Assembly (NCBI GenBank): GCA_017517965.1
Contig: JAFWXR010000017.1
Span: forward strand, 1 to 64,000
Length of the DNA stretch: 64,000 bases
Source of the DNA: Clostridia bacterium
Lineage (GTDB): Bacteria > Bacillota > Clostridia > Oscillospirales > Feifaniaceae
Direction of reading: 5' to 3'
Below are positions 1 through 64,000 of this stretch, one piece after another. The notes below the pieces were generated by a model. The model was not told the DNA's origin. It was given only the letters and a program-made list of their open reading frames with translations, and did no database searches. Within the stretch, counting starts at the first letter, position 1. Each line of letters begins with the position of its first letter. The position numbers and the translations under genes were made by a program.

Positions 1-2
1 AT

Positions 3-155
3 AGAGAGGAAATCAAAAAGGCACATTTTGAAAAAATCACTACAAAAAGCCGAATTGCCATATATTTAATGAAAAAACAAAGAATCAGATTAGCATTTTA
101 CTTTTTGTATTTATGTAAAGAGTTAAAGCACATGAGAAAGGTGGACAAAAAATGA
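3..155 (+). CDS. C-terminal end of an upstream protein (partial)
   Basis: The frame is open from the window edge to a TGA at 153-155 and gives about 50 residues rich in Lys and Arg, including the stretch AFYFLYLCKELKHMRKV. Its stop overlaps the next start as ATGA, the usual sign of translational coupling inside an operon. No domain can be recognised. The neighbours are glycosyltransferases, and basic tails of this kind are common at the end of GT2 enzymes, so a glycosyltransferase is the best guess. That part is inference. Its start lies outside the window. Confidence 0.6.
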   Translation, partial: REEIKKAHFEKITTKSRIAIYLMKKQRIRLAFYFLYLCKELKHMRKVDKK

Positions 156-1228
156 ATACAGCACCTAAAATATCTGTAATAATGAGCGTGTATAACGGTG
201 AAGATTATTTGCGTGACGCCATAGAAAGCGTCTTAAATCAAACATTTAAAGACTTTGAGCTTATTATAATTAACGATTGTTCCACCGATAAAACCCACGA
301 AATCTTAAAGAAATATGAAGACTTTGATAAACGTGTAAAAGTATATACTAATGAAGTGAATTTGAGACTTCCGTCATCCCTTAACAAAGCTATATCATAT
401 GCACAGGGTAAATATATTGCAAGAATGGATGCAGATGATATATGTCTGCCTGAAAGGCTTGAAAAGCAGTATGAATTTATGGAGAAAAATCCGAATGTGG
501 CTCTGTCTTCCTGCAGATTTATGACGCTTAAAAACGGAGTTATCTCTTCCGGAGGATGCGGAGGAAAGAGCGACAATGAGTCTATAAAAGCATTGCTTTT
601 GGTTACAAATCCCATACTTCATCCCGGAATTATTGCAAAAGCGGATGTAATCAGAAGTCTTTTGTATGATAAAACCTTTACCTGTACCGAAGATATGGAG
701 CTTTGGACAAGGTTTGTTATGGCAGGATATGATGTGGAGATTATGCCTGAATATCTTATGATATACAGACTTCACGATAAACAAATTACCGAAACAACCT
801 TAGAGAAACAGCACAAAGAAGTCATTGCAATTCAAAAAAAATATTATGGAGCACTTCTTGAAACTATGAACAGCAATCAAGAGGAGTTTTATATCAGAGG
901 AATTTATTTCAGAGAAAATACAGACATCAATAAGTTTTTGGATTTTTACAAATGGCTAAAGGCTGTTAATCGCAAAACGAAAGCATTTAATAACGATGCT
1001 TTAAACTATGCCATGTTTGAAATTCTGGCAGAATACAAAAGGAAAGGTATTGCAAAGACTAAGCTGATAAAGGCGATGCTTTCGTTTGGAATACCATATC
1101 TTGCAGCGGAAATCCCCCAGCGTAAAAAAAGAGCTCGAGCAGACGGACACAGGTGCATTGAAAGTGCCGAAAAAATAGGACTTAAGAAGACCGGTGGAAC
1201 CTTGGAATTTCCGACTTTTTCAAAATAA
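152..1228 (+). CDS. Family 2 glycosyltransferase
   Basis: A 358-residue GT-A fold enzyme that would transfer a sugar from a nucleotide sugar to a polysaccharide or lipid-linked acceptor on the cytoplasmic side. The start of the domain, ISVIMSVYNGEDYLRDAI, and the segment IIINDCSTDKT are typical GT2. The DxD-type metal and nucleotide-sugar site is ARMDADD near residue 93. The C-terminal third is basic and has no transmembrane segment. The start overlaps the upstream stop as ATGA and has a GAAAGGTGG ribosome site. Donor and acceptor cannot be told from sequence. Setting: first complete gene of a probable surface-polysaccharide cluster. Confidence 0.88.
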   Translation: MNTAPKISVIMSVYNGEDYLRDAIESVLNQTFKDFELIIINDCSTDKTHEILKKYEDFDKRVKVYTNEVNLRLPSSLNKAISYAQGKYIARMDADDICLPERLEKQYEFMEKNPNVALSSCRFMTLKNGVISSGGCGGKSDNESIKALLLVTNPILHPGIIAKADVIRSLLYDKTFTCTEDMELWTRFVMAGYDVEIMPEYLMIYRLHDKQITETTLEKQHKEVIAIQKKYYGALLETMNSNQEEFYIRGIYFRENTDINKFLDFYKWLKAVNRKTKAFNNDALNYAMFEILAEYKRKGIAKTKLIKAMLSFGIPYLAAEIPQRKKRARADGHRCIESAEKIGLKKTGGTLEFPTFSK

Positions 1229-1249
1229 AAAGTATAGGAGCCCATAAGA

Positions 1250-2641
1250 ATGCAAATATTTGAATACCCATACATCATCATAACCATATTGGTTTTATGC
1301 TTTATTGTTCTTATCACTATTGGCATTTATTTTGCCATAAGAGGAGCAAAAACTGCTGTCGGCAGTGAAGAAAAGGCGTTTATCAATATAAGTAAATTAG
1401 AAGCCGTCTTTAAAAAATCAGGGAAATTACGCGAAGACAGGTGTGTTTTCTATGCTAATGTTTCCCTGGATAATTTCAGAAGTCTGTATTCGGCAGATCA
1501 AACCATGAATGTTTTTTCTGAAATAAAGGGAGTCTTGCTGGAAGCTTTTTCAAACAGTGATGACAGTAATATAGCTATATATGGAGAAAAAAACTTCGTT
1601 GTTCTTTCAAAATGGAATATCGAAACTGCACGCAAAAAAATCGAAAATTGTTTTGGTGAGCTAAACAAATGTCTCTTAAAACACAGCGCACTGAATATTA
1701 TTGACGTCAGAATCGGTGTATATTTTGCGTTTGGCACACAAGTGTCGTTTGATGATGCAATAGGCCGTGCCAAACAGGCATATTTGCTTGCGAAGAATGA
1801 AAATGTTCCATACGCTGAGTGGAATGTATCCGACGGAAAGGAACTTGAAAAAAAGATAAAAATAGAAAATAATATAGAAAAAGAAATTGATAACAATCGT
1901 TTCTTCCTTGAATATCAACCTGTTTTAGATGCAAAAACAAAGAAAATAATAGGTGCGGAAGTACTGTCACGCCTGAATTCAGAAAGCGAGGGTGTATTAA
2001 CCCCGAGTAGCTTTTTGTCTGCGGTGGACTCTGTTGGAATCAATGATAAATTTGATTATTATATTTTTGAAAAAAACTGCAAATGGATTTCAAACGATAA
2101 AAAACAAAGGGAACAATATAAATATACCATCAATTTTTCAAGATCAACATTGTGCGAACCACAGTTTGCGGAAAAGATAATAGCAATTGCACAAAAATAT
2201 GATTTGAATTTTTCCTGTCTGGCGGTTGAGATATTAGAGGATAAAAACATAACCTTCGATGCAAGAAAGCAAATGATAGATAATCTGTCAGTTCTTAAAG
2301 CAAAAGGTATATCTATCTTGCTTGATGATTTTGGGAGCGGATATACAACCTTTGGAGATTTGCAAAACCTTGATATTTCTGTTGTGAAGATTGATAAAAC
2401 GATAACACAGAATTCGGTTACAGATACAGGATTTATTATTTTGAAAAATATTATCCGTACTGCCGCTGCTATTGGTTTTAAGACATTATGCGAAGGAATC
2501 GAAACAAAAGAGCAAGAAGAAGCGGCGATAAAAGCAGGCTGTGATCTCCTTCAGGGTTTTTACTATTACAGACCTATGCCGGTGGCTCAGCTTGAGAAAG
2601 TTTTTAATAACAATTCGGAGGTGTTTAAATGCTGTCCGTAA
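1250..2641 (+). CDS. Membrane-anchored EAL-domain protein with degenerate GGDEF region
   Basis: 463 residues. One transmembrane helix (about 7-30) is followed by a GGDEF-like region in which the signature is replaced by YGEKN (111-115), so cyclase activity is unlikely. An EAL domain runs from about 215 to the end. EAL reads EVLSR (237-241). The other conserved positions are visible: NFS, EILED, LLDDFGSGYTT, VKID, CEGIET and LLQGFYYYRP. The metal and substrate ligands therefore look intact and cyclic-di-GMP phosphodiesterase activity is plausible. It sits between glycosyltransferases and overlaps the next gene by 13 bases, suggesting local c-di-GMP control of polysaccharide export. That role is inference. 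Confidence 0.85.
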   Translation: MQIFEYPYIIITILVLCFIVLITIGIYFAIRGAKTAVGSEEKAFINISKLEAVFKKSGKLREDRCVFYANVSLDNFRSLYSADQTMNVFSEIKGVLLEAFSNSDDSNIAIYGEKNFVVLSKWNIETARKKIENCFGELNKCLLKHSALNIIDVRIGVYFAFGTQVSFDDAIGRAKQAYLLAKNENVPYAEWNVSDGKELEKKIKIENNIEKEIDNNRFFLEYQPVLDAKTKKIIGAEVLSRLNSESEGVLTPSSFLSAVDSVGINDKFDYYIFEKNCKWISNDKKQREQYKYTINFSRSTLCEPQFAEKIIAIAQKYDLNFSCLAVEILEDKNITFDARKQMIDNLSVLKAKGISILLDDFGSGYTTFGDLQNLDISVVKIDKTITQNSVTDTGFIILKNIIRTAAAIGFKTLCEGIETKEQEEAAIKAGCDLLQGFYYYRPMPVAQLEKVFNNNSEVFKCCP

Positions 2642-3558
2642 TTATTCCTGCATACAATGAGGAATTATCCGTAGAAAGAGCTTATTATACGATATCAGAG
2701 ATTTTAGAAAAAGCTCAGATTGACAATGAAATTATTTTTATTGATGATGGTTCTACGGATACTACATATAAAAAAATACAAAACCTGGCCGATAAAGAAA
2801 AAAATATATATGGACTGCATTTTTCAAGAAATTTCGGGAAAGAAGCAGCCATCTCGGCAGGGCTTGCAAGCGCCAAAGGCGATGCAGTTGTAGTAATTGA
2901 TTGCGATCTTCAACATCCTCCCGAGAAAATTGTGGAAATGTATCATCTGTGGCAGGAAGGCTATGAAATTGTTGAGGGTATTAAAAAAACAAGAGGCAAA
3001 GAAAGCAAAATGCATGGTTTTGCTGCAAGAAAGTTTTATAGGGTTATCAGTTCGGTAGTAGGATTTGATATGTCAAACGCCTCTGATTTTAAACTGCTTG
3101 ACCGCAAGGTTGTGGATATACTCAACAGAATTCCTGAAAGAAAAGGTTTCTTCAGGGCAATTTCATTTTGGGTCGGCTTTAACAAAACAACGGTTGAATT
3201 CGAGGTTAATGAAAGATTAGAGGGTGAATCAAAATGGTCTGCCATAGGCCTTTTGAAATATGCCATTTCAAATATTTCTGCCTACTCGACAGCACCAATG
3301 CAGATTGTAACCGTGCTTGGTGTTATGATGCTTATTATTACTGCAATTTTCAGTGTTTGGGCACTTATTGATAAAATCCGTGGTATTGCCCTTGAAGGTA
3401 TGACAACGGTTATAATTATCCTGATATTTATAGGAAGTATTATGATGATAAGCCTGGGTATTATCGGATATTATGTTGCCCGTATTTATGATGAAATTAA
3501 AGGAAGACCGAAATATATTGTTTCTGCAACTTGCAGGAGCAAGGAAAAGGTAAAATGA
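2629..3558 (+). CDS. GtrB/DPM1-like membrane glycosyltransferase
   Basis: 309 residues. An N-terminal GT2 domain (LSVIIPAYNEE, FIDDGSTD, and VVIDCDLQHPPEKI near residue 90) is followed by two transmembrane helices at about 225-250 and 260-290. This is the layout of GtrB and bactoprenol-phosphate glucosyl- or mannosyltransferases, which charge undecaprenyl phosphate with one sugar for use outside the membrane. The start ATG at 2629 has a CGGAGG ribosome site and overlaps the EAL gene by 13 bases. Family knowledge supports a lipid-linked monosaccharide product; the sugar is unknown. Confidence 0.88.
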   Translation: MLSVIIPAYNEELSVERAYYTISEILEKAQIDNEIIFIDDGSTDTTYKKIQNLADKEKNIYGLHFSRNFGKEAAISAGLASAKGDAVVVIDCDLQHPPEKIVEMYHLWQEGYEIVEGIKKTRGKESKMHGFAARKFYRVISSVVGFDMSNASDFKLLDRKVVDILNRIPERKGFFRAISFWVGFNKTTVEFEVNERLEGESKWSAIGLLKYAISNISAYSTAPMQIVTVLGVMMLIITAIFSVWALIDKIRGIALEGMTTVIIILIFIGSIMMISLGIIGYYVARIYDEIKGRPKYIVSATCRSKEKVK

Positions 3559-3575
3559 TTTTAAGGAGGTGCAAT

Positions 3576-4580
3576 ATGGAAAGAAATGTGCTTGTTGACA
3601 GACTGAAAGGATATGCTTGTTTTTTAGTTTTGCTTGGTCATGTTATTATGGGAATAAGACTTGCAGGTATAGATATTCCCGTTTTTTTTGTGGGAATGGA
3701 AAAGTTTATATGGTCTTTCCATGTGGCACTTTTTCTGTTTTTGAGCGGTGTTGTATATAAAGTTACAGGAGAGTGGAAAAGCAAGAAAAGTAAATGGGGA
3801 TTTCTTCTCTATAAGCTTTACAATCTCGGTATTCCTTACATAGCCTTTTCAGTAATATATATATTGATAAACAGCTTGGTTGGAGAGGCAAATACAGGTT
3901 TTGCACCCTCAGATATTCTGAATATATGGAAAACTCCCGTTGCACAATATTGGTATCTTTATGCATTATTCTTTTTGTTTTGTATTTGGACAGCTTTTTC
4001 AGGAGTATTAAAGAATTGGCAAATTACGCTTATTGTTGTTTTAATAGGCTATTTAGCTCCGCTTTTTGGTATTCCCCTCGGAAGCCTGGATGTAGTGTTT
4101 TACTCGGCACTTGCTTTTGGAATTGGCACATTTGTGGATTTCAAAAGCCTTACTAAGCTTCGGACCTGGGCTAAATGCCTGGTTGTGATACTGCATATAA
4201 TAACAGGTATCATTTTTATTTTACTAAAAAAAATAGAAGCTCCGTTCATAAAGGAAATAATGATACTGTTTGGAATATATTCCAGTATTATGTTCATTTC
4301 TATACTTCAGAACTGTAAGGCAATGGCTCGTTTTCTCGATTTTGTAAGCAAGTATTCTTTTCAGATTTATTTGTTACACACCATATTTACGGCAGGAACA
4401 AGAATAATCCTGCTTCGCTTGAATATAACACAGTGGTGGATTCATATTCTTTTGGGAACTGCCATCGGATTAGCATTTTCGGTGGTGGCAGCAGTAATTG
4501 CAAAGAAAGTTAAGTGTTTGAATTTCTTTTTCTTTCCATCAAAAGCTTATACATTGAAGAATCTTGATTTTAAAAGGTAA
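3576..4580 (+). CDS. Acyltransferase-3 family membrane protein
   Basis: 334 residues, almost all hydrophobic, with about ten transmembrane helices. The N terminus has the family signature DRLKGYACFLVLLGHVI with the conserved Arg and His. Members move acetyl or succinyl groups onto exported polysaccharides. I chose ATG 3576 because AAGGAGGT lies at 3563-3570; an in-frame start at 3531 would add 15 residues inside the previous gene. It closes the cluster and is followed by a clear terminator. The substrate is probably the polymer made by the upstream glycosyltransferases (inference). Confidence 0.87.
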   Translation: MERNVLVDRLKGYACFLVLLGHVIMGIRLAGIDIPVFFVGMEKFIWSFHVALFLFLSGVVYKVTGEWKSKKSKWGFLLYKLYNLGIPYIAFSVIYILINSLVGEANTGFAPSDILNIWKTPVAQYWYLYALFFLFCIWTAFSGVLKNWQITLIVVLIGYLAPLFGIPLGSLDVVFYSALAFGIGTFVDFKSLTKLRTWAKCLVVILHIITGIIFILLKKIEAPFIKEIMILFGIYSSIMFISILQNCKAMARFLDFVSKYSFQIYLLHTIFTAGTRIILLRLNITQWWIHILLGTAIGLAFSVVAAVIAKKVKCLNFFFFPSKAYTLKNLDFKR

Positions 4581-4614
4581 GCCTGGTCTTATTGTTGTTT
4601 AAGAACTTTATTTG

Positions 4615-4655
4615 AACCCTATGAGATAACAAAATTGTTGTCTCATAGGGTTTTT
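4615..4655 (+). terminator. Rho-independent terminator of the polysaccharide cluster
   Basis: Stem of 16 pairs (4615-4630 with 4637-4652, one G-U), loop AAAATT, followed by TTTTTC. It separates the acyltransferase from feoA. Confidence 0.85.
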
Positions 4656-4762
4656 CTATATCAAAATATGATACGCATCAATCAAAGAAAAGCAGGTGCT
4701 TTTTCATTTTCCGTAACACAGATCTTGCAGGTGGAATAGTATGTCTTGTAAGGGGGATTTGC

Positions 4763-4984
4763 ATGAATCTCAGTGATATAAACGTGGGTGAAAAAGTGAC
4801 GGTGTGTGAACTTAAGGCAAGTGACAGTATGCGACGCCGTCTGCTTGATATAGGTCTCGTTGAAAATACGCCTGTCGAGTGTGTGGGCAGAAGCCCTCTG
4901 GGTGACCCGTCGGCATTTCTTATCAGAGGTGCGGTGATTGCACTTCGGTCGGAAGACTGTAAAAATATTCTTGTTAAGAGGTGA
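4763..4984 (+). CDS. feoA: FeoA ferrous iron transport accessory protein
   Basis: 73 residues with an SH3-like FeoA fold: begins MNLSDINVGEKVTV, has RRRLLDIGLVENTPVECVGRSPLGDP and ends with ALRSEDCKNILVKR. FeoA binds or regulates the FeoB channel at the inner membrane face. Length is normal. The start has a strong AAGGGGGAT ribosome site. The feoB start follows four bases after its stop, so the two are co-translated. No FeoC follows. The roughly 100-base leader before it shows no convincing operator. Confidence 0.95.
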   Translation: MNLSDINVGEKVTVCELKASDSMRRRLLDIGLVENTPVECVGRSPLGDPSAFLIRGAVIALRSEDCKNILVKR

Positions 4985-4988
4985 TGGG

Positions 4989-6986
4989 GTGGGCGATAAG
5001 GTTATAGCACTTGCAGGAAATCCAAACGTAGGCAAGAGTACGCTTTTCAATGCCCTGACGGGAATGAAGCAACATACGGGCAACTGGGCAGGTAAGACGG
5101 TGTCTAACGCAACGGGAAGGCATAAAAATTACATATTCGTTGATATTCCGGGCACGTATTCCCTGATGGCGCATTCGGCAGAGGAGGAGGTTGCCCGTGA
5201 CTTTATATGCTTTGGGAAGCCTGATGCGGTTGTGGCGGTCTGCGACTCGACTTGTATTGAACGAAACTTAAATCTCGTTTTGCAGATAATTGAAACGGGA
5301 AGAAAAGTGATAGTGTGCCTCAATCTTGCTGATGAGGCAAAAAGAAAGCATATTGATATAGACGTAGGTAAAATACAAAAAAGACTCGGCGTTCCCGTAA
5401 TACAGACGGTGGCGAGAGACCGTAAAAGTATAGAAAAAATAATATCCGTGCTTGATGAAAACAATGCGGAGAAGGGCATACAAATAGAGTACCCGAAGGT
5501 TATAGAGGATGCCGTGCAAGAACTTTTGCCTCATCTTGAAAAGTATAAAACCGATATAAGCAAGCGGTGGATTGCGCTACGGTTGCTTGACGGAAGTCTT
5601 ACTGATAAAATTTACGAATATATCTCTGCAGACGATAGTCTGAAAGAAACCGTCCGCAGTATGCAAAACGTGATAAATGAGCATATGATTGTTTCATCAA
5701 TTGTCAGAACTGCCGAACACATATGCGACGGTGCAGTCGTGTACAATGAACATAAATACAGTCCTAGAGATAAGAAAACAGACAAAATTTTAACGGGAAA
5801 GTTTTTGGCGTATCCGATAATGCTTGCTATGCTTGCGCTCATTTTCTGGATAACGATGGAGGGTGCAAATTACCCGTCGGCACTATTGTCGGAAGGTCTG
5901 TTTTTCCTGCAGGATAAGATATATGCTTTTCTTACGTGGATAAAATTGCCGACACTTCTGTGCGATGCACTTGTGTTTGGCGTATACAGAGTTCTTGCAT
6001 GGGTGGTGTCGGTAATGCTGCCACCGATGGCAATATTTTTCCCTCTGTTTACCTTGCTTGAAGATGCCGGTTATCTGCCGAGAGTGGCGTATAATCTTGA
6101 TAAGCCTTTCAAATGCTGTAATGCCTGCGGAAAGCAATCTCTTACAATGTGTATGGGCTTTGGCTGTAATGCAGTCGGCATTATGGGGTGCAGAATAATA
6201 GATTCACCGAGGGAGCGACTTCTCGCAATACTGACCAACAGTTTCGTGCCGTGTAACGGCAGATTCCCGATGATAATAACCATGATAACGGTGTTTTTGG
6301 TCGGCGGTGGTATATTTTCATCCGTGCTTTCGGCACTCATAATGACACTTGTTATACTTCTGTCGGTGGTAATGACCTTTACGGCGACAAAATTGCTGTC
6401 AAAAACGCTTTTAAAAGGCGTTCCGTCATCATTTACACTTGAATTGCCACCCTACAGAAAACCGCAGATATGCAAGGTCATAGTGCGCTCTCTGTTTGAC
6501 AGAACGGTGTTCGTTTTAGGCAGAGCGGTTGCCGTTGCCGCCCCCGCAGGACTTGTAATATGGGTTCTTGCAAACGTTATGATAGGGGATATGAGCCTGC
6601 TTTCGCATATATCGGCGTTCCTTGACCCGCTGGGCAGACTAATGGGGCTTGATGGTGTTATTTTAATCGCATTTATTTTGGGATTCCCTGCAAATGAGAT
6701 TGTTGTCCCCATAATGATAATGGCGTACACCGCAGGCGGCAGCCTGACAGAACTCGGGGCAGACGCCCTTAAAACGCTTTTTATATCAAACGGATGGACG
6801 CCCGTTACCGCAATTTGCGTACTGCTGTTTTCACTTATGCACTGGCCCTGCTCAACGTCACTCATAACCGTGAAAAAAGAAACGGGCAGCATAAAGTGGA
6901 CACTTATAGCAGCCTTACTCCCAACCGCCTTCGGTGTAATATCGTGCATACTCGTGAATTTGATAAGCAAAGCCTTCGGGGCATAA
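4989..6986 (+). CDS. feoB: FeoB ferrous iron transporter
   Basis: 665 residues from a GTG start at 4989. An N-terminal G protein domain carries the P-loop GNPNVGKST, the switch motif VDIPGTYSL and the base motif NLAD. A helical regulatory region leads to a polytopic membrane domain with Gate motifs (CNACGKQSLTMCMGFGCNAV and VPCNGRFP). It takes up Fe(II) across the inner membrane. GTG 4989 is preferred because AGAGG lies just upstream over the feoA stop and the domain begins at once (VGDKVIALAG). A TTG start at 4938 would read through feoA. The length fits the family without extensions. Confidence 0.95.
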   Translation: MGDKVIALAGNPNVGKSTLFNALTGMKQHTGNWAGKTVSNATGRHKNYIFVDIPGTYSLMAHSAEEEVARDFICFGKPDAVVAVCDSTCIERNLNLVLQIIETGRKVIVCLNLADEAKRKHIDIDVGKIQKRLGVPVIQTVARDRKSIEKIISVLDENNAEKGIQIEYPKVIEDAVQELLPHLEKYKTDISKRWIALRLLDGSLTDKIYEYISADDSLKETVRSMQNVINEHMIVSSIVRTAEHICDGAVVYNEHKYSPRDKKTDKILTGKFLAYPIMLAMLALIFWITMEGANYPSALLSEGLFFLQDKIYAFLTWIKLPTLLCDALVFGVYRVLAWVVSVMLPPMAIFFPLFTLLEDAGYLPRVAYNLDKPFKCCNACGKQSLTMCMGFGCNAVGIMGCRIIDSPRERLLAILTNSFVPCNGRFPMIITMITVFLVGGGIFSSVLSALIMTLVILLSVVMTFTATKLLSKTLLKGVPSSFTLELPPYRKPQICKVIVRSLFDRTVFVLGRAVAVAAPAGLVIWVLANVMIGDMSLLSHISAFLDPLGRLMGLDGVILIAFILGFPANEIVVPIMIMAYTAGGSLTELGADALKTLFISNGWTPVTAICVLLFSLMHWPCSTSLITVKKETGSIKWTLIAALLPTAFGVISCILVNLISKAFGA

Positions 6987-7019
6987 AAAAATAGCAAGTC
7001 GTATCGACTTGCTATTTTT
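6987..7019. terminator. Bidirectional terminator between feoB and gpmI
   Basis: A perfect 15-pair stem (6987-7001 with 7005-7019), loop TAT, with A-tract on one side and T-tract on the other. It lies between the convergent feoB and gpmI stops and can serve both. Confidence 0.85.
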
Positions 7020-7027
7020 GTTGTAAG

Positions 7028-8542
7028 TTATTTTATTATGCTTGTGCCGGACATTTCCGAAGGAATCGGGAGACCGAGGATTTCAAGCATTGTCGGTGCG
7101 ATGTCGCACAGCTTGCCACCGTCACGGAGACTGCAATCCTTACCCACTACAACGAAGGGTACGGGATTTGTCGTGTGTGCCGTGAAGGGTGAACCGTCGG
7201 GGTTGAACATAAAGTCGGCGTTACCGTGGTCGGCAGTAATAAGTGTTATACCGCCCATTTCCTTAACGGCTTCGACAACCTTGCCTACACAGGTGTCAAC
7301 CGTTTCAACAGCCTTTACAGCCGCTTCAAATATACCCGTGTGGCCTACCATATCGCAGTTTGCGAAGTTGAGAATTATAACGTCGTACTTGCCACTCTTT
7401 ATATTCTCAACACACTTGTCGCATACTTCGGGAGCACTCATCTCGGGCTGAAGGTCGTAGGTTGCAACCTTGGGGGAGTTAACGAGAACTCTGTCCTCAC
7501 CCTCGCTTACCGTTTCAACACCGCCGTTGAAGAAGAAGGTTACGTGTGCATACTTTTCGGTTTCAGCTATACGAAGCTGTGTCTTGCCGTTGTCTGCAAG
7601 ATACTGACCGAGTGTGTTGTCTAAACTCTGGGGCTTGAAAGCAACGTCAACGTTGGGCATTGATGCATCGTACTGCGTGAAGCATACGTAATGAACGTTC
7701 TGTCTGCCGCCACGTCTTTCAAAACCGTTAAATTCATCGTCAACAAACGTTCTTGTGATTTCTCTCGCACGGTCGGGACGGAAGTTGAAGAATACAACCG
7801 AGTCACCGCTCTTTATCATACCGTTTTTGTCGCATACAACGGGAAGTACGAATTCGTCCGTAACTTCTTGCGCATAAGACTTCTTAACGGCATCAACTGC
7901 ATCGGCATTTTCAACACCTTCGCCGTATACGAATGCGCTGTATGCCTTTTCAACACGTTCCCATCTGTTGTCACGGTCCATAGCGTAATATCTGCCTGTG
8001 AGTGTTGCAATCTTACCTACGCCGATTTCTGCCATTTTGTTTTCAAGGTCTGCAACGAAGTCTGCACCTGAAGTGGGGGACACGTCACGACCGTCAAGTA
8101 TACCGTGAACGTACACTTTCTCTAAACCGAACTTCTTTGCCATTTCAATGAGGGCGTAGAGGTGGTAATTGTGAGAATGTACGCCACCGTCAGACAGAAG
8201 ACCCATAAAGTGAATGGCACCGCCTGAATTTTTAGCGTTTTCGTAAGCTTTGACAAGCGCCTCATTCTCAAAGAATGTACCGTCGTCAATTTCTTTTGTA
8301 ATTCTGGTAAGTTCCTGATAAACTACACGGCCTGCACCGATGTTTGTGTGGCCGACTTCGGAGTTACCCATCTGACCGTCGGGAAGACCTACTGCCATAC
8401 CCGAAGCATCAAGTGTTGTGACGGGGCAGGTGGACATAAGTGAGTCCATAACGGGCGTCTTTGCCTTGTAGATGGCGTTGAAGTCACCCGCATCGTTCAT
8501 ACCGTAACCGTCAAGTATCATTAAAAGTAAAGGTTTTTTCAT
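7028..8542 (-). CDS. gpmI: 2,3-bisphosphoglycerate-independent phosphoglycerate mutase
   Basis: 504 residues, full family length. It interconverts 3- and 2-phosphoglycerate in the cytoplasm with two Mn ions and a phosphoserine intermediate. Visible features: LLMILDGYGM at the start with metal Asp, GNSEVGHTNIGAGR with the catalytic Ser, HGILDGRDVSP, and the C-terminal ITADHGNAD metal site. Third gene of pgk-tpiA-gpmI, 10 bases after tpiA, with an AGAGGT ribosome site. Regulation is shared with the operon promoter in front of pgk. Confidence 0.97.
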   Translation of the reverse strand: MKKPLLLMILDGYGMNDAGDFNAIYKAKTPVMDSLMSTCPVTTLDASGMAVGLPDGQMGNSEVGHTNIGAGRVVYQELTRITKEIDDGTFFENEALVKAYENAKNSGGAIHFMGLLSDGGVHSHNYHLYALIEMAKKFGLEKVYVHGILDGRDVSPTSGADFVADLENKMAEIGVGKIATLTGRYYAMDRDNRWERVEKAYSAFVYGEGVENADAVDAVKKSYAQEVTDEFVLPVVCDKNGMIKSGDSVVFFNFRPDRAREITRTFVDDEFNGFERRGGRQNVHYVCFTQYDASMPNVDVAFKPQSLDNTLGQYLADNGKTQLRIAETEKYAHVTFFFNGGVETVSEGEDRVLVNSPKVATYDLQPEMSAPEVCDKCVENIKSGKYDVIILNFANCDMVGHTGIFEAAVKAVETVDTCVGKVVEAVKEMGGITLITADHGNADFMFNPDGSPFTAHTTNPVPFVVVGKDCSLRDGGKLCDIAPTMLEILGLPIPSEMSGTSIIK

Positions 8543-8552
8543 TTTCTACCTC

Positions 8553-9323
8553 TTATTTGCTTGCTGCTGCAACGATTGCCGCAAAGTCGTTAGCCTTGAG
8601 TGAAGCACCGCCGATGAGACCGCCGTCAACGTTTACCTTTGAAAGAAGCTCGTCAGCATTAGCTGCATTCATTGAACCGCCGTACTGAATTGTTGTGCCT
8701 TCAGCAACTTCTTCACCGTAGAGACCTGCGATAACCGTTCTGATGTAAGCGTTAACTTCTTCAGCCTGATCGCTTGTAGCCGTCTTACCCGTGCCGATAG
8801 CCCAAACGGGTTCGTAAGCAACGATAACGTTGTTCTTAACGTCTTCAGCAGAAACGCCTGCAAGGTCAATCTTTATCTGCTTTGAAACTGTTTCGAAAGT
8901 GATACCCTGTTCTCTTTCAGCGAGAAGTTCGCCTACGCAGAGGATAACCTTAAGACCGCCTGCAAGAGCAGCCTTTGTACGAAGATTTACAGTTTCGTCT
9001 GTTTCACCGAAATACTGTCTTCTTTCGCTGTGGCCGATGATAACGTATTCTGCACCAACTGCCTTGAGCATGGGAACAGAGATTTCACCTGTGAAAGCAC
9101 CGCTTTCAGCCCAGTGAACGTTTTCAGCAGAAACCTTGATGTTTGAACCCTTAACTGCTTCAACTGCAGCGGGGATGCAAACGTAGGGAACGCCTACTAC
9201 AACGTCACAGTCAGCATCTTTTACGAGGGGCTTTATAGCATCGATAAGTTCGATTGCTTCAGCAGGTGTCTTATTCATCTTCCAGTTACCTGCGATAACT
9301 GCTTTTCTTACATTCTTTTTCAT
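8553..9323 (-). CDS. tpiA: Triosephosphate isomerase
   Basis: 256 residues, TIM barrel, converting dihydroxyacetone phosphate and glyceraldehyde 3-phosphate. Catalytic residues are visible: Lys in AGNWKMNKT, His in IIGHSERRQYFGE, and Glu in AYEPVWAIGTGKT with the mobile loop. The C-terminal phosphate site is YGGSMNAAN. The start has an AAGGAGAT ribosome site. It lies between pgk and gpmI on the same strand, with 54 and 9 base gaps. Confidence 0.98.
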   Translation of the reverse strand: MKKNVRKAVIAGNWKMNKTPAEAIELIDAIKPLVKDADCDVVVGVPYVCIPAAVEAVKGSNIKVSAENVHWAESGAFTGEISVPMLKAVGAEYVIIGHSERRQYFGETDETVNLRTKAALAGGLKVILCVGELLAEREQGITFETVSKQIKIDLAGVSAEDVKNNVIVAYEPVWAIGTGKTATSDQAEEVNAYIRTVIAGLYGEEVAEGTTIQYGGSMNAANADELLSKVNVDGGLIGGASLKANDFAAIVAAASK

Positions 9324-9377
9324 TTTTATATCTCCTTATTGAAAGTTAAGGGCAGAAGTTCTTTCTGCCCTGATTTA

Positions 9378-10583
9378 TTACTTGCTTGCTATAGCAGTGA
9401 TACCGGGAAGCTCTTTACCTTCAAGATATTCAAGTGAAGCGCCGCCGCCTGTTGAAATGTGAGTGATTCTGTCTGCAAAGCCGAGTGATTCAGCCGCTGC
9501 AGCAGAGTCGCCGCCGCCGATGATAGTAACAGCATCGGAATCAGCAAGTGCCTGAGCAACTGCGATAGTACCCTTTGCGAGAACGGGGTTTTCAAACACG
9601 CCCATAGGACCGTTCCAAACAACAGTCTTAGCTTCTTTTGCAGCTGAAGCAAAGATTTCCATCGTCTTGGGACCGATGTCAAGACCCATCTTGTCAGCAG
9701 GGATTTCTGATGTCTTGCAGAATTCAACTTCTACGGGAGCATCGATGGGATCAGGGAATGAACCTGTGATAGCCGTATCAACGGGGAGAAGGAGTTTAAC
9801 GCCCTTAGCTTCTGCCTTTGCAAGCATTTCCTTGCAGTAGCCGAGCTTTTCTTCGTCAACGAGTGACATACCTACGCTGCCGCCCTGAGCCTTAATAAAT
9901 GTATAAGCCATACCGCCACCGATGATAAGTGTGTCAACCTTCTCTAAAAGGTTTTCGATAACTGTAAGCTTGTCTGCAACCTTAGCACCGCCGAGAATAG
10001 CAACGAAAGGACGCTTGGGATCTTCAACAGCGTTACCGAGGTACATAATTTCTTTTTCCATAAGGTAACCTACAGCGGTTTCCTTAACGTACTCTGTAAC
10101 ACCAACAGTTGAGCAGTGTGCACGGTGTGATGAACCGAATGCATCCATTACGAATACGTCTGCAAGTGAAGCAAGTTCACTCTTGAAGGGTTCAAGATTC
10201 TTTGTTTCTTCTTTTCTGAAACGTGTGTTCTGGAGAAGAACGATATCGCCGTCCTTCATTTCAGCAACAGCCTTCTTTGCATTTTCGCCGACAACTTCAT
10301 CGTCGTTTGCAAATACAACATTCTTGCCGAGAAGCTCAGAAAGTCTTACAGCAACGGGAGCGAGAGAAAACTTCTCTTCCGGACCGTTCTTCGGCTTGCC
10401 GAGATGGCTGCAGAGGATGAGCTTTGCATTGTTGTCAAGAAGATGCTTGATAGTCTTAAGTGACTCTCTTATTCTCTTGTCGTTTGTAATCTTTCCGTCC
10501 TTGAGCGGAACATTAAAGTCACAACGGCAAAGAACTCTTTTACCTGAAACATTGATGTCTTCAACATTTTTCTTGTTTAACAT
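9378..10583 (-). CDS. pgk: Phosphoglycerate kinase
   Basis: 401 residues, two-lobed kinase making ATP and 3-phosphoglycerate from 1,3-bisphosphoglycerate. Landmarks: [13 protein letters not shown] at the start, [30 protein letters not shown], and the nucleotide loop [12 protein letters not shown]. First gene of the glycolytic operon. It has an AAAGGAG ribosome site and a promoter that runs into the end of trmL. gapA is not present here, although it often precedes pgk in Firmicutes. Confidence 0.98.
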
Positions 10584-10631
10584 TTTGCTTAAACTCCTTT
10601 ATAATAAAAATTTATTAATAATCCACCTTGT

Positions 10632-10660
10632 ATTTTATAATATTGTTAAAGGAATGTCAA
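10632..10660 (-). promoter_or_regulatory. Probable promoter of pgk-tpiA-gpmI
   Basis: On the minus strand TTGACA (10660-10655), 17 bases, then TAAAAT (10637-10632). A TATAAA is also possible with shorter spacing. The -35 overlaps the trmL stop region, so the operon starts independently of trmL. Confidence 0.65.
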
Positions 10661-11148
10661 TCATTATGCCAAAACTTTCCGTGATTTAACAAGCCTTCAT
10701 AATTCCACTGACGAAGCACCTCGTAAACGCATACGGCAGCGGTGTTTGAAAGGTTAAGTGAACGGGCGTCCGCAATCATCGGAAGGCGAACGGAATTTTC
10801 AATGTTTGCCGTTATTATATCTTCGGGGAGTCCTCTCGTTTCGGGACCGAAAAAGAGGTATACGTTACCCTCATATTTCATCTCAGAGTGTATTTTTCCC
10901 GCCTTCGTGGAGGTGTAGACAAACTGACCATCATTTTTTGAATAAAATTCTTCTATATTTTCGTAGACGTGCAAATCGAGCAGATGCCAGTAGTCGAGAC
11001 CTGCCCTTTTGAGATGCTTGTCATCTATTGAAAAGCCAAGCGGTTTTATAAGATGAAGTGACGTGCCCGTTGCAGCACAGGTACGTGAAATGTTGCCTGT
11101 ATTCTGCGGTATTTCAGGCTCGTACAAAACGATATTGAGTTTATTCAT
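10657..11148 (-). CDS. trmL: tRNA (cytidine(34)-2'-O)-methyltransferase
   Basis: 163 residues, single-domain SPOUT methyltransferase that 2'-O-methylates the wobble base of tRNA-Leu isoacceptors. Motifs: YEPEIPQNTGNISRTCAATG at the N terminus, YLFFGPETRGLPEDII, and the knot segment RSLNLSNTAAVCVYEVLRQW. The start at 11148 (MNKLNIVLYEP) fits the family; upstream in-frame codons would add a non-conserved stretch. The gene stands alone, divergent from secA. Confidence 0.92.
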   Translation of the reverse strand: MNKLNIVLYEPEIPQNTGNISRTCAATGTSLHLIKPLGFSIDDKHLKRAGLDYWHLLDLHVYENIEEFYSKNDGQFVYTSTKAGKIHSEMKYEGNVYLFFGPETRGLPEDIITANIENSVRLPMIADARSLNLSNTAAVCVYEVLRQWNYEGLLNHGKFWHND

Positions 11149-11289
11149 AATAATCACCCGCTTAAGTCTACCATAAAAGTTACATATAAACAAATGAATA
11201 ATTCATAAACTTATATAAAATTGTTTGTAATTGAGGGATAATTGTTATATTATATATATTGGTTAATTTCGCATAAAAGGAGAAATTTA

Positions 11290-13971
11290 ATGGGACTTTT
11301 CAGTAAAGTGTTCGGCACGTACAGCAGCCGTGAAGTCAAAAAGGTTGAAATTATTGCGGACAAGGTTATCGCACTTGAAGAAAAATATTCTTTGATGGGT
11401 GACGATGAACTCCGAAGTCAGACCTCTGTACTTAAAGAAAGGCTTGCACAGGGCGAAACACTTGACGACATATTGCCCGAGGCTTTTGCAACCGTTCGTG
11501 AAGCGGCGTGGAGGGTGCTCGGAATGAAGCACTACCGTGTGCAGATAATCGGCGGTATAGTATTACATCAGGGAAGAATTGCCGAAATGAAAACGGGTGA
11601 AGGTAAGACACTTGTGGCAACGCTTCCTGCATACCTCAATGCGCTTTCGGGAAAGGGCGTTCACATCGTCACGGTCAACGACTATCTTGCAAAGCGTGAC
11701 AGCGAGTGGATGGGCAAGGTATATAAATACCTCGGTCTTACCGTGGGCCTCGTAATTCACGGTGTTGAGGATAAAAAGGCGGCGTATGATGCCGACATTA
11801 CGTTTGGTACGAATAATGAGTACGGTTTTGACTATCTTCGTGACAATATGGTTGTCCGTAAGGAGCAGATGGTACAGCGCGGTCACAATTTCGCCATTGT
11901 CGACGAGGTTGACTCAATACTCATCGACGAGGCGAGAACGCCGCTTATCATATCGGGTAAGGGTGACGATTCTTCCGATATGTACAAAAAGGCAGATCAG
12001 TTTGCAAAGACCTGCCGTGTACTCTACGTTACGGAAGAAAACAAAAAGGAATTTATTGAAGACGACAGATACGACTATTTTGTTGACGAAAAGGCAAAAA
12101 GTGCGAGCCTCACGCCAAAGGGCGTTGAAAAGGCAGAACGCTTTTTCGGTGTTGAAAACTACTCCGACCAGGAGAATGCTGAACTCAACCACTACGTAAA
12201 TCAGGCACTCAAGGCAAACGGCGTTATGAAGCGTGACGTTGACTACGTTGTGCGTGACGGTGAAATAATCATCGTTGATGAATTTACGGGCCGTCTTATG
12301 ATAGGCAGACGTTACAATCAGGGGCTTCATCAGGCGATAGAGGCGAAGGAAAACGTTATGGTGCAGAGTGAGAGTAAGACGCTTGCAACCATCACCTTCC
12401 AGAACTTCTTCCGTCTGTACGATAAACTTTCGGGTATGACGGGTACTGCACTTACCGAAGAAGAAGAATTCCGTGCAATATATTCTCTTGACGTCGTTGA
12501 GATACCGACCAATAAACCTATGGTAAGAAAAGACCATAATGACGAGGTTTATACCACACTCAAAGCGAAATACGATGCTGTGGTAAGACAGGTTGAAGAG
12601 TGTTATGCCAAAGGTCAGCCGGTGCTTGTCGGTACGGTTTCCATTGAAAAGTCGGAGCTTTTGTCAAAAATGCTTAAGGCAAAGGGTATAAAGCACAACG
12701 TCCTCAATGCCAAGCACCACGAAAGAGAAGCTGAGATAGTTGCTCAGGCAGGTAAAAAAGGCTCGGTAACCATTGCCACAAATATGGCAGGACGTGGTAC
12801 GGACATTATTCTCGGCGGTAATGCTGAGTTTATGGCGCTTGAAAAACTGCGTAAAGAGGGCTTCGAGGAATATCTGATAAAAGAGGCGAATGCACACGGT
12901 GAAACCGATGATGCAGACGTTATTGCCATCAGAGAGGCGTTTGAACGCTATCATTCTGAGTTTAAGGCGGAAATAGAAGAGCAGGCAAAGCAGGTGAGAG
13001 AAGCGGGCGGTCTTTACATCATCGGTACGGAAAGACACGAAAGCCGCCGTATAGACAATCAGCTTCGTGGCCGTGCAGGCAGACAGGGTGACCCGGGTGA
13101 ATCCAAGTTCTTTATCTCGCTTGAGGATGACCTTATGCGTCTTTTCGGCGGTGACAGAATTCAGGGAATCGTCGGCAGACTCAATATGGATGAAGATATT
13201 CCGATTGCGGCAAATCTGCTTTCAAATACGATAGAAAATTCGCAGAAGCGTGTCGAGGGCAAGAACTTTGACATAAGAAAGAACGTTATTCAGTACGACG
13301 ACGTTATGAATATTCAGCGTGATATGATTTACAAAGAGCGCAGAAAGGTGCTTGAGGGTGAAAATATCCGTGATCATATTATGGCTATGGTAAAACACGT
13401 TGTTTCGGGCAAGGTTGATATGTGTGCTGACGGTGATTTTGAAACGGCGGTAAATTATTGCAAGGGCATTTTCCTTGATAAAGACTACGTTTTATCTGCT
13501 GAAACGGCAGAGGGTGTTAAAGAGGAACTCTGTGATGCGGCTATTGCATATTACGGCAGAAAAGAGCAGGATATAGGCTCTGAAATGATGCGTGAACTTG
13601 AAAGAGTAGTTCTTTTAAGGGCAGTTGACAAGAACTGGATGGATCATATAGATGCTATGGATGACCTTCGCGGAAGTATCGGTCTTCAGGCGTATGCACA
13701 GCACGATCCCGTTGTTGAATACAGAAATATCGGATACGATATGTTCGAGGGTATGAATGAAGATATCCGTGAAGATACCGTCCGTATGGTATTCACGATG
13801 CGTATCCGCAAGGGTGAAGAAATAAAGAGAAAAGAAGTTGCAACACCCATGAGCGAGGGACGCTCAGGTGAAAAGCAGGCGACCGTGAGAAATGAAAGCA
13901 AAAAAGTGGGCAGAAACGATCCCTGTCCCTGCGGAAGCGGTCTCAAATACAAAAAGTGTTGCGGTAAATAA
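11290..13971 (+). CDS. secA: Preprotein translocase ATPase SecA
   Basis: 893 residues. It drives post-translational export through SecYEG. DEAD motor motifs: [11 protein letters not shown] (Walker A), [20 protein letters not shown] (Walker B and following), [13 protein letters not shown], and [10 protein letters not shown] with [10 protein letters not shown] in the second motor half. The C terminus keeps the zinc-binding SEC-C motif [19 protein letters not shown] 11290 (MGLFSKVFG) is chosen because AAAAGGAG lies just before it. The following membrane gene starts 3 bases after its stop. Confidence 0.98.
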
Positions 13972-13974
13972 TTT

Positions 13975-15135
13975 ATGAAATTTTTAAGTTTCTTTAAGGG
14001 CGACAAAAGCAGAATGACGGTCTATATATTAACCATCATTCTGTCGGTTGCATTTCTCGTTGTGGGAAATGCGGTAGCCCGTAATGATTTTGACGTTTTC
14101 GGTAAGGACGTTGAGCCGGCACTTGATGCCGTAGTGCTTGAAAAGCACAGGGCGGAATATGATGATGAGATAAAGTCCACCCGTGTGACCTTTCTTGCAG
14201 AGATAACTTCGGGCGAAAACAAGGGTAAAAACGTCACGTGTGAGCAGATTATAGACGACGTTTATATCTATTCGGCAAAGGAAGTTGAAATAGGGGATAA
14301 GGTGCTCATATACAGCAACGCCGAAGGCTCTGAAACGGAGTATTCCTTCTCGGAATACAGAAGAACGGACAGTCTTTTCGTTCTTCTTATTGCATTTCTT
14401 GTGTGTCTTTTACTGTTTGGCGGTAAAAAGGGTTTTAACACGGTTATTTCACTCGGATTTACCGTTTTGTCGGTGTTCGTTGTGTTTCTTCCGGCGTGTC
14501 TGTCGGGACAGAATATATATGTGTGGACGGTGATAACCTGCACCTTTATAATCGTGATGACGCTTCTTGTTGTATACGGCATAAAAAAGCAGAGTATTGC
14601 GGCGGCAATAAGCTGTTTTTCGGGTATGCTTGTGTGCGGCGGACTTACGCTTGTAATGAGTAATATAATGAAGCTTACGGGTATGATTGATGACAGCAGT
14701 TATCATCTCACACTGCTTCCCACAAGCTCACCGATAAATCTCAATGCCATCACGTTTGCAGCGATAACAATCGGTGCAATCGGTGCGGTAATGGATGTGT
14801 CTATTTCCATATCGTCATCTCTGCAGGAGGTTAATTCAAAGGCACCAAACCTTTCAAGAGTACAGCTTATGGGCTCGGGTATGACGATAGGCAGGGATAT
14901 GATGGGCACTATGGCAAACACGCTCGTCCTTGCATACATAGGAAGTTCGCTTGCCATGACGCTTGTGCTTATGGTAAATCAGCCGACACTCATTGAACTT
15001 CTCAATATGGAGCTTATAATAACGGAGCTTCTGCAGATTTTAGTCGGCAGTTTCGGTATACTTATGACGATCCCGCTGACCTCCCTCATCTGCTCGATAA
15101 TGTATAAAAAGACAATGAAAAAAACGGATGCATAA
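13975..15135 (+). CDS. YibE/F family membrane protein
   Basis: 386 residues. An N-terminal membrane helix (about 12-34) is followed by an extracytoplasmic beta-rich region (about 40-125) and about seven further helices. The segment MDVSISISSSLQEV followed by GMTIGRDMMGTMANTLVLAYIGSS is characteristic of YibE/F proteins, whose function is not established. It is tightly coupled to secA (3-base gap, weak ribosome site of its own), which may mean co-expression or only chance adjacency. The stop codon lies in the loop of the terminator. Confidence 0.85.
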   Translation: MKFLSFFKGDKSRMTVYILTIILSVAFLVVGNAVARNDFDVFGKDVEPALDAVVLEKHRAEYDDEIKSTRVTFLAEITSGENKGKNVTCEQIIDDVYIYSAKEVEIGDKVLIYSNAEGSETEYSFSEYRRTDSLFVLLIAFLVCLLLFGGKKGFNTVISLGFTVLSVFVVFLPACLSGQNIYVWTVITCTFIIVMTLLVVYGIKKQSIAAAISCFSGMLVCGGLTLVMSNIMKLTGMIDDSSYHLTLLPTSSPINLNAITFAAITIGAIGAVMDVSISISSSLQEVNSKAPNLSRVQLMGSGMTIGRDMMGTMANTLVLAYIGSSLAMTLVLMVNQPTLIELLNMELIITELLQILVGSFGILMTIPLTSLICSIMYKKTMKKTDA

Positions 15136-15147
15136 GCATCCGTTTTT
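15120..15147. terminator. Bidirectional terminator after the YibE/F gene
   Basis: 12-pair stem (15120-15131 with 15136-15147), loop ATAA containing part of the stop, T-tract on each strand. Serves the convergent YibE/F and EamA genes. Confidence 0.85.
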
Positions 15148-15148
15148 C

Positions 15149-16051
15149 TTATACTGTTATTTTTTTCTTTTCGGGGAGTTGTGAAACGATTATTGCGGCA
15201 AACATAAGTATGCAGCCGACATATTCGTAACCGGTCATAACTTCGTTTAATATAAGTGCACCGCTGAGTACGGCGAATACCGACTCTAAACTCATAAGCA
15301 GGGAAGCAAGCGTTGGCTGCACGTGTTTTTGTGCAAGAATTTGCAGTGTATATGCAACACCGCAGGACATAACGCCCGCATAGAAAATCGGAAACCACAC
15401 GTCAAGCATATACGCCACGTTTGGCTGTTCAAATATAAACATGGGTACTGCGGCTAAAACACCCGACGTTAAAAACTGTATGCAGGAGAGTTTTACACCG
15501 TCAACGAGTGCACCCCATTTATCTATTACAATGATGTGTATAGTGTAAACTACGGCACACAGTAACACGTAAGCATCCTCGGGGGCAAGTGAAAAACCGC
15601 TTTTACCGCCCATACACAAAAGATATAAACCCGTTACTGCACCGACAACGCAAAGCCACATTCTCGCAGAAATTTTTCTGCCCGTAAATATACCGCATAC
15701 GGGAACGAGAATTATGTACATGGCGGTTATAAAACCTGCTTTGCCCGAATCCATACCATCAAAACTGAGTCCTATCTGCTGAAGGCAGGAGGCAGTACAA
15801 AGTATGACACCGCAGGCAATACCCGTTAAAATAAGCCTTTTGTTATTTTTTGGGGCTGTCTGCATTTTCTTTTCCTTGCGGTTATTTATTAAAATTATCG
15901 GAAGCAGTGCGATTGCACCGAGAAAAGAGCGGACAGACTGAAGCGTAAACGGACCGATTAAATCAAGCGCACTTTTTTGCGCAACGAATGCCGAGCCCCA
16001 TATTGCCGCCGTCAGAATGAGCATCAAAGTGCCCTTTAACGTAGTTTTCAT
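15149..16051 (-). CDS. EamA/DMT-family transporter under the Leu T-box
   Basis: 300 residues with ten predicted helices in two EamA repeats (first begins LMLILTAAIWGSAFVAQKSA). Family members move amino acids and other small metabolites, often outward. Its ATG overlaps the leuA stop as ATGA, so it is expressed only with leuA and therefore under the CUC T-box. That context points to leucine, a branched-chain keto acid or an isopropylmalate intermediate as substrate, which is inference. The direction of transport cannot be read from sequence. Confidence 0.88.
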   Translation of the reverse strand: MKTTLKGTLMLILTAAIWGSAFVAQKSALDLIGPFTLQSVRSFLGAIALLPIILINNRKEKKMQTAPKNNKRLILTGIACGVILCTASCLQQIGLSFDGMDSGKAGFITAMYIILVPVCGIFTGRKISARMWLCVVGAVTGLYLLCMGGKSGFSLAPEDAYVLLCAVVYTIHIIVIDKWGALVDGVKLSCIQFLTSGVLAAVPMFIFEQPNVAYMLDVWFPIFYAGVMSCGVAYTLQILAQKHVQPTLASLLMSLESVFAVLSGALILNEVMTGYEYVGCILMFAAIIVSQLPEKKKITV

Positions 16052-17718
16052 TTATTTTCCTCTTTGAGTTTGCGGTTGATTGCACTGAAGAGTGCATAAA
16101 TTGACGAGGTGAGAATATCGTCGTGAACGCCTGCACCCCATACGAGCTTACCGTCGGGGAAGGTGAGTGAGATATAAGAAATAGCCTGTGAGGATGAGCC
16201 CGTTGTAAGAGCATCCTGTGAATACGTAAGGTCGGTGTACTCGATACCGAGTTCCTTCTTTATAGCGTTTGAAACGGCATCGAGACGGCCGTTACCCGTT
16301 GCCTTGATATCCTTTGTCACACCGTCTTTTTCTATCGTAACGGTTGCAATCATTTCAAGACCGCGTACAAAATTGAAGTCAACAAGTTTTACGGGGTCAT
16401 TGACGTTAATGTACTGTGCGGTGAATATATCACGCACCTCGCCAGGTGAAAGCTCTGCATGCTTATGGTCGGAAACGTCTTTAACTGTATAGCCGACGTC
16501 CTCACGCATCTTTTTGGGAAGGTTGTAGCCGAATACACTTTCAAGAAGATAGCCGATACCGCCCTTGCCCGACTGTGAGTTGATACGAATAACGTCCGTT
16601 TCGTATTCTCTGCCAACGTCCTTCGGGTCGATGGGAAGATAGGGCACTTCCCAGTGGTCGCAGTCCTTTTCGTTACGCCACTGCATACCCTTTGCAATAG
16701 CATCCTGATGTGAACCTGAGAATGCGGCAAATACAAGCTTACCTGCATAGGGTGTACGCTCATATACACTCATTCTTGTAACGCTTTCGTAAAGCTCGCA
16801 TATAGCAGGCATATCCGAGAAGTCGAGGCAGGGGTCAACACCCTGTGAGAACATATTCATTGCAACCGTGATAATGTCGGCATTACCCGTTCTTTCGCCG
16901 TTTCCGAAAAGCGTACCCTCGATTCTGTCGGCACCTGCAAGCAGACCGAGTTCACAGTCTGCAACTGCCGTACCTCTGTCATTGTGGGGGTGGAGTGATA
17001 CGACAACGTTTTCTCTGTATTTGAGGTTGTCACACATATACTCAACCTGATTTGCATAGACGTGAGGCATTGACGTTTCAACCGTAACGGGAAGATTTAT
17101 AATTGCCTTTCTGTCAGCCGTCGGCTGCCATACGTCAAGGACGGCGTTGCATATTTCAAGTGCATATTCAGGCTCCGTACCCGTGAAGGATTCGGGTGAG
17201 TATTCATAACGGTATGAAACGCCCTCTTCCTTTGCGATTTTATCGAAAAGTTTTGCGCCTTCAACGGCAATAGCGATTATTTCTTCCTTTGATTTTCTGA
17301 AAACCTGCTCTCTCTGCGCAACAGACGTTGAGTTGTAAAGGTGTACGATAGCATTTTTGCAGCCCTTTAATGCATCAAACGTCTTTCTTATAATATGCTC
17401 TCTCGCCTGGGTGAGCACCTGAACGGTAACGTCATCGGGGATGAGATTTTCTTCAATAAGAGTACGCAGAAAGTTATATTCCGTCTCCGAAGCGGCAGGG
17501 AAGCCGACTTCAATTTCCTTAAAACCTATTTTTACGAGAAGTTTGAAAAACTCAAGTTTTTCTTCAAGACTCATAGGTATCATAAGAGCCTGATTACCGT
17601 CACGAAGGTCAACTGAGCACCATATGGGTGCACGGTCAATATAAGATTTTTTCGTCCACTTCATTTCCTTTACGGGCGGTTCAAAAAATAACTTTTTGTA
17701 ATTGTTAAAGTTTTTCAT
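16048..17718 (-). CDS. leuA: 2-isopropylmalate synthase, long (LeuA2) type
   Basis: 556 residues, first committed step of leucine synthesis from 2-oxoisovalerate and acetyl-CoA. It resembles the actinobacterial-type enzyme rather than the shorter E. coli form: starts with a FFEPPVKEMKWTKKSYIDRAP segment, then PIWCSVDLRDGNQAL (metal Asp), SLHPHNDRGTAVAD, GTLFGNGERTGN, and a C-terminal LeuA regulatory domain from about residue 425. That domain binds leucine for feedback inhibition in the family. The start has a GAGAGG ribosome site immediately after the T-box terminator. leuBCD are not in the window. Confidence 0.95.
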   Translation of the reverse strand: MKNFNNYKKLFFEPPVKEMKWTKKSYIDRAPIWCSVDLRDGNQALMIPMSLEEKLEFFKLLVKIGFKEIEVGFPAASETEYNFLRTLIEENLIPDDVTVQVLTQAREHIIRKTFDALKGCKNAIVHLYNSTSVAQREQVFRKSKEEIIAIAVEGAKLFDKIAKEEGVSYRYEYSPESFTGTEPEYALEICNAVLDVWQPTADRKAIINLPVTVETSMPHVYANQVEYMCDNLKYRENVVVSLHPHNDRGTAVADCELGLLAGADRIEGTLFGNGERTGNADIITVAMNMFSQGVDPCLDFSDMPAICELYESVTRMSVYERTPYAGKLVFAAFSGSHQDAIAKGMQWRNEKDCDHWEVPYLPIDPKDVGREYETDVIRINSQSGKGGIGYLLESVFGYNLPKKMREDVGYTVKDVSDHKHAELSPGEVRDIFTAQYINVNDPVKLVDFNFVRGLEMIATVTIEKDGVTKDIKATGNGRLDAVSNAIKKELGIEYTDLTYSQDALTTGSSSQAISYISLTFPDGKLVWGAGVHDDILTSSIYALFSAINRKLKEENK

Positions 17719-17743
17719 ATACGTTTCCTCTCAATCATAAATA

Positions 17744-18012
17744 AAAATGCTCTCGCCTCATTTTAAGAGACGAAAGCAATAAATCTTCCGCGGTACCACT
17801 CCACTTGGCTGAAAACAGCCCACTCACGTATCGGCTTTTGGCGAATACGTTATCCGATAACGGCGGAAACCGTCCTTCCTAATAGGAAAAATCCGTTCAG
17901 TCAGCCACTCGGGGGTGAGTTTGCTATTGCACACAGTATTGCCTTGCACCAAACGGCAACTCTCTGAAAAGTGAAACAATCGCTTTGTCCCTGTCACAGT
18001 GTTTTTATATAA
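17744..18012 (-). ncRNA. T-box leader of leuA, CUC (Leu) specifier
   Basis: Read on the minus strand. Stem I contains AGAGAG-type and GTTGGTGCAA motifs. The specifier CTC (17919-17917) is followed by ACC. The T-box sequence TGGAGTGGTACCGCGG lies at 17803-17788; its UGGU bulge would pair with a tRNA ending in ACCA, which fits the A discriminator of tRNA-Leu. A terminator stem (17777-17767 with 17759-17749, 11 pairs, then a T-tract) ends the leader and competes with the antiterminator. Uncharged tRNA-Leu(GAG) should permit transcription of leuA and the EamA gene. Specifier and T-box are seen directly; the tRNA assignment follows from T-box rules. Confidence 0.95.
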
Positions 18013-18019
18013 TAAAGGT

Positions 18020-18048
18020 ATTATAACAATACATTTATTTGTTGTCAA
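18020..18048 (-). promoter_or_regulatory. Consensus promoter of the leuA T-box operon
   Basis: On the minus strand a perfect TTGACA (18048-18043), 17-base spacer and TATAAT (18025-18020). Transcription would start a few bases before the T-box leader. Confidence 0.9.
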
Positions 18049-18126
18049 GAAAAAAGAAATATGCATGTATTTTCTGTAAATGTTTGTTTATTTCTAAATA
18101 AAAACTATTGGAAAGTTCTATAAAGG

Positions 18127-18161
18127 CAAAAGGCTCCAACTGATATGATGGAGCCTTTTGC
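18127..18161 (-). terminator. Hairpin terminator after the small unknown gene
   Basis: 13-pair stem (18127-18139 with 18149-18161). On the minus strand it follows the 73-codon gene and separates it from the leuA promoter. The T-tract is short, so strength is uncertain. Confidence 0.6.
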
Positions 18162-18227
18162 GAACTTGATAAATTGGGATTTATCAACACACTATAAAAT
18201 AAATCAAAGTAAATGATATATTCACCA

Positions 18228-18449
18228 TTAATCGTCTTTGGAAATATACCACCCATGCTCACGCTTAGGCAACTTTCCAGCAGATTTCCTAGATACAGCA
18301 TTTACATAGTCAACACTTTTATTCGAAAGTCTTGTATGCTTCTTTGAATTATAGTCAAGTTTATCAAGCTTCTTACTGATTTTTTCTGACTTTTTTCTTA
18401 AAGTTTTTTCACTTGATAAATTGAAAAAAATTTTCCTTAAAATCCCCAT
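18228..18449 (-). CDS. Small basic protein of unknown function
   Basis: 73 residues, lysine- and serine-rich, beginning MGILRKIFFNLSSE and ending KREHGWYISKDD. No domain is recognised. A possible AGAGGG ribosome site sits about ten bases before the ATG and a hairpin follows the stop, which supports a real gene. It lies between gdhA and the leuA promoter on the same strand and might be read through from gdhA. Small AT-rich genes of this kind may be of mobile origin, but nothing around it proves that. Confidence 0.5.
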   Translation of the reverse strand: MGILRKIFFNLSSEKTLRKKSEKISKKLDKLDYNSKKHTRLSNKSVDYVNAVSRKSAGKLPKREHGWYISKDD

Positions 18450-18563
18450 CTTATTTATTACCCTCTGCTATTCTTATAGTCTGATAATTTTTATAAATCT
18501 TTCTTTGAACTGATTTTGGTTAATTGGGACATAAAATCTGTAGATTTCTTCTTTTCTCCTACG

Positions 18564-19946
<1,383 letters not shown>

Positions 19947-20077
19947 TTATATCCCAAAATGAAGTAATTTAAACAGAAAAAGTTAATAAAATAAAATCTT
20001 AAAGCCAATTCTTTTGATTTTTCGGCGTTTCTGCCTTGAAGTATTAAATTTTAACCACAAAAACCTAATAAAATTAA

Positions 20078-20105
20078 AAACCGACCACTTTTAAGGGGTC
20101 GGTTT
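20078..20105 (-). terminator. Terminator of the iscS-iscU operon
   Basis: Stem AAACCGACC (20105-20097 read on the minus strand) with its complement at 20086-20078, then a T-rich run. It lies directly after the iscU stop. Confidence 0.7.
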
Positions 20106-20111
20106 AAAACT

Positions 20112-20534
20112 TTAGTGACAGTGCTCGCAGGAAACTTCGCGGAAAAGTTCCTTATCATACTCAATGCCGTTCTTGTCGTAGTAGTCTTTAATAGCAGACT
20201 TTATTGCTTCTTCAGCAAGGACAGAACAGTGGAGTTTGTGTGCCGGAAGTCCGTCAAGCGCCTCTGCAACTGCTTTGTTGGTGAGTTCAAGCGCCTGTGA
20301 AAGCGGTTTGCCCATTATGAGCTCGGTTGCCATTGAACTTGATGCAATTGCACTTCCGCAACCGAAGGTGTTGAACTTTACGTCAGTTATAATATCGTTC
20401 TCAATTTTGAGATATATCTTCATTATGTCGCCGCATTTTGCGTTGCCGACTTCGCCGACACCGTCAGCATCCTCGATTATTCCGACGTTGCGGGGATTTT
20501 TAAAATGGTCCATTACTTTTTCACTATATAACAT
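20112..20534 (-). CDS. iscU: Fe-S cluster scaffold, NifU/IscU family
   Basis: 140 residues, one NifU N-terminal domain. It receives sulfur from IscS and assembles [2Fe-2S] clusters. The three ligand cysteines are in GNAKCGD, FGCGSAIASS and LHCSVLAEE, and the usual Asp follows the first. The C-terminal tail CEHCH adds two cysteines and a histidine not typical of E. coli IscU. The start MLYSEKVMDHFKNP at 20534 fits the family. It overlaps iscS by 11 bases. No hscBA or fdx follows, so this is a minimal clostridial isc unit. Confidence 0.92.
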   Translation of the reverse strand: MLYSEKVMDHFKNPRNVGIIEDADGVGEVGNAKCGDIMKIYLKIENDIITDVKFNTFGCGSAIASSSMATELIMGKPLSQALELTNKAVAEALDGLPAHKLHCSVLAEEAIKSAIKDYYDKNGIEYDKELFREVSCEHCH

Positions 20535-21711
20535 GGTTTTTCTTTCCCTCCTCAAGATCGTGCCACAGCGGTGACATCTGACGCAGATAGTCAACTACTT
20601 TTGGTACGTTTTCTATTATATAATCTATTTCTTCTCTGGTGTTTTCTTCACAAATTGAAAGCCTGAGTGAGCCGTGTGCCACCTCGTGTGGTCTGCCTAT
20701 GGCGAGAAGCACGTGACTCGGGTCAAGCGAACCCGATGTGCAGGCTGAACCCGATGAAGCGTAAATGCCCTTTTCGTCAAGCAGAAGGAGAAGCGATTCA
20801 CCCTCGATGCCTTCGAAACAGAAACTCACGTTTCCGGGCAGACGCTTGTTGCGGTCACCGTTAAGCGCACTGTGCGGGATTTTTGAAAGACCTTCAATAA
20901 GTCTGTCCCTGAGTGCCGATACGTAAGCGGAATTTTTATCAAGATTTGAAACTGCCTCTTCAAGTGCGGCTATCATACCGACTATTGCAGGCATATTTTC
21001 CGTACCTGCACGCTTGCCACGTTCCTGTGCACCGCCGTCAATTATGTTTGTAAGCGGAATCGTTTTCTTTGCATAGAGAAGGCCGACACCTCTGGGACCG
21101 TGGAATTTATGTGCGGCAAGTGAAAGCATATCTATATTCTGCTCTTTCACGTCTATATGGACGTGACCTGCTGCCTGAACGGCATCCGTGTGGAAAAGCA
21201 CACCGTGATTTTTACAAACTTCACCGATTTCGGCAATCGGCTGAATTGAGCCGATTTCGTTGTTGGCATACATTATCGTAACAAGACACGTGTCTTCCCT
21301 GAGTGCATTTTCAACCTGCTCTGCCGATACAATACCGTCAACACCGACGGGAAGAAGGGTGATTTCAAAACCTTTCTTCTCAAGCCTTTTGAGCGTGTGC
21401 AAAACGGCGTGATGCTCGATAGAAGTTGAAATAATGTGCTTTTTGCCTTTTCTCTCACCTATGGTTGCGGCAGATATAATTGCCTGGTTATCCGCCTCAC
21501 TTCCGCCTGACGTGAAATATATCTCACGTGCTTCACAACCGAGGATTTTAGCAGCCCTTTCTCTTGCATCTGCAAGAACTTCGGCAGCTTCCTGACCGAC
21601 GGTGTGAAGACTTGAGGGATTGCCCCAGTATTTTTCCATACAGTCCACCATAGCGGCAACTGCAGTTTTACTTGTTTTGGTTGTTGCAGCATTATCTGCG
21701 TAAACAGTCAT
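20524..21711 (-). CDS. iscS: Cysteine desulfurase, NifS/IscS family
   Basis: 395 residues, PLP enzyme producing persulfide sulfur for IscU. PLP Lys is in LSLAAHKFHGPRGVG, with the preceding FHTDAVQAAG. The catalytic Cys is in ASSGSACTSGSLDPSHVLLA, and the longer loop there is that of group I desulfurases. ATG 21711 (MTVYADNAATT) has an AAGGAG ribosome site; an in-frame codon nine residues upstream is less likely. It is first in the iscS-iscU unit, behind its own promoter and a palindromic operator. Confidence 0.95.
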   Translation of the reverse strand: MTVYADNAATTKTSKTAVAAMVDCMEKYWGNPSSLHTVGQEAAEVLADARERAAKILGCEAREIYFTSGGSEADNQAIISAATIGERKGKKHIISTSIEHHAVLHTLKRLEKKGFEITLLPVGVDGIVSAEQVENALREDTCLVTIMYANNEIGSIQPIAEIGEVCKNHGVLFHTDAVQAAGHVHIDVKEQNIDMLSLAAHKFHGPRGVGLLYAKKTIPLTNIIDGGAQERGKRAGTENMPAIVGMIAALEEAVSNLDKNSAYVSALRDRLIEGLSKIPHSALNGDRNKRLPGNVSFCFEGIEGESLLLLLDEKGIYASSGSACTSGSLDPSHVLLAIGRPHEVAHGSLRLSICEENTREEIDYIIENVPKVVDYLRQMSPLWHDLEEGKKNHVI

Positions 21712-21780
21712 TTTATTACTCCTTTTTAGACTTATCATTGACTTGAAATTTCAGTTATATTCAAGCAATTAAAAACAAAA

Positions 21781-21837
21781 TGCTATAATTCCTACTTGTC
21801 CGATAGGAATTATAGCACATAGCATATTAAGTGTCAA
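21781..21837 (-). promoter_or_regulatory. iscS promoter with overlapping palindromic operator
   Basis: On the minus strand TTGACA (21837-21832), 17 bases, TATAAT (21814-21809). The -10 is embedded in a perfect inverted repeat, TGCTATAATTCCTA (21781-21794) and its complement at 21804-21817, with a 9-base centre. The Rrf2 regulator gene lies immediately upstream. An Rrf2-type operator that blocks the -10 is the likely reading (inference). The same arms could fold as RNA, but the overlap with the -10 favours a protein site. Confidence 0.8.
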
Positions 21838-21840
21838 TAA

Positions 21841-22251
21841 CTATATATCATTATTTACAAGGTCTTCAAGTGATATACCGTCAAGAAAGTTATTTATCAT
21901 CCCGTCAAGCTTTATCCAGAGGGGAAGGGTGTCGCAGATATCTGCTTTTTCACACTTTCCTGCGCCTTTTTCAAGGCAGGCAACGGGGGCAAGTGACCCT
22001 TCGGTAAGATGCAGTATCTCACCCACAGAGTATTCACTCGGCGCTTTGGTGAGCCTGTAACCGCCCTCTTTACCTCTTTTACTTTCGAGCAGACCGCCTT
22101 TGTACAGCATGGATACTATCGTTTCAAGATATTTCATAGGCATATCCTCACTGTCGGATATGGTCTTGATTGAAACGTAGTCACCGCTTTTGTCTTTTGC
22201 AAGTTTGAGCATAACATACAAAGCATATCTGCCCTTTGTTGAAATCATCAT
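21841..22251 (-). CDS. iscR: Rrf2-family regulator, IscR-like
   Basis: 136 residues. A winged helix begins MMISTKGRYALYVMLKLAK, with the recognition region MPMKYLETIVSML and wing SKRGKEGGYRL. Three cysteines at 92, 100 and 106 lie where E. coli IscR binds its [2Fe-2S] cluster (92, 98, 104), so Fe-S sensing is likely. CymR-type regulators lack them. It follows the flavoprotein gene by 3 bases and precedes the iscS promoter, so it probably represses iscSU when clusters are plentiful. Confidence 0.87.
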   Translation of the reverse strand: MMISTKGRYALYVMLKLAKDKSGDYVSIKTISDSEDMPMKYLETIVSMLYKGGLLESKRGKEGGYRLTKAPSEYSVGEILHLTEGSLAPVACLEKGAGKCEKADICDTLPLWIKLDGMINNFLDGISLEDLVNNDI

Positions 22252-22254
22252 AAT

Positions 22255-23634
22255 TTAGTTAACACCGCCTATTTTATCAGCCACGTAAATGCCCATTGCA
22301 CCGCTTTGCGACAGACCTCTCGTAAGACCGCTTCCGTCACCGATAAGATACATTCCGTCGGTTATCTCAAAATTCTCGTTATGCTCGGGACGGATGGAAT
22401 AGTATTTGTTTTCACATCCGTAGAGAAGCGTATCGTCGTTTGCCGTACCGGGTGCAACCTTGTCGAGCGCATAAATCGTTTCTATTATATTAGTAAGGGC
22501 GCGGTAGGGGAGCACGATTGAAAGATCCCCCGGGAACGCCTTCATTGTGGGAATAACCGTATTTGAAGCAAGCCTGTGCTCGTTTGTACGGCGTCCTCTT
22601 ATCAGGTCACCAAAGCGTTGCACCATAATGTTTCCTTCCGCTGCAAAGTTTGTGTTCTTTGCAATATTTTCGGCGTATTCCGTGGGCTTGTTGAAATCAC
22701 CCCTGAAATGAATCGAAGAAAGAATTGCAAAGTTGCAGTTTTCGGTTTTCTTTTCGGGCTCAGCGTATGAGTGTCCGTTTGCCGTAATAACACCGTGGTT
22801 GTTTTCGGCAGAAACAAGACCGCCCTGATTAAAACAGAACATTCTCGTTCTGTCCTCAAAGGTCTTCGTGCGGTAGAGTATTTTAGGCTCGTATATCTGG
22901 CTTGAAAATTCTCTCCAGATAATATCCTTCATTTCAACCCGAACGCCGATGTCCACCGAGTTGGCATTTATCGTAATGTCAAACTTTTCGCAGAGACGCT
23001 TTACGAATTCAGCACCGCTTCTGCCCGTTGCAACGATAACTTTACCTGCGTTATACTCAGCCTTTGTGTTACCGCTTACGGTCGAAACGTCATACGAACC
23101 GTCAGCATTACGTGACACGTCCGTACAGTCGGTGAGAGAAAGCATTTCCACACCCGAATTTTCAAGTGATTCTATGAGAAGTTGCATCGTGCGGAAGTTC
23201 TTGTCCGTTCCGAGATGACGCACGTTCATATCAAGAAGTCGGAGATTGTTTTGCAGACACTTGAGTTTTAATGCTTCGTTTGATTTGTAAAGCTCGGGAT
23301 AATCGTCCGAAAAACTGTGGAGAATGTTGTCCACTTCGTTGATATATTTCATTGCAACGTCTTCACCGAGGTCTTCGCCGATGGTGCCGCCGTATGCCGT
23401 GCCGAGATTGAATTTTCCGTCAGAAAATGCACCTGCACCTGCATAACCGCTCGTTATACTGCAGATTTTACAGTGGATACATTTTTTGTCACTTCCTGCA
23501 GGGCAATGACGCTTCGTAAGGTCAAAACCTTTTTCGATTATAATGATTTTTGTATCAGGACTGTTTTGTTTAAGATGGTAAGCCGCCATAAGACCACCGA
23601 TACCGCCGCCGATAATCGCAACGTCGTATTTCAT
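22255..23634 (-). CDS. FAD-dependent dehydrogenase, COG2509-like
   Basis: 459 residues. The N terminus is an FAD-binding Rossmann motif, DVAIIGGGIGGLMAAYHL. A cysteine cluster CPAGSDKKCIHCKIC at about residue 45 is followed by GYAGAGAFSDGKFNL, and a second dinucleotide-site segment is VIVATGRSG. The C terminus holds YLIGDGSGLTRGLSQSGAMG. This arrangement is that of the uncharacterised FAD-dependent dehydrogenases of COG2509. The Cys cluster could hold a metal or Fe-S centre, which would fit its place next to an Fe-S regulator. Substrate unknown. AAGGTG ribosome site. Confidence 0.8.
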   Translation of the reverse strand: MKYDVAIIGGGIGGLMAAYHLKQNSPDTKIIIIEKGFDLTKRHCPAGSDKKCIHCKICSITSGYAGAGAFSDGKFNLGTAYGGTIGEDLGEDVAMKYINEVDNILHSFSDDYPELYKSNEALKLKCLQNNLRLLDMNVRHLGTDKNFRTMQLLIESLENSGVEMLSLTDCTDVSRNADGSYDVSTVSGNTKAEYNAGKVIVATGRSGAEFVKRLCEKFDITINANSVDIGVRVEMKDIIWREFSSQIYEPKILYRTKTFEDRTRMFCFNQGGLVSAENNHGVITANGHSYAEPEKKTENCNFAILSSIHFRGDFNKPTEYAENIAKNTNFAAEGNIMVQRFGDLIRGRRTNEHRLASNTVIPTMKAFPGDLSIVLPYRALTNIIETIYALDKVAPGTANDDTLLYGCENKYYSIRPEHNENFEITDGMYLIGDGSGLTRGLSQSGAMGIYVADKIGGVN

Positions 23635-23710
23635 GATTTTACACCTTTCTTAAAGCATAATAACACACTTACTATTATAATCCTTTATGCAAAAATTAGC
23701 AAATAAAAGA

Positions 23711-24514
23711 TTATCTTTTGTTTTTTCTGTAGTCAGAAGGTCTGCAATTACATTTTTTTAAAAACAGATTTGAAAAATAGTGAATATCGGTATACCCGAT
23801 TTTTTTGGCGATTTCTCCTATCGGCATATTTGTATCGGTCAGCAGAGATTTGGCCGTCTGCATTTTTTGTTCAAGCTGGTAAGCATAGGGGGTAATGCCG
23901 AATTCACGGCAAAACAGTTTTTGACAGTAGTCCTGCGAGCGAAATATTGTTTTGGAAAGTTCCTTTGCCGATACAAGTCTGTGTGGGTTTGAATCAAGAT
24001 ACTTTTTTAGTTTAAGTGCTTCGTCACTGTATTTGTTTTTATCCAGTTCAACAGAGAGTCTTGAAATTATTTCCGCAAAAAGTCCCTGAAGAATGAATTG
24101 CATTTCGTTGTCCGACATATCGGACTGAATGGTTGCAACTATCTTTTCGAAAACGGGTTTTAATCCTTTGCCGTCAAAAATATAGTTTCCTGAAAGACCG
24201 TAGACGTGGATAAGATGCTCACAAAGACTTCCCGAAACGTTCATAAAAATTTTTGTATAAGGATTATCTTTGTCGGCACAGTAACTGTGTCTTTCGTTCG
24301 GGGGAAGAAAATATACCGTATCTTTACCTATGTGGTGTGTTTCGTCACCCAGAGATATATAACCTTCGCCGTCTGTAACGTATTCAACTACTGCTATTTT
24401 TGAATCTGTTCTCGAAATACGGTAAGTTGGGTCAGGATACGTAATACCCGCCAGTTTTACGTATAAAGGCATTTTTTTATCCAAATTAGTAAAGGGTTTC
24501 AAATACTCGTTCAA
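23711..24514 (-). CDS. AraC-family transcriptional regulator
   Basis: 267 residues from a probable TTG at 24514 with GAGG eight bases upstream; longer starts to 24598 exist but add an odd hydrophobic stretch. An N-terminal cupin-like sensor (VEYVTDGEGYISLGDETHHI, FLPPNERHSY) is followed by two C-terminal helix-turn-helix motifs (LSKTIFRSQDYCQKLFCREF and PIGEIAKKIGYTDIHYFSNLF). It is divergent from the glutaminase-like gene and shares a 98-base intergenic region, so it most likely activates that gene in response to a small molecule, perhaps a sugar or amino acid. Confidence 0.9.
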   Translation of the reverse strand: MNEYLKPFTNLDKKMPLYVKLAGITYPDPTYRISRTDSKIAVVEYVTDGEGYISLGDETHHIGKDTVYFLPPNERHSYCADKDNPYTKIFMNVSGSLCEHLIHVYGLSGNYIFDGKGLKPVFEKIVATIQSDMSDNEMQFILQGLFAEIISRLSVELDKNKYSDEALKLKKYLDSNPHRLVSAKELSKTIFRSQDYCQKLFCREFGITPYAYQLEQKMQTAKSLLTDTNMPIGEIAKKIGYTDIHYFSNLFLKKCNCRPSDYRKNKR

Positions 24515-24548
24515 ATTGTTTTCCTCACTTTTGTAATTAAAATGTACA

Positions 24549-24577
24549 TTTACAAAGCCTATATGACTTATTATAAT
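24549..24577 (+). promoter_or_regulatory. Promoter of the glutaminase-like gene
   Basis: TTTACA (24549-24554), 17 bases, TATAAT (24572-24577), in the divergent region with the AraC gene. The start follows an AAGGAG ribosome site. Confidence 0.7.
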
Positions 24578-24612
24578 AAAATCACTACAAATTATCAAGG
24601 AGAAGAATTGCT

Positions 24613-26499
24613 ATGAAATTACGTCCGCCTGCAACCCCCATTATCAACATTGACCCGTATTTTTCTATCTGGACGGAAGAATCGGTACTCAAAAACACAA
24701 TCCATTGGACAGCAAAGCCGAACACAATGTACGGCAGAGTTTTTGTTGACGGAGAGGAATATCATTTTCTCGGTCAGAACAGAAAGTCGAAAAAACCTGT
24801 GATGGAGGTTGAGGACACCGAAATTGATGCTCATTCTACGATTATCACGTACAAGAATGATGTCATTCGCCTTACCGTTCATTTCACGTCTCCTACGTTG
24901 GTGGAAGATCTTTACTATTCTTCACGTCCCGTTGCATATGCGAGAGTTTCTTACGAAAGTCTTGATAACAAAGAACATGACGTAAAGGTTAAATTTTTAG
25001 CTTCTGAAGAATTGGTGCTTAACTCAAAAGGTGAGGGAATTGCTATCGGTGACCCGGTAGACATCGACGGTGTTACTGCAATCCGTATGGGTAACGGTGT
25101 CCAGAAGGTGCTCAATCGCTGCGGTGATGACGTTCGTATCGACTGGGGTTATTTCTACCTTGGTGTTAAGGGTGAAGGCGTTGTAGGTCATACCATATTT
25201 GACGCTATGTATGCAGTTACTGCAGAGGCAGAACTCAAAAACGATGCACTTTTCCTCTTTGCTTACGATGATATTGAAAGCATCCAGTATTTCGGTGAAA
25301 ATCTCAAGGCATACTGGAAAAAAGACGGTAAGACGATTGAAGAAGCCATTGCAGAGGCGGCGAAAGATTACGAAACCACACTTGCCCGTTGCAATGATTT
25401 CTCTGACAGAGTGAGAAAAGAAGCGACTGAAAAGGGAAGTGAAAAGTATGCAGATCTGTTACTTTTGGCTACCCGTCAGGTAATGGCTGCGCATAAATTG
25501 GTAGTAGACAGCGAGTGTAATAATCTCTTTATTTCAAAAGAGTGTCATTCCAACGGTTGTGCTGCGACGGTGGACGTTACGTATCCGTCTGCACCGTTAT
25601 TCCTGCTTTATAATACCGAACTTCTTAAAGGTATGCTTCGTCCGATACTGAAGTATGATGCTATGGATGAATGGGTATTTGACTTTCCGCCACACGATGC
25701 AGGTCGCTATCCATGGGTTAACGGTGAAGTTTACAGTATCAAGCGTCCTGAGATGATTATAAAAACTGAAAGACAGATGCCCGTTGAAGAAAGCGGAAAT
25801 ATGATAATTCTTTTTGCTGCTATTGCTGAAGCCGAAAATGATGCTTCGTTTGCAAAAGAGCACATTGAATCTATCAGAAAGTGGAATGAATATCTTATAA
25901 AATACGGTCTTGATCCTGAAACACAGCTTTGTACCGATGACTTTGCAGGTCGTATAGCACACAACGTCAACCTTTCTATCAAGGCGATAATGGGTATTGC
26001 AGGCTATGCACGTATTCTCGAAAGACTCGGGGAAACAGCAGAAGCTGAAAAAATGATGTCTAAAGCAAAAGAATATGCCGCATCTCTCGTTGAAAGGGCA
26101 AGAAACTCTGACGGAAGCTCACGTCTTGCTTACGACAGACCCGAAACCTTCTCTTTAAAGTATAATGCTGTCTGGGATAAATTGTGGGGAACAAATCTTT
26201 TCCCCGAAGAGTTTTATAAGGGTGAGATTGAACGTTATAAAAAGGAACAGCTCATTTACGGTGTTCCGCTCGATTCCAGAGAAAAATATACAAAGTCTGA
26301 CTGGCTTGTATGGGCTGCATCTCTTGCAGACAATAAGGACGATTTCAACTGTCTTGTAGACAGACTTTGGTTGGCATATAATACCATGCGCTCATGGGCA
26401 CCTATGACCGACTGGTACTATACGGACACTTCTCATATGCGTGGATTCCGTCACAGAACGGTTCAGGGCGGTTTGTTTATTAAACTGATGTTTGAATAA
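24613..26499 (+). CDS. GtaA-like glutaminase family protein (DUF5127/DUF4965-type)
   Basis: 628 residues without a signal peptide, so cytoplasmic. The start LRPPATPIINIDPYFSIWTEE, the inner SNGCAATVDVTYPSAPLFLLYNTELL and the FDFPPHDAGRYPWVNGE block are hallmarks of the large protein family named after fungal glutaminase A, which has an (alpha/alpha)6 toroid C-terminal half. Bacterial members are mostly uncharacterised and some may act on glycans rather than glutamine. Fungal enzymes are secreted; this one is not. Its divergent AraC neighbour suggests inducible catabolism. Confidence 0.8.
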   Translation: MKLRPPATPIINIDPYFSIWTEESVLKNTIHWTAKPNTMYGRVFVDGEEYHFLGQNRKSKKPVMEVEDTEIDAHSTIITYKNDVIRLTVHFTSPTLVEDLYYSSRPVAYARVSYESLDNKEHDVKVKFLASEELVLNSKGEGIAIGDPVDIDGVTAIRMGNGVQKVLNRCGDDVRIDWGYFYLGVKGEGVVGHTIFDAMYAVTAEAELKNDALFLFAYDDIESIQYFGENLKAYWKKDGKTIEEAIAEAAKDYETTLARCNDFSDRVRKEATEKGSEKYADLLLLATRQVMAAHKLVVDSECNNLFISKECHSNGCAATVDVTYPSAPLFLLYNTELLKGMLRPILKYDAMDEWVFDFPPHDAGRYPWVNGEVYSIKRPEMIIKTERQMPVEESGNMIILFAAIAEAENDASFAKEHIESIRKWNEYLIKYGLDPETQLCTDDFAGRIAHNVNLSIKAIMGIAGYARILERLGETAEAEKMMSKAKEYAASLVERARNSDGSSRLAYDRPETFSLKYNAVWDKLWGTNLFPEEFYKGEIERYKKEQLIYGVPLDSREKYTKSDWLVWAASLADNKDDFNCLVDRLWLAYNTMRSWAPMTDWYYTDTSHMRGFRHRTVQGGLFIKLMFE

Positions 26500-26504
26500 T
26501 ATAA

Positions 26505-26536
26505 AAAACAGAGTCGTTGTACAATGACTCTGTTTT
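26505..26536 (+). terminator. Terminator after the glutaminase-like gene
   Basis: 11-pair stem (26505-26515 with 26526-26536) plus inner pairs, ending in TTTTT. Confidence 0.85.
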
Positions 26537-26546
26537 TATATTTATC

Positions 26547-26585
26547 TTGAAAGCGTATGGAGAAAATGTTATACTGATTATCAGT
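26547..26585 (+). promoter_or_regulatory. Promoter of the first lipoprotein gene, with small palindrome
   Basis: TTGAAA (26547-26552), 17 bases, TATACT (26570-26575). The -10 runs into ACTGA-TTA-TCAGT (26573-26585), a small palindrome placed where a repressor could act. Confidence 0.65.
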
Positions 26586-26624
26586 GTGTTATACATACGG
26601 TAAATAAATGATTTTGGAGGATTT

Positions 26625-27407
26625 ATGAAAAAATTATTACTCATTCTTATGGCAGTGGCATTACTTTTCACAAGCGCCTGCACAAGCGCAGTTGTGATTG
26701 ATGATAATCCCGATAAAGAGGGTGTTATCATTGATAAAGAAGAAACACCCGACGAAATAGTTGAGGATGAAACACTTCCCGAAGAAAAGGAAGAAGATAA
26801 AACTGAAGTTGTACCCGAAGAAAAGCCTGAGGAAAAACCTGAAGTAAAACCTGAGGAAAAGCCTGCTGAAAAGCCGGTTGTTGTTCCCGAAGAAAAGCCT
26901 GAAGTAAAGCCCGAAGAAAAACCCGAGGAGAAGCCGGAAGAAAAGCCTGCTCCCTCACAGAAACTCGAAGGCAGTATGGCTGAAGTAATCGACAGAATAT
27001 ATGCAAAACAGACGGTTGGCGAAATCGCCCTCGGTACGATTACACAGGATATGATGGATTTCACGGATGCCGAAGTGCTCAAAATGTACACGGGTATCAG
27101 CGATACTTCACTTGTTAAAGATATTGCAGTGTCCGAAGCAATGATGGGATCTATTCCTTATTCGCTTGCACTTGTACGTGTAAACGATGAAGGCAAGGCT
27201 GCCGAAGTTGCACAGACGATGTTTGATAACATCGACACGAGAAAGTGGATATGCGTTGTGGCAGACGATCTTAAAGTTGCGGTATACGGTGATGTGGTTA
27301 TGCTCATAATGGTTGGCACAAACTATGCAGATACTGTTACTGCACAGCAGATTGTTGATGCATTTACAAGCGTTTGCGGCGGCTCACTTACAAAGGTAAT
27401 AGGTTAA
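26625..27407 (+). CDS. Lipoprotein with Glu/Pro/Lys-rich spacer and DUF4358-like domain
   Basis: 260 residues. A signal peptide ends in the lipobox LFTSAC (Cys near 19), so it is anchored to the outer face of the membrane. Residues about 45-110 are a low-complexity spacer of repeated PEEKPE units, like cell-wall-spanning linkers. The C-terminal domain of about 140 residues (IDRIYAKQTVGEIALGTITQ to SVCGGSLTKVIG) resembles DUF4358 of clostridial lipoproteins; I am moderately sure of that name. It is about three-quarters identical to the same domain in the next gene, so the two arose by tandem duplication. Function unknown. Confidence 0.82.
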   Translation: MKKLLLILMAVALLFTSACTSAVVIDDNPDKEGVIIDKEETPDEIVEDETLPEEKEEDKTEVVPEEKPEEKPEVKPEEKPAEKPVVVPEEKPEVKPEEKPEEKPEEKPAPSQKLEGSMAEVIDRIYAKQTVGEIALGTITQDMMDFTDAEVLKMYTGISDTSLVKDIAVSEAMMGSIPYSLALVRVNDEGKAAEVAQTMFDNIDTRKWICVVADDLKVAVYGDVVMLIMVGTNYADTVTAQQIVDAFTSVCGGSLTKVIG

Positions 27408-27411
27408 TTTT

Positions 27412-27442
27412 AAAGAGGATGTGATTTCACATCCTCTTTTTT
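27412..27442 (+). terminator. Terminator between the two lipoprotein genes
   Basis: Perfect 13-pair stem (27412-27424 with 27427-27439), loop TT, then T-tract. Confidence 0.85.
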
Positions 27443-27546
27443 GGTAATTTTTTTAATTTGTATATATGCCTATGAAAATGGCACAATATATGTTATAATT
27501 CCTAAGGACACTGAAAGTGTACCAATAATATTTATTTGGAGGAAAT

Positions 27547-28092
27547 ATGAAAAAGTTTTTCAAAAGCGTACTGCTTGTAACGGTTGCGGCAGTGCTTCTT
27601 CTTTCTGCTGCCTGCGGAAAAAAGCCTGCCGGCAACACGGTAAAAGGTCCCGAAGGTCCGCTTCCCGACGTAATTGAAAAGATATACACCAAAAAAGATA
27701 TGGGTGAAATTGCACTTGCAACGATAACTCAGGATATGATGGACTTTACAGACCCCGAAGTGCTTAAAATGTATACGGGTACTGACGATACCTCTGCAAT
27801 AAAAGAGATTGCGGTATCGGAGGCTATGGTTGGTGCGATACCTTATTCACTTGTACTTGCACGTGTTAACGACGAAAGCAAGGCGACGGAAATTGCACAG
27901 ACAATGTTTGACAATATTGATACAAGAAAGTGGCTCTGCGTTGAGGCTGATGACCTCAAGGTTGCAGTATGCGGTGATACGGTTATGCTTATTATGATAG
28001 GCAGTCAGTATGCCGAAACGGCTACCTCGCAGGAAATCGTGGATGCTTTTGAAAGCGTTTGCGGCGGCTCACTCACGACGGTTATAGAATAA
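27547..28092 (+). CDS. Paralogous lipoprotein with DUF4358-like domain
   Basis: 181 residues. Signal peptide with lipobox LLSAAC (Cys near 21), then only a short linker (GKKPAGNTVKG) and the same domain as in the preceding gene (IEKIYTKKDMGEIALATITQ to SVCGGSLTTVIE). The conserved core includes DMMDFTD, VLKMYTG, AVSEAM, IPYSL, FDNIDTRKW and DDLKVAV. The pair therefore differs mainly in how far the domain sits from the membrane. AGGAGG-type ribosome site. It precedes the MBOAT gene. Confidence 0.82.
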   Translation: MKKFFKSVLLVTVAAVLLLSAACGKKPAGNTVKGPEGPLPDVIEKIYTKKDMGEIALATITQDMMDFTDPEVLKMYTGTDDTSAIKEIAVSEAMVGAIPYSLVLARVNDESKATEIAQTMFDNIDTRKWLCVEADDLKVAVCGDTVMLIMIGSQYAETATSQEIVDAFESVCGGSLTTVIE

Positions 28093-28099
28093 AATTTTG

Positions 28100-28134
28100 G
28101 GATGTGCTTTCTTGTGTTAAAAGAAAACACATCC
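28100..28134 (+). terminator. Weak hairpin before the MBOAT gene
   Basis: GGATGTG (28100-28106) pairs with CACATCC (28128-28134), with further pairing of TTTCTT and AAGAAA inside, followed by TTATTTTTT. Possibly a partial terminator allowing read-through to the MBOAT gene. Confidence 0.55.
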
Positions 28135-28153
28135 TTATTTTTTGGAGAGAATT

Positions 28154-29545
28154 ATGCTTTTTTCAAGTATAACGTTTTTATATTACTTTCTGCCTCTGGT
28201 GCTGATACTCTATTATGCGGTGCCGAACAAGCTGAAAAATACGGTTCTGCTTATCTTCAGCCTTGTTTTCTACGGCTGGGGAGAGCCGAAGTTGCTTTTA
28301 CTTATGGCACTCACCATACTGATAGGTTACATTTCTGCGGTCGTTATGGCAAAAACGGACAGAAAAGGTCTTAAAAAGACTGTGTTTATCGTTTCGATAA
28401 CGGTTATTTTCGCTTTCCTTGCCTATTTCAAATATGCATCCTTCTTTGTCAGGAATTTTGCGGCAATTACAGGCATCAGTGCCCCCGTACTTAATATCGC
28501 TCTGCCGATAGGAATAAGTTTCTACACTTTCCAGATAATAAGCTACGTTATTGACGTATACTGGGGCAGAGAAAAATGTGAAAACAATTTAATAGATTTT
28601 GCGGCATACGTAAGCATGTTTCCACAGCTTATAGCAGGCCCGATTGTCAGGTATTCAGATATAAGCCTGCAGATGAAGGAAAGAAAGTTTTCGTCGGAAA
28701 ACCTGTATCTCGGATTCCGTCGTTTTGTGTACGGTCTTGCCAAAAAAGTGCTCATAGCAAATGCCTTTGGTGCACTCTGTAGTGATTTTCGCGGTGCAGA
28801 TGCAAAATCGGTTGCATTTTACTGGGTATATGCGATCGCCTTTACACTGCAGATTTACTTTGACTTTTCTGCATATAGCGATATGGCGATAGGACTTGGA
28901 AAGATTCTCGGCTTTGATTTTATCGAAAATTTCAATTATCCCTATATTTCAAAGAGTATAACGGAATTCTGGAGAAGATGGCATATGTCGCTGAGCAGTT
29001 GGTTCCGTGATTACGTTTACATTCCTCTCGGCGGAAACAGAGTGTCGGTGGCACGCCACATATTCAATATAGCGGTTGTGTGGATGCTGACAGGCTTCTG
29101 GCACGGTGCGGAGTGGAATTTCATCATATGGGGCATATATTTCGCAATCTTCCTGATGCTCGAAAAATACGTATTTAAAAACGTGATGGAAAAGATACCG
29201 TCCGTAATTCGCCATATTGCAGTTATGACGGTTATCGTTATCAGCTTTGTGATATTTAATGCAAACGGACTTTCGGGTGCAGTTTCGGACATTTCCGCAA
29301 TGCTTGGATTGTCGGGATTTCCGCTGTGGAGCAGCGAAACAGCGTACTTTATCAGAAGTTATGCGGTGATGCTTGCGGTAGGTGTAGTTGGTTGCCTTCC
29401 TGTTGTCAAAAAAACTTTTGTAAAGGCAGAACGCTTTACAGTAATTCGTGTCCTTGAACCGATTGTTCTGGTCGCGCTTCTTCTCGTTTCAACGGCATAT
29501 CTCGTGGACGGTTCGTATAATCCGTTCCTCTATTTCAGATTTTAG
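28154..29545 (+). CDS. MBOAT acyltransferase (AlgI/DltB-like)
   Basis: 463 residues, polytopic. Hallmark segments: FWRRWHMSLSSWFRDYVYIPLGG and MLTGFWHGAEWNFIIWG, the latter with the catalytic His of AlgI and DltB, which pass acyl groups across the membrane to exported polymers. ATG 28154 follows GGAGAG; an upstream TTG is less likely. The next gene is a DHHW/AlgX-like protein, the normal partner of AlgI-type MBOATs. dltA and dltC are absent, so polysaccharide O-acetylation is more likely than teichoic D-alanylation. Confidence 0.93.
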   Translation: MLFSSITFLYYFLPLVLILYYAVPNKLKNTVLLIFSLVFYGWGEPKLLLLMALTILIGYISAVVMAKTDRKGLKKTVFIVSITVIFAFLAYFKYASFFVRNFAAITGISAPVLNIALPIGISFYTFQIISYVIDVYWGREKCENNLIDFAAYVSMFPQLIAGPIVRYSDISLQMKERKFSSENLYLGFRRFVYGLAKKVLIANAFGALCSDFRGADAKSVAFYWVYAIAFTLQIYFDFSAYSDMAIGLGKILGFDFIENFNYPYISKSITEFWRRWHMSLSSWFRDYVYIPLGGNRVSVARHIFNIAVVWMLTGFWHGAEWNFIIWGIYFAIFLMLEKYVFKNVMEKIPSVIRHIAVMTVIVISFVIFNANGLSGAVSDISAMLGLSGFPLWSSETAYFIRSYAVMLAVGVVGCLPVVKKTFVKAERFTVIRVLEPIVLVALLLVSTAYLVDGSYNPFLYFRF

Positions 29546-29557
29546 GAGGTGACAGTA

Positions 29558-30643
29558 ATGATAAGAAAAATATCACTTGGAATAGTTCTTGCAGTATGGC
29601 TGTCACTTACGGTATTCTGCATAATAAAACCGCAGGATGATTTTTCATCTGCGGAGAGAAGGCAACTTTCAAAGTTTCCCGAAGTTTCGGTTAACTCTGT
29701 GGCAAGCGGTAAGTTTGCATCGGAATTTGAATCCTATACTCTTGACCAGTTTCCGATGAGAGACAGTTTCCGCACTATCAAGGCGGTTACGGAATTTGAC
29801 CTTTTAGGTAAACTTGATAACAACGATATTTATATTCAGGACGGGCAGGCTGCACAGCTTTTGTATCCGCTGAGTGAAAATTCGGTGAATAACGCAACCG
29901 ACAAAATTACTTCGATATACGAAACGTACATTGAGGGAAGTGATTGCAACGTTGCCGTCGTACCGATTCCCGACAAGGGGTATTACCTTGCGGAAAAGAA
30001 CGGTTATCCTTCGCTTGATTACGGGCGTATGTTTGACATTCTTAAAGAAAATCTGACCTTTGCAACGTTTTGCGATATAACCGATACGCTTGATGAGGAC
30101 AGTTATTATCCCACGGATACCCATTGGAAGCAGGAAAACCTCTTGCCCACTGCACAAAAGATAGCAGATATTTTCGGTGTCAGCGTGTATGACGGTGAAG
30201 TAAAAACGGCAAAAGAGGATTTTTACGGCGTCTATTACGGTCAATCGGCATTGCCTCTCAAAGCGGATAAGATAAACTATATAACAAACGATTCGATAGA
30301 AAATTTAACTGCGTATAATTACGAAACCAACGAAACGGGTGGCGTTTACGTAAGTGAAAAGCTTGACGGCAGAGATGCCTATGACTTCTTTTTGTTCGGT
30401 GCATCGCCGTTGGTTGAAATAAAAAATCCCGAGTGTACGACGGGCAGGGAACTTGTGATATTCAGAGATTCATATACAAGCAGTATCGCACCGCTTCTTG
30501 TAAAGGATTACAGCCGTGTACTTCTCGTGGACACACGCTATATGGCAAGTGCATTTATAGGTCAGTATATTGATTTTGAAAATCAGGACGTTCTCTTTAT
30601 GTACAGCACGTCGCTTCTCAATTCGAGCTACGTTCTCAAATAA
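29558..30643 (+). CDS. DHHW/AlgX-like SGNH-type surface protein
   Basis: 361 residues. An N-terminal membrane anchor (about 5-24) is followed by an extracytoplasmic domain. The signature YYPTDTHWKQENLLPTAQ gives the Asp/His pair and VIFRDSYTSSIAPLL gives a Ser in the position of the SGNH nucleophile. AlgX/AlgJ-type proteins take acetyl groups from the MBOAT partner and place them on the polymer. ATG 29558 is chosen because AGGAGG at 29544-29549 is well spaced. The MBOAT stop is 12 bases upstream, so the two form one unit. Confidence 0.87.
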   Translation: MIRKISLGIVLAVWLSLTVFCIIKPQDDFSSAERRQLSKFPEVSVNSVASGKFASEFESYTLDQFPMRDSFRTIKAVTEFDLLGKLDNNDIYIQDGQAAQLLYPLSENSVNNATDKITSIYETYIEGSDCNVAVVPIPDKGYYLAEKNGYPSLDYGRMFDILKENLTFATFCDITDTLDEDSYYPTDTHWKQENLLPTAQKIADIFGVSVYDGEVKTAKEDFYGVYYGQSALPLKADKINYITNDSIENLTAYNYETNETGGVYVSEKLDGRDAYDFFLFGASPLVEIKNPECTTGRELVIFRDSYTSSIAPLLVKDYSRVLLVDTRYMASAFIGQYIDFENQDVLFMYSTSLLNSSYVLK

Positions 30644-30652
30644 GGTGGTTAT

Positions 30653-31660
30653 ATGGAAAGAAAAGAAAGATTTGCAGGACCCGACATAATAAGATGTTTT
30701 GCCATAAGCTTCGTGCTTCTTGCGCATATGCTCAGTTACTGTGCATCTTTTAACGAGGGGCTTCACACTGCAAAATGGACGGTGTACGTAGCACTTCACT
30801 ACGTGGGCATTACGGCAGTGCCGTTGTTTTTGCTACTGACGGGTTATCTTAATTCAAATAAAAAACTTTCAAAAGGATATTTCAAAGGCATCATACCTGT
30901 TTTACTGTCGTACGTGACAATATCCGTTATTTCAATTCTGTTTGACGTTTTCGTGTACGGTGAGAAAATAATACTCTGGCGTGAAATACTTTCGGTGCTC
31001 AATTTCACCGCCATAGATTATGCGTGGTACGTTGAAATGTACATAGGTCTGTTTTTGCTGATACCTTTTCTCAATATGATAAAAGGTGCTCTGCAGGACA
31101 GAAAGGCGTGGCATATACTTATCGCGGTGCTCGTTTTTCTCACCGCACTTCCCGACGTTGCAGGCAGTTTTATAGTCGGCGGTGTCAAGTTAAATGCCTT
31201 TCCAGACTGGTGGGTAAATCTATATCCCGTAACCTTTTACTTTCTGGGTGCTTATATAAAAGAATTTAAACCGAAAGTCAAGAAAACGGGTGTCGTTATG
31301 GCAGGTGCGGGCGCACTTGCAGTAAACGTCGGTCTGTGTGCGATTTTTTCACAGCAGGAATATGCATGGTGGGTGATGTACGGTTTTTCGGCACTTCCCA
31401 CGATGATATTTGCACTCAGTATATTTATACTGTTTTACGACGTGAGAACACTTCCGAAAATAATATCGCTTCCCGTTAAAAAAGTGGCGGTGTGTTCTTT
31501 TGAAATGTATCTTTTCTCGTATATAACGGACAAGTATCTGTATGCAAAGCTTCCCTTTGACGGAATAGTCGTTATCGTCATAAATTTCGCATTGTGCTTT
31601 GTTTTGGCGGCGACGCTGAGATTTTTATTGAAACCGATTATAAAACTTGTTAAAAACTAA
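30653..31660 (+). CDS. Acyltransferase-3 family membrane protein
   Basis: 335 residues with about ten helices. N-terminal signature PDIIRCFAISFVLLAHMLSY with conserved Arg and His. It starts 9 bases after the DHHW gene (ribosome site AAGGTGG) and ends before a strong terminator, so it belongs to the same operon. A second acyltransferase of a different family next to an MBOAT/DHHW pair suggests more than one acyl modification of the same envelope polymer (inference). Confidence 0.87.
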   Translation: MERKERFAGPDIIRCFAISFVLLAHMLSYCASFNEGLHTAKWTVYVALHYVGITAVPLFLLLTGYLNSNKKLSKGYFKGIIPVLLSYVTISVISILFDVFVYGEKIILWREILSVLNFTAIDYAWYVEMYIGLFLLIPFLNMIKGALQDRKAWHILIAVLVFLTALPDVAGSFIVGGVKLNAFPDWWVNLYPVTFYFLGAYIKEFKPKVKKTGVVMAGAGALAVNVGLCAIFSQQEYAWWVMYGFSALPTMIFALSIFILFYDVRTLPKIISLPVKKVAVCSFEMYLFSYITDKYLYAKLPFDGIVVIVINFALCFVLAATLRFLLKPIIKLVKN

Positions 31661-31662
31661 AA

Positions 31663-31696
31663 AATAAAGGCGATAGTTTAAACTATCGCCTTTATT
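31663..31696. terminator. Bidirectional terminator, perfect palindrome
   Basis: A 17-base arm (31663-31679) and its exact complement (31680-31696). It lies between the convergent acyltransferase and SLC13-type genes and overlaps the end of the latter. Confidence 0.85.
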
Positions 31697-32790
31697 ATAT
31701 ACATTGAAGTTGTGAGAATTATCAGGAAAGCAAAATTGATTGCCGAGAACATTTTAAGGTAATATCCGGCTTTTTTAGGCTCGTAATGGGTGTATTCTCT
31801 GAAAGTTATAAGGCTGGCAAGGGACGAAATCAAGGTGCCCACACCGCCGATATTTACGCCTACAAGAAGTTCTTTGACGTTTCCCGTAAACTGCGAAAGC
31901 AGAATTGCCGAGGGGACGTTGCTTATCGCCTGGCAGGATATAACTGAAAAAATAAGGGTGCTTTTACCGAGAAGGTAAGACAGAAGTCTGTTTACAACGT
32001 CTATCCTTGACATATTGCCTGCAAATATGAAAAAGCATACGAAGGTTAAAAGCAGGGGATAGTCAACGTCGGCAAGTGCCTTTCTGTCGGCAAAAAACAA
32101 AACTGCAGGGATAATTATAAGCCCGATATAATAAGGGATACCTCTGAATACCACGGCGATTGCGAGTGCAAACAAAAGTGTATAAAGAGTTGCTTTTGGC
32201 ATATTGAGTTGTTTTTCGTTTCCGCGCAGAACAAGATGATCATTCTTTATAAACATACAGCAGGCTGTTATGAGAACTATTGAAATTACAAAGGGCGGCA
32301 GCATGGTTAAAAAGAAATCCTTGTTTGAAATGTGAAATTCATTGTAAAGATACAGATTCTGCGGATTGCCGAAAGGTGTCAGCATACCGCCGAGATTTGC
32401 GGCAATGTTCTGCATTATGAATGTAAATGCCATATATTCCTTTTTATCGCAGGCACTCAGAACGAAGTAACCGAGCGGAAGAAAGGTTAAAAGCGCCATA
32501 TCGTTTGCTATGAGCATTGAGCCGATAAACGTGATATACACGAGTGCCGTAACCGCCGCCCTGAGACTGCCGAGAGTTTTTACGGTTTTTCTTGCGAGAA
32601 TGTAGAAGAAATCTATGTTTCTGAAAGCACACACCACTGCAAGAACGCAGAAAAGGCATGTCAGCGTCCTTACGTCAAAATACGTAAGGTAGGTCTTGTC
32701 CGGCGGCACAATAATTGAAGTTATGAGTGCTGCAACAAAAGCAATGTCCAAAACTGTATTCTTTTTTACGAAAGAAGTTATAGTATGCAT
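31678..32790 (-). CDS. SLC13/ArsB-like anion permease
   Basis: 370 residues, about ten to eleven helices, of the ion transporter superfamily that includes CitMHS, ArsB and NhaD. Typical re-entrant region: FIMQNIAANLGGMLTPFGNPQNLYLY, matching the GGxxTPxGNPxN motif, with a second half SCQAISNVPSAILLSQF. The substrate is probably a carboxylate or oxyanion and cannot be fixed. Start ATG 32790 follows an AGGG; a GTG at 32823 would add 11 residues. It stands alone. Confidence 0.82.
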   Translation of the reverse strand: MHTITSFVKKNTVLDIAFVAALITSIIVPPDKTYLTYFDVRTLTCLFCVLAVVCAFRNIDFFYILARKTVKTLGSLRAAVTALVYITFIGSMLIANDMALLTFLPLGYFVLSACDKKEYMAFTFIMQNIAANLGGMLTPFGNPQNLYLYNEFHISNKDFFLTMLPPFVISIVLITACCMFIKNDHLVLRGNEKQLNMPKATLYTLLFALAIAVVFRGIPYYIGLIIIPAVLFFADRKALADVDYPLLLTFVCFFIFAGNMSRIDVVNRLLSYLLGKSTLIFSVISCQAISNVPSAILLSQFTGNVKELLVGVNIGGVGTLISSLASLITFREYTHYEPKKAGYYLKMFSAINFAFLIILTTSMYIIKAIV

Positions 32791-32865
32791 AACAAACATC
32801 CCTGATAATATATTTTTCGACACCGATTAGGTATTATAGTACAAGAAAATCATATTATCAAGAAG

Positions 32866-32897
32866 AAAAAGACGGTTTTTTGAAAAACCGTCTTTTT
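32866..32897. terminator. Terminator after the NSS symporter gene
   Basis: Perfect 15-pair stem (32866-32880 with 32883-32897), TG loop. It lies just past the NSS stop on the minus strand. Confidence 0.8.
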
Positions 32898-32899
32898 TG

Positions 32900-34249
32900 T
32901 TATATTTTGAATATTCCGAATGCGTTAAGCACCGATGAAACCAGTATGAGAATGATGAATACGGGTGCTACGTATTTGATCATCGTAACGAAAAGAGCCT
33001 TGTTTTTGAATTTGGCAGAGAGTTCAACCTCTTCAATAATGCTTTTAGGCTTGATTACGTATCCTATAAAGATGCTCGTGATAAGTGCAACGATCGGCAT
33101 AATCACGCTGTTGCTGATGAAGTCGAAGAAATCAAGGAAATTCATGCCCAAAAGCTTGACATTGCTCCATAATCCGTTGCCGAGCGATGAGGGAACACCG
33201 AGTACGATGGCTACTGCAAATACTGCAAGACAGGAAATTTTTCTGTTCCATTTAAACTTGTCCTGACATACGGAAACGACGGTTTCCATAAGTGAGATTG
33301 ATGACGTAAGTGCTGCAAAAAGCACGAGCAGGAAGAAGGTTGCTCCGATAAGATTGCCTGCGGACATACTGTGGAATACTTTGGGAAGTATTTCGAACAT
33401 CAGCGAGGGACCTGCTTTTTCAAGTTTTGTCGGGTCAAATGCGAAAACTGCGGGAACGATCATAAGACCTGCAAGAAATGCAATGCCCGTGTCAAATAAT
33501 TCTATCTGCTTTACCGAAGAAACGAGATTAACGTCCTTCTTCATATACGAGCCGTAGGTAATCAGAATACCCATTGCAATGGACATGGAATAGAAAAGCT
33601 GACCCATTGCCGCAAGAACCGTCTTTACGGAAAAGGCAGAAAAGTTGGGAGTAACGTAATAAAGAAGACCGTCAATCGCACCGGGCTGGCAGAGTGAGTA
33701 TATCGAAATGCCCAGCGTCAGTACAATTAAAACGGGCATCATAACCTTGCTTACTTTTTCAATGCCTTTTTCAACGCCTAAAAGCACGACGGTTGCCGTA
33801 AGTGCAAGGTATAAGAAGAACCATCCCAAAGGCTCGATTGTTGAACCCGCAAAAGTGCTGAAATATGTGTCGGAAACGGTTGCATTACCCGCACCTGTTA
33901 TAAAGACGGAAAGATATTTTGTTACCCAACCGCCGATAACCGAGTAGTAGGGGAGAATTATCATCGGCACAAGTGCACCGAGATAACCAACGAACGTAAA
34001 TCTTTTATCAAGTGCCCTGAATGCACCGATCGGGCTGAGCCCCGTCTTTCTGCCGATGGCAATTTCGGCAGTCATAAGTGCAAAACCAAAAGTCAGTGCA
34101 AGGATGATATATACTAAAAGGAATATGCCACCACCGTATTTTGCAGCAAGATAGGGGAAACGCCATATGTTACCAAGACCCACGGCAGAACCTGCTGCGG
34201 CAAGAACGAAACCGAGTTTTCCTGAAAAACTGCTTCTTTTCTGTTCCAT
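32900..34249 (-). CDS. NSS-family sodium-dependent amine/amino acid symporter
   Basis: 449 residues, eleven to twelve helices of the LeuT fold. The first helix carries LGFVLAAAGSAVGLGNIWRFPY, the classic NSS motif with the unwound substrate and Na site, followed by GGGIFLLVYI. Length matches bacterial tyrosine and tryptophan transporters of the Tyt1 group. Substrate is probably an amino acid. Start ATG 34249 has a CGGAGG ribosome site. Single gene, terminated downstream. Confidence 0.93.
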   Translation of the reverse strand: MEQKRSSFSGKLGFVLAAAGSAVGLGNIWRFPYLAAKYGGGIFLLVYIILALTFGFALMTAEIAIGRKTGLSPIGAFRALDKRFTFVGYLGALVPMIILPYYSVIGGWVTKYLSVFITGAGNATVSDTYFSTFAGSTIEPLGWFFLYLALTATVVLLGVEKGIEKVSKVMMPVLIVLTLGISIYSLCQPGAIDGLLYYVTPNFSAFSVKTVLAAMGQLFYSMSIAMGILITYGSYMKKDVNLVSSVKQIELFDTGIAFLAGLMIVPAVFAFDPTKLEKAGPSLMFEILPKVFHSMSAGNLIGATFFLLVLFAALTSSISLMETVVSVCQDKFKWNRKISCLAVFAVAIVLGVPSSLGNGLWSNVKLLGMNFLDFFDFISNSVIMPIVALITSIFIGYVIKPKSIIEEVELSAKFKNKALFVTMIKYVAPVFIILILVSSVLNAFGIFKI

Positions 34250-34306
34250 AAAAACCTCCGTTATTTATAAATAGTCGCTTTTGCTATTATGCCACATAAT
34301 AAAACA

Positions 34307-34330
34307 AAAAGCAAGCAAACGCTTGCTTTT
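34307..34330 (-). terminator. Terminator after the DUF975 gene
   Basis: 10-pair stem (34307-34316 with 34321-34330), loop AAAC, T-tract on the minus strand. Confidence 0.75.
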
Positions 34331-34336
34331 ATGTGA

Positions 34337-35116
34337 TTATTCGGCTTTCTCTTCGTAGTCTTCCACAAGTTCTCTGTAATGATTAGCAAAAGCTGCCGAA
34401 ACGTACGGCTTAATCCATATATAACCTATGCCAAGCGTGAGCACTGCAAGCAGATGCCAGCCGACAAACGAAAGGTCGAAAAGGAGAAGCTCTTTAAGCT
34501 TGCCTTTTGTGATAGCCTTTGACCTGTTCATACACTCTCTTGCGGACAGTTCTTTATTTTCGGCAAGAACGTAGGGTGCCATTGAATAGGAGAGATGCTT
34601 GATAATACCCGGTACTACCAGAAGAAGCGACCAGAGAAGCGTAAAGAAATTCATAAGGAAATAGACTTTTATTGCTTTCCACCAGTCTGCGATACCCGAG
34701 AACATATTTTTAAATTTGGGTGCGATGCCGTCAATGTTGTTCAGATATACCCTGTATATGCCTAAGTTTATAACGGGAAGTATTAAATAGTGTGCAAATA
34801 TTTCACCGAATTCCGTGATTTCGAGAATATAAACACCTGCTTTTTCAAGAAGTTCAGCCAACTTGTGAAGGGGAGAGAAATGGGTGAAATGTTCAAAGAG
34901 CACTTCAAAATATTCGCCTGCTTCAAGGTGTATAATCTTGTCAAGCCCGATGGGAACGTGTTTTATCGGATGCGTGTGTATTTCAATCGGAATAAGCGAA
35001 AACAGCACTGCAGCCAACTCTACGATTACCGCTGCGCTGAGTGCAATAAGAAAAAGTACGCCGATTTTGTTTTTGATTTGTAATTTGGATTCTTTTTTTA
35101 ACTGAGCCCTTGTCAT
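34337..35116 (-). CDS. DUF975 family membrane protein
   Basis: 259 residues. Starts MTRAQLKKESKLQIK, the usual short basic helix of DUF975, then about five membrane helices. The segment KVYFLMNFFTLLWSLLLVVPGIIKHLSYSMAPYVLAENKELSARECMNRSKAITKG (shown in parts in the family) includes the recurring SKAITKGKLKELLLFDLSFVGW pattern split here over the helix. A His- and Glu-rich loop lies at about 50-90. Function is unknown. Start ATG 35116 follows AGGGGT; in-frame upstream codons would add a spurious helix. Confidence 0.82.
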   Translation of the reverse strand: MTRAQLKKESKLQIKNKIGVLFLIALSAAVIVELAAVLFSLIPIEIHTHPIKHVPIGLDKIIHLEAGEYFEVLFEHFTHFSPLHKLAELLEKAGVYILEITEFGEIFAHYLILPVINLGIYRVYLNNIDGIAPKFKNMFSGIADWWKAIKVYFLMNFFTLLWSLLLVVPGIIKHLSYSMAPYVLAENKELSARECMNRSKAITKGKLKELLLFDLSFVGWHLLAVLTLGIGYIWIKPYVSAAFANHYRELVEDYEEKAE

Positions 35117-35301
35117 ATCATTTACCCCTTTTTTATGTTTGCACCTATGGATGATAACATAAAATGACGGCAATAACAAGACAAAATACGACAAATTCAT
35201 CACTATTTTATTGGATTTATTTGAGAGCTTACGAGGCTCGGATTTTTATATTATTTCCGAAAAAATGAACATAATTCCTAAAAAAGTTGTAACACCCATC
35301 G

Positions 35302-35329
35302 GTTGCAATGTTGTCTGTGTATGATATAA
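35302..35329 (+). promoter_or_regulatory. Promoter of the beta-galactosidase gene
   Basis: TTGCAA (35302-35307), 16 bases, TATAAT (35324-35329). The 248-base gap upstream shows no clear operator palindrome. Confidence 0.65.
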
Positions 35330-35358
35330 TTATAAGAATGTATATAGAAGATAGGTGA

Positions 35359-38337
<2,979 letters not shown>

Positions 38338-38338
38338 T

Positions 38339-38372
38339 AAAAAGGTCAGATGTGAGAACATCTGACCTTTTT
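38339..38372. terminator. Bidirectional terminator after lacZ
   Basis: 15-pair stem (38339-38353 with 38358-38372), loop GAGA, T-tract both ways; between convergent lacZ and the AEC gene. Confidence 0.85.
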
Positions 38373-38373
38373 G

Positions 38374-39330
38374 TTATATCCAACCGAAGGATCTTGCTAT
38401 TGTGATGAAAATAAACATAGTGAACACGGAGAGCAGAGTGCCCAGCGTGATAATTTCACCTGCAAGTTCGTAATCGGCTTCGTAATTTCTTGCCATTGCG
38501 TAACTTGAAACGGCGTTTGGCGTTGCAAAAACGGCAACGAGAATTGCCATTTCGAGCTTGTCAAAGCCAAGCAGGGCAGATAGCATCAGCATAACAGCAG
38601 GTATCAGCACGATTTTGCCGAGTACGGAGAAAATTGAAAATTTCACGTTGCGGAGCATGCTGCCGAATTTTAAATCGCCGCCCAGAATTAAAAATGCAAG
38701 GGGCGTTGCAGTTGATTTGATGTTGAACAGTGTTGTATCAATTATAGTCGGAATCTCAAAGCCGATGTAATTGCGTATCAAAGAGAAAATAAGACCCGAA
38801 ACACCGCCGATAATCAAAGGGTTTTTCAAAATGCCGAGCAATGCGGATTTTAAGTTTTTGTTTTTGGCATCGCTGAACGCATAAAGTGAAATAACCGAAA
38901 GCATATTGATGACAGGCACGTAAAAGGAAGCAACTACCGCTGCAAGAACTGCACCCGATTCGCCGCCGATACTCAGCCCAAGTGGTACGCCGAATAACAG
39001 AAAGTTGGAACGGAAAGTTCCCTGAATCATTACACCGCGGCGTTTGTTGTCCTTCACAAATAAAGGAACGATAATAAACAGCAGTGCACACAGTAAGCAG
39101 GCGCATACCGAGGCGTAAATGATCAGACGGCCGTTGAATACATCGAAAATATTTGCGGTGGCTACGTTATAAAAGAGAAGCACCGGCAATAAGCATTTGA
39201 AGCATACGTCATTTGCAATCTTTAAAAAATGAGCGTCCCACAATTTAAGGCGTGTCAATGCATAGCCGAGCATAATCAGCAAAAATATAGGAACAACCAC
39301 GTTAGCAGAAAAAATTAAATCAGCACCCAT
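38374..39330 (-). CDS. AEC-family transporter (auxin efflux carrier fold)
   Basis: 318 residues with ten helices in two inverted repeats. Starts MGADLIFSANVVVPIFLLIMLGYA; FRSNFLLFGVPLGLS and ATPNAVSSYAMARNY are typical AEC segments, the first with the conserved Asn. Bacterial members export or import malate, malonate or other organic acids; the substrate here is unknown. ATG 39330 follows GAGAGGG; an upstream start at 39390 is unlikely. Confidence 0.88.
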   Translation of the reverse strand: MGADLIFSANVVVPIFLLIMLGYALTRLKLWDAHFLKIANDVCFKCLLPVLLFYNVATANIFDVFNGRLIIYASVCACLLCALLFIIVPLFVKDNKRRGVMIQGTFRSNFLLFGVPLGLSIGGESGAVLAAVVASFYVPVINMLSVISLYAFSDAKNKNLKSALLGILKNPLIIGGVSGLIFSLIRNYIGFEIPTIIDTTLFNIKSTATPLAFLILGGDLKFGSMLRNVKFSIFSVLGKIVLIPAVMLMLSALLGFDKLEMAILVAVFATPNAVSSYAMARNYEADYELAGEIITLGTLLSVFTMFIFITIARSFGWI

Positions 39331-39406
39331 AAATAACCCTCTCTTTCTCACAAACTCCGCTATTATATACGAAATACGGCAACAAAACAATTAGTAAAAT
39401 AAATGA

Positions 39407-39433
39407 AAAAAGCACTTTCGAAAAGTGCTTTTT
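39407..39433. terminator. Hairpin with A- and T-tracts upstream of the AEC gene
   Basis: 12-pair stem (39407-39418 with 39422-39433), loop CGA. Nearly the same arm sequence recurs in the terminator at 39688-39717, so the hairpin-cassette region lies between two related terminators. Confidence 0.65.
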
Positions 39434-39510
39434 GGTGTAAGTGTATGAAATGTACCAAACGAACGGTGGGTTTGGGGTAAATGAAAAATTTAAACAGTAT
39501 GTATTTTTAG

Positions 39511-39683
39511 TGATATTCCAACTTAGTTGGAGTGGTATTTTTGAAGAATCAAAAGTGATATTGAAACCTTCGGGTTCAGTGGTATTATATTTGTTCCTTT
39601 AACTCGCTGAAGGCGAATATCACTGCCGAAAGGCAATATAACTTACAAAGTAAATATCACTTGTTCCGTAAGGAACAAATATA
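39511..39683. repeat. Array of short hairpins joined by GTGATAT/ATATCAC linkers
   Basis: Small inverted repeats sit at 39517-39531, 39562-39578, 39604-39616, 39624-39635, 39643-39653 and 39661-39678. In the first two, GTGATAT precedes and GTGGTAT follows the hairpin. From 39604 on, hairpins are separated by ATATCAC or ATATAAC. ATATTTGTTCCTT (about 39588-39600) also pairs with AAGGAACAAATAT (39670-39682), enclosing the second half. No reading frame fits. Similar TGATATT-hairpin mosaics are, as I recall, interspersed in Clostridia genomes; mechanism unknown. Confidence 0.7.
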
Positions 39684-39687
39684 ACTG

Positions 39688-39717
39688 AAAAAAGCACTTC
39701 TAAAGAAGTGCTTTTTT
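39688..39717 (-). terminator. Terminator of the tRNA cluster
   Basis: 13-pair stem (39688-39700 with 39705-39717), loop TAAA. On the minus strand it follows tRNA-Asn. Confidence 0.8.
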
Positions 39718-39719
39718 CT

Positions 39720-39795
39720 TGGCTCCCCAAGTTGGACTCGAACCAACGACCCTGCGGTTAACAGCCGCATGCTCTACCGACTGAGCTATTGAGGA
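39720..39795 (-). tRNA. tRNA-Asn (GTT)
   Basis: Cloverleaf on the minus strand: acceptor TCCTCAA pairs with TTGGGGA, anticodon loop CTGTTAA with GTT, T-loop TTCGAGT. Discriminator G as expected for Asn. The CCA end is encoded (39722-39720). Confidence 0.95.
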
Positions 39796-39801
39796 ATATA
39801 T

Positions 39802-39876
39802 TGGTGACCCGTAGGGGAATCGAACCCCTGTTTCAGGCGTGAGAGGCCGGCGTCTTAACCGCTTGACCAACGGGCC
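39802..39876 (-). tRNA. tRNA-Glu (CTC)
   Basis: Acceptor GGCCCGT with ACGGGTC (one G-U), D stem GTC/GAC, loop CTCTCAC with anticodon CTC, T-loop TTCGATT, encoded CCA. The anticodon stem CCGGC/GCCTG has a C-U mismatch at pair 28-42, unusual for a functional tRNA but tolerable. Confidence 0.88.
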
Positions 39877-39942
39877 ATATTGGTGCGCCTACACACCCTA
39901 TAAACTTGCACTCATCAAGGGATAAACCCTTGAATGTGCTAT

Positions 39943-39963
39943 AAAAAATCGCCTAAGCGATTT
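39943..39963 (-). terminator. Terminator-like hairpin between tRNA-Lys and tRNA-Glu
   Basis: 7-pair stem (39946-39952 with 39957-39963), then six T on the minus strand. Further along, 39908-39939 forms a second imperfect hairpin. It could reduce transcription of the Glu and Asn tRNAs relative to Lys, or be a processing signal. Confidence 0.6.
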
Positions 39964-40038
39964 GGTACACCTTCAGGGACTCGAACCCTGGACCCACTGA
40001 TTAAGAGTCAGTTGCTCTACCAGCTGAGCTAAAGGTGC
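39963..40038 (-). tRNA. tRNA-Lys (CTT)
   Basis: Acceptor GCACCTT with AAGGTGT (one G-U), anticodon stem ACTGA/TCAGT, loop CTCTTAA with anticodon CTT, T-loop TTCGAGT, discriminator A, CCA encoded (39965-39963). First gene of the tRNA cluster. Confidence 0.95.
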
Positions 40039-40067
40039 ATATCGACTCTTTTTCAGAGCGCTTTTAT

Positions 40068-40096
40068 ATGATACCACTCGGGAAAGGGGTTGTCAA
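40068..40096 (-). promoter_or_regulatory. Promoter of the tRNA cluster
   Basis: On the minus strand TTGACA (40096-40091), 17 bases, TATCAT (40073-40068), followed by a GC-rich start region in line with stable-RNA promoters. Confidence 0.8.
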
Positions 40097-40175
40097 TAGA
40101 AAATTTAAAAAAAGTATAGATTTTTTTTGTTTTCGTGTTACAATGTTTTTAGCAATAACAGAAAGGCTTATACTT

Positions 40176-40952
40176 ATGAGAATACTTTTTATCGGAGACG
40201 TCGTCTCAGGACCGGGAACGACCTTCCTGCTTGACAATCTCTGGAACATAAGAAAAGAATGCTCTGCAGACGTTGTAATAGCAAACGGTGAAAATTCGGC
40301 TGACGGAAACGGCATTCTTCCTTTTTCTGCCGACAGGCTTTTTTCGGCAGGCGTCGATATAATAACGGGCGGAAACCATTCTTTCAGGAGAAGAGAGATA
40401 TATTCGTATATTGATGAGCAGGAATATCTTCTGCGCCCCGTAAACTATCCTACCGACGTGCCGGGTTGCGGTTACTGTATATACACAACCGACAGGGGAG
40501 ATAAGATTGCCGTTATCAGTATGCTCGGAACGTATATGCTTGATGCATTTGATTGTCCCTTTAAAACGGCGGACAGACTTATAGAAAAAATATCTGAGCA
40601 GACAAAAAATATAATCATTGATTTTCATGCCGAGGCGACGAGTGAAAAACGTGCTTTTGCAGAATACGTTGCAGGCAGGGTGTCGGCAGTTGTCGGAACA
40701 CATACACACGTGCAGACGGCGGATGAAAAGATTCTTTCCGATTATACGGGCTTTATCACCGACGTTGGTATGACGGGTGTTATCGATTCGATTCTCGGTG
40801 TAAAAAAAGAGGACGTCATATACCGTTTTACAACAAAAATGCCCACACGCTTTAATGCGGCAACGGGGGATTGCGAAATGAACGGCGTTCTTATAGACAT
40901 TGATGCCAAAACGGGTAAATGTACAAATATTGAAAGATACAATAAAAAATAA
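40176..40952 (+). CDS. YmdB-family metallophosphoesterase
   Basis: 258 residues. Starts MRILFIGDVVSGPG with the first metal Asp, then VIANGENSADGNGI (Asn and Glu), TGGNHSFRR (Asn-His), IDFHAEATSEKRAF and VVGTHTHVQTADE (His ligands). This is the di-iron YmdB group (TIGR00282), which in Bacillus hydrolyses 2',3'-cyclic nucleotides and affects biofilm genes. ATG 40176 follows GAAAGG; a longer frame from 40035 overlaps tRNA-Lys and is rejected. rny, the usual neighbour in Bacillus, is not here. Confidence 0.9.
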   Translation: MRILFIGDVVSGPGTTFLLDNLWNIRKECSADVVIANGENSADGNGILPFSADRLFSAGVDIITGGNHSFRRREIYSYIDEQEYLLRPVNYPTDVPGCGYCIYTTDRGDKIAVISMLGTYMLDAFDCPFKTADRLIEKISEQTKNIIIDFHAEATSEKRAFAEYVAGRVSAVVGTHTHVQTADEKILSDYTGFITDVGMTGVIDSILGVKKEDVIYRFTTKMPTRFNAATGDCEMNGVLIDIDAKTGKCTNIERYNKK

Positions 40953-40978
40953 CCGTGATTTTTCACGGTTATTTTTTT
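40947..40978. terminator. Bidirectional terminator after the YmdB-like gene
   Basis: 12-pair stem (40947-40958 with 40963-40974), loop TTTT, long T-tract. Shared with the convergent DUF1015 gene. Confidence 0.85.
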
Positions 40979-42114
40979 TATATTTTTCTGCATTCAAGGT
41001 AAAAACGCTTGGTGTCGGCAGCACCCATAGAAAAACTTTTTCTCACAAGACAACCGTTTTTTCTGACCGTATCAAAAAGCGATGCTTTTTCAAATTCATC
41101 AAACACGATTGCCACACCGCCGTTTTTCTCGGCTATTTCAATCGCTTCTTCTTTGCCGTGAATATAGTCTATGCTTGCCTCGGGGTGTGCTGCAAGCCAT
41201 TTATCAAGCCTTGGCTCTATATCCTGAGCATCACCCGTAAGGTCAACTTCCTTTTCAAGAGTTTCTCTGTCTGCACCGAATATAACTCTGTGTATCGGCT
41301 CGAATATCATTGCGTCGTCGAAAATGTTTTCGATTTCAACGAGCGCATATCTTGCAGGATGATTTTCTTTGTCATCAACAGATTCCTTAATTTCATCCCA
41401 GAAAGCCTTTGCAGAAGCGAGAGAGTGGTTGCCGTCACCCATTGCGTAGAGGAAATTGTCACCGCCCTCGGTCTTTATTTCTTCCAGAATGTCGGCAATG
41501 GCGGAATATATCTCTTCATTATCTATTTTATAGCCTTCTATTCTGCCACCGTTTTGCATAAGCTCAAAATCATAGAGTGAGGGAAGGGAGAGGGAACTTA
41601 TATACGAGAAAAGCTTGTCCTTTGTATCGTTGATAAGCACGAGAATGTGCGGCATTTCGAGAGGTGCATTCCTGCGTATCTCAATTCGTGCAGGCAGACG
41701 GCTTTCAACCGTTTTTTCGGTTGCACGAATCATACTGTCCGAACCGCTGTGAAAATCGTACTGTTCAAGGTCAAGTGCAAGCACGAGCCCCTGCCTTACA
41801 CCGCTTTCAAGATGCCTTTTGACGTAGACAAAGCACTTGCCGATATTTACGAGTGTTCCGTTATCAATATATTCCTGCATTGTGGCATTTATTTTTGCCC
41901 TTGTTTCATCGTTATTTCTGTCGAGATAAATTTCGGGAAGCATCATATTGAGTGATGACGGACTGTCACCGACCTTCTTTTCAACTTGTTCCCAATACTG
42001 CGGACGTGACGTGTACTGGTCACAGGCGATGACCGAAAATTTTGAGTAATCTACCTTTTCGGCAGGAAGATAAATCTCGGGAATTTCAACTGCAAGTTTT
42101 TTTAGTTTTTCCAT
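40978..42114 (-). CDS. DUF1015 family protein of the serine operon
   Basis: 378 residues, cytoplasmic. Starts KLAVEIPEIYLPAEKVDYSKFSVIACDQYTSRP; the motif AMGDGNHSLASAKAFW corresponds to the DGHHR-type motif of DUF1015, which recalls the ParB/sulfiredoxin fold used by free serine kinases. The C-terminal half has LVEIENIFDDAMIFEPIHRVIFG. Function is not established. Its place as third gene after serC and serA suggests a role in phosphoserine or serine metabolism (inference). Ribosome site GAGGTAG. Confidence 0.85.
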   Translation of the reverse strand: MEKLKKLAVEIPEIYLPAEKVDYSKFSVIACDQYTSRPQYWEQVEKKVGDSPSSLNMMLPEIYLDRNNDETRAKINATMQEYIDNGTLVNIGKCFVYVKRHLESGVRQGLVLALDLEQYDFHSGSDSMIRATEKTVESRLPARIEIRRNAPLEMPHILVLINDTKDKLFSYISSLSLPSLYDFELMQNGGRIEGYKIDNEEIYSAIADILEEIKTEGGDNFLYAMGDGNHSLASAKAFWDEIKESVDDKENHPARYALVEIENIFDDAMIFEPIHRVIFGADRETLEKEVDLTGDAQDIEPRLDKWLAAHPEASIDYIHGKEEAIEIAEKNGGVAIVFDEFEKASLFDTVRKNGCLVRKSFSMGAADTKRFYLECRKI

Positions 42115-42130
42115 AACTACCTCTGCAAAT

Positions 42131-42156
42131 AAACCTCCCCGATAACGAGGAGGTTT
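42131..42156 (-). terminator. Hairpin between serA and the DUF1015 gene
   Basis: Stem AAACCTCC (42131-42138) with GGAGGTTT (42149-42156), and partial inner pairing. No T-tract on the minus strand, so perhaps an mRNA stabiliser or attenuator rather than a full stop. Confidence 0.5.
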
Positions 42157-42160
42157 ATAA

Positions 42161-43270
42161 TTATATAATTCTTATTCTGATTACATTATCTGCTTTGACA
42201 ACGGATTTGTCAACCACGTTGTCAAAATCGGCTATCGTATACGTATAACCGCCCTTTGAAGCGGAATTTACTGCCACAGCACCGTCAAATTCGACTTCTG
42301 TGCCTTCTTTTGCAATAACTGTAATTCTGCTGCCTGCTTTTCTTTCGACTGAAAGGGAGGGCATATTTACAGAATTTACGATATTGCCGTTTACGAGAAA
42401 CTCATAAAGTTCCTGCGAAGCCATAACGGCACAGTTTTCTTCACTCTCGGGGGTTGATGCACCAAGGTGCGGGAAAGCGATGACGCCGTCTGCACCGATA
42501 AGTTCGTCTGAAGCAAAGTCGGTCACGTAAGCACGCAGAGTACCGTCGGCAAGACCTGCTTTTATAGCATCGTTATTTACAAGACCGCCTCTTGCAAAGT
42601 TGAGAATTACTGCACCTTTGGGAAGCTTTGCGACAACGTCGGCGTTTATCATACCCTTTGTGCCGTCGTTGAGCGGAACGTGAAGGGAGATAAAGTTTGA
42701 AGCCTCGTAGAGTTTATTCAAATCATCAGTAACAGTTACGTTTTTGATTTCACCCTTGAAATATGGGTCGTAACCGATAACCGTCATACCGAGTGCAACG
42801 GAAGCCTCTGCAACGAGCCTGCCGATAGCACCGAGACCGATGATACCGAGCGTTTTACCCTTGATTTCGGGACCGACGAACTGACTTTTGCCCTTTTCGG
42901 CAAGCTTTTCAATGCCTGTCTGACCTTCAGCCTTCAAGCCTCTTACCCAGCTTTCGCCTGCAAGCACTCGTCTGCATGAGAGAAGCATACCGCATATAAC
43001 GAGTTCTTTAACTGCGTTTGCATTTGCACCGGGGGTATTGAATACGACGATGCCCTTGTTGGCGCATATATCACAGGGGATATTATTGGTGCCTGCACCT
43101 GCCCTTGCTACCGCAAGAACGTTTTCGGGCAGCTCCATACAGTGCATATCGGCACTGCGGACGAGAATGGCATCGGGATTTTCCACGTTGTCACTTACCG
43201 TAAAAATTTCACCGGGAAGTGCATCGTATATTATATCGGAGATTTTGTTAAGAGTTTCTATATTGAACAT
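42161..43270 (-). CDS. serA: D-3-phosphoglycerate dehydrogenase
   Basis: 369 residues, oxidising 3-phosphoglycerate with NAD as first step of serine synthesis. NAD site LGIIGLGAIGRLVAEA, catalytic Arg in LNFARGGLVNN, Glu in ASDELIG, and His in FPHLGASTPESEENCA. It is the short form: after the catalytic domains a C-terminal region of about 65 residues (MPSLSVERKAGSRITVIAKE onward) replaces the long regulatory domains of E. coli or Bacillus SerA. Its ATG overlaps the serC stop as TAATG. Confidence 0.94.
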   Translation of the reverse strand: MFNIETLNKISDIIYDALPGEIFTVSDNVENPDAILVRSADMHCMELPENVLAVARAGAGTNNIPCDICANKGIVVFNTPGANANAVKELVICGMLLSCRRVLAGESWVRGLKAEGQTGIEKLAEKGKSQFVGPEIKGKTLGIIGLGAIGRLVAEASVALGMTVIGYDPYFKGEIKNVTVTDDLNKLYEASNFISLHVPLNDGTKGMINADVVAKLPKGAVILNFARGGLVNNDAIKAGLADGTLRAYVTDFASDELIGADGVIAFPHLGASTPESEENCAVMASQELYEFLVNGNIVNSVNMPSLSVERKAGSRITVIAKEGTEVEFDGAVAVNSASKGGYTYTIADFDNVVDKSVVKADNVIRIRII

Positions 43271-44349
43271 TATTTTTCCGCCTCAAATTCTTTAATAGCT
43301 TTTACAAGTTCGTTTACGCCCTCAATAGGCATAGCGTTGTAGATTGATGCTCTCATACCGCCGACCGCTCTGTGTCCTTTGAGATTGGTCATATTTCTGT
43401 CCTTGACAAAATCAAGGAATTCTGCGGTAAGTTCGTCTGTCGGCAACGTGAAAGTGACGTTCATATAAGAACGGCAATTCTCCGTTGCAGGTGCGGTAAA
43501 GAGTTTTGATGAGTCGATAGCATCGTAAAGGAGTGCCGATTTTTCCTTGTTTCTGTTTTCGAGAGCCTTTACACCGCCTGATTTTTCAACCCATTTGTAA
43601 ACGAGACCTGCCATATAGATAGCCCAGCAGGGAGGTGTGTTATACATTGAACCGTTGTCTGCCATAAGTGAGTAGTTGAGCATTGACGGTGTATCCTCGG
43701 GTGCTTTACCGAGAAGTTCTTTCTTTGCAATAACAAGCGTCATACCTGCAGGACCCATATTCTTCTGAGCACCTGCATAGATGATGCCGTATTTGTTTAC
43801 GTCAAATTCCTCACCGAGAATTACGGAGGACATATCTGCAACAAGCGGACACTTTTTAATGTCGGGAGTCTTGTGATAGGTCGTACCGAAAATGGTATTG
43901 TTCTGTGTGATGTGAACGTATGAAGCGTCGTCTGTAACGATGTCGTCCGTAAGTTCAGGAATATTAGTGTAGTTGTTTTCCTTACCCGACGTTATCGTTA
44001 TAACGTTACCCCATTTTTTTGCTTCTGCGGCAGACTTTTTAGCGAATATGCCTGTTTCGCAGTAGTTTGCGGTAGCACCTTTAGGCATAAGATTCATCGG
44101 TACCATAGAAAACTGAAGTGAAGCGCCGCCCTGTAAAAACATTACGGCATAGTCATCGCTTATATTCATAATACGGCGAAGAGTAGCCTCTGTTTCATCG
44201 AAAATAGCCTGATACTGTTTTGAACGGTGGCTCATTTCCATAACGCTCATACCGCTGCCTTTGTAGTTGATAAGGTCGCGCTGCGCTTCTTCAAGGACTT
44301 CAAGAGGAAGCATAGAAGGACCTGCGGCAAAGTTGTATACTCTTTCCAT
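43270..44349 (-). CDS. serC: Phosphoserine aminotransferase
   Basis: 359 residues, PLP class V aminotransferase converting 3-phosphohydroxypyruvate and glutamate to phosphoserine. N terminus VYNFAAGPSMLPLEVLEEAQ, GGASLQFSMVPMNL, and the PLP Lys in IIYAGAQKNMGPAGMTLVI. C-terminal RASIYNAMP with substrate Arg. Transcribed first, in front of serA and the DUF1015 gene. A leader of about 90 bases with two alternative hairpins precedes it. Confidence 0.96.
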   Translation of the reverse strand: MERVYNFAAGPSMLPLEVLEEAQRDLINYKGSGMSVMEMSHRSKQYQAIFDETEATLRRIMNISDDYAVMFLQGGASLQFSMVPMNLMPKGATANYCETGIFAKKSAAEAKKWGNVITITSGKENNYTNIPELTDDIVTDDASYVHITQNNTIFGTTYHKTPDIKKCPLVADMSSVILGEEFDVNKYGIIYAGAQKNMGPAGMTLVIAKKELLGKAPEDTPSMLNYSLMADNGSMYNTPPCWAIYMAGLVYKWVEKSGGVKALENRNKEKSALLYDAIDSSKLFTAPATENCRSYMNVTFTLPTDELTAEFLDFVKDRNMTNLKGHRAVGGMRASIYNAMPIEGVNELVKAIKEFEAEK

Positions 44350-44384
44350 TTGTTGTGTAACCTCTTTTCAAAATGATTGCGATA

Positions 44385-44428
44385 GGAACTTTAGTTCCTG
44401 TTGCCTGTGGAGTGGTAGACTAAAGTTC
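44385..44428 (-). promoter_or_regulatory. serC leader with two mutually exclusive hairpins
   Basis: GGAACT-TT-AGTTCC (44385-44398) is a short hairpin. Its inner arm AACTTTAGT (44387-44395) is also an exact complement of ACTAAAGTT (44419-44427), giving an alternative long-loop stem. Both lie in the transcribed leader between promoter and serC start, so a conformational switch is possible. No known riboswitch class is recognised. Confidence 0.5.
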
Positions 44429-44442
44429 TAATTATATTCTAT

Positions 44443-44471
44443 AGAATAAACTTTTCTTGCGATAAAGTCAA
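44443..44471 (-). promoter_or_regulatory. Promoter of serC-serA-DUF1015
   Basis: On the minus strand TTGACT (44471-44466), 17 bases, TATTCT (44448-44443). Confidence 0.75.
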
Positions 44472-44539
44472 TAATAAATTTTGTATTTTATCGTAAATTG
44501 TGCTATAATTATAGAAATTTATGATTACGAGGATAGAAT

Positions 44540-45346
44540 ATGGTCGCATCGTTTGTTATTCCGTTAAATTACGTATCAATGGCGCTCTCCGTAATAGCCA
44601 TAGTAGTGGCGGTTGCGTTGGTATCTGCACTTGGGAAGGCGGGCCTGCGTTCCTACGTGGTGGGTCTTGTTACGTTTATTTCAACTTATTATGTCACCGA
44701 TATAATTATGACTCTGCTCGTTATGCTGGGCTTTGGAAATGTCAGCAACGCGATATTTGACTTTGTAAAGCTTATTGTAAGTGTTGCTGTACAGGTGACG
44801 GCACTTCGTTTTTTTATGCACGTGTTCTTGAAGAGAAATACATTTGCGGTGTTCTACGGTGCAGGTGTCGGCTTTGCACTGGGTAATGCTTTTATAGAAT
44901 TGCTTTCGTCCGTAACCTACATTTCCGTTGCTACGCTTATGAAAGAGGGTGGCATTACACCTGAATTTCTCGAGATATACGAGCCGTATATGAAAGAAAT
45001 AGAAGCTCTGACTTTAGCGGAAAGCATTGCCGGTGTTATTTACCCCATAGTTATGACTGCCGTTTACGTTGCACTTGCATCGATTATAGGCCATGCGGTC
45101 AGGGGTGAACAGAAATATGCCTACTATGCAGCAGGCGGTTGGTTTGTTGCAGGAGGGTTACTCACTTTACAGGATATGTTCGGTTTGCGTGGTTGGACCA
45201 AAATCGTAACGTATATCGCATATATTGTGATTGCCGTCGTTCTTTGCAGATGGTCAAAAGAAAAATACGGCTTAAAACTTAAGTTCAATAAAGAGAGCGA
45301 TTATCATGCGCCTCTTTCAAGAAGGATAGAAAAGAAGAAAAAATGA
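44540..45346 (+). CDS. YhfC-like integral membrane protein
   Basis: 268 residues, about seven to eight helices. The region FYGAGVGFALGNAFIELLSS near residue 115, with a Glu in a helix after a glycine-rich turn, resembles the YhfC family (putative membrane metalloproteases of the CPBP/APH-1-like superfamily). The active-site pattern is incomplete, so catalytic activity is doubtful. C-terminal tail is basic (SRRIEKKKK). ATG 44540 follows an AGGA site. The last codons lie inside the left arm of an inverted-repeat element. Confidence 0.65.
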   Translation: MVASFVIPLNYVSMALSVIAIVVAVALVSALGKAGLRSYVVGLVTFISTYYVTDIIMTLLVMLGFGNVSNAIFDFVKLIVSVAVQVTALRFFMHVFLKRNTFAVFYGAGVGFALGNAFIELLSSVTYISVATLMKEGGITPEFLEIYEPYMKEIEALTLAESIAGVIYPIVMTAVYVALASIIGHAVRGEQKYAYYAAGGWFVAGGLLTLQDMFGLRGWTKIVTYIAYIVIAVVLCRWSKEKYGLKLKFNKESDYHAPLSRRIEKKKK

Positions 45347-45561
45347 TTGCGTATGGGCGTGTTCGCTTAGTGATGAATCGGTTTTGGATTGACATTTTCC
45401 GCCCATACTTCATAAAAAAATTCCGTAATACACAAAGTATTACGGAATTTTTATTATTTTGTCTAAACGAAAAATCTCTAACCCAAAACTGCTATGCCCA
45501 CAAAAACTATGTTTTTGAGCGAATAATCCCTAAGCGAACACGCCCTTGCAATCATTTTTTT
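45338..45561. repeat. Terminal-inverted-repeat element (MITE-like)
   Basis: Left arm 45338-45370 and right arm 45530-45561 are complementary over 13 bases (AAAAAATGATTGC), then a short mismatch (GTAT against TT on the other arm), then 16 bases (GGGCGTGTTCGCTTAG). The 224-base element contains a 15-pair hairpin (45416-45452) and GTATGGGCG (45351-45359), whose complement recurs at about 45390-45398. It has no convincing coding capacity. A target duplication cannot be seen because the ends are A/T runs. Either a small non-autonomous mobile element or a structured RNA region. Confidence 0.7.
45416..45452. terminator. Strong hairpin inside the inverted-repeat element
   Basis: Perfect 15-pair stem (45416-45430 with 45438-45452), loop CACAAAG, T-tract. 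Probably the terminator of the YhfC-like gene. Confidence 0.75.
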
Positions 45562-45610
45562 ATGTGTAATTCCTTATTTTAGGGTAAAAATAATCCTTGA
45601 GGTGAGGAAT

Positions 45611-46780
45611 ATGAGCGAGAGAACGTCACGAGTTATATTTGATGGGGAAAAGGCACGCATAAAACTGTTGAAATTTGATACCTGTGAGGCTGTGAGAATA
45701 GGGGCTGCTGCGGCGCTCCATTTCAAAGGCAAGATTGGGGTTATGGCAGATGATCGAAGTCTTGCAGGAGCGAAAAGTGCTGTTTTGTCGGGGATAATTA
45801 AAGCGGATTCGCAGGCACTTGATTACGGTATGGGCTTTGGCGCACTTCTCTCGTACTGCATAAGGAAGAATAACCTTGACGGCGGAATTATGCTTAATCT
45901 GAGAGACGGGACCTGCGGGATATATTTTTACGACAGATACGGGCTTAAGGTTTCGTTTGAAAGTTATAATGAACTAAAAAAGCTTCACGGTATGTTGCCT
46001 GACGGGGTGCTTGCCGCGCATATTCCTGACGAGAATGCATCAAGATGTGACATATCCGATTATGCAAAAGAGGTTGCCGTGCCTGATTTAAGCGGAATGT
46101 CGCTTCATTTCGAGTGTGGCAATATTTATGTGTCCGCGTGTGCCAAAGAAATATTTGAAAAGTGCGGTGTCAAATTGTTGCAACAGCAAACACCCGAGCA
46201 TATAACGTTGTGTTCGGACAGAGAGGGGCATTTTCTGTGGGGTAAGGATGAAAAATCGTGTCCCGTAACAAAAAATGAGATGAGTGCACTTCTTATAAAA
46301 ACGGCATCGGAAAACGGTACGGACAAAATAGCATATTCCTATCTCTGTCCTACGTTTTGCGACAGTTTATGCGAGATTTACGGAATAGAATATTCTAAAG
46401 TGTACGATTTTGCCGATAAGGATGACAGCTTTGCAAGAAAGTGTGTGGCAGATAATGCTGTTTGTTTTGATGCACTTCTTGCGGCAGTGCAGATATGCGG
46501 ATACCTTAAAGAAAATAATATAAGACTTGCGAAAGCAAAAGAGAATATTCCCTGCGGTGTAACAAAGGTTCAGAATATATGGATTCCATCCTCTCGCAAG
46601 GATTACGTGATACGGCGTCTTTCAGGCAGGATAGGAAGTGCGGCAAGGGTGAGGGTTTTGCCGTGCGTAACGGGCGGTCTTCGCCTTATGGTTGAGGCGT
46701 ATGATGAAGAATCGGCGGATGAGCTATGTTATTTTTATAAAAATGAGATATACCGACTCGCTGAAAATGCTGATGAGTGA
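45611..46780 (+). CDS. Degenerate phosphohexomutase-like protein
   Basis: 389 residues, shorter than active enzymes (about 450-580). Segments line up with the alpha-D-phosphohexomutase fold: AVRIGAAAALHFKGKIGVMADDRSLAGAKSA (in parts) for the first domain, NLDGGIMLNLRDGTCGIYF where active enzymes have the Ser-containing TASHNP loop, LSGMSLHFECGNIYVSACAKEIFEKCGV for the second domain, LCSDREGHFLWG where DPDADR would bind metal, and CVTGGLRLMVEAYDEESADEL where the phosphate site RPSGTEP would be. Every catalytic motif is altered, so a pseudoenzyme with ligand-binding or regulatory role is likely. ATG 45611 follows GAGGTGAGG. Upstream of RNase J. Confidence 0.68.
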   Translation: MSERTSRVIFDGEKARIKLLKFDTCEAVRIGAAAALHFKGKIGVMADDRSLAGAKSAVLSGIIKADSQALDYGMGFGALLSYCIRKNNLDGGIMLNLRDGTCGIYFYDRYGLKVSFESYNELKKLHGMLPDGVLAAHIPDENASRCDISDYAKEVAVPDLSGMSLHFECGNIYVSACAKEIFEKCGVKLLQQQTPEHITLCSDREGHFLWGKDEKSCPVTKNEMSALLIKTASENGTDKIAYSYLCPTFCDSLCEIYGIEYSKVYDFADKDDSFARKCVADNAVCFDALLAAVQICGYLKENNIRLAKAKENIPCGVTKVQNIWIPSSRKDYVIRRLSGRIGSAARVRVLPCVTGGLRLMVEAYDEESADELCYFYKNEIYRLAENADE

Positions 46781-46784
46781 AAAT

Positions 46785-46813
46785 TTGACATAAGAGCAAA
46801 TTTAAGATATAAT
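46785..46813 (+). promoter_or_regulatory. Consensus promoter of the RNase J gene
   Basis: Perfect TTGACA (46785-46790), 17 bases, TATAAT (46808-46813). Confidence 0.88.
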
Positions 46814-46831
46814 AATCGGAGTTGATTATAA

Positions 46832-46914
46832 CCGTGTATCCACTCACGCACGGGTAATATATATGTACGTAGAAATTTAATATTTTGAGGGATGAAAAAC
46901 GATCCCTCTTGTTT
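46832..46914 (+). promoter_or_regulatory. Structured 5' leader of the RNase J mRNA
   Basis: Hairpin CCGTG (46832-46836) with CACGG (46849-46853), then GAGGGA (46887-46892) with TCCCTC (46903-46908) followed by TTGTTTT, which is terminator-like. The leader between promoter and start is about 135 bases. Attenuation or autoregulation is possible. Confidence 0.5.
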
Positions 46915-46955
46915 TGCTATGTAAAAATTTATCTGAAGCTGACAAAGGAGGAAAT

Positions 46956-48809
46956 ATGGCAGAAGAAACGAAAAAAACAAAAAAACACTATTACAGGCCG
47001 AAAAAGAAGACTCAGTCAAAGCCTGCTCAGGAAACAAAGAAAACTACAGATAAAAAGAAAAAAACTTCTCAGAACGTTAAACAGGCTCCCAAAAAGCCTG
47101 TGAAAAAACAATCTGCACCCAAAAAGAAAAAGACGGTTGTAGAGGACAAACTTCCCTTTAACGTGAAAGTTATTCCGCTTGGCGGACTTGGGGAAGTCGG
47201 AAAAAATATGACCGTAATTGAATACGGCAACGAGATGATTTGCGTGGATGCGGGAATGAGTTTTCCTGACGGAGATATGCCGGGTATTGACTACGTAATA
47301 CCGGACTACACGTACATCGAAAAGAATTTCGACAAGTTTAAGGGTATTGTCCTGACACACGGTCACGAGGATCATATAGGTGGTATTCCTTTCCTTCTTA
47401 AAAAGGTAAACGTACCGATATACGGCACGGACCTCACAATAGGCTTTGTAAAGAACAAGCTTGAAGAGCATAAACTTATAAAAAAGGCAAAACTCAACGT
47501 TATAACTGCAGGCTCTAAAGTAAAGATAGGCTGTTTTGAAATTGAATTTATACACACAAATCACTCTATTCCCGGCTCTGTTGCGCTTGCGATAAAGACA
47601 CCTGCAGGTGTGCTTCTGTTTACGGGCGACTTTAAGATAGACTCTACGCCTATACACACTCAGATGATTGATCTGGGCAGATTCGGTGAACTTGGTAAAG
47701 AGGGTGTGCTCGCACTTTTCTCTGACAGCACAAATGCTGAAAGACCGGGCTTTACTTCGAGTGAGAGGATAGTGGGTGAAACCTTCCATACACTCTTTAA
47801 AGGCACGAAAAAACGTATTATAATTGCAACGTTTGCTTCAAATATTCACCGTCTGCAGCAGATTATGGATGCGGCGGCAGAGCACGGAAGGAAGGTTGCA
47901 GTTTCGGGACGCAGTATGCTCTCGAATATAAAAACCGCAATTGAGCTTGGCGTAATGGAAGTGCCTAAGAATACTCTTATTGACCTTGCCAACATCAAAA
48001 ATTATGCAGATGATAAGCTTGTGCTCATAACAACGGGCAGTCAGGGTGAGTCGATGAGTGCGCTTGCGAGAATGGCACACGATGACCATAAGAAAGTTGA
48101 TATCGGACCGAATGATATGGTTATAATATCGGCAACACCTATCCCGGGTAACGAAAAAATGGTATCAAAAGTCATAAATGAACTGCTCGCACACGGTGCG
48201 GAAGTGGTTTACGAGCGTCTGCGTGATATACACGTTTCGGGACATGCCTGTCAGGAAGAACTTAAAATTATGATAGCGCTTACAAAACCGAAATTCTTTG
48301 TTCCCGTACACGGCGAAGTAAGGCAGACGGCAAAGCACGCCTCACTTGCTAAACAGGTAGGCTATGACGATGAGCATATTATGATGCTTGAAAACGGAAG
48401 TGTTCTTGAATTTACGAGAAATACCGCTAAGGTGACGGGAACGGTGCAGGCAGGAATAACGCTTGTTGACGGAAGCGGTGTTGGTGACGTCGGAAACATT
48501 GTTCTCCGTGACAGAAAGAAACTGTCGGAGGACGGTCTTATAATTGTTGTGGTTTCAATAGATTCTTCGGCAGGATACGTTGTGTCGGGTCCCGACATAG
48601 TGTCAAGAGGCTTTGTGTACGTCCGCGAAAGTGAAGACCTTATGGACGGTGCCAAAAGAGTGGTTGACAATCTGCTTAAAAAATATGAAGATAATTTCAA
48701 TCACGACTGGGCAGCAATCAAAAATGACATTAAGGATGCGCTTGGCACTTACGTTTATTCGCAGACCAAACGTTCCCCCATGATAATCCCGATAATTATG
48801 GATGTATAA
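46956..48809 (+). CDS. rnj: Ribonuclease J
   Basis: 617 residues. Metallo-beta-lactamase core with VLTHGHEDHIGGIPFLL (HxHxDH zinc site), IEFIHTNHSIPGSVALAI, LFTGDFKID, then the beta-CASP part with TTGSQGESMSALARMA and FFVPVHGEVR, and a C-terminal dimerisation domain. It has 5'-exo and endonuclease activity in mRNA decay and rRNA processing. Unusual is a leading extension of about 70 residues, very rich in Lys, Thr and Gln (KKTKKHYYRPKKKTQ and several KKKK runs), before the normal start LPFNVKVIPLGGLGEVGKN. ATG 46956 follows GGAGG. Own strong promoter. Confidence 0.95.
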   Translation: MAEETKKTKKHYYRPKKKTQSKPAQETKKTTDKKKKTSQNVKQAPKKPVKKQSAPKKKKTVVEDKLPFNVKVIPLGGLGEVGKNMTVIEYGNEMICVDAGMSFPDGDMPGIDYVIPDYTYIEKNFDKFKGIVLTHGHEDHIGGIPFLLKKVNVPIYGTDLTIGFVKNKLEEHKLIKKAKLNVITAGSKVKIGCFEIEFIHTNHSIPGSVALAIKTPAGVLLFTGDFKIDSTPIHTQMIDLGRFGELGKEGVLALFSDSTNAERPGFTSSERIVGETFHTLFKGTKKRIIIATFASNIHRLQQIMDAAAEHGRKVAVSGRSMLSNIKTAIELGVMEVPKNTLIDLANIKNYADDKLVLITTGSQGESMSALARMAHDDHKKVDIGPNDMVIISATPIPGNEKMVSKVINELLAHGAEVVYERLRDIHVSGHACQEELKIMIALTKPKFFVPVHGEVRQTAKHASLAKQVGYDDEHIMMLENGSVLEFTRNTAKVTGTVQAGITLVDGSGVGDVGNIVLRDRKKLSEDGLIIVVVSIDSSAGYVVSGPDIVSRGFVYVRESEDLMDGAKRVVDNLLKKYEDNFNHDWAAIKNDIKDALGTYVYSQTKRSPMIIPIIMDV

Positions 48810-48815
48810 AATCAG

Positions 48816-48846
48816 ATTCCCTTACAAATACGTTTTGTAAGGGAAT
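48816..48846 (+). terminator. Terminator after RNase J
   Basis: 13-pair stem (48816-48828 with 48834-48846), loop TACGT, then AATTTT. The T-tract is interrupted. Confidence 0.7.
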
Positions 48847-48944
48847 AATTTTATGCCTTGTCTCTTAAAATAAGAACTCAACGGTTGGTATGTGTACTTT
48901 TACGACGTTTTCGTCTACAATAGGCGTGAGAGGAGGATGAATTG

Positions 48945-49547
48945 ATGAATCAGATAAAAATTGGTGAATTTATTGCATCACAAAGAAAAAAGAAGAATTT
49001 GACACAGGCGGCACTTGCTGATAAACTTGGAATTACCGACAGGGCAGTTTCTAAATGGGAGCGTGGCAAAGGTCTGCCCGACGTCTCTCTTATGCTTGAT
49101 TTGTGTAACGTCTTCGGCATTACGGTAAATGAATTATTATGCGGGGAGATAATGGATATGGATAATAATAAAAATGAAGATCTTTTGCTTGATATGGCAA
49201 AAGAATTAGAACAGAAAAACAAAATAATCTGGACTTCTATGTGGACAATTATGATTGTAAGTATAACAGCCCTGTTTGCAGGCATTATGCTTGCTGCATT
49301 TCTGATGCCCGAGGGGGTATTGCAGACCGTAACAATGATTGGAATCTGCATTGTGTTTCTGATACCTTGCTTTTATGCATTGAAACTTGAAGTGAGTGTG
49401 GGCGTTTACAAGTGTAAAAATTGCGGTTTTGAAATTGTCCCCACTTATTCAGAGGCATTGTGGGCAATGCATGCAGGCACCACCCGTTACCTCAAATGCC
49501 CTGAATGTCAGAAACGCACCTGGTGCAAAAAAGTATTGAAAAAGTAG
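48945..49547 (+). CDS. XRE-family regulator with membrane helices and zinc ribbon
   Basis: 200 residues. N-terminal helix-turn-helix (IGEFIASQRKKKNLTQAALADKLGITDRAVSKWERGKGLPD), a linker, two membrane helices (about 93-118 and 122-142), and a C-terminal zinc ribbon CKNCG...CPECQ followed by TWCKK. This is a clostridial layout for membrane-tethered regulators, often autoregulated and responding to envelope or metal stress. A short palindrome GACG-TTTT-CGTC lies at about 48903-48914 upstream and could be its operator. ATG 48945 has a GAGGAGG site. Confidence 0.85.
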   Translation: MNQIKIGEFIASQRKKKNLTQAALADKLGITDRAVSKWERGKGLPDVSLMLDLCNVFGITVNELLCGEIMDMDNNKNEDLLLDMAKELEQKNKIIWTSMWTIMIVSITALFAGIMLAAFLMPEGVLQTVTMIGICIVFLIPCFYALKLEVSVGVYKCKNCGFEIVPTYSEALWAMHAGTTRYLKCPECQKRTWCKKVLKK

Positions 49548-49554
49548 ACGTAAT

Positions 49555-49586
49555 AAAAATCACAGTGGTTACCCACTGTGATTTTT
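49555..49586. terminator. Bidirectional terminator between XRE gene and pgm
   Basis: 14-pair stem (49555-49568 with 49573-49586), loop TTAC, T-tract; ends the long glycogen operon on the minus strand. Confidence 0.85.
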
Positions 49587-49590
49587 TTAT

Positions 49591-51312
49591 TTAGTCTATA
49601 AGTTTTTGTGCGGCTGACTTGATAGTTTCCGTTATCTCTTCACAAGCCTTTGCCGAGTCTGCCTTCGCCGTAATGTAGAACTTTATCTTGGGTTCTGTAC
49701 CAGAAGGTCTGAATACGAGCGAGCAGTCGTTTTCAAGCTCGTAGAAAAGAACGTCGGAGGAGGGGAGACCTGTCTCTGTCTTTTCGCCCGTCTGAGTGTC
49801 TGTGATGTAGCCACTCTGGTAGTCACGGATTTTAAGAACTTTCATTCCTGCAATTTCCGTGGGGGCGTTAGCCCTGAGCTTCACACCCGTTTCCTTCATA
49901 CGTGCAAGACCGTCAAGTCCCGACATAGTGATGGATATAACACTTTCAAGGTAGTTGCCGTACGTATCGTACATTTCCTGCATTGCATCATACAGGCTCT
50001 TGCCCTGTTTTTTATACCAGCAAGCCATCTCTGCGATGAGAAGTGAAGCGTTTACAGCATCCTTGTCACGTGCATACGTGCCTGTGAGATAACCGTAACT
50101 CTCTTCAAAACCGAATATATATGTATATTCGCCGCTTGCTTCAAATTCTTTTATCTTTTCACCGATGAACTTAAATCCCGTAAGAACGTCAAACATCTTT
50201 ACGCCGTACTTGTCACAAACTGCTTTAGCCATATTTGTTGAAACGATACTCTTTACAGCGGCAGCATTTGAGGGGAACGTACCCATTTCCTTACGGCATC
50301 TGATTATAAAATCAAGAAGTAGTACACCCACCTGATTGCCTGAAAGTGTAACGTAGTCGCCTGCATTGTTTCTTACGACAATACCTGCTCTGTCTGCATC
50401 GGGGTCGGTACCGATGATAAGGTCAATATCCTGCTCACGAGCCATTTCTATTGCTCTTGTAAAGCCTGCCTTATCTTCGGGGTTGGGTGACTTTACGGTG
50501 GGAAAATTACCGTCAATTGTCATCTGCTCTGCAACGGTAATAACGTGCTTGAAACCGATTCTCTTAAGCATTTCGGGAACAAGTCGGTAACCTGCACCGT
50601 GGAAAGGTGTGTAAATAACTTTGAAAGAGTCGGCAAGTTCTTTTACGATGTCACCGCAGACAGACTGCTCAAGCACTTTTGCAAGATACTTTTCGTCCAT
50701 CGCATTTCCCATCATTTCGATGAGACCTGCATTCTTCGCCTCTTCAAAATCCATTGTCTTGACATCTTCGAAGATGTCAATCTGAGTGAGTCTGTCAGAA
50801 ATCTTTTTTGCATGGTCGGGCGGAAGCTGTGCACCGTCTTCCCAGTATACTTTGTAGCCGTTGTACTCCTTGGGATTGTGGCTTGCAGTAACGTTTACAC
50901 CTGCTATGCAACCGTTTTCACGGAGCGCGAAAGAAAGCTCGGGTGTGGGACGAAGTTCGTCAAAAAGATATGCCTTTATACCGTTTGCCGCAAGAACACA
51001 CGCAACTTCTTTTGAAAAGAGTTCACTGTTGTTTCTTGAGTCGTAGGCTATGGCAACGCCTCTTTTCTTTGCATCGTCACCGCTTCCTGCTATAAGGTCT
51101 GCAAGTCCCTGTGTCGTATACCTTACGGTATATACGTTCATCATATTCAGACCTGCACCCATTGTGCCGCGAAGACCTGCCGTTCCGAAATCGAGCATTT
51201 TGATAAAGCGGAATTTTATATCCTCATCATCGGTGAGTGATTTAAGTTCTGCCTTCGTCTGCTCGTCCACGTAGGGACTTTCAATCCATTTTTTGTAGTT
51301 CTCGAGATACAT
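49591..51312 (-). CDS. pgm: Phosphoglucomutase
   Basis: 573 residues, converting glucose 6- and 1-phosphate. The catalytic Ser is in VTASHNPKEYNGYK, the metal loop is IIGTDPDADRAGI, the sugar-specificity loop is FGFEESYGYL, and the phosphate site is VFRPSGTEPKIKFY. It is of the long PgcA/Firmicutes type. Last gene of the glycogen operon, 4 bases after the GH13 gene, linking glycogen turnover with glycolysis. It gives a good intact comparison for the degenerate homologue at 45611. Confidence 0.95.
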   Translation of the reverse strand: MYLENYKKWIESPYVDEQTKAELKSLTDDEDIKFRFIKMLDFGTAGLRGTMGAGLNMMNVYTVRYTTQGLADLIAGSGDDAKKRGVAIAYDSRNNSELFSKEVACVLAANGIKAYLFDELRPTPELSFALRENGCIAGVNVTASHNPKEYNGYKVYWEDGAQLPPDHAKKISDRLTQIDIFEDVKTMDFEEAKNAGLIEMMGNAMDEKYLAKVLEQSVCGDIVKELADSFKVIYTPFHGAGYRLVPEMLKRIGFKHVITVAEQMTIDGNFPTVKSPNPEDKAGFTRAIEMAREQDIDLIIGTDPDADRAGIVVRNNAGDYVTLSGNQVGVLLLDFIIRCRKEMGTFPSNAAAVKSIVSTNMAKAVCDKYGVKMFDVLTGFKFIGEKIKEFEASGEYTYIFGFEESYGYLTGTYARDKDAVNASLLIAEMACWYKKQGKSLYDAMQEMYDTYGNYLESVISITMSGLDGLARMKETGVKLRANAPTEIAGMKVLKIRDYQSGYITDTQTGEKTETGLPSSDVLFYELENDCSLVFRPSGTEPKIKFYITAKADSAKACEEITETIKSAAQKLID

Positions 51313-51316
51313 TTTA

Positions 51317-53155
51317 TCACACCTTTTTTAAAATATAGTAGAACTGAGGCTTGACCGTAAGGTCGCCTTTATATGCTTCTTTTTTGCTTAAATCATAATA
51401 CATGCTGTCAAGGTGCAAATTATAATCTTTATCCGACAGATTGACGCATACAATAAGTTTTTCGTTACCGTTTTCTCTGGAAAAAGCAAATACCCCGTTT
51501 TCGTGGCAGATATTTTTGTAAATTCCGTCTTTGAAGAGGGGAGATGCTTTCCTAACGGAGCCGAGAAACGTGTACCATGAAATAAGGTCGCCGTTTTCTT
51601 TACCCCAGGGGTAAGTTTTGCGGTTGAACGGGTCGTTATAACCCTCCATTCCCGCTTCGTCACCGTAGTACACACAGGGTACACCGGGCAGGGTATACTG
51701 TAAAAGAGAGGCGATTTTGAGCCTGTGAATACCAAGTTTCCACTCCGAATCGGAAAGACGGGTGCCTGCTTTACGTTCACGGTCATTGCTTTCTATTATT
51801 CTTCCTGCAAGTGCCGTGACGATTCTGGGTGTGTCGTGAGTACCCAGTATATTCATAAGACAGTTCAAGGTATCCTTCGGATAGTTGTCGCACAATTCTC
51901 TCATGGTTACGGCAAGACCGTGGGCATTGCCGTAGCGTACGTAGTCGATAATGGCATTTTTCAGGGGGTAGTTCATAACAGCGTCAAGCTGTTTGCCCTG
52001 AAAATATTTTCGCCTTTTATCGTAGGATATTTTGTTGCTGGCATCCTCCCAGACTTCGCCTATGATAAGAGCATCCTTGCTTGCACCTTTTGCCGATTTG
52101 CGCAGTGCTTCAAGAAAACTGTCGGGAAGTTCATCAGCAACGTCAAGACGCCAACCGCGCGCCCCGTTTTTAATCCATTTACTGATAATGCCGTTTTTGC
52201 CGTTGATAAACCTGCAAAAATCGGGATAATCTTCGTTGATATCGGGCAGGGTGTCGAAATTCCACCAGCACTCATATTTGTTCGGATATTCGTAGAAACG
52301 AAACCAGTTGATATACGGGGAATCGGGGGATTCATAAGCACCCACACCGTCATATCTGTGATATTTGTTAAAGTACAAAGAGTCTGCACCGACGTGGTTG
52401 AACACGCCGTCGCAAATTATGGAAATGCCACGTTTTTTTGCACTTTTGCAAAGAGATTTAAAATCACTTTCGTCACCAAACATGGAATCTATTTTTGAAT
52501 AATCGCCCGTGTCGTATTTGTGATTCGAATAGGCATCAAATATAGGATTCAGGTAGATGCAGGTAACGCCCAGAGATCTTAAATAATCGAGTTTTTGCTC
52601 GACACCTTTAAGGTCACCGCCAAAAAAGTCGTTATTTAAAATAAGACCTTGCTCGTTAGGCTTCCAATCGGGCATTTCATACCAGTTTTCGTGAATGCGG
52701 GCAGTGCTTTTCGGTGTATGCTCTGCACCTTTACTGAATCTGTCAACGAAAATCTGATAATAAACACCGCCCTTTATCCAGTCGGGAGTACGATAATTCT
52801 TGTCATAGACAGTAAGTTGCCATGAGCGCAGACCGTCTGACATGGGAACGGCTTGCCCCATATCATCCCTGCCGATAACGGTGTCGAAACCGTTTTGCTT
52901 TGCCACAAAATAATACCAGAAAAGACCGACTTTTTGTGGCTTATAAGTAAATTTAAACACGTCTGTAACACCGTCAGTCGACTTTTCCATAGGGAAGAAG
53001 GTTCGTTTGCCGGTGTCATCGTCAATTATGAAAAGTTCAGCGCCCCAGAGTCCGTCGCAAAAGTCCGCTTTGAAAGTAAAATCTATTGACGAGCCTTGTG
53101 CGACGGGGCCCATAGGGTTTCTGAAAGTTGTGTCAAGTGAGTCAAAATAAAACAT
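51317..53155 (-). CDS. GH13 alpha-glucan hydrolase (neopullulanase/cyclomaltodextrinase type)
   Basis: 612 residues, cytoplasmic. N-terminal CBM34-like beta domain (about 1-115), then the TIM barrel. Conserved regions: CDGVFNHVG, GWRLDVADELP (nucleophile Asp), IIGEVWED (acid Glu) and NILGTHDTPRI. The GGDLKGVEQKLDYLRSLGV segment is typical of neopullulanase-like enzymes, which cut alpha-1,4 and often alpha-1,6 bonds of short glucans. As no GlgX is present here, it may do the debranching or maltodextrin trimming of glycogen (inference). It begins 3 bases after glgP. Confidence 0.9.
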   Translation of the reverse strand: MFYFDSLDTTFRNPMGPVAQGSSIDFTFKADFCDGLWGAELFIIDDDTGKRTFFPMEKSTDGVTDVFKFTYKPQKVGLFWYYFVAKQNGFDTVIGRDDMGQAVPMSDGLRSWQLTVYDKNYRTPDWIKGGVYYQIFVDRFSKGAEHTPKSTARIHENWYEMPDWKPNEQGLILNNDFFGGDLKGVEQKLDYLRSLGVTCIYLNPIFDAYSNHKYDTGDYSKIDSMFGDESDFKSLCKSAKKRGISIICDGVFNHVGADSLYFNKYHRYDGVGAYESPDSPYINWFRFYEYPNKYECWWNFDTLPDINEDYPDFCRFINGKNGIISKWIKNGARGWRLDVADELPDSFLEALRKSAKGASKDALIIGEVWEDASNKISYDKRRKYFQGKQLDAVMNYPLKNAIIDYVRYGNAHGLAVTMRELCDNYPKDTLNCLMNILGTHDTPRIVTALAGRIIESNDRERKAGTRLSDSEWKLGIHRLKIASLLQYTLPGVPCVYYGDEAGMEGYNDPFNRKTYPWGKENGDLISWYTFLGSVRKASPLFKDGIYKNICHENGVFAFSRENGNEKLIVCVNLSDKDYNLHLDSMYYDLSKKEAYKGDLTVKPQFYYILKKV

Positions 53156-53158
53156 TGA

Positions 53159-55627
53159 TTAACCTTTTAAACGTTTGAGATTCCAAATATTGTCTGCATA
53201 TTCGGTAATACTGCGGTCAGCAGCAAAAATGCCTGCACCTGCAATGTTTTCAAGCATCATTCTGTTCCACTTGTCTTTGTTGAGGAAGTCTGCATTCATT
53301 CTGTCGTGAACGCTGCAGTAGTCACCGAAATCTGCAAGACACATATACGGGTCGGCAATGCCGTGATCACCGTACATAAGATAGCGTGCAATATCGCTGA
53401 AATCAGTGCCGTTTATACCGCCCTTGATGAAATCAATCACACGGCGTATTTTTTCGTTGTTATCGTAGTACCAGAGAGCGTTGTAGCCTGTCTTCCAGAG
53501 GTCGTCCACTTCCTTGTCGGACATACCGAAGATGTAGATATTATCCTTGCCGACACTCTGATAAATCTCAACGTTTGCACCGTCCATAGTACCGAGTGTG
53601 ATAGCACCGTTTATCATGAGCTTCATATTACCCGTACCGCTTGCTTCCTTACCCGCAAGTGATATCTGCTGTGAAATATCAGCGGCAGGCATAAGATGCT
53701 CTGCCATAGTGGCACAGTAGTTTTCAAGGAATACCACACGTATTTTTTCTCTTATAGCAGGATCTTTCTCTATCAGAGCAGAGAGTTCTGATATAAGCTG
53801 AATTATTCTCTTTGCATGGTAGTAGCCGGGAGCGGCTTTTGCAGCAAAGAAGAAGGTCTGAGGCTGAATATCCTTGTTCGGATTGTCCTTGAGTTCAATA
53901 TAAAGCGAGATGATTCTCATTGCGTTGAGAAGCTGTCTCTTATACTCGTGCAGACGCTTTGCCTGAACGTCGAACAGAGAATCGGGATCGGGTGCAATAC
54001 CCATAGTCTTATTGACTCTGTTTGCAAAAGCGATTTTGTTGTCCTTCTTGATTTTTTCAAGCTGTTCAAGAATTGCTTTATCATCCTTGAATGCACGAAG
54101 TTTTTCAAGCTCAGTACCGATTTTCTTGTAACCGTCACCGATAGTTTCGTCAAGAAGCTTCGTAAGAGCAGGGTTGCTCTGACAGAGCCAGCGTCTGTGA
54201 GCGATACCGTTGGTTACGTTGGTGAACTTTTCGGGTGTAGTGTCTGCAAAATCCTTGAATATCGTCTTTGTGAGGATATCCGAATGGAGTGCAGAAACAC
54301 CGTTAACCTTGTGTGAGCCGATAACGCTTAAGTTAGCCATACGAACCTGTGAATGTGAAAGAACAGCCATACGCTCAATCTTTTCCCATTCGCCGGGGAA
54401 CTTTTCCCACATACTGTTGCAGAAACGCTGGTTGATTTCCTTTATTATCATATGAATACGGGGAAGTCTGCGTTCAATGAGGTCTTCCGGCCATTTTTCA
54501 AGCGCTTCGGCAAGAACCGTATGGTTTGTATATGCAACCGTGTTGCACACGATGTCCCACGCAGTATCCCAGTCGTAATGGTAATCGTCAACAAATATAC
54601 GCATAAGTTCGGGAATACAGAGTGCGGGATGTGTGTCGTTGATGTGAATTGCAACCTTGTCGGCAAAGTTTGAAAGAGTACCGTAAGCCGCAAGGTGATC
54701 GTTGATAATGTTCTGAATTGAAGCAGATACAAGGAAGTACTGCTGCTTAAGACGGAGTGATTTACCCTCGAAATGATTGTCAGCAGGGTAGAGTACCTTT
54801 GAAATCATTTCGGCGTTTGTACGCTCGATTGTAGATCTTACGTAGTCACCGCTTGAAAAGCTCTTCATATCGAATTTGTCGATATCACGTGCAGCCCACA
54901 GACGAAGTGTGCTTACACCCGTACTGTCAGCACCCGATATCATCATATCGTAGGGAACAGCCTCGATTTCATTGTAGTCAGTGTAGTCTATGGAAAGACC
55001 GTTTTCCGTCCAGTTTTCTGAAATGCGACCGTCAAATTTCACTCTGAATGCGAGGTCTTTTCTCTCGGTCAGCCATACGTCACCGCCGGGAAGCCATACG
55101 TCAGGAAGTTCAGTCTGCCAGCCGTCAACAATCTTCTGCTTGAAAAGACCGTATTCATAACGGATGGAAAAGCCTGTTGCAGGATAGTCAAGCGTAGCAA
55201 GAGAATCCATAAAGCATGCAGCAAGTCTTCCGAGACCGCCGTTGCCGAGACCTGCATCAGGCTCAAGCTCATAAAGGTCGGCGAGATTTACACCGTAACC
55301 CTTTAAAACCTTTTCTGCAGTATTCGTGAGACCGAGATTATAGAGATTGTTTTTAAGAGAACGTCCTACAAGGAATTCCATACAGAGATAGTAAACCTTT
55401 TTAGGATGCTGTTCTTTTCTCATTTTGTGAAAGGTGACTTTCTTGCTTGTGAGTTCATCTTTAACTACCAAAGCAAGAGCTTTATACATCTGTTCGGGAG
55501 TTGCCTCTGAAGGCTGACAGCTAAAGTATCTCTGAACGGTGTTTTCGAAAGTTTCCTTAAATGCTTTCTGTGTTGATACCGAAGACTTTGTTTTTGTATT
55601 CGGTTTCTGTTTTTTTGTGTTAGACAT
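53159..55627 (-). CDS. glgP: Glycogen/maltodextrin phosphorylase
   Basis: 822 residues, PLP enzyme (GT35) releasing glucose 1-phosphate from alpha-1,4-glucan ends. The PLP site is EASGTGNMKLMINGAITLGT; other landmarks are NGGLGRLAACFMDS, HINDTHPALCIPELMR and the phosphate-site KRLHEYKRQLLN. The first 20 residues are a Lys/Thr/Ser-rich tail (MSNTKKQKPNTKTKSSVST) not needed for the fold. It has its own promoter within the operon, so degradation may be expressed apart from synthesis. Confidence 0.96.
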   Translation of the reverse strand: MSNTKKQKPNTKTKSSVSTQKAFKETFENTVQRYFSCQPSEATPEQMYKALALVVKDELTSKKVTFHKMRKEQHPKKVYYLCMEFLVGRSLKNNLYNLGLTNTAEKVLKGYGVNLADLYELEPDAGLGNGGLGRLAACFMDSLATLDYPATGFSIRYEYGLFKQKIVDGWQTELPDVWLPGGDVWLTERKDLAFRVKFDGRISENWTENGLSIDYTDYNEIEAVPYDMMISGADSTGVSTLRLWAARDIDKFDMKSFSSGDYVRSTIERTNAEMISKVLYPADNHFEGKSLRLKQQYFLVSASIQNIINDHLAAYGTLSNFADKVAIHINDTHPALCIPELMRIFVDDYHYDWDTAWDIVCNTVAYTNHTVLAEALEKWPEDLIERRLPRIHMIIKEINQRFCNSMWEKFPGEWEKIERMAVLSHSQVRMANLSVIGSHKVNGVSALHSDILTKTIFKDFADTTPEKFTNVTNGIAHRRWLCQSNPALTKLLDETIGDGYKKIGTELEKLRAFKDDKAILEQLEKIKKDNKIAFANRVNKTMGIAPDPDSLFDVQAKRLHEYKRQLLNAMRIISLYIELKDNPNKDIQPQTFFFAAKAAPGYYHAKRIIQLISELSALIEKDPAIREKIRVVFLENYCATMAEHLMPAADISQQISLAGKEASGTGNMKLMINGAITLGTMDGANVEIYQSVGKDNIYIFGMSDKEVDDLWKTGYNALWYYDNNEKIRRVIDFIKGGINGTDFSDIARYLMYGDHGIADPYMCLADFGDYCSVHDRMNADFLNKDKWNRMMLENIAGAGIFAADRSITEYADNIWNLKRLKG

Positions 55628-55666
55628 AATAGAATTTACCTACCAATTTAAAGTTTGTTACAGACT

Positions 55667-55695
55667 ATAATACTATACTTTAATAATTAAATCAA
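55667..55695 (-). promoter_or_regulatory. Internal promoter before glgP
   Basis: On the minus strand TTGATT (55695-55690), 17 bases, TATTAT (55672-55667), in the 59-base gap after glgA. Confidence 0.65.
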
Positions 55696-57282
55696 GTTAT
55701 TGTACATATTAAGATAGTCCGTACCCGATTTAGACCAGCTGAAATCTATATTCATAATGTGTTTTTTGAGATTTTCAAAGTTGTCTTTATCGTGGAAAAG
55801 AGTAATTGCACGGTAGATGGTATGCAACATCTCCTGCGCATTGTAATTGTCAAACACAAAGCCGTTTCCTTCACCGTAACCGCAGTCCTGTATAGAGTCG
55901 CCCAGACCGCCCGTTTTACGTACTATCGGAACAGTTCCGTAACGTGAGGCTATCATCTGTGCCAGACCGCAAGGCTCGCTCTTTGAAGGCATCAGGAATA
56001 TATCGGCACCGCTGTAAATTCTTCTGGCAAGTGCCTTGTCGAATGCAAGAAACAGTTTCATTTTGTCGGGATGTCTCTGTTCAAGTCCTTTAAAGAAGTC
56101 TTCATATTGCTTGTCGCCCGTACCAAGAATGATTAACTGACAGTTGCAGTTTGTAAGAAGTTCATCGGCTATATTCATAACGAGATCGAGACCCTTGTGA
56201 GCTACAAGTCGGGTTATCATTGCGACAACCGGTATATTTGCATCTTCAGGCAGACCCGCTTCTTTCTGGAGGGCAGCCTTGCACACTTCTTTGCCCGAAA
56301 GGTCATCCGAACTGAATTTTTTAACCATCAGTTCACCGTTTCTCGGGTCGTATCCCTTTTCGTCAATGCCGTTTAATATACCTGCAAGCTTATAGTTGTG
56401 TTCACGGAGTATTTTGTCCAGACCGTGTGCGAAATATTCAGTCTGTATTTCGCCTGCATACGAGGGGCTTACCGTTGTAACCTTGTTTGAACAAGCGATA
56501 GCACCTTTCATAAGGTTGATGCAACCTTCGTACTCAACGAAATGCAGCGCTTCGGTGCCGAGACCGAATACGTCGCCGAGAATATACGGGTCGTATTTGC
56601 CCTGATATTCAATGTTGTGTATGGTAAACACGGTTTTTACATCGGGATAATAGTATTTTGCGTTGAGGTAAATCGGAATAAGCGCAGTCTGCCAGTCGTG
56701 TGCATGAACGACGTCGGGAACGTATGAAAGCTGATTCCAGCATTCAAGAACCGCCGTGCAGAAGAAAGCGTAACGCTCTGCATCGTCAAAGTGACCGTAG
56801 AGACCGTCGCGTCCGAAATAGTATTCGTTGTCGATGAAGTAATAGGAAACGCCGTCTTTCACAAGCCTGAAGACACCGCAGTAAAGTGTACGCCATGCAA
56901 CGTGAACGTCAAAGCACTTTAAGAACTCCATCTTTTCACGGTATTCACCGCCTATTGATTTGTAAAGAGGAACGAAAACCGACACTTCACATCCGAGTGA
57001 TGCGAGAGCAGGGGGGAGTGAGCCTATAACTTCACCCAGACCGCCCGTTGCACAGAAGGGCAGACACTCAGAAGCAACGAACATAATTTTCTTTGCAGGA
57101 GGTGCAGTCTTTTTCTGTGTCGTTTTCTTTGTTGTGGTCTTTTTGGTTGTCGTGCTCTTTTTTGTTGTGGAAGTCTTTTTCGTTGTTGTAGATTTTTTGG
57201 GAGTAGTGGTCTTTTTTACTGTTTTTTTTGCTGAAGCAGCCGATTCGGCTGCTTCAGTTTTTGTTTTTTTGGTCTGTGCCAT
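55687..57282 (-). CDS. glgA: Glycogen synthase (ADP-glucose, GT5) with cationic N-terminal tail
   Basis: 531 residues; elongates alpha-1,4-glucan from ADP-glucose. The catalytic part starts near residue 66 with KIMFVASECLPFCATGGLGEVIGSLP, carrying the KTGGL-type motif as ATGGLGE. Later motifs are HAHDWQTALIP, LLNGIDEKGYDP-like AGILNGIDEKGYDP, SKSEPCGLAQMIASRYG and RKTGGLGDSI. The first 65 residues are unusual: nearly all Lys, Thr, Ser and Ala with repeated KKSTTTKK units. Start overlaps the glgD stop as TAATG. Confidence 0.95.
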   Translation of the reverse strand: MAQTKKTKTEAAESAASAKKTVKKTTTPKKSTTTKKTSTTKKSTTTKKTTTKKTTQKKTAPPAKKIMFVASECLPFCATGGLGEVIGSLPPALASLGCEVSVFVPLYKSIGGEYREKMEFLKCFDVHVAWRTLYCGVFRLVKDGVSYYFIDNEYYFGRDGLYGHFDDAERYAFFCTAVLECWNQLSYVPDVVHAHDWQTALIPIYLNAKYYYPDVKTVFTIHNIEYQGKYDPYILGDVFGLGTEALHFVEYEGCINLMKGAIACSNKVTTVSPSYAGEIQTEYFAHGLDKILREHNYKLAGILNGIDEKGYDPRNGELMVKKFSSDDLSGKEVCKAALQKEAGLPEDANIPVVAMITRLVAHKGLDLVMNIADELLTNCNCQLIILGTGDKQYEDFFKGLEQRHPDKMKLFLAFDKALARRIYSGADIFLMPSKSEPCGLAQMIASRYGTVPIVRKTGGLGDSIQDCGYGEGNGFVFDNYNAQEMLHTIYRAITLFHDKDNFENLKKHIMNIDFSWSKSGTDYLNMYNNLI

Positions 57283-58394
57283 TATATCATCTTACCTTTC
57301 GCAATATAGAATGGGAGGTCTTCACAACCTGAGAGGTTGCGACCGTCCTTAACGACTACGTTTCTGTCTGAAACGACGCAATTTAAGTTTGCATTGTCCG
57401 AAATAACAGTGTCACGCATAATGATACTGTTTTTTACAACGGCACCCTTGCCTACTTTTACACATCTGTGGAGAATGCAGTTTTCAACGGTACCTTCAAT
57501 TATACAGCCGTCTGCTATCATTGAATTTACAACCTTTGCATCGTCACCGTATTTTGTGGAGAATGAGTCTTTGATTCTTGTGTATACAGGTCTTTCATCG
57601 TTGCCGAAGAGAGTGTCACGTACATCTTTGTCAAGAAGACGCATATCTTCACGGTAGTATGACTCAAGGCTGTTTATCTGCGCATAGTAGCCGTCAAATT
57701 TGTAAGCCATTATCTTGTATGAGTCGAGATTGGGGGCAAGTATATCACGGGACATACTTGAATATCCGTGTGCTATTGCATCTGAAATAAACGTCAGAAG
57801 AAGTGAACGTTTCATAACGGTAATGTTGATGGAAACGTTTCTCTGTCCCGGCATATTTGTATAAACGCCTATGTCGGTTATCTTACCTTTGTTGTTGAGT
57901 GTGAATACAGTTTCGGGCGCGTCACCGACGGTCTGTCTTCTGTATACGCAGGTTACGTCTGCATTTTCTTCTATGTGCTTTGCAAGGACGTCTGCAAGAG
58001 GAATGTTTGATGCTGCATCGCAGTCGGAAAGGATAACGTATTCCTCGGTTGCGTCGGAAATATATACCTGCGCACTCTTGAGTGCTTCAAGACGGTTGTG
58101 GTAGAGACTGTCATATGAACGGTCGCTGAACGGAGGAATTATGACAAGACCGCCGTTTTTTCTTGCGAGATCCCAGTCTTTACCGCTTCCGACGTGATTT
58201 ATAAGTGACTGATAATGTTTGTTAGCAATGATTCCCACGTTAACAATACCGGCATTTACCATATTTGAAAGAGCAAAGTCTATCAGACGGTATCTGCAGG
58301 CAAAGGGGATAGAAGCCACGGTTCTTTCTTTCGTGAGCTCCGGGTTGTACTTATCGTGTATATTTGAAAAGATTATTCCGAGTGCATTACTCAT
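57282..58394 (-). CDS. glgD: GlgD, ADP-glucose pyrophosphorylase regulatory-type subunit
   Basis: 370 residues: nucleotidyltransferase domain followed by a left-handed beta-helix. It starts ALGIIFSNIHDKYNPELTKERTVASIPFACRYRLIDFALSN, with the GGxGxRL nucleotide loop of true enzymes replaced by FSNIHD. That makes it a poor catalyst alone. In Firmicutes it forms a hetero-oligomer with GlgC and raises its activity. Lies 13 bases after glgC with an AAGGAG site. Confidence 0.94.
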   Translation of the reverse strand: MSNALGIIFSNIHDKYNPELTKERTVASIPFACRYRLIDFALSNMVNAGIVNVGIIANKHYQSLINHVGSGKDWDLARKNGGLVIIPPFSDRSYDSLYHNRLEALKSAQVYISDATEEYVILSDCDAASNIPLADVLAKHIEENADVTCVYRRQTVGDAPETVFTLNNKGKITDIGVYTNMPGQRNVSINITVMKRSLLLTFISDAIAHGYSSMSRDILAPNLDSYKIMAYKFDGYYAQINSLESYYREDMRLLDKDVRDTLFGNDERPVYTRIKDSFSTKYGDDAKVVNSMIADGCIIEGTVENCILHRCVKVGKGAVVKNSIIMRDTVISDNANLNCVVSDRNVVVKDGRNLSGCEDLPFYIAKGKMI

Positions 58395-58407
58395 TTTAGT
58401 ATTCTCC

Positions 58408-59595
58408 TTACTGCAGATTTTTGTCTATCATTTCGCCGCCGGCGACAGTCTGATTTTCGCCTACAGTGATGTCGTTTGCAACGACGGTAATACCGCCCTT
58501 GCCGTTCTCATCGCCGATTTTTGCACCCGATTTAACGTCGGCATTCTCGGCTATTATCGAATAATTGATATTTGCATCCGAACGGACCGTAGCACCGCTC
58601 ATTATAACGCTGTTGCGGATAACTGCGCCCTTTTCAACGGTGATACTGTCAAAAAGAACGGAGTTTTCAACCGTACCGTTAATCTCGCAACCTTCGGCAA
58701 TAAGTGAGTTTTTAATCTTTGCATCATTTCCTATGTAATGGGGATTCTTGGGGAAGTGACGGTAATATACTCTGTTGTCGGGCGAGTTGAGGTCAAGTGA
58801 AGGATTGTCGCCCAAAAGGTCCATATTTGCTTCCCAGAGTGAACTGATTGTACCAACGTCCTTCCAGTAACCCGAGAATTCATATGCGTACATAACACAG
58901 TTGTCGTTTAACATATTGGGTATGATGTTCTTACCGAAGTCGTTTGATGAATTGGGGTCAGCCTCATCTGCCTCCAGATACGAGAAGAGCTTATCTGCAC
59001 TGAATACGTAAACACCCATTGATGCCTTCGTACTCTTGGGTTTGGCAGGCTTTTCTTCAAACTCGACGATGCGGTTGTTCTTGTCGGTATTCATAATGCC
59101 GAAACGGCTTGCTTCTTCTATCGGCACGTTTAAAACGGCGATAGTACAGTCTGCACCGTTTTTGATATGAGCATCGATCATTTTGCTGTAATCCATCTTA
59201 TAAATGTGGTCACCCGATAAAACGAGGATATATTCGGGATTATACCTCTTCATAAAGGCTATATTCTGATATATGGCATTGGCAGTACCCTTGTACCAGG
59301 CAGCACCTTTTGTGTCCTGATACGGAGGAAGAATGTGAACACCGCCGTTTGTTCTGTCAAGATCCCACGGTTCGCCGTTTCCGATGTAGTCATTAAGTTC
59401 AAGCGGCTGATACTGGGTGAGAACGCCAACGGTATCTATACCTGAATTTATACAGTTGGAAAGGGTGAAATCAATGATTCGGTATTTACTGCCGAAACGT
59501 ACCGCAGGTTTGGCAACTGATGTTGTCAGGGAATATAGCCTGCTTCCCTGACCGCCCGCAAGGAGCATTGCAACGCACTTTTTTTTCTTAATCAT
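58408..59595 (-). CDS. glgC: Glucose-1-phosphate adenylyltransferase GlgC
   Basis: 395 residues, making ADP-glucose from ATP and glucose 1-phosphate. N-terminal nucleotide loop [27 protein letters not shown], substrate site [15 protein letters not shown] and [20 protein letters not shown], then a beta-helix domain with hexapeptide turns. Its ATG overlaps the glgB stop as ATGA. It is the catalytic partner of GlgD in the next gene. Confidence 0.96.
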
Positions 59596-61517
59596 AATGA
59601 TTTTCCACCTTCTGTTGAATTTGAATTTTTTCTTATTGGTTTTAATACGACTGCACCAAGCGGTGGCAGTGTAAATGAAATGTGTTTTGAATACCCGTGA
59701 CTTTCACCTTTTTTCATACGTATCGCACGGGGATTGGTGTATCCTTTGCCGCCGTATTTAACGTTATCGCTGTTAAATACCTCTTTGTAACTTGCGGCAT
59801 CGGGAAGTCCTAAAATGAACTGTTCCCTCAGAACAGGTGCAAAATTGATGACAAATACAAGTTCATCACCTTTATCGTCAATTCTTCGGTATGCAAGGAT
59901 ATTTCTGTCCGAATCCGTCGGCTCTATCCAATGAAAACCGTTCCAGCTGTCATCGGCTTGCCACATAGGAGGGGAATCAAGGTAAAAATTATTCGCATCC
60001 CTGAAGTAATTTTTTAGTTTTCTGTGACTTTCAAAGTCTAAAAGCGACCAGTCAAGTTCTTTCGTGCAGTTCCACTCGTTAAACTGACCCAGTTCCGCAC
60101 CCATAAACATAAGTTTTTTGCCCGGATGAGAAAGCATATACATCAGAAATCCGCGAAGACCTGCAAATTTGTCTTCGTAAGGCCCCGGCATTTTGTTCAA
60201 GAGCGAACCTTTGCCGTATACCACTTCATCATGTGATATCGGAAGAATAAAATTCTCCGAAAAAGCGTACATAAGCGGAAACGTCAGTTTTCCGTGAATA
60301 TATTTTCGCCCTATGGGGTCGGTCTTTATATACTGTAATACGTCGTTCATCCAACCCATATTCCATTTAAAATTAAAACCGAGACCGCCGTCATACGGGG
60401 GACGTGTGACCATTGGCCATGCAGTCGATTCCTCAGCAATCATAAGAACCGAAGGGTTGGCACTGAGTACTGCTGAATTGAGTTTTTTCAAAAAGGCGAC
60501 GGCTTCAAGATTTTCCTTTCCGCCGTATACGTTCGGTTGCCAGTTTTCTCTGTCGTAGTCAAGATAGAGCATTGAGGCAACAGCATCGACACGCAGAGCA
60601 TCTATATGGTATTCCTTTATCCAGAACATAGCGCTTGATATAAGAAATGACTGCACTTCGTTTCTGCCGAAATCGAAAACCCTCGTACCCCATCTTTCAT
60701 GCTCACGCCTTAATGGATTGGGGTCTTCGTAAAGACAACCGCCGTCAAATTCATACAGACCGTGCTCGTCTTTCGGGAAATGTGCGGGCACCCAGTCCAT
60801 AATCACGCCGATACCGTTTCTGTGCGCCTTGTTCACAAAATATTTGAAGTCTTCAGGTTTGCCAAAGCGTGAAGTGGGGGCAAAATAGCCCGTTACCTGA
60901 TAACCCCACGAACCGTCATACGGGTATTCCGTTATGGGCAGCAGTTCTATATGCGTATAACCCATATCCTTCACGTATGGTATCAACTCATCTGCAAGTT
61001 TACGGTAATCGTACGGAGAACCGTCTTCATAGGTTTTCCATGAAGCAGGTTGTGATTCATATATATTCATCGGCGAGTGATATATGTCGGTCTGCGCTCT
61101 GTTTTTGAGCCAGGTGCCGTCACTCCATTTGAATTTGCCCTTTAAGGAATACAGTTTTGATGCGGTTCCCGGACGGGTTTCACAGTGAAAAGCAAAAGGG
61201 TCAGCCTTGAGCACCGATTTACCGTCAGGGGAAATAATGCAGTATTTATAGTTGGAATATTCGGCAAGGTCGGGAATAAACGTTTCCCATATCTCACCGC
61301 CGTCTATCCTCTCCATAGGATGAGCAAATGGGTCCCAACCGTTAAAATCGCCTACAACTGAAACGTGTGTGGCTGACGGTGCCCATACCCTGAAGGAGAA
61401 ACCGACCGTTTTGTCGGATAAAACCTTGTGAGAACCCAAAAATGAGTAAAGCTCAAAATTGTTTCCTTCGTGAAAAAGAAACTTTGCAAAACTGTTGTCT
61501 TTGCCGTATTGTTCCAT
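59592..61517 (-). CDS. glgB: 1,4-alpha-glucan branching enzyme
   Basis: 641 residues, GH13, forming alpha-1,6 branches. An N-terminal CBM48 ([24 protein letters not shown]) precedes the barrel. Conserved regions: [35 protein letters not shown] (nucleophile Asp), [13 protein letters not shown] (acid Glu), and [24 protein letters not shown] 61517 follows AAGGAG; the in-frame extension to 61574 overlaps the promoter. First gene of the glycogen operon. Confidence 0.96.
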
Positions 61518-61545
61518 TTGGGACTCCTTATAATTCTTTAAGTAA

Positions 61546-61574
61546 ATTATACAACTATAGGTGAAATCTTTCAA
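61546..61574 (-). promoter_or_regulatory. Promoter of the glycogen operon
   Basis: On the minus strand TTGAAA (61574-61569), 17 bases, TATAAT (61551-61546), then a leader of about 30 bases to glgB. Confidence 0.8.
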
Positions 61575-61661
61575 GCCAAATTGTTAAAAATATCCAATAA
61601 AAATGCGCGTTTTGACGATTTTTTTCGGATTTTGGCGCAAAATAGAGAAAAAAGGGTAAAG

Positions 61662-61704
61662 AAAGAAGAGATCACGGTCATATTTTACCCATAATCTCTT
61701 CTTT
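61662..61704 (-). terminator. Hairpin after the 41-codon gene
   Basis: 11-pair stem (61662-61672 with 61694-61704) with a 21-base loop; GGGTAAA (61654-61660) and TTTACCC (61684-61690) could pair instead. T-rich on the minus strand. Confidence 0.6.
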
Positions 61705-61739
61705 AAAACTGTCGGAAAATGTTGTTCTGTGTGAAAATT

Positions 61740-61865
61740 TCAGGCTGCACGGTCGTTTCTTCGGCTTTCCATTGCACGTGCAATTTCTTTTCTTTCCTTC
61801 TCTTCAATGTGACATTGATCTGCCCAACACCACAGGATGAGTATAATGATAAGCATACAAAGCAT
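61740..61865 (-). CDS. 41-residue membrane peptide
   Basis: Short gene beginning MLCMLIIILILWCWADQCH and ending IARAMESRRNDRAA. A GGAGG ribosome site lies eight bases before the ATG. One hydrophobic helix (about 2-14) with cysteines and tryptophans is followed by a charged helix (EEKERKEIARAMESRR). It follows the WYL regulator gene on the same strand, with a terminator on each side. Function unknown. It is supported only by ribosome site, composition and framing hairpins. Confidence 0.55.
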   Translation of the reverse strand: MLCMLIIILILWCWADQCHIEEKERKEIARAMESRRNDRAA

Positions 61866-61908
61866 GGGGAATACCTCCGTTTCTTTTGTAGCTTAATCAT
61901 AAAGGAAA

Positions 61909-61932
61909 AGGTGTCCTATAATTCGGACACCT
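61909..61932 (-). terminator. Terminator overlapping the WYL gene stop
   Basis: Stem AGGTGTCC (61909-61916) with GGACACCT (61925-61932), then TTTTCCTTT on the minus strand. Confidence 0.7.
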
Positions 61933-62914
61933 AATGTGATTTTAAAATGTTTTTCAAATGCTCTGTATAAAGTTGTTTTGCGCTGTCTGGGGCGAGAATT
62001 TTCGCCTTATCTCCAAGTCCTGCAAGCCAGCCGTAAAACTGAGGACTCATATTGATTCCCACACGGACGGAAAAGGTGTTTTCGTCAACGGGTGATACGG
62101 TTACTTCTGTGCCGAAACGGTCAAAAACGACGTCACTTAAAGAGTTGTCGAAAGCAAGCGTGATAAACTGTAATTCGCCGCCGAACATCGAAAATTTTTC
62201 ACGGCAGAATTTAGCCATATCGAAGGAGGCCGTGCTCTCATCTTCATAACGGTTAGTGTCGCATATTTCTATGCGTTCCATTCTGTCCACCCTGAAAGAA
62301 ACCATCTTGCCGTATTTCTCGTAGTATCCGATGAGATAGTAGTTACCGTCATTGTAGGTGAGACCGTAGGGGGAACAGACGTAACGCTCCTTGTTATTGC
62401 GGTAATGCTTTGTCTTGTCGGGTGCTATTTTAAAGTAAAGGAAGGAGATTTTCCTGTTTTCTGCGATGGCACGGTGGATAGAGTCGATATTGTAAAAAAT
62501 ACTTTCATTTTGTGATTTGACTCTGTTTTCGACAAAAACCTGTCTTCTTATCTGATGCGCATCGTGATTGCTGGCAAGTTTTTCGATATTTTTTATAAGC
62601 TGTTTCGATTTGCCGGCGGAAATGAATTTGGAAGCAGCAACCGTGTCTGCAAGCAATTTGAGTTCAGCAAGCTCAAAATCCCTGCTTGCAACGTAGTAAT
62701 TGTTTGATTTGGACTTGTCGCATATGATGTCCATACCGTAATCTTCGAGCAGAGCAATATCGCTGTAAATTGACTTTCTTTCGGCTTTAACGCCGTATTT
62801 TTCAAGCTTTGCGATGATATCTGCAACAGTAAGCGGATGTTCCTCGTCGGTTTCCGATAAAAGTATATCGCGGATATACAAAAGTTTAAGTTTCTGATTT
62901 TCGTAGCGTGCCAT
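61931..62914 (-). CDS. WYL-domain transcriptional regulator
   Basis: 327 residues. N-terminal HTH_11-type winged helix (LLYIRDILLSETDEEHPLTVADIIAKL, KAERKSIYSDIALLEDYG), then a WYL sensor domain at about 140-225 (ENRKISFLYFKI, YVCSPYGLTYNDGNYYLIGY, FRVDRMERIEI) and a WCX C-terminal domain. WYL proteins bind nucleic acid or nucleotide ligands and regulate many targets. ATG 62914 (MARYENQKLKLLYI) follows GAGAGGA; the longer frame to 63019 is rejected. It lies upstream of the glycogen operon and might control it, which is untested. Confidence 0.92.
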   Translation of the reverse strand: MARYENQKLKLLYIRDILLSETDEEHPLTVADIIAKLEKYGVKAERKSIYSDIALLEDYGMDIICDKSKSNNYYVASRDFELAELKLLADTVAASKFISAGKSKQLIKNIEKLASNHDAHQIRRQVFVENRVKSQNESIFYNIDSIHRAIAENRKISFLYFKIAPDKTKHYRNNKERYVCSPYGLTYNDGNYYLIGYYEKYGKMVSFRVDRMERIEICDTNRYEDESTASFDMAKFCREKFSMFGGELQFITLAFDNSLSDVVFDRFGTEVTVSPVDENTFSVRVGINMSPQFYGWLAGLGDKAKILAPDSAKQLYTEHLKNILKSH

Positions 62915-62945
62915 AAACTGATATCCTCTCGTAATTGTTGAATTC

Positions 62946-62974
62946 AGTTTAACATATACCATATGAATTTTCAA
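62946..62974 (-). promoter_or_regulatory. Promoter of the WYL gene
   Basis: On the minus strand TTGAAA (62974-62969), 17 bases, TAAACT (62951-62946). The 392-base gap from 62915 to 63307 holds only this promoter and the one at 63173-63200. Confidence 0.6.
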
Positions 62975-63172
62975 CGGTTGTATGTGGAGTACGGTTTGAA
63001 CTGTAAGAAATAAAGGCAAATTATGTATGCGGTCGAAAAAATGGGGGATCGATTTCCTCCATTATAGAGTTATCTATAAATCACAAGGGTTGATGTTTGG
63101 ATTTTTTTGCCTCAATAGTAAGAAAGTGTAAAAATTCAGTAAGAATTTAGAAAAAAAACAAGGGTTCAATAG

Positions 63173-63200
63173 TTGAAGTCGTTAGTTTTTATGATATTAT
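63173..63200 (+). promoter_or_regulatory. Possible promoter of the secreted-protein gene
   Basis: TTGAAG (63173-63178), 16 bases, TATTAT (63195-63200), leaving a leader of about 100 bases. Confidence 0.5.
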
Positions 63201-63307
63201 TTAGGTAAGGAATTGCAAAATACGTTGTGTAGAAAGCAATAAAAACGAACAGGAAAAATCTGTTATTTGTACAAAATTGTCGATGTTTTCGCAAAAGGAG
63301 GAAATTT

Positions 63308-64000
63308 ATGCGTAAATCAACAAGACTTTTGGCAATATTCCTTGCGGTTTTGATGACCGTATCGGTGTTGCCTGTAAGCGCGTTTGCTGCCAATAATGTT
63401 ATTTCGGCAGTCGACACGAGTGATCTCGTTATGGAAACGGTGTTTCCGTATACGAGCGGAAATGCTTACGTGGAGTCGCCTGTATTCTACCAGACGATAC
63501 CTGCAACGGTTGACGGTGTTGGAGTTGACCTTCCCGTTACGTGGACGTGTATCGATGCAGGCGGTTACAACGGCAAATCCACAGGGAAAGTATACAACTT
63601 CGAGGCTGAGGCAAACGGCTATACGTGGGATTGTGAAGTTCCTGTAATTAAAGTTACGGTGCTTGACGCCAAATGGGCCTCAAAATCGAAAAAAGACGGA
63701 TTTGCAACTGCAAGCGGTATGCCCGTTCCGTACGTTGTAAAAGGCAACGGCAACGGTGCAAACGACATATACGATGCTACGGGTTGCAACAAACTTCTTG
63801 TAGACCGCACTATTCCTACGGACTACAATCTCTATTCGGGTCTGCATAACAACGTGGCCGTTTCAGGCGGCTCAACAGGCACGTTGAGAATTGAGGTTAC
63901 GGACGGTGCTAACATACTGAAGGTAAACGGCAGCGGTCACGGTATAGCACATAACGGTGATTCATACGTTGTTGTCAACGATGCAACGATAGACGTTGTG
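63308..64000 (+). CDS. Secreted protein, N-terminal part (runs off the window)
   Basis: 231 residues are visible with no stop. The start has AAGGAGG seven bases upstream. A classic signal peptide (MRKSTRLLAIFLAVLMTVSVLPVSAFA) is probably cut after AFA. The mature part is rich in Val, Thr, Asp, Gly and Asn with beta-strand-like alternation, as in bacterial surface beta-sandwich domains (for example VDLPVTWTCIDAGGYNG and LRIEVTDGANILKVNGSG). No catalytic motif is visible. It is probably a large cell-surface or extracellular protein such as a cell-adhesion or glycan-binding protein. Confidence 0.85.
   Translation, partial: MRKSTRLLAIFLAVLMTVSVLPVSAFAANNVISAVDTSDLVMETVFPYTSGNAYVESPVFYQTIPATVDGVGVDLPVTWTCIDAGGYNGKSTGKVYNFEAEANGYTWDCEVPVIKVTVLDAKWASKSKKDGFATASGMPVPYVVKGNGNGANDIYDATGCNKLLVDRTIPTDYNLYSGLHNNVAVSGGSTGTLRIEVTDGANILKVNGSGHGIAHNGDSYVVVNDATIDVV

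What the first reader, a model, noticed from the sequence alone, without database searches (positions are those of the whole stretch)
45611..46780. Free-standing degenerate phosphohexomutase next to RNase J
Seen: segments follow the phosphohexomutase fold from first to last domain, but TASHNP is replaced by NLRDGT, DPDADR by SDREGH, and RPSGTEP by CVTGGL. An intact pgm at 49591 shows what the motifs should be. Known: in this superfamily the Ser, the metal Asps and the phosphate loop are essential. Inference: a pseudoenzyme retained as a sugar-phosphate sensor, partner subunit or regulator. Its conserved reading frame and good ribosome site argue against decay.
Basis: partly seen in the sequence, partly recalled or inferred. 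Interest (0 to 1): 0.68.

Follow-up and report, generated by a model that had tools for sequence, protein, structure and literature searches.

The report
Dead sugar-mutase that outlived its partner
The gene makes a protein with the complete fold of a sugar-phosphate mutase but none of its catalytic motifs. It is the rear half of a larger sugar-nucleotide enzyme whose front half has been lost here and, separately, in at least five related lineages. That points to a non-enzymatic job for the leftover half, although which molecule it works on is not shown.

Summary
The 389-aa ORF (45611-46780, +) folds as a complete four-domain phosphohexomutase (AlphaFold pLDDT 91, Z about 31 to solved mutases). 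The Ser, metal and phosphate motifs are gone, and so is the sugar loop. Relatives in the same order (Oscillospirales-like Clostridia) and in other phyla are the C-terminal half of 710-900-aa fusions: nucleotidyltransferase + left-handed beta-helix + the same motif-less mutase. No intact motif was found in about 145 members. The window gene is that module without its nucleotidyltransferase half. A tree needs six separate losses of that half. In ten standalone genomes, four of them 99% complete, no orthologous nucleotidyltransferase half was detected. Standalone copies are under purifying selection (omega about 0.16). rnj lies directly downstream in 45 of 69 testable loci across the order, but here it has its own perfect promoter, so co-function is suggested, not shown. 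Best reading: a conserved non-catalytic module, probably a ligand-binding or protein-binding regulator, still useful without its enzyme half. The partner is unknown. Main counter-evidence: the window copy is among the family's most divergent, and the gene is dispensable in many relatives.

The parts
45611..46780 (+). free-standing pseudo-phosphohexomutase, 389 aa, four domains
45598..45607 (+). ribosome-binding site (tgaggtgagg)
   Evidence: direct reading
45896..45913 (+). NLRDGT, in place of the catalytic-serine loop (residues 96-101)
46214..46231 (+). SDREGH, in place of the metal loop DGDADR (residues 202-207)
46418..46438 (+). KDDSFAR, in place of the sugar loop GGEDSGH; D272, A275 and R276 match a new family-conserved D..AR pattern
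46664..46681 (+). CVTGGL, in place of the phosphate loop RASGTEP (residues 352-357)
45338..45560 (.). MITE-like element with terminal inverted repeats directly upstream of the ORF; four further large matches at 89-91% plus a weaker one at 74% in this genome
46785..46813 (+). perfect sigma-70-type promoter TTGACA-17-TATAAT for rnj, 5 nt after the pseudomutase stop
46887..46908 (+). terminator-like hairpin in the rnj leader
46956..48809 (+). RNase J (rnj), conserved downstream neighbour

Best explanation
The gene encodes the pseudo-phosphohexomutase module of an ancient nucleotidyltransferase / left-handed beta-helix / pseudomutase fusion, stripped of its nucleotidyltransferase and helix half and kept as an independent protein. 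Shown: descent from the fusion, the full mutase fold, family-wide loss of the catalytic motifs, repeated loss of the nucleotidyltransferase half, and selection on other standalone copies. Inferred: it works without catalysis. It keeps the four-domain cleft, with a remodelled sugar loop (D272, A275, R276), probably binds a sugar phosphate, nucleotide sugar or similar ligand there, and changes the activity of a partner protein. In the fusions that partner would be the attached nucleotidyltransferase; in standalone forms it must be something in trans, for which RNase J (the conserved neighbour), c-di-AMP enzymes or other sugar nucleotidyltransferases are candidates.
For: Closest relative G003 (same family) is a 791-aa fusion matching the window protein over residues 27-388 (35%, E 2e-44), with rnj next door. 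All 68 module copies checked in the order and the named fusions from Firmicutes, Cyanobacteria, Chloroflexi and others lack the Ser, metal and phosphate motifs. Ten standalone genomes lack the fusion's nucleotidyltransferase: best remaining hits are around 1e-49 or weaker, GlgC in size and mostly paired with a GlgD-like gene, against 1e-157 to 1e-174 in fusion genomes; four of the ten are 99% complete. Parsimony on the module tree gives 6 losses. Two genomes (G413, G400) are caught mid-way: eroded nucleotidyltransferase, intact pseudomutase. Standalone G264/G327: dN/dS 0.16 at dS 0.72, inside the range of fused modules in the same genus (0.08-0.22). Neutral simulation of the window ORF to 70% identity gave 5.9 stops on average and none stop-free in 300 runs; the real ORF has none. 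Precedents: PGM5, an inactive phosphohexomutase that still binds substrate (PMC7761743); GlmM, which binds and inhibits CdaA (PMC8573169); GMPPA, a non-catalytic nucleotidyltransferase paralogue that regulates GMPPB (PMC11228364).
Against: No ligand, partner or phenotype was tested. The window copy is the joint least conserved member (55% of the columns conserved in fusions, whose mean is 77%) and sits on a long branch (1.46 against 0.66 for G003), so relaxed constraint is possible. The gene is absent from 6 of 8 family genomes and 15 of 39 genomes of genus g124. Reverse reductions exist in family f14: nucleotidyltransferase kept, mutase domains I-III lost, so the pseudomutase is not always the half that stays. 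rnj has its own promoter in the window.
Confidence: 0.6

Rival explanations
1. Decay intermediate: the fusion is on its way out. The nucleotidyltransferase half goes first and the pseudomutase lingers with weak or no function.
For: Gene absent in 6 of 8 family genomes and 15 of 39 of genus g124; eroded fusions exist; the window copy is among the least conserved on a long branch.
Against: Full open frame where neutral decay would give many stops; high-confidence complete fold; dN/dS about 0.16 in other standalones, where five f3 genomes with 43-60% identity all keep the standalone form; six separate lineages.
Confidence: 0.22
2. Dedicated RNase J partner: the pseudomutase binds RNase J and couples RNA decay to sugar-phosphate status.
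For: rnj directly downstream, same strand, in 45 of 69 loci with room in the order sample and 20 of 20 in genus g124; five of the six standalone lineages keep rnj next door.
Against: rnj has a perfect promoter of its own after the pseudomutase stop in G000, G003, G012 and G035, so it can be expressed alone; one standalone (G316) sits between a dnaA-like and an rnpA-like gene with no rnj; the 44 named fusions with room but no rnj include all those from deep Firmicutes, Cyanobacteria and Chloroflexi that had room; six f1 genomes keep rnj without the gene.
Confidence: 0.2
3. c-di-AMP regulator, working like GlmM on CdaA: the pseudomutase docks on the diadenylate cyclase or acts with GdpP.
For: gdpP follows rnj in about a dozen of the examined loci and lies divergent from fusions in others; all eight tested genomes encode a DAC cyclase; B. 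subtilis and S. aureus GlmM inhibit the cyclase by direct binding (PMC8573169, PMC6368335).
Against: gdpP is not beside the window gene; the cyclase gene is on another contig; the GlmM interface residues were not tested here.
Confidence: 0.12
4. The gene is half of a split enzyme whose nucleotidyltransferase is encoded elsewhere in this genome, in the part missing from the assembly.
For: The genome is only 75.7% complete.
Against: In nine other standalone genomes, four of them 99% complete, no such half was detected; in the window nothing of it lies between the upstream gene and the ORF.
Confidence: 0.06

Closest known systems
Nucleotidyltransferase / LbH / phosphohexomutase-like fusions of Firmicutes, Cyanobacteria and Chloroflexi (N-terminal half scores best, below the curated cut-off, against mannose-1-phosphate guanylyltransferase NF052502)
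   Same: The window protein is homologous over nearly its whole length to their C-terminal half and shares the loss of all catalytic motifs
   Different: The nucleotidyltransferase and helix half is missing; no dedicated Pfam or NCBIfam model covers the module of the window protein at its cut-off
GlmM / phosphomannomutase-phosphoglucomutase (alpha-D-phosphohexomutases)
   Same: Four-domain fold, matched over the full length at Z 26-31
   Different: Catalytic Ser, metal Asps, sugar loop and phosphate loop are all replaced; 389 against about 450 aa
Vertebrate PGM5 (aciculin)
   Same: A phosphohexomutase without mutase activity
   Different: PGM5 keeps its active site and still binds glucose-1-phosphate (PMC7761743); here the motifs themselves are gone
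GMPPA, the non-catalytic regulator of GMPPB
   Same: A dead homologue in sugar-nucleotide metabolism that acts on an active nucleotidyltransferase (PMC11228364)
   Different: GMPPA is a dead nucleotidyltransferase, not a dead mutase; an analogy only
B. subtilis and S. aureus GlmM with CdaA/DacA
   Same: A phosphohexomutase-fold protein that binds and regulates another enzyme (PMC8573169, PMC6368335)
   Different: GlmM is also an active enzyme; no such interaction was tested for this protein

Membership tests
alpha-D-phosphohexomutase superfamily (fold) | four-domain fold | tested here: met
   pLDDT 91, Z 30.9 over 367 residues
alpha-D-phosphohexomutase superfamily (enzyme) | catalytic phosphoserine loop (T/S)ASHNP | tested here: not met
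   NLRDGT
alpha-D-phosphohexomutase superfamily (enzyme) | metal loop DGDADR | tested here: not met
   SDREGH
alpha-D-phosphohexomutase superfamily (enzyme) | sugar loop GGExSGH | tested here: not met
   KDDSFAR
alpha-D-phosphohexomutase superfamily (enzyme) | phosphate loop RxSGTEP | tested here: not met
   CVTGGL
alpha-D-phosphohexomutase superfamily (enzyme) | mutase activity | not testable with these tools
   needs an assay
NTase-LbH-pseudomutase fusion family | C-terminal motif-less mutase module | tested here: met
   grouped with the G003 fusion at 99 support
NTase-LbH-pseudomutase fusion family | N-terminal nucleotidyltransferase and beta-helix | tested here: not met
   absent from the gene and the locus and not found in the genome as assembled
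RNase J accessory protein | conserved genomic link with rnj | tested here: met
   45 of 69 loci with room
RNase J accessory protein | common transcription with rnj | tested here: inconclusive
   perfect promoter and a terminator-like hairpin between the genes in the window
RNase J accessory protein | physical binding to RNase J | not testable with these tools
   needs pull-down or a complex structure
GlmM-like cyclase regulator | cyclase-binding residues (B. subtilis GlmM D151, E154, D194) | not tested
   known from PMC8573169; not mapped on this protein

The most novel reading that the evidence does not exclude
A family of bacterial pseudo-phosphohexomutases, first evolved as the sensory half of a sugar-nucleotide enzyme, has repeatedly become an independent regulator that links cell-wall sugar supply to RNA turnover (RNase J) or to c-di-AMP signalling.
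Probability: 0.2. Interest if true: 0.85.

Novelty: new variant of a known kind. Interest (0 to 1): 0.5.

Why it matters
Here a whole clade of motif-less mutases is fused to an enzyme half that has been shed at least six times while the dead half stayed. That gives a natural experiment on what the dead half does by itself, and its frequent neighbour (RNase J, sometimes GdpP) names testable partners. Annotations such as phosphomannomutase or GlmM would be wrong for these genes.

Tried and rejected
Split-gene idea: rejected for the standalone class, because no orthologous nucleotidyltransferase half was detected in ten genomes; it stays formally open for this 75.7%-complete genome. Frame-broken or contig-edge cases (G172, G289, G301, G324, G039) were not counted as standalone in the tree. 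The first adjacency count (39 loci) was an undercount: my ORF picker let long antisense ORFs hide rnj in GC-rich genomes; redone over all six frames (its 'alone' class still holds a few contig-edge or eroded fusions). A strict asymmetry claim (only the pseudomutase is ever kept) was dropped after G389, G203 and G100 (L239, L243, L244) proved to keep the nucleotidyltransferase half with at most a mutase remnant; G274 gave a similar short frame but was not inspected. Rfam found nothing credible near the gene. The named-genome search with the window protein alone found nothing, and the 12-row alignment was too divergent for that search. Searches of the held papers found no description of these fusions or of an rnj link; most subscription journals are not in that library.

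Full report
What was checked. The ORF at 45611-46780 is intact, begins with ATG after a good ribosome site and has no stop over 389 codons. Its base composition by codon position resembles its neighbours. A profile of 65 relatives hits solved phospho-sugar mutases at 2e-50. The AlphaFold model (pLDDT 91.2, pTM 0.90) matches them end to end. The motif replacements are as described, and the sugar loop is replaced too.

What it descends from. A search of 59 related genomes showed that the best relatives are the C-terminal halves of about 800-residue ORFs. Pfam finds NTP_transferase, a hexapeptide beta-helix and a weak PGM domain I in them. The N-terminal half scores best, below the curated cut-off, against mannose-1-phosphate guanylyltransferase. 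The closest, G003 in the same family, is a 791-aa fusion, 35% identical to the window protein in the shared part. Order-wide the module occurs in more than 100 of 394 genomes. Named fusions outside it include Desulforamulus, Moorella, Pseudanabaena and Chloroflexi MAGs. None of the examined copies, inside or outside the order, has an intact serine, metal or phosphate motif. The module was therefore probably dead long before the window gene lost its partner. The sugar loop has become a conserved D..AR pattern inside the order (D in 58 of 68, R in 47 of 68), which the window protein keeps (D272, A275, R276).

Loss of the nucleotidyltransferase half. Free-standing modules were found in the window genome, in five genomes of one genus of family f3, in genus g124 of f23, in G380 (f23) and in G316 (f26). 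No trace of the nucleotidyltransferase half was found near them in six frames (for the loci then held), and a profile search of ten of these genomes found only weaker relatives: GlgC- and GlgD-like pairs and short nucleotidyltransferases. Four of the ten are 99% complete. On a tree of 87 modules the fewest changes between fused and free-standing is six (quick search, SH-aLRT support only). The window protein pairs with the G003 fusion at 99 support. In G413 and G400 the nucleotidyltransferase is visibly eroded while the pseudomutase is whole. The reverse also occurs: G389, G203 and G100 in family f14 keep the nucleotidyltransferase half and have lost mutase domains I-III. The two halves are therefore separable both ways.

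Is it maintained? For free-standing G264/G327, dN/dS is 0.16 at dS 0.72, against 0.075 for their RNase J; fused modules of the same genus give 0.08-0.22. Values for f3 (0.13-0.16) rest on nearly saturated dS and are only supportive. The window gene has no close relative, so its own dN/dS cannot be measured. Neutral simulation of its ORF to 70% identity never stayed free of stops in 300 runs, while the real divergence is larger. Against this, it keeps only 55% of the columns conserved among fusions (fusion mean 77%), and the gene is missing from many relatives.

Neighbourhood. RNase J lies directly downstream on the same strand in 45 of 69 order-sample loci with room and in all 20 loci of genus g124. 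In many of these gdpP (c-di-AMP phosphodiesterase) follows, and in G003 an L9-like ribosomal-protein gene and a dnaB-like gene after it (the last two read from sequence only). The deep fusions of other phyla lack the rnj link. In the window, rnj starts from a perfect TTGACA-17-TATAAT promoter 5 nt after the pseudomutase stop, with a terminator-like hairpin in its leader. G003, G012 and G035 also have exact promoters there. The pair is thus conserved but not a simple operon, and the link may partly be inherited gene order. Six f1 genomes without the module keep rnj with no remnant of it within the fetched 1.5 kb upstream.

How it most likely works. Shown: fold, motif loss, origin and repeated separation. 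Inferred: a non-catalytic role through ligand or protein binding. Precedents show that phosphohexomutase folds can do this: PGM5 binds substrate without turnover (PMC7761743), and GlmM binds and blocks CdaA (PMC8573169, PMC6368335). I do not commit to one partner above 0.2.

Limits. One genome at 75.7% completeness, no close relatives, no coordinates for surface analysis, no complex prediction, and a paper library that lacks most subscription journals.

Noticed in passing
window 45338-45560: MITE-like element with about 40-bp terminal inverted repeats just upstream of the ORF studied here; four other large copies (89-91% identity) and a weaker one elsewhere in the genome.
   Followed up: partly
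window 46785-46908: rnj has a perfect sigma-70 promoter and a leader with a terminator-like hairpin. G003 has the same arrangement with a different stem; 10 of 38 such intergenic regions hold a terminator-like hairpin against 0.5 in simple shuffles. Possible attenuation of RNase J.
   Followed up: partly
L239, L243, L244 (G389, G203, G100; family f14): Reverse reduction: the nucleotidyltransferase half kept, at most a mutase domain IV remnant left; L239 and L244 are divergent from gdpP.
   Followed up: partly
L085 (G316) 5926-7176: Standalone pseudomutase between a dnaA-like gene and an rnpA-like gene, near the likely replication origin, without rnj (neighbours named from sequence only).
   Followed up: no
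L095 (G061) 7337-9206: RNase J reads as two overlapping ORFs (316 and 318 aa): a frameshift or an assembly error.
   Followed up: no
own genome G000: Only two PF02878 proteins above the cut-off (573 and about 500 aa) and no recognisable GlmM, normally essential; the assembly is 75.7% complete, so it may simply be missing.
   Followed up: no
L029 (G033) 6574-8880: Fusion whose nucleotidyltransferase signature is degenerate (GGKHPRLMPL instead of GGEGTRLRPLT) in the family where the standalone form is common.
   Followed up: partly
window 44540-45346: 268-aa membrane-like protein upstream of the element with no Pfam or NCBIfam match.
   Followed up: no
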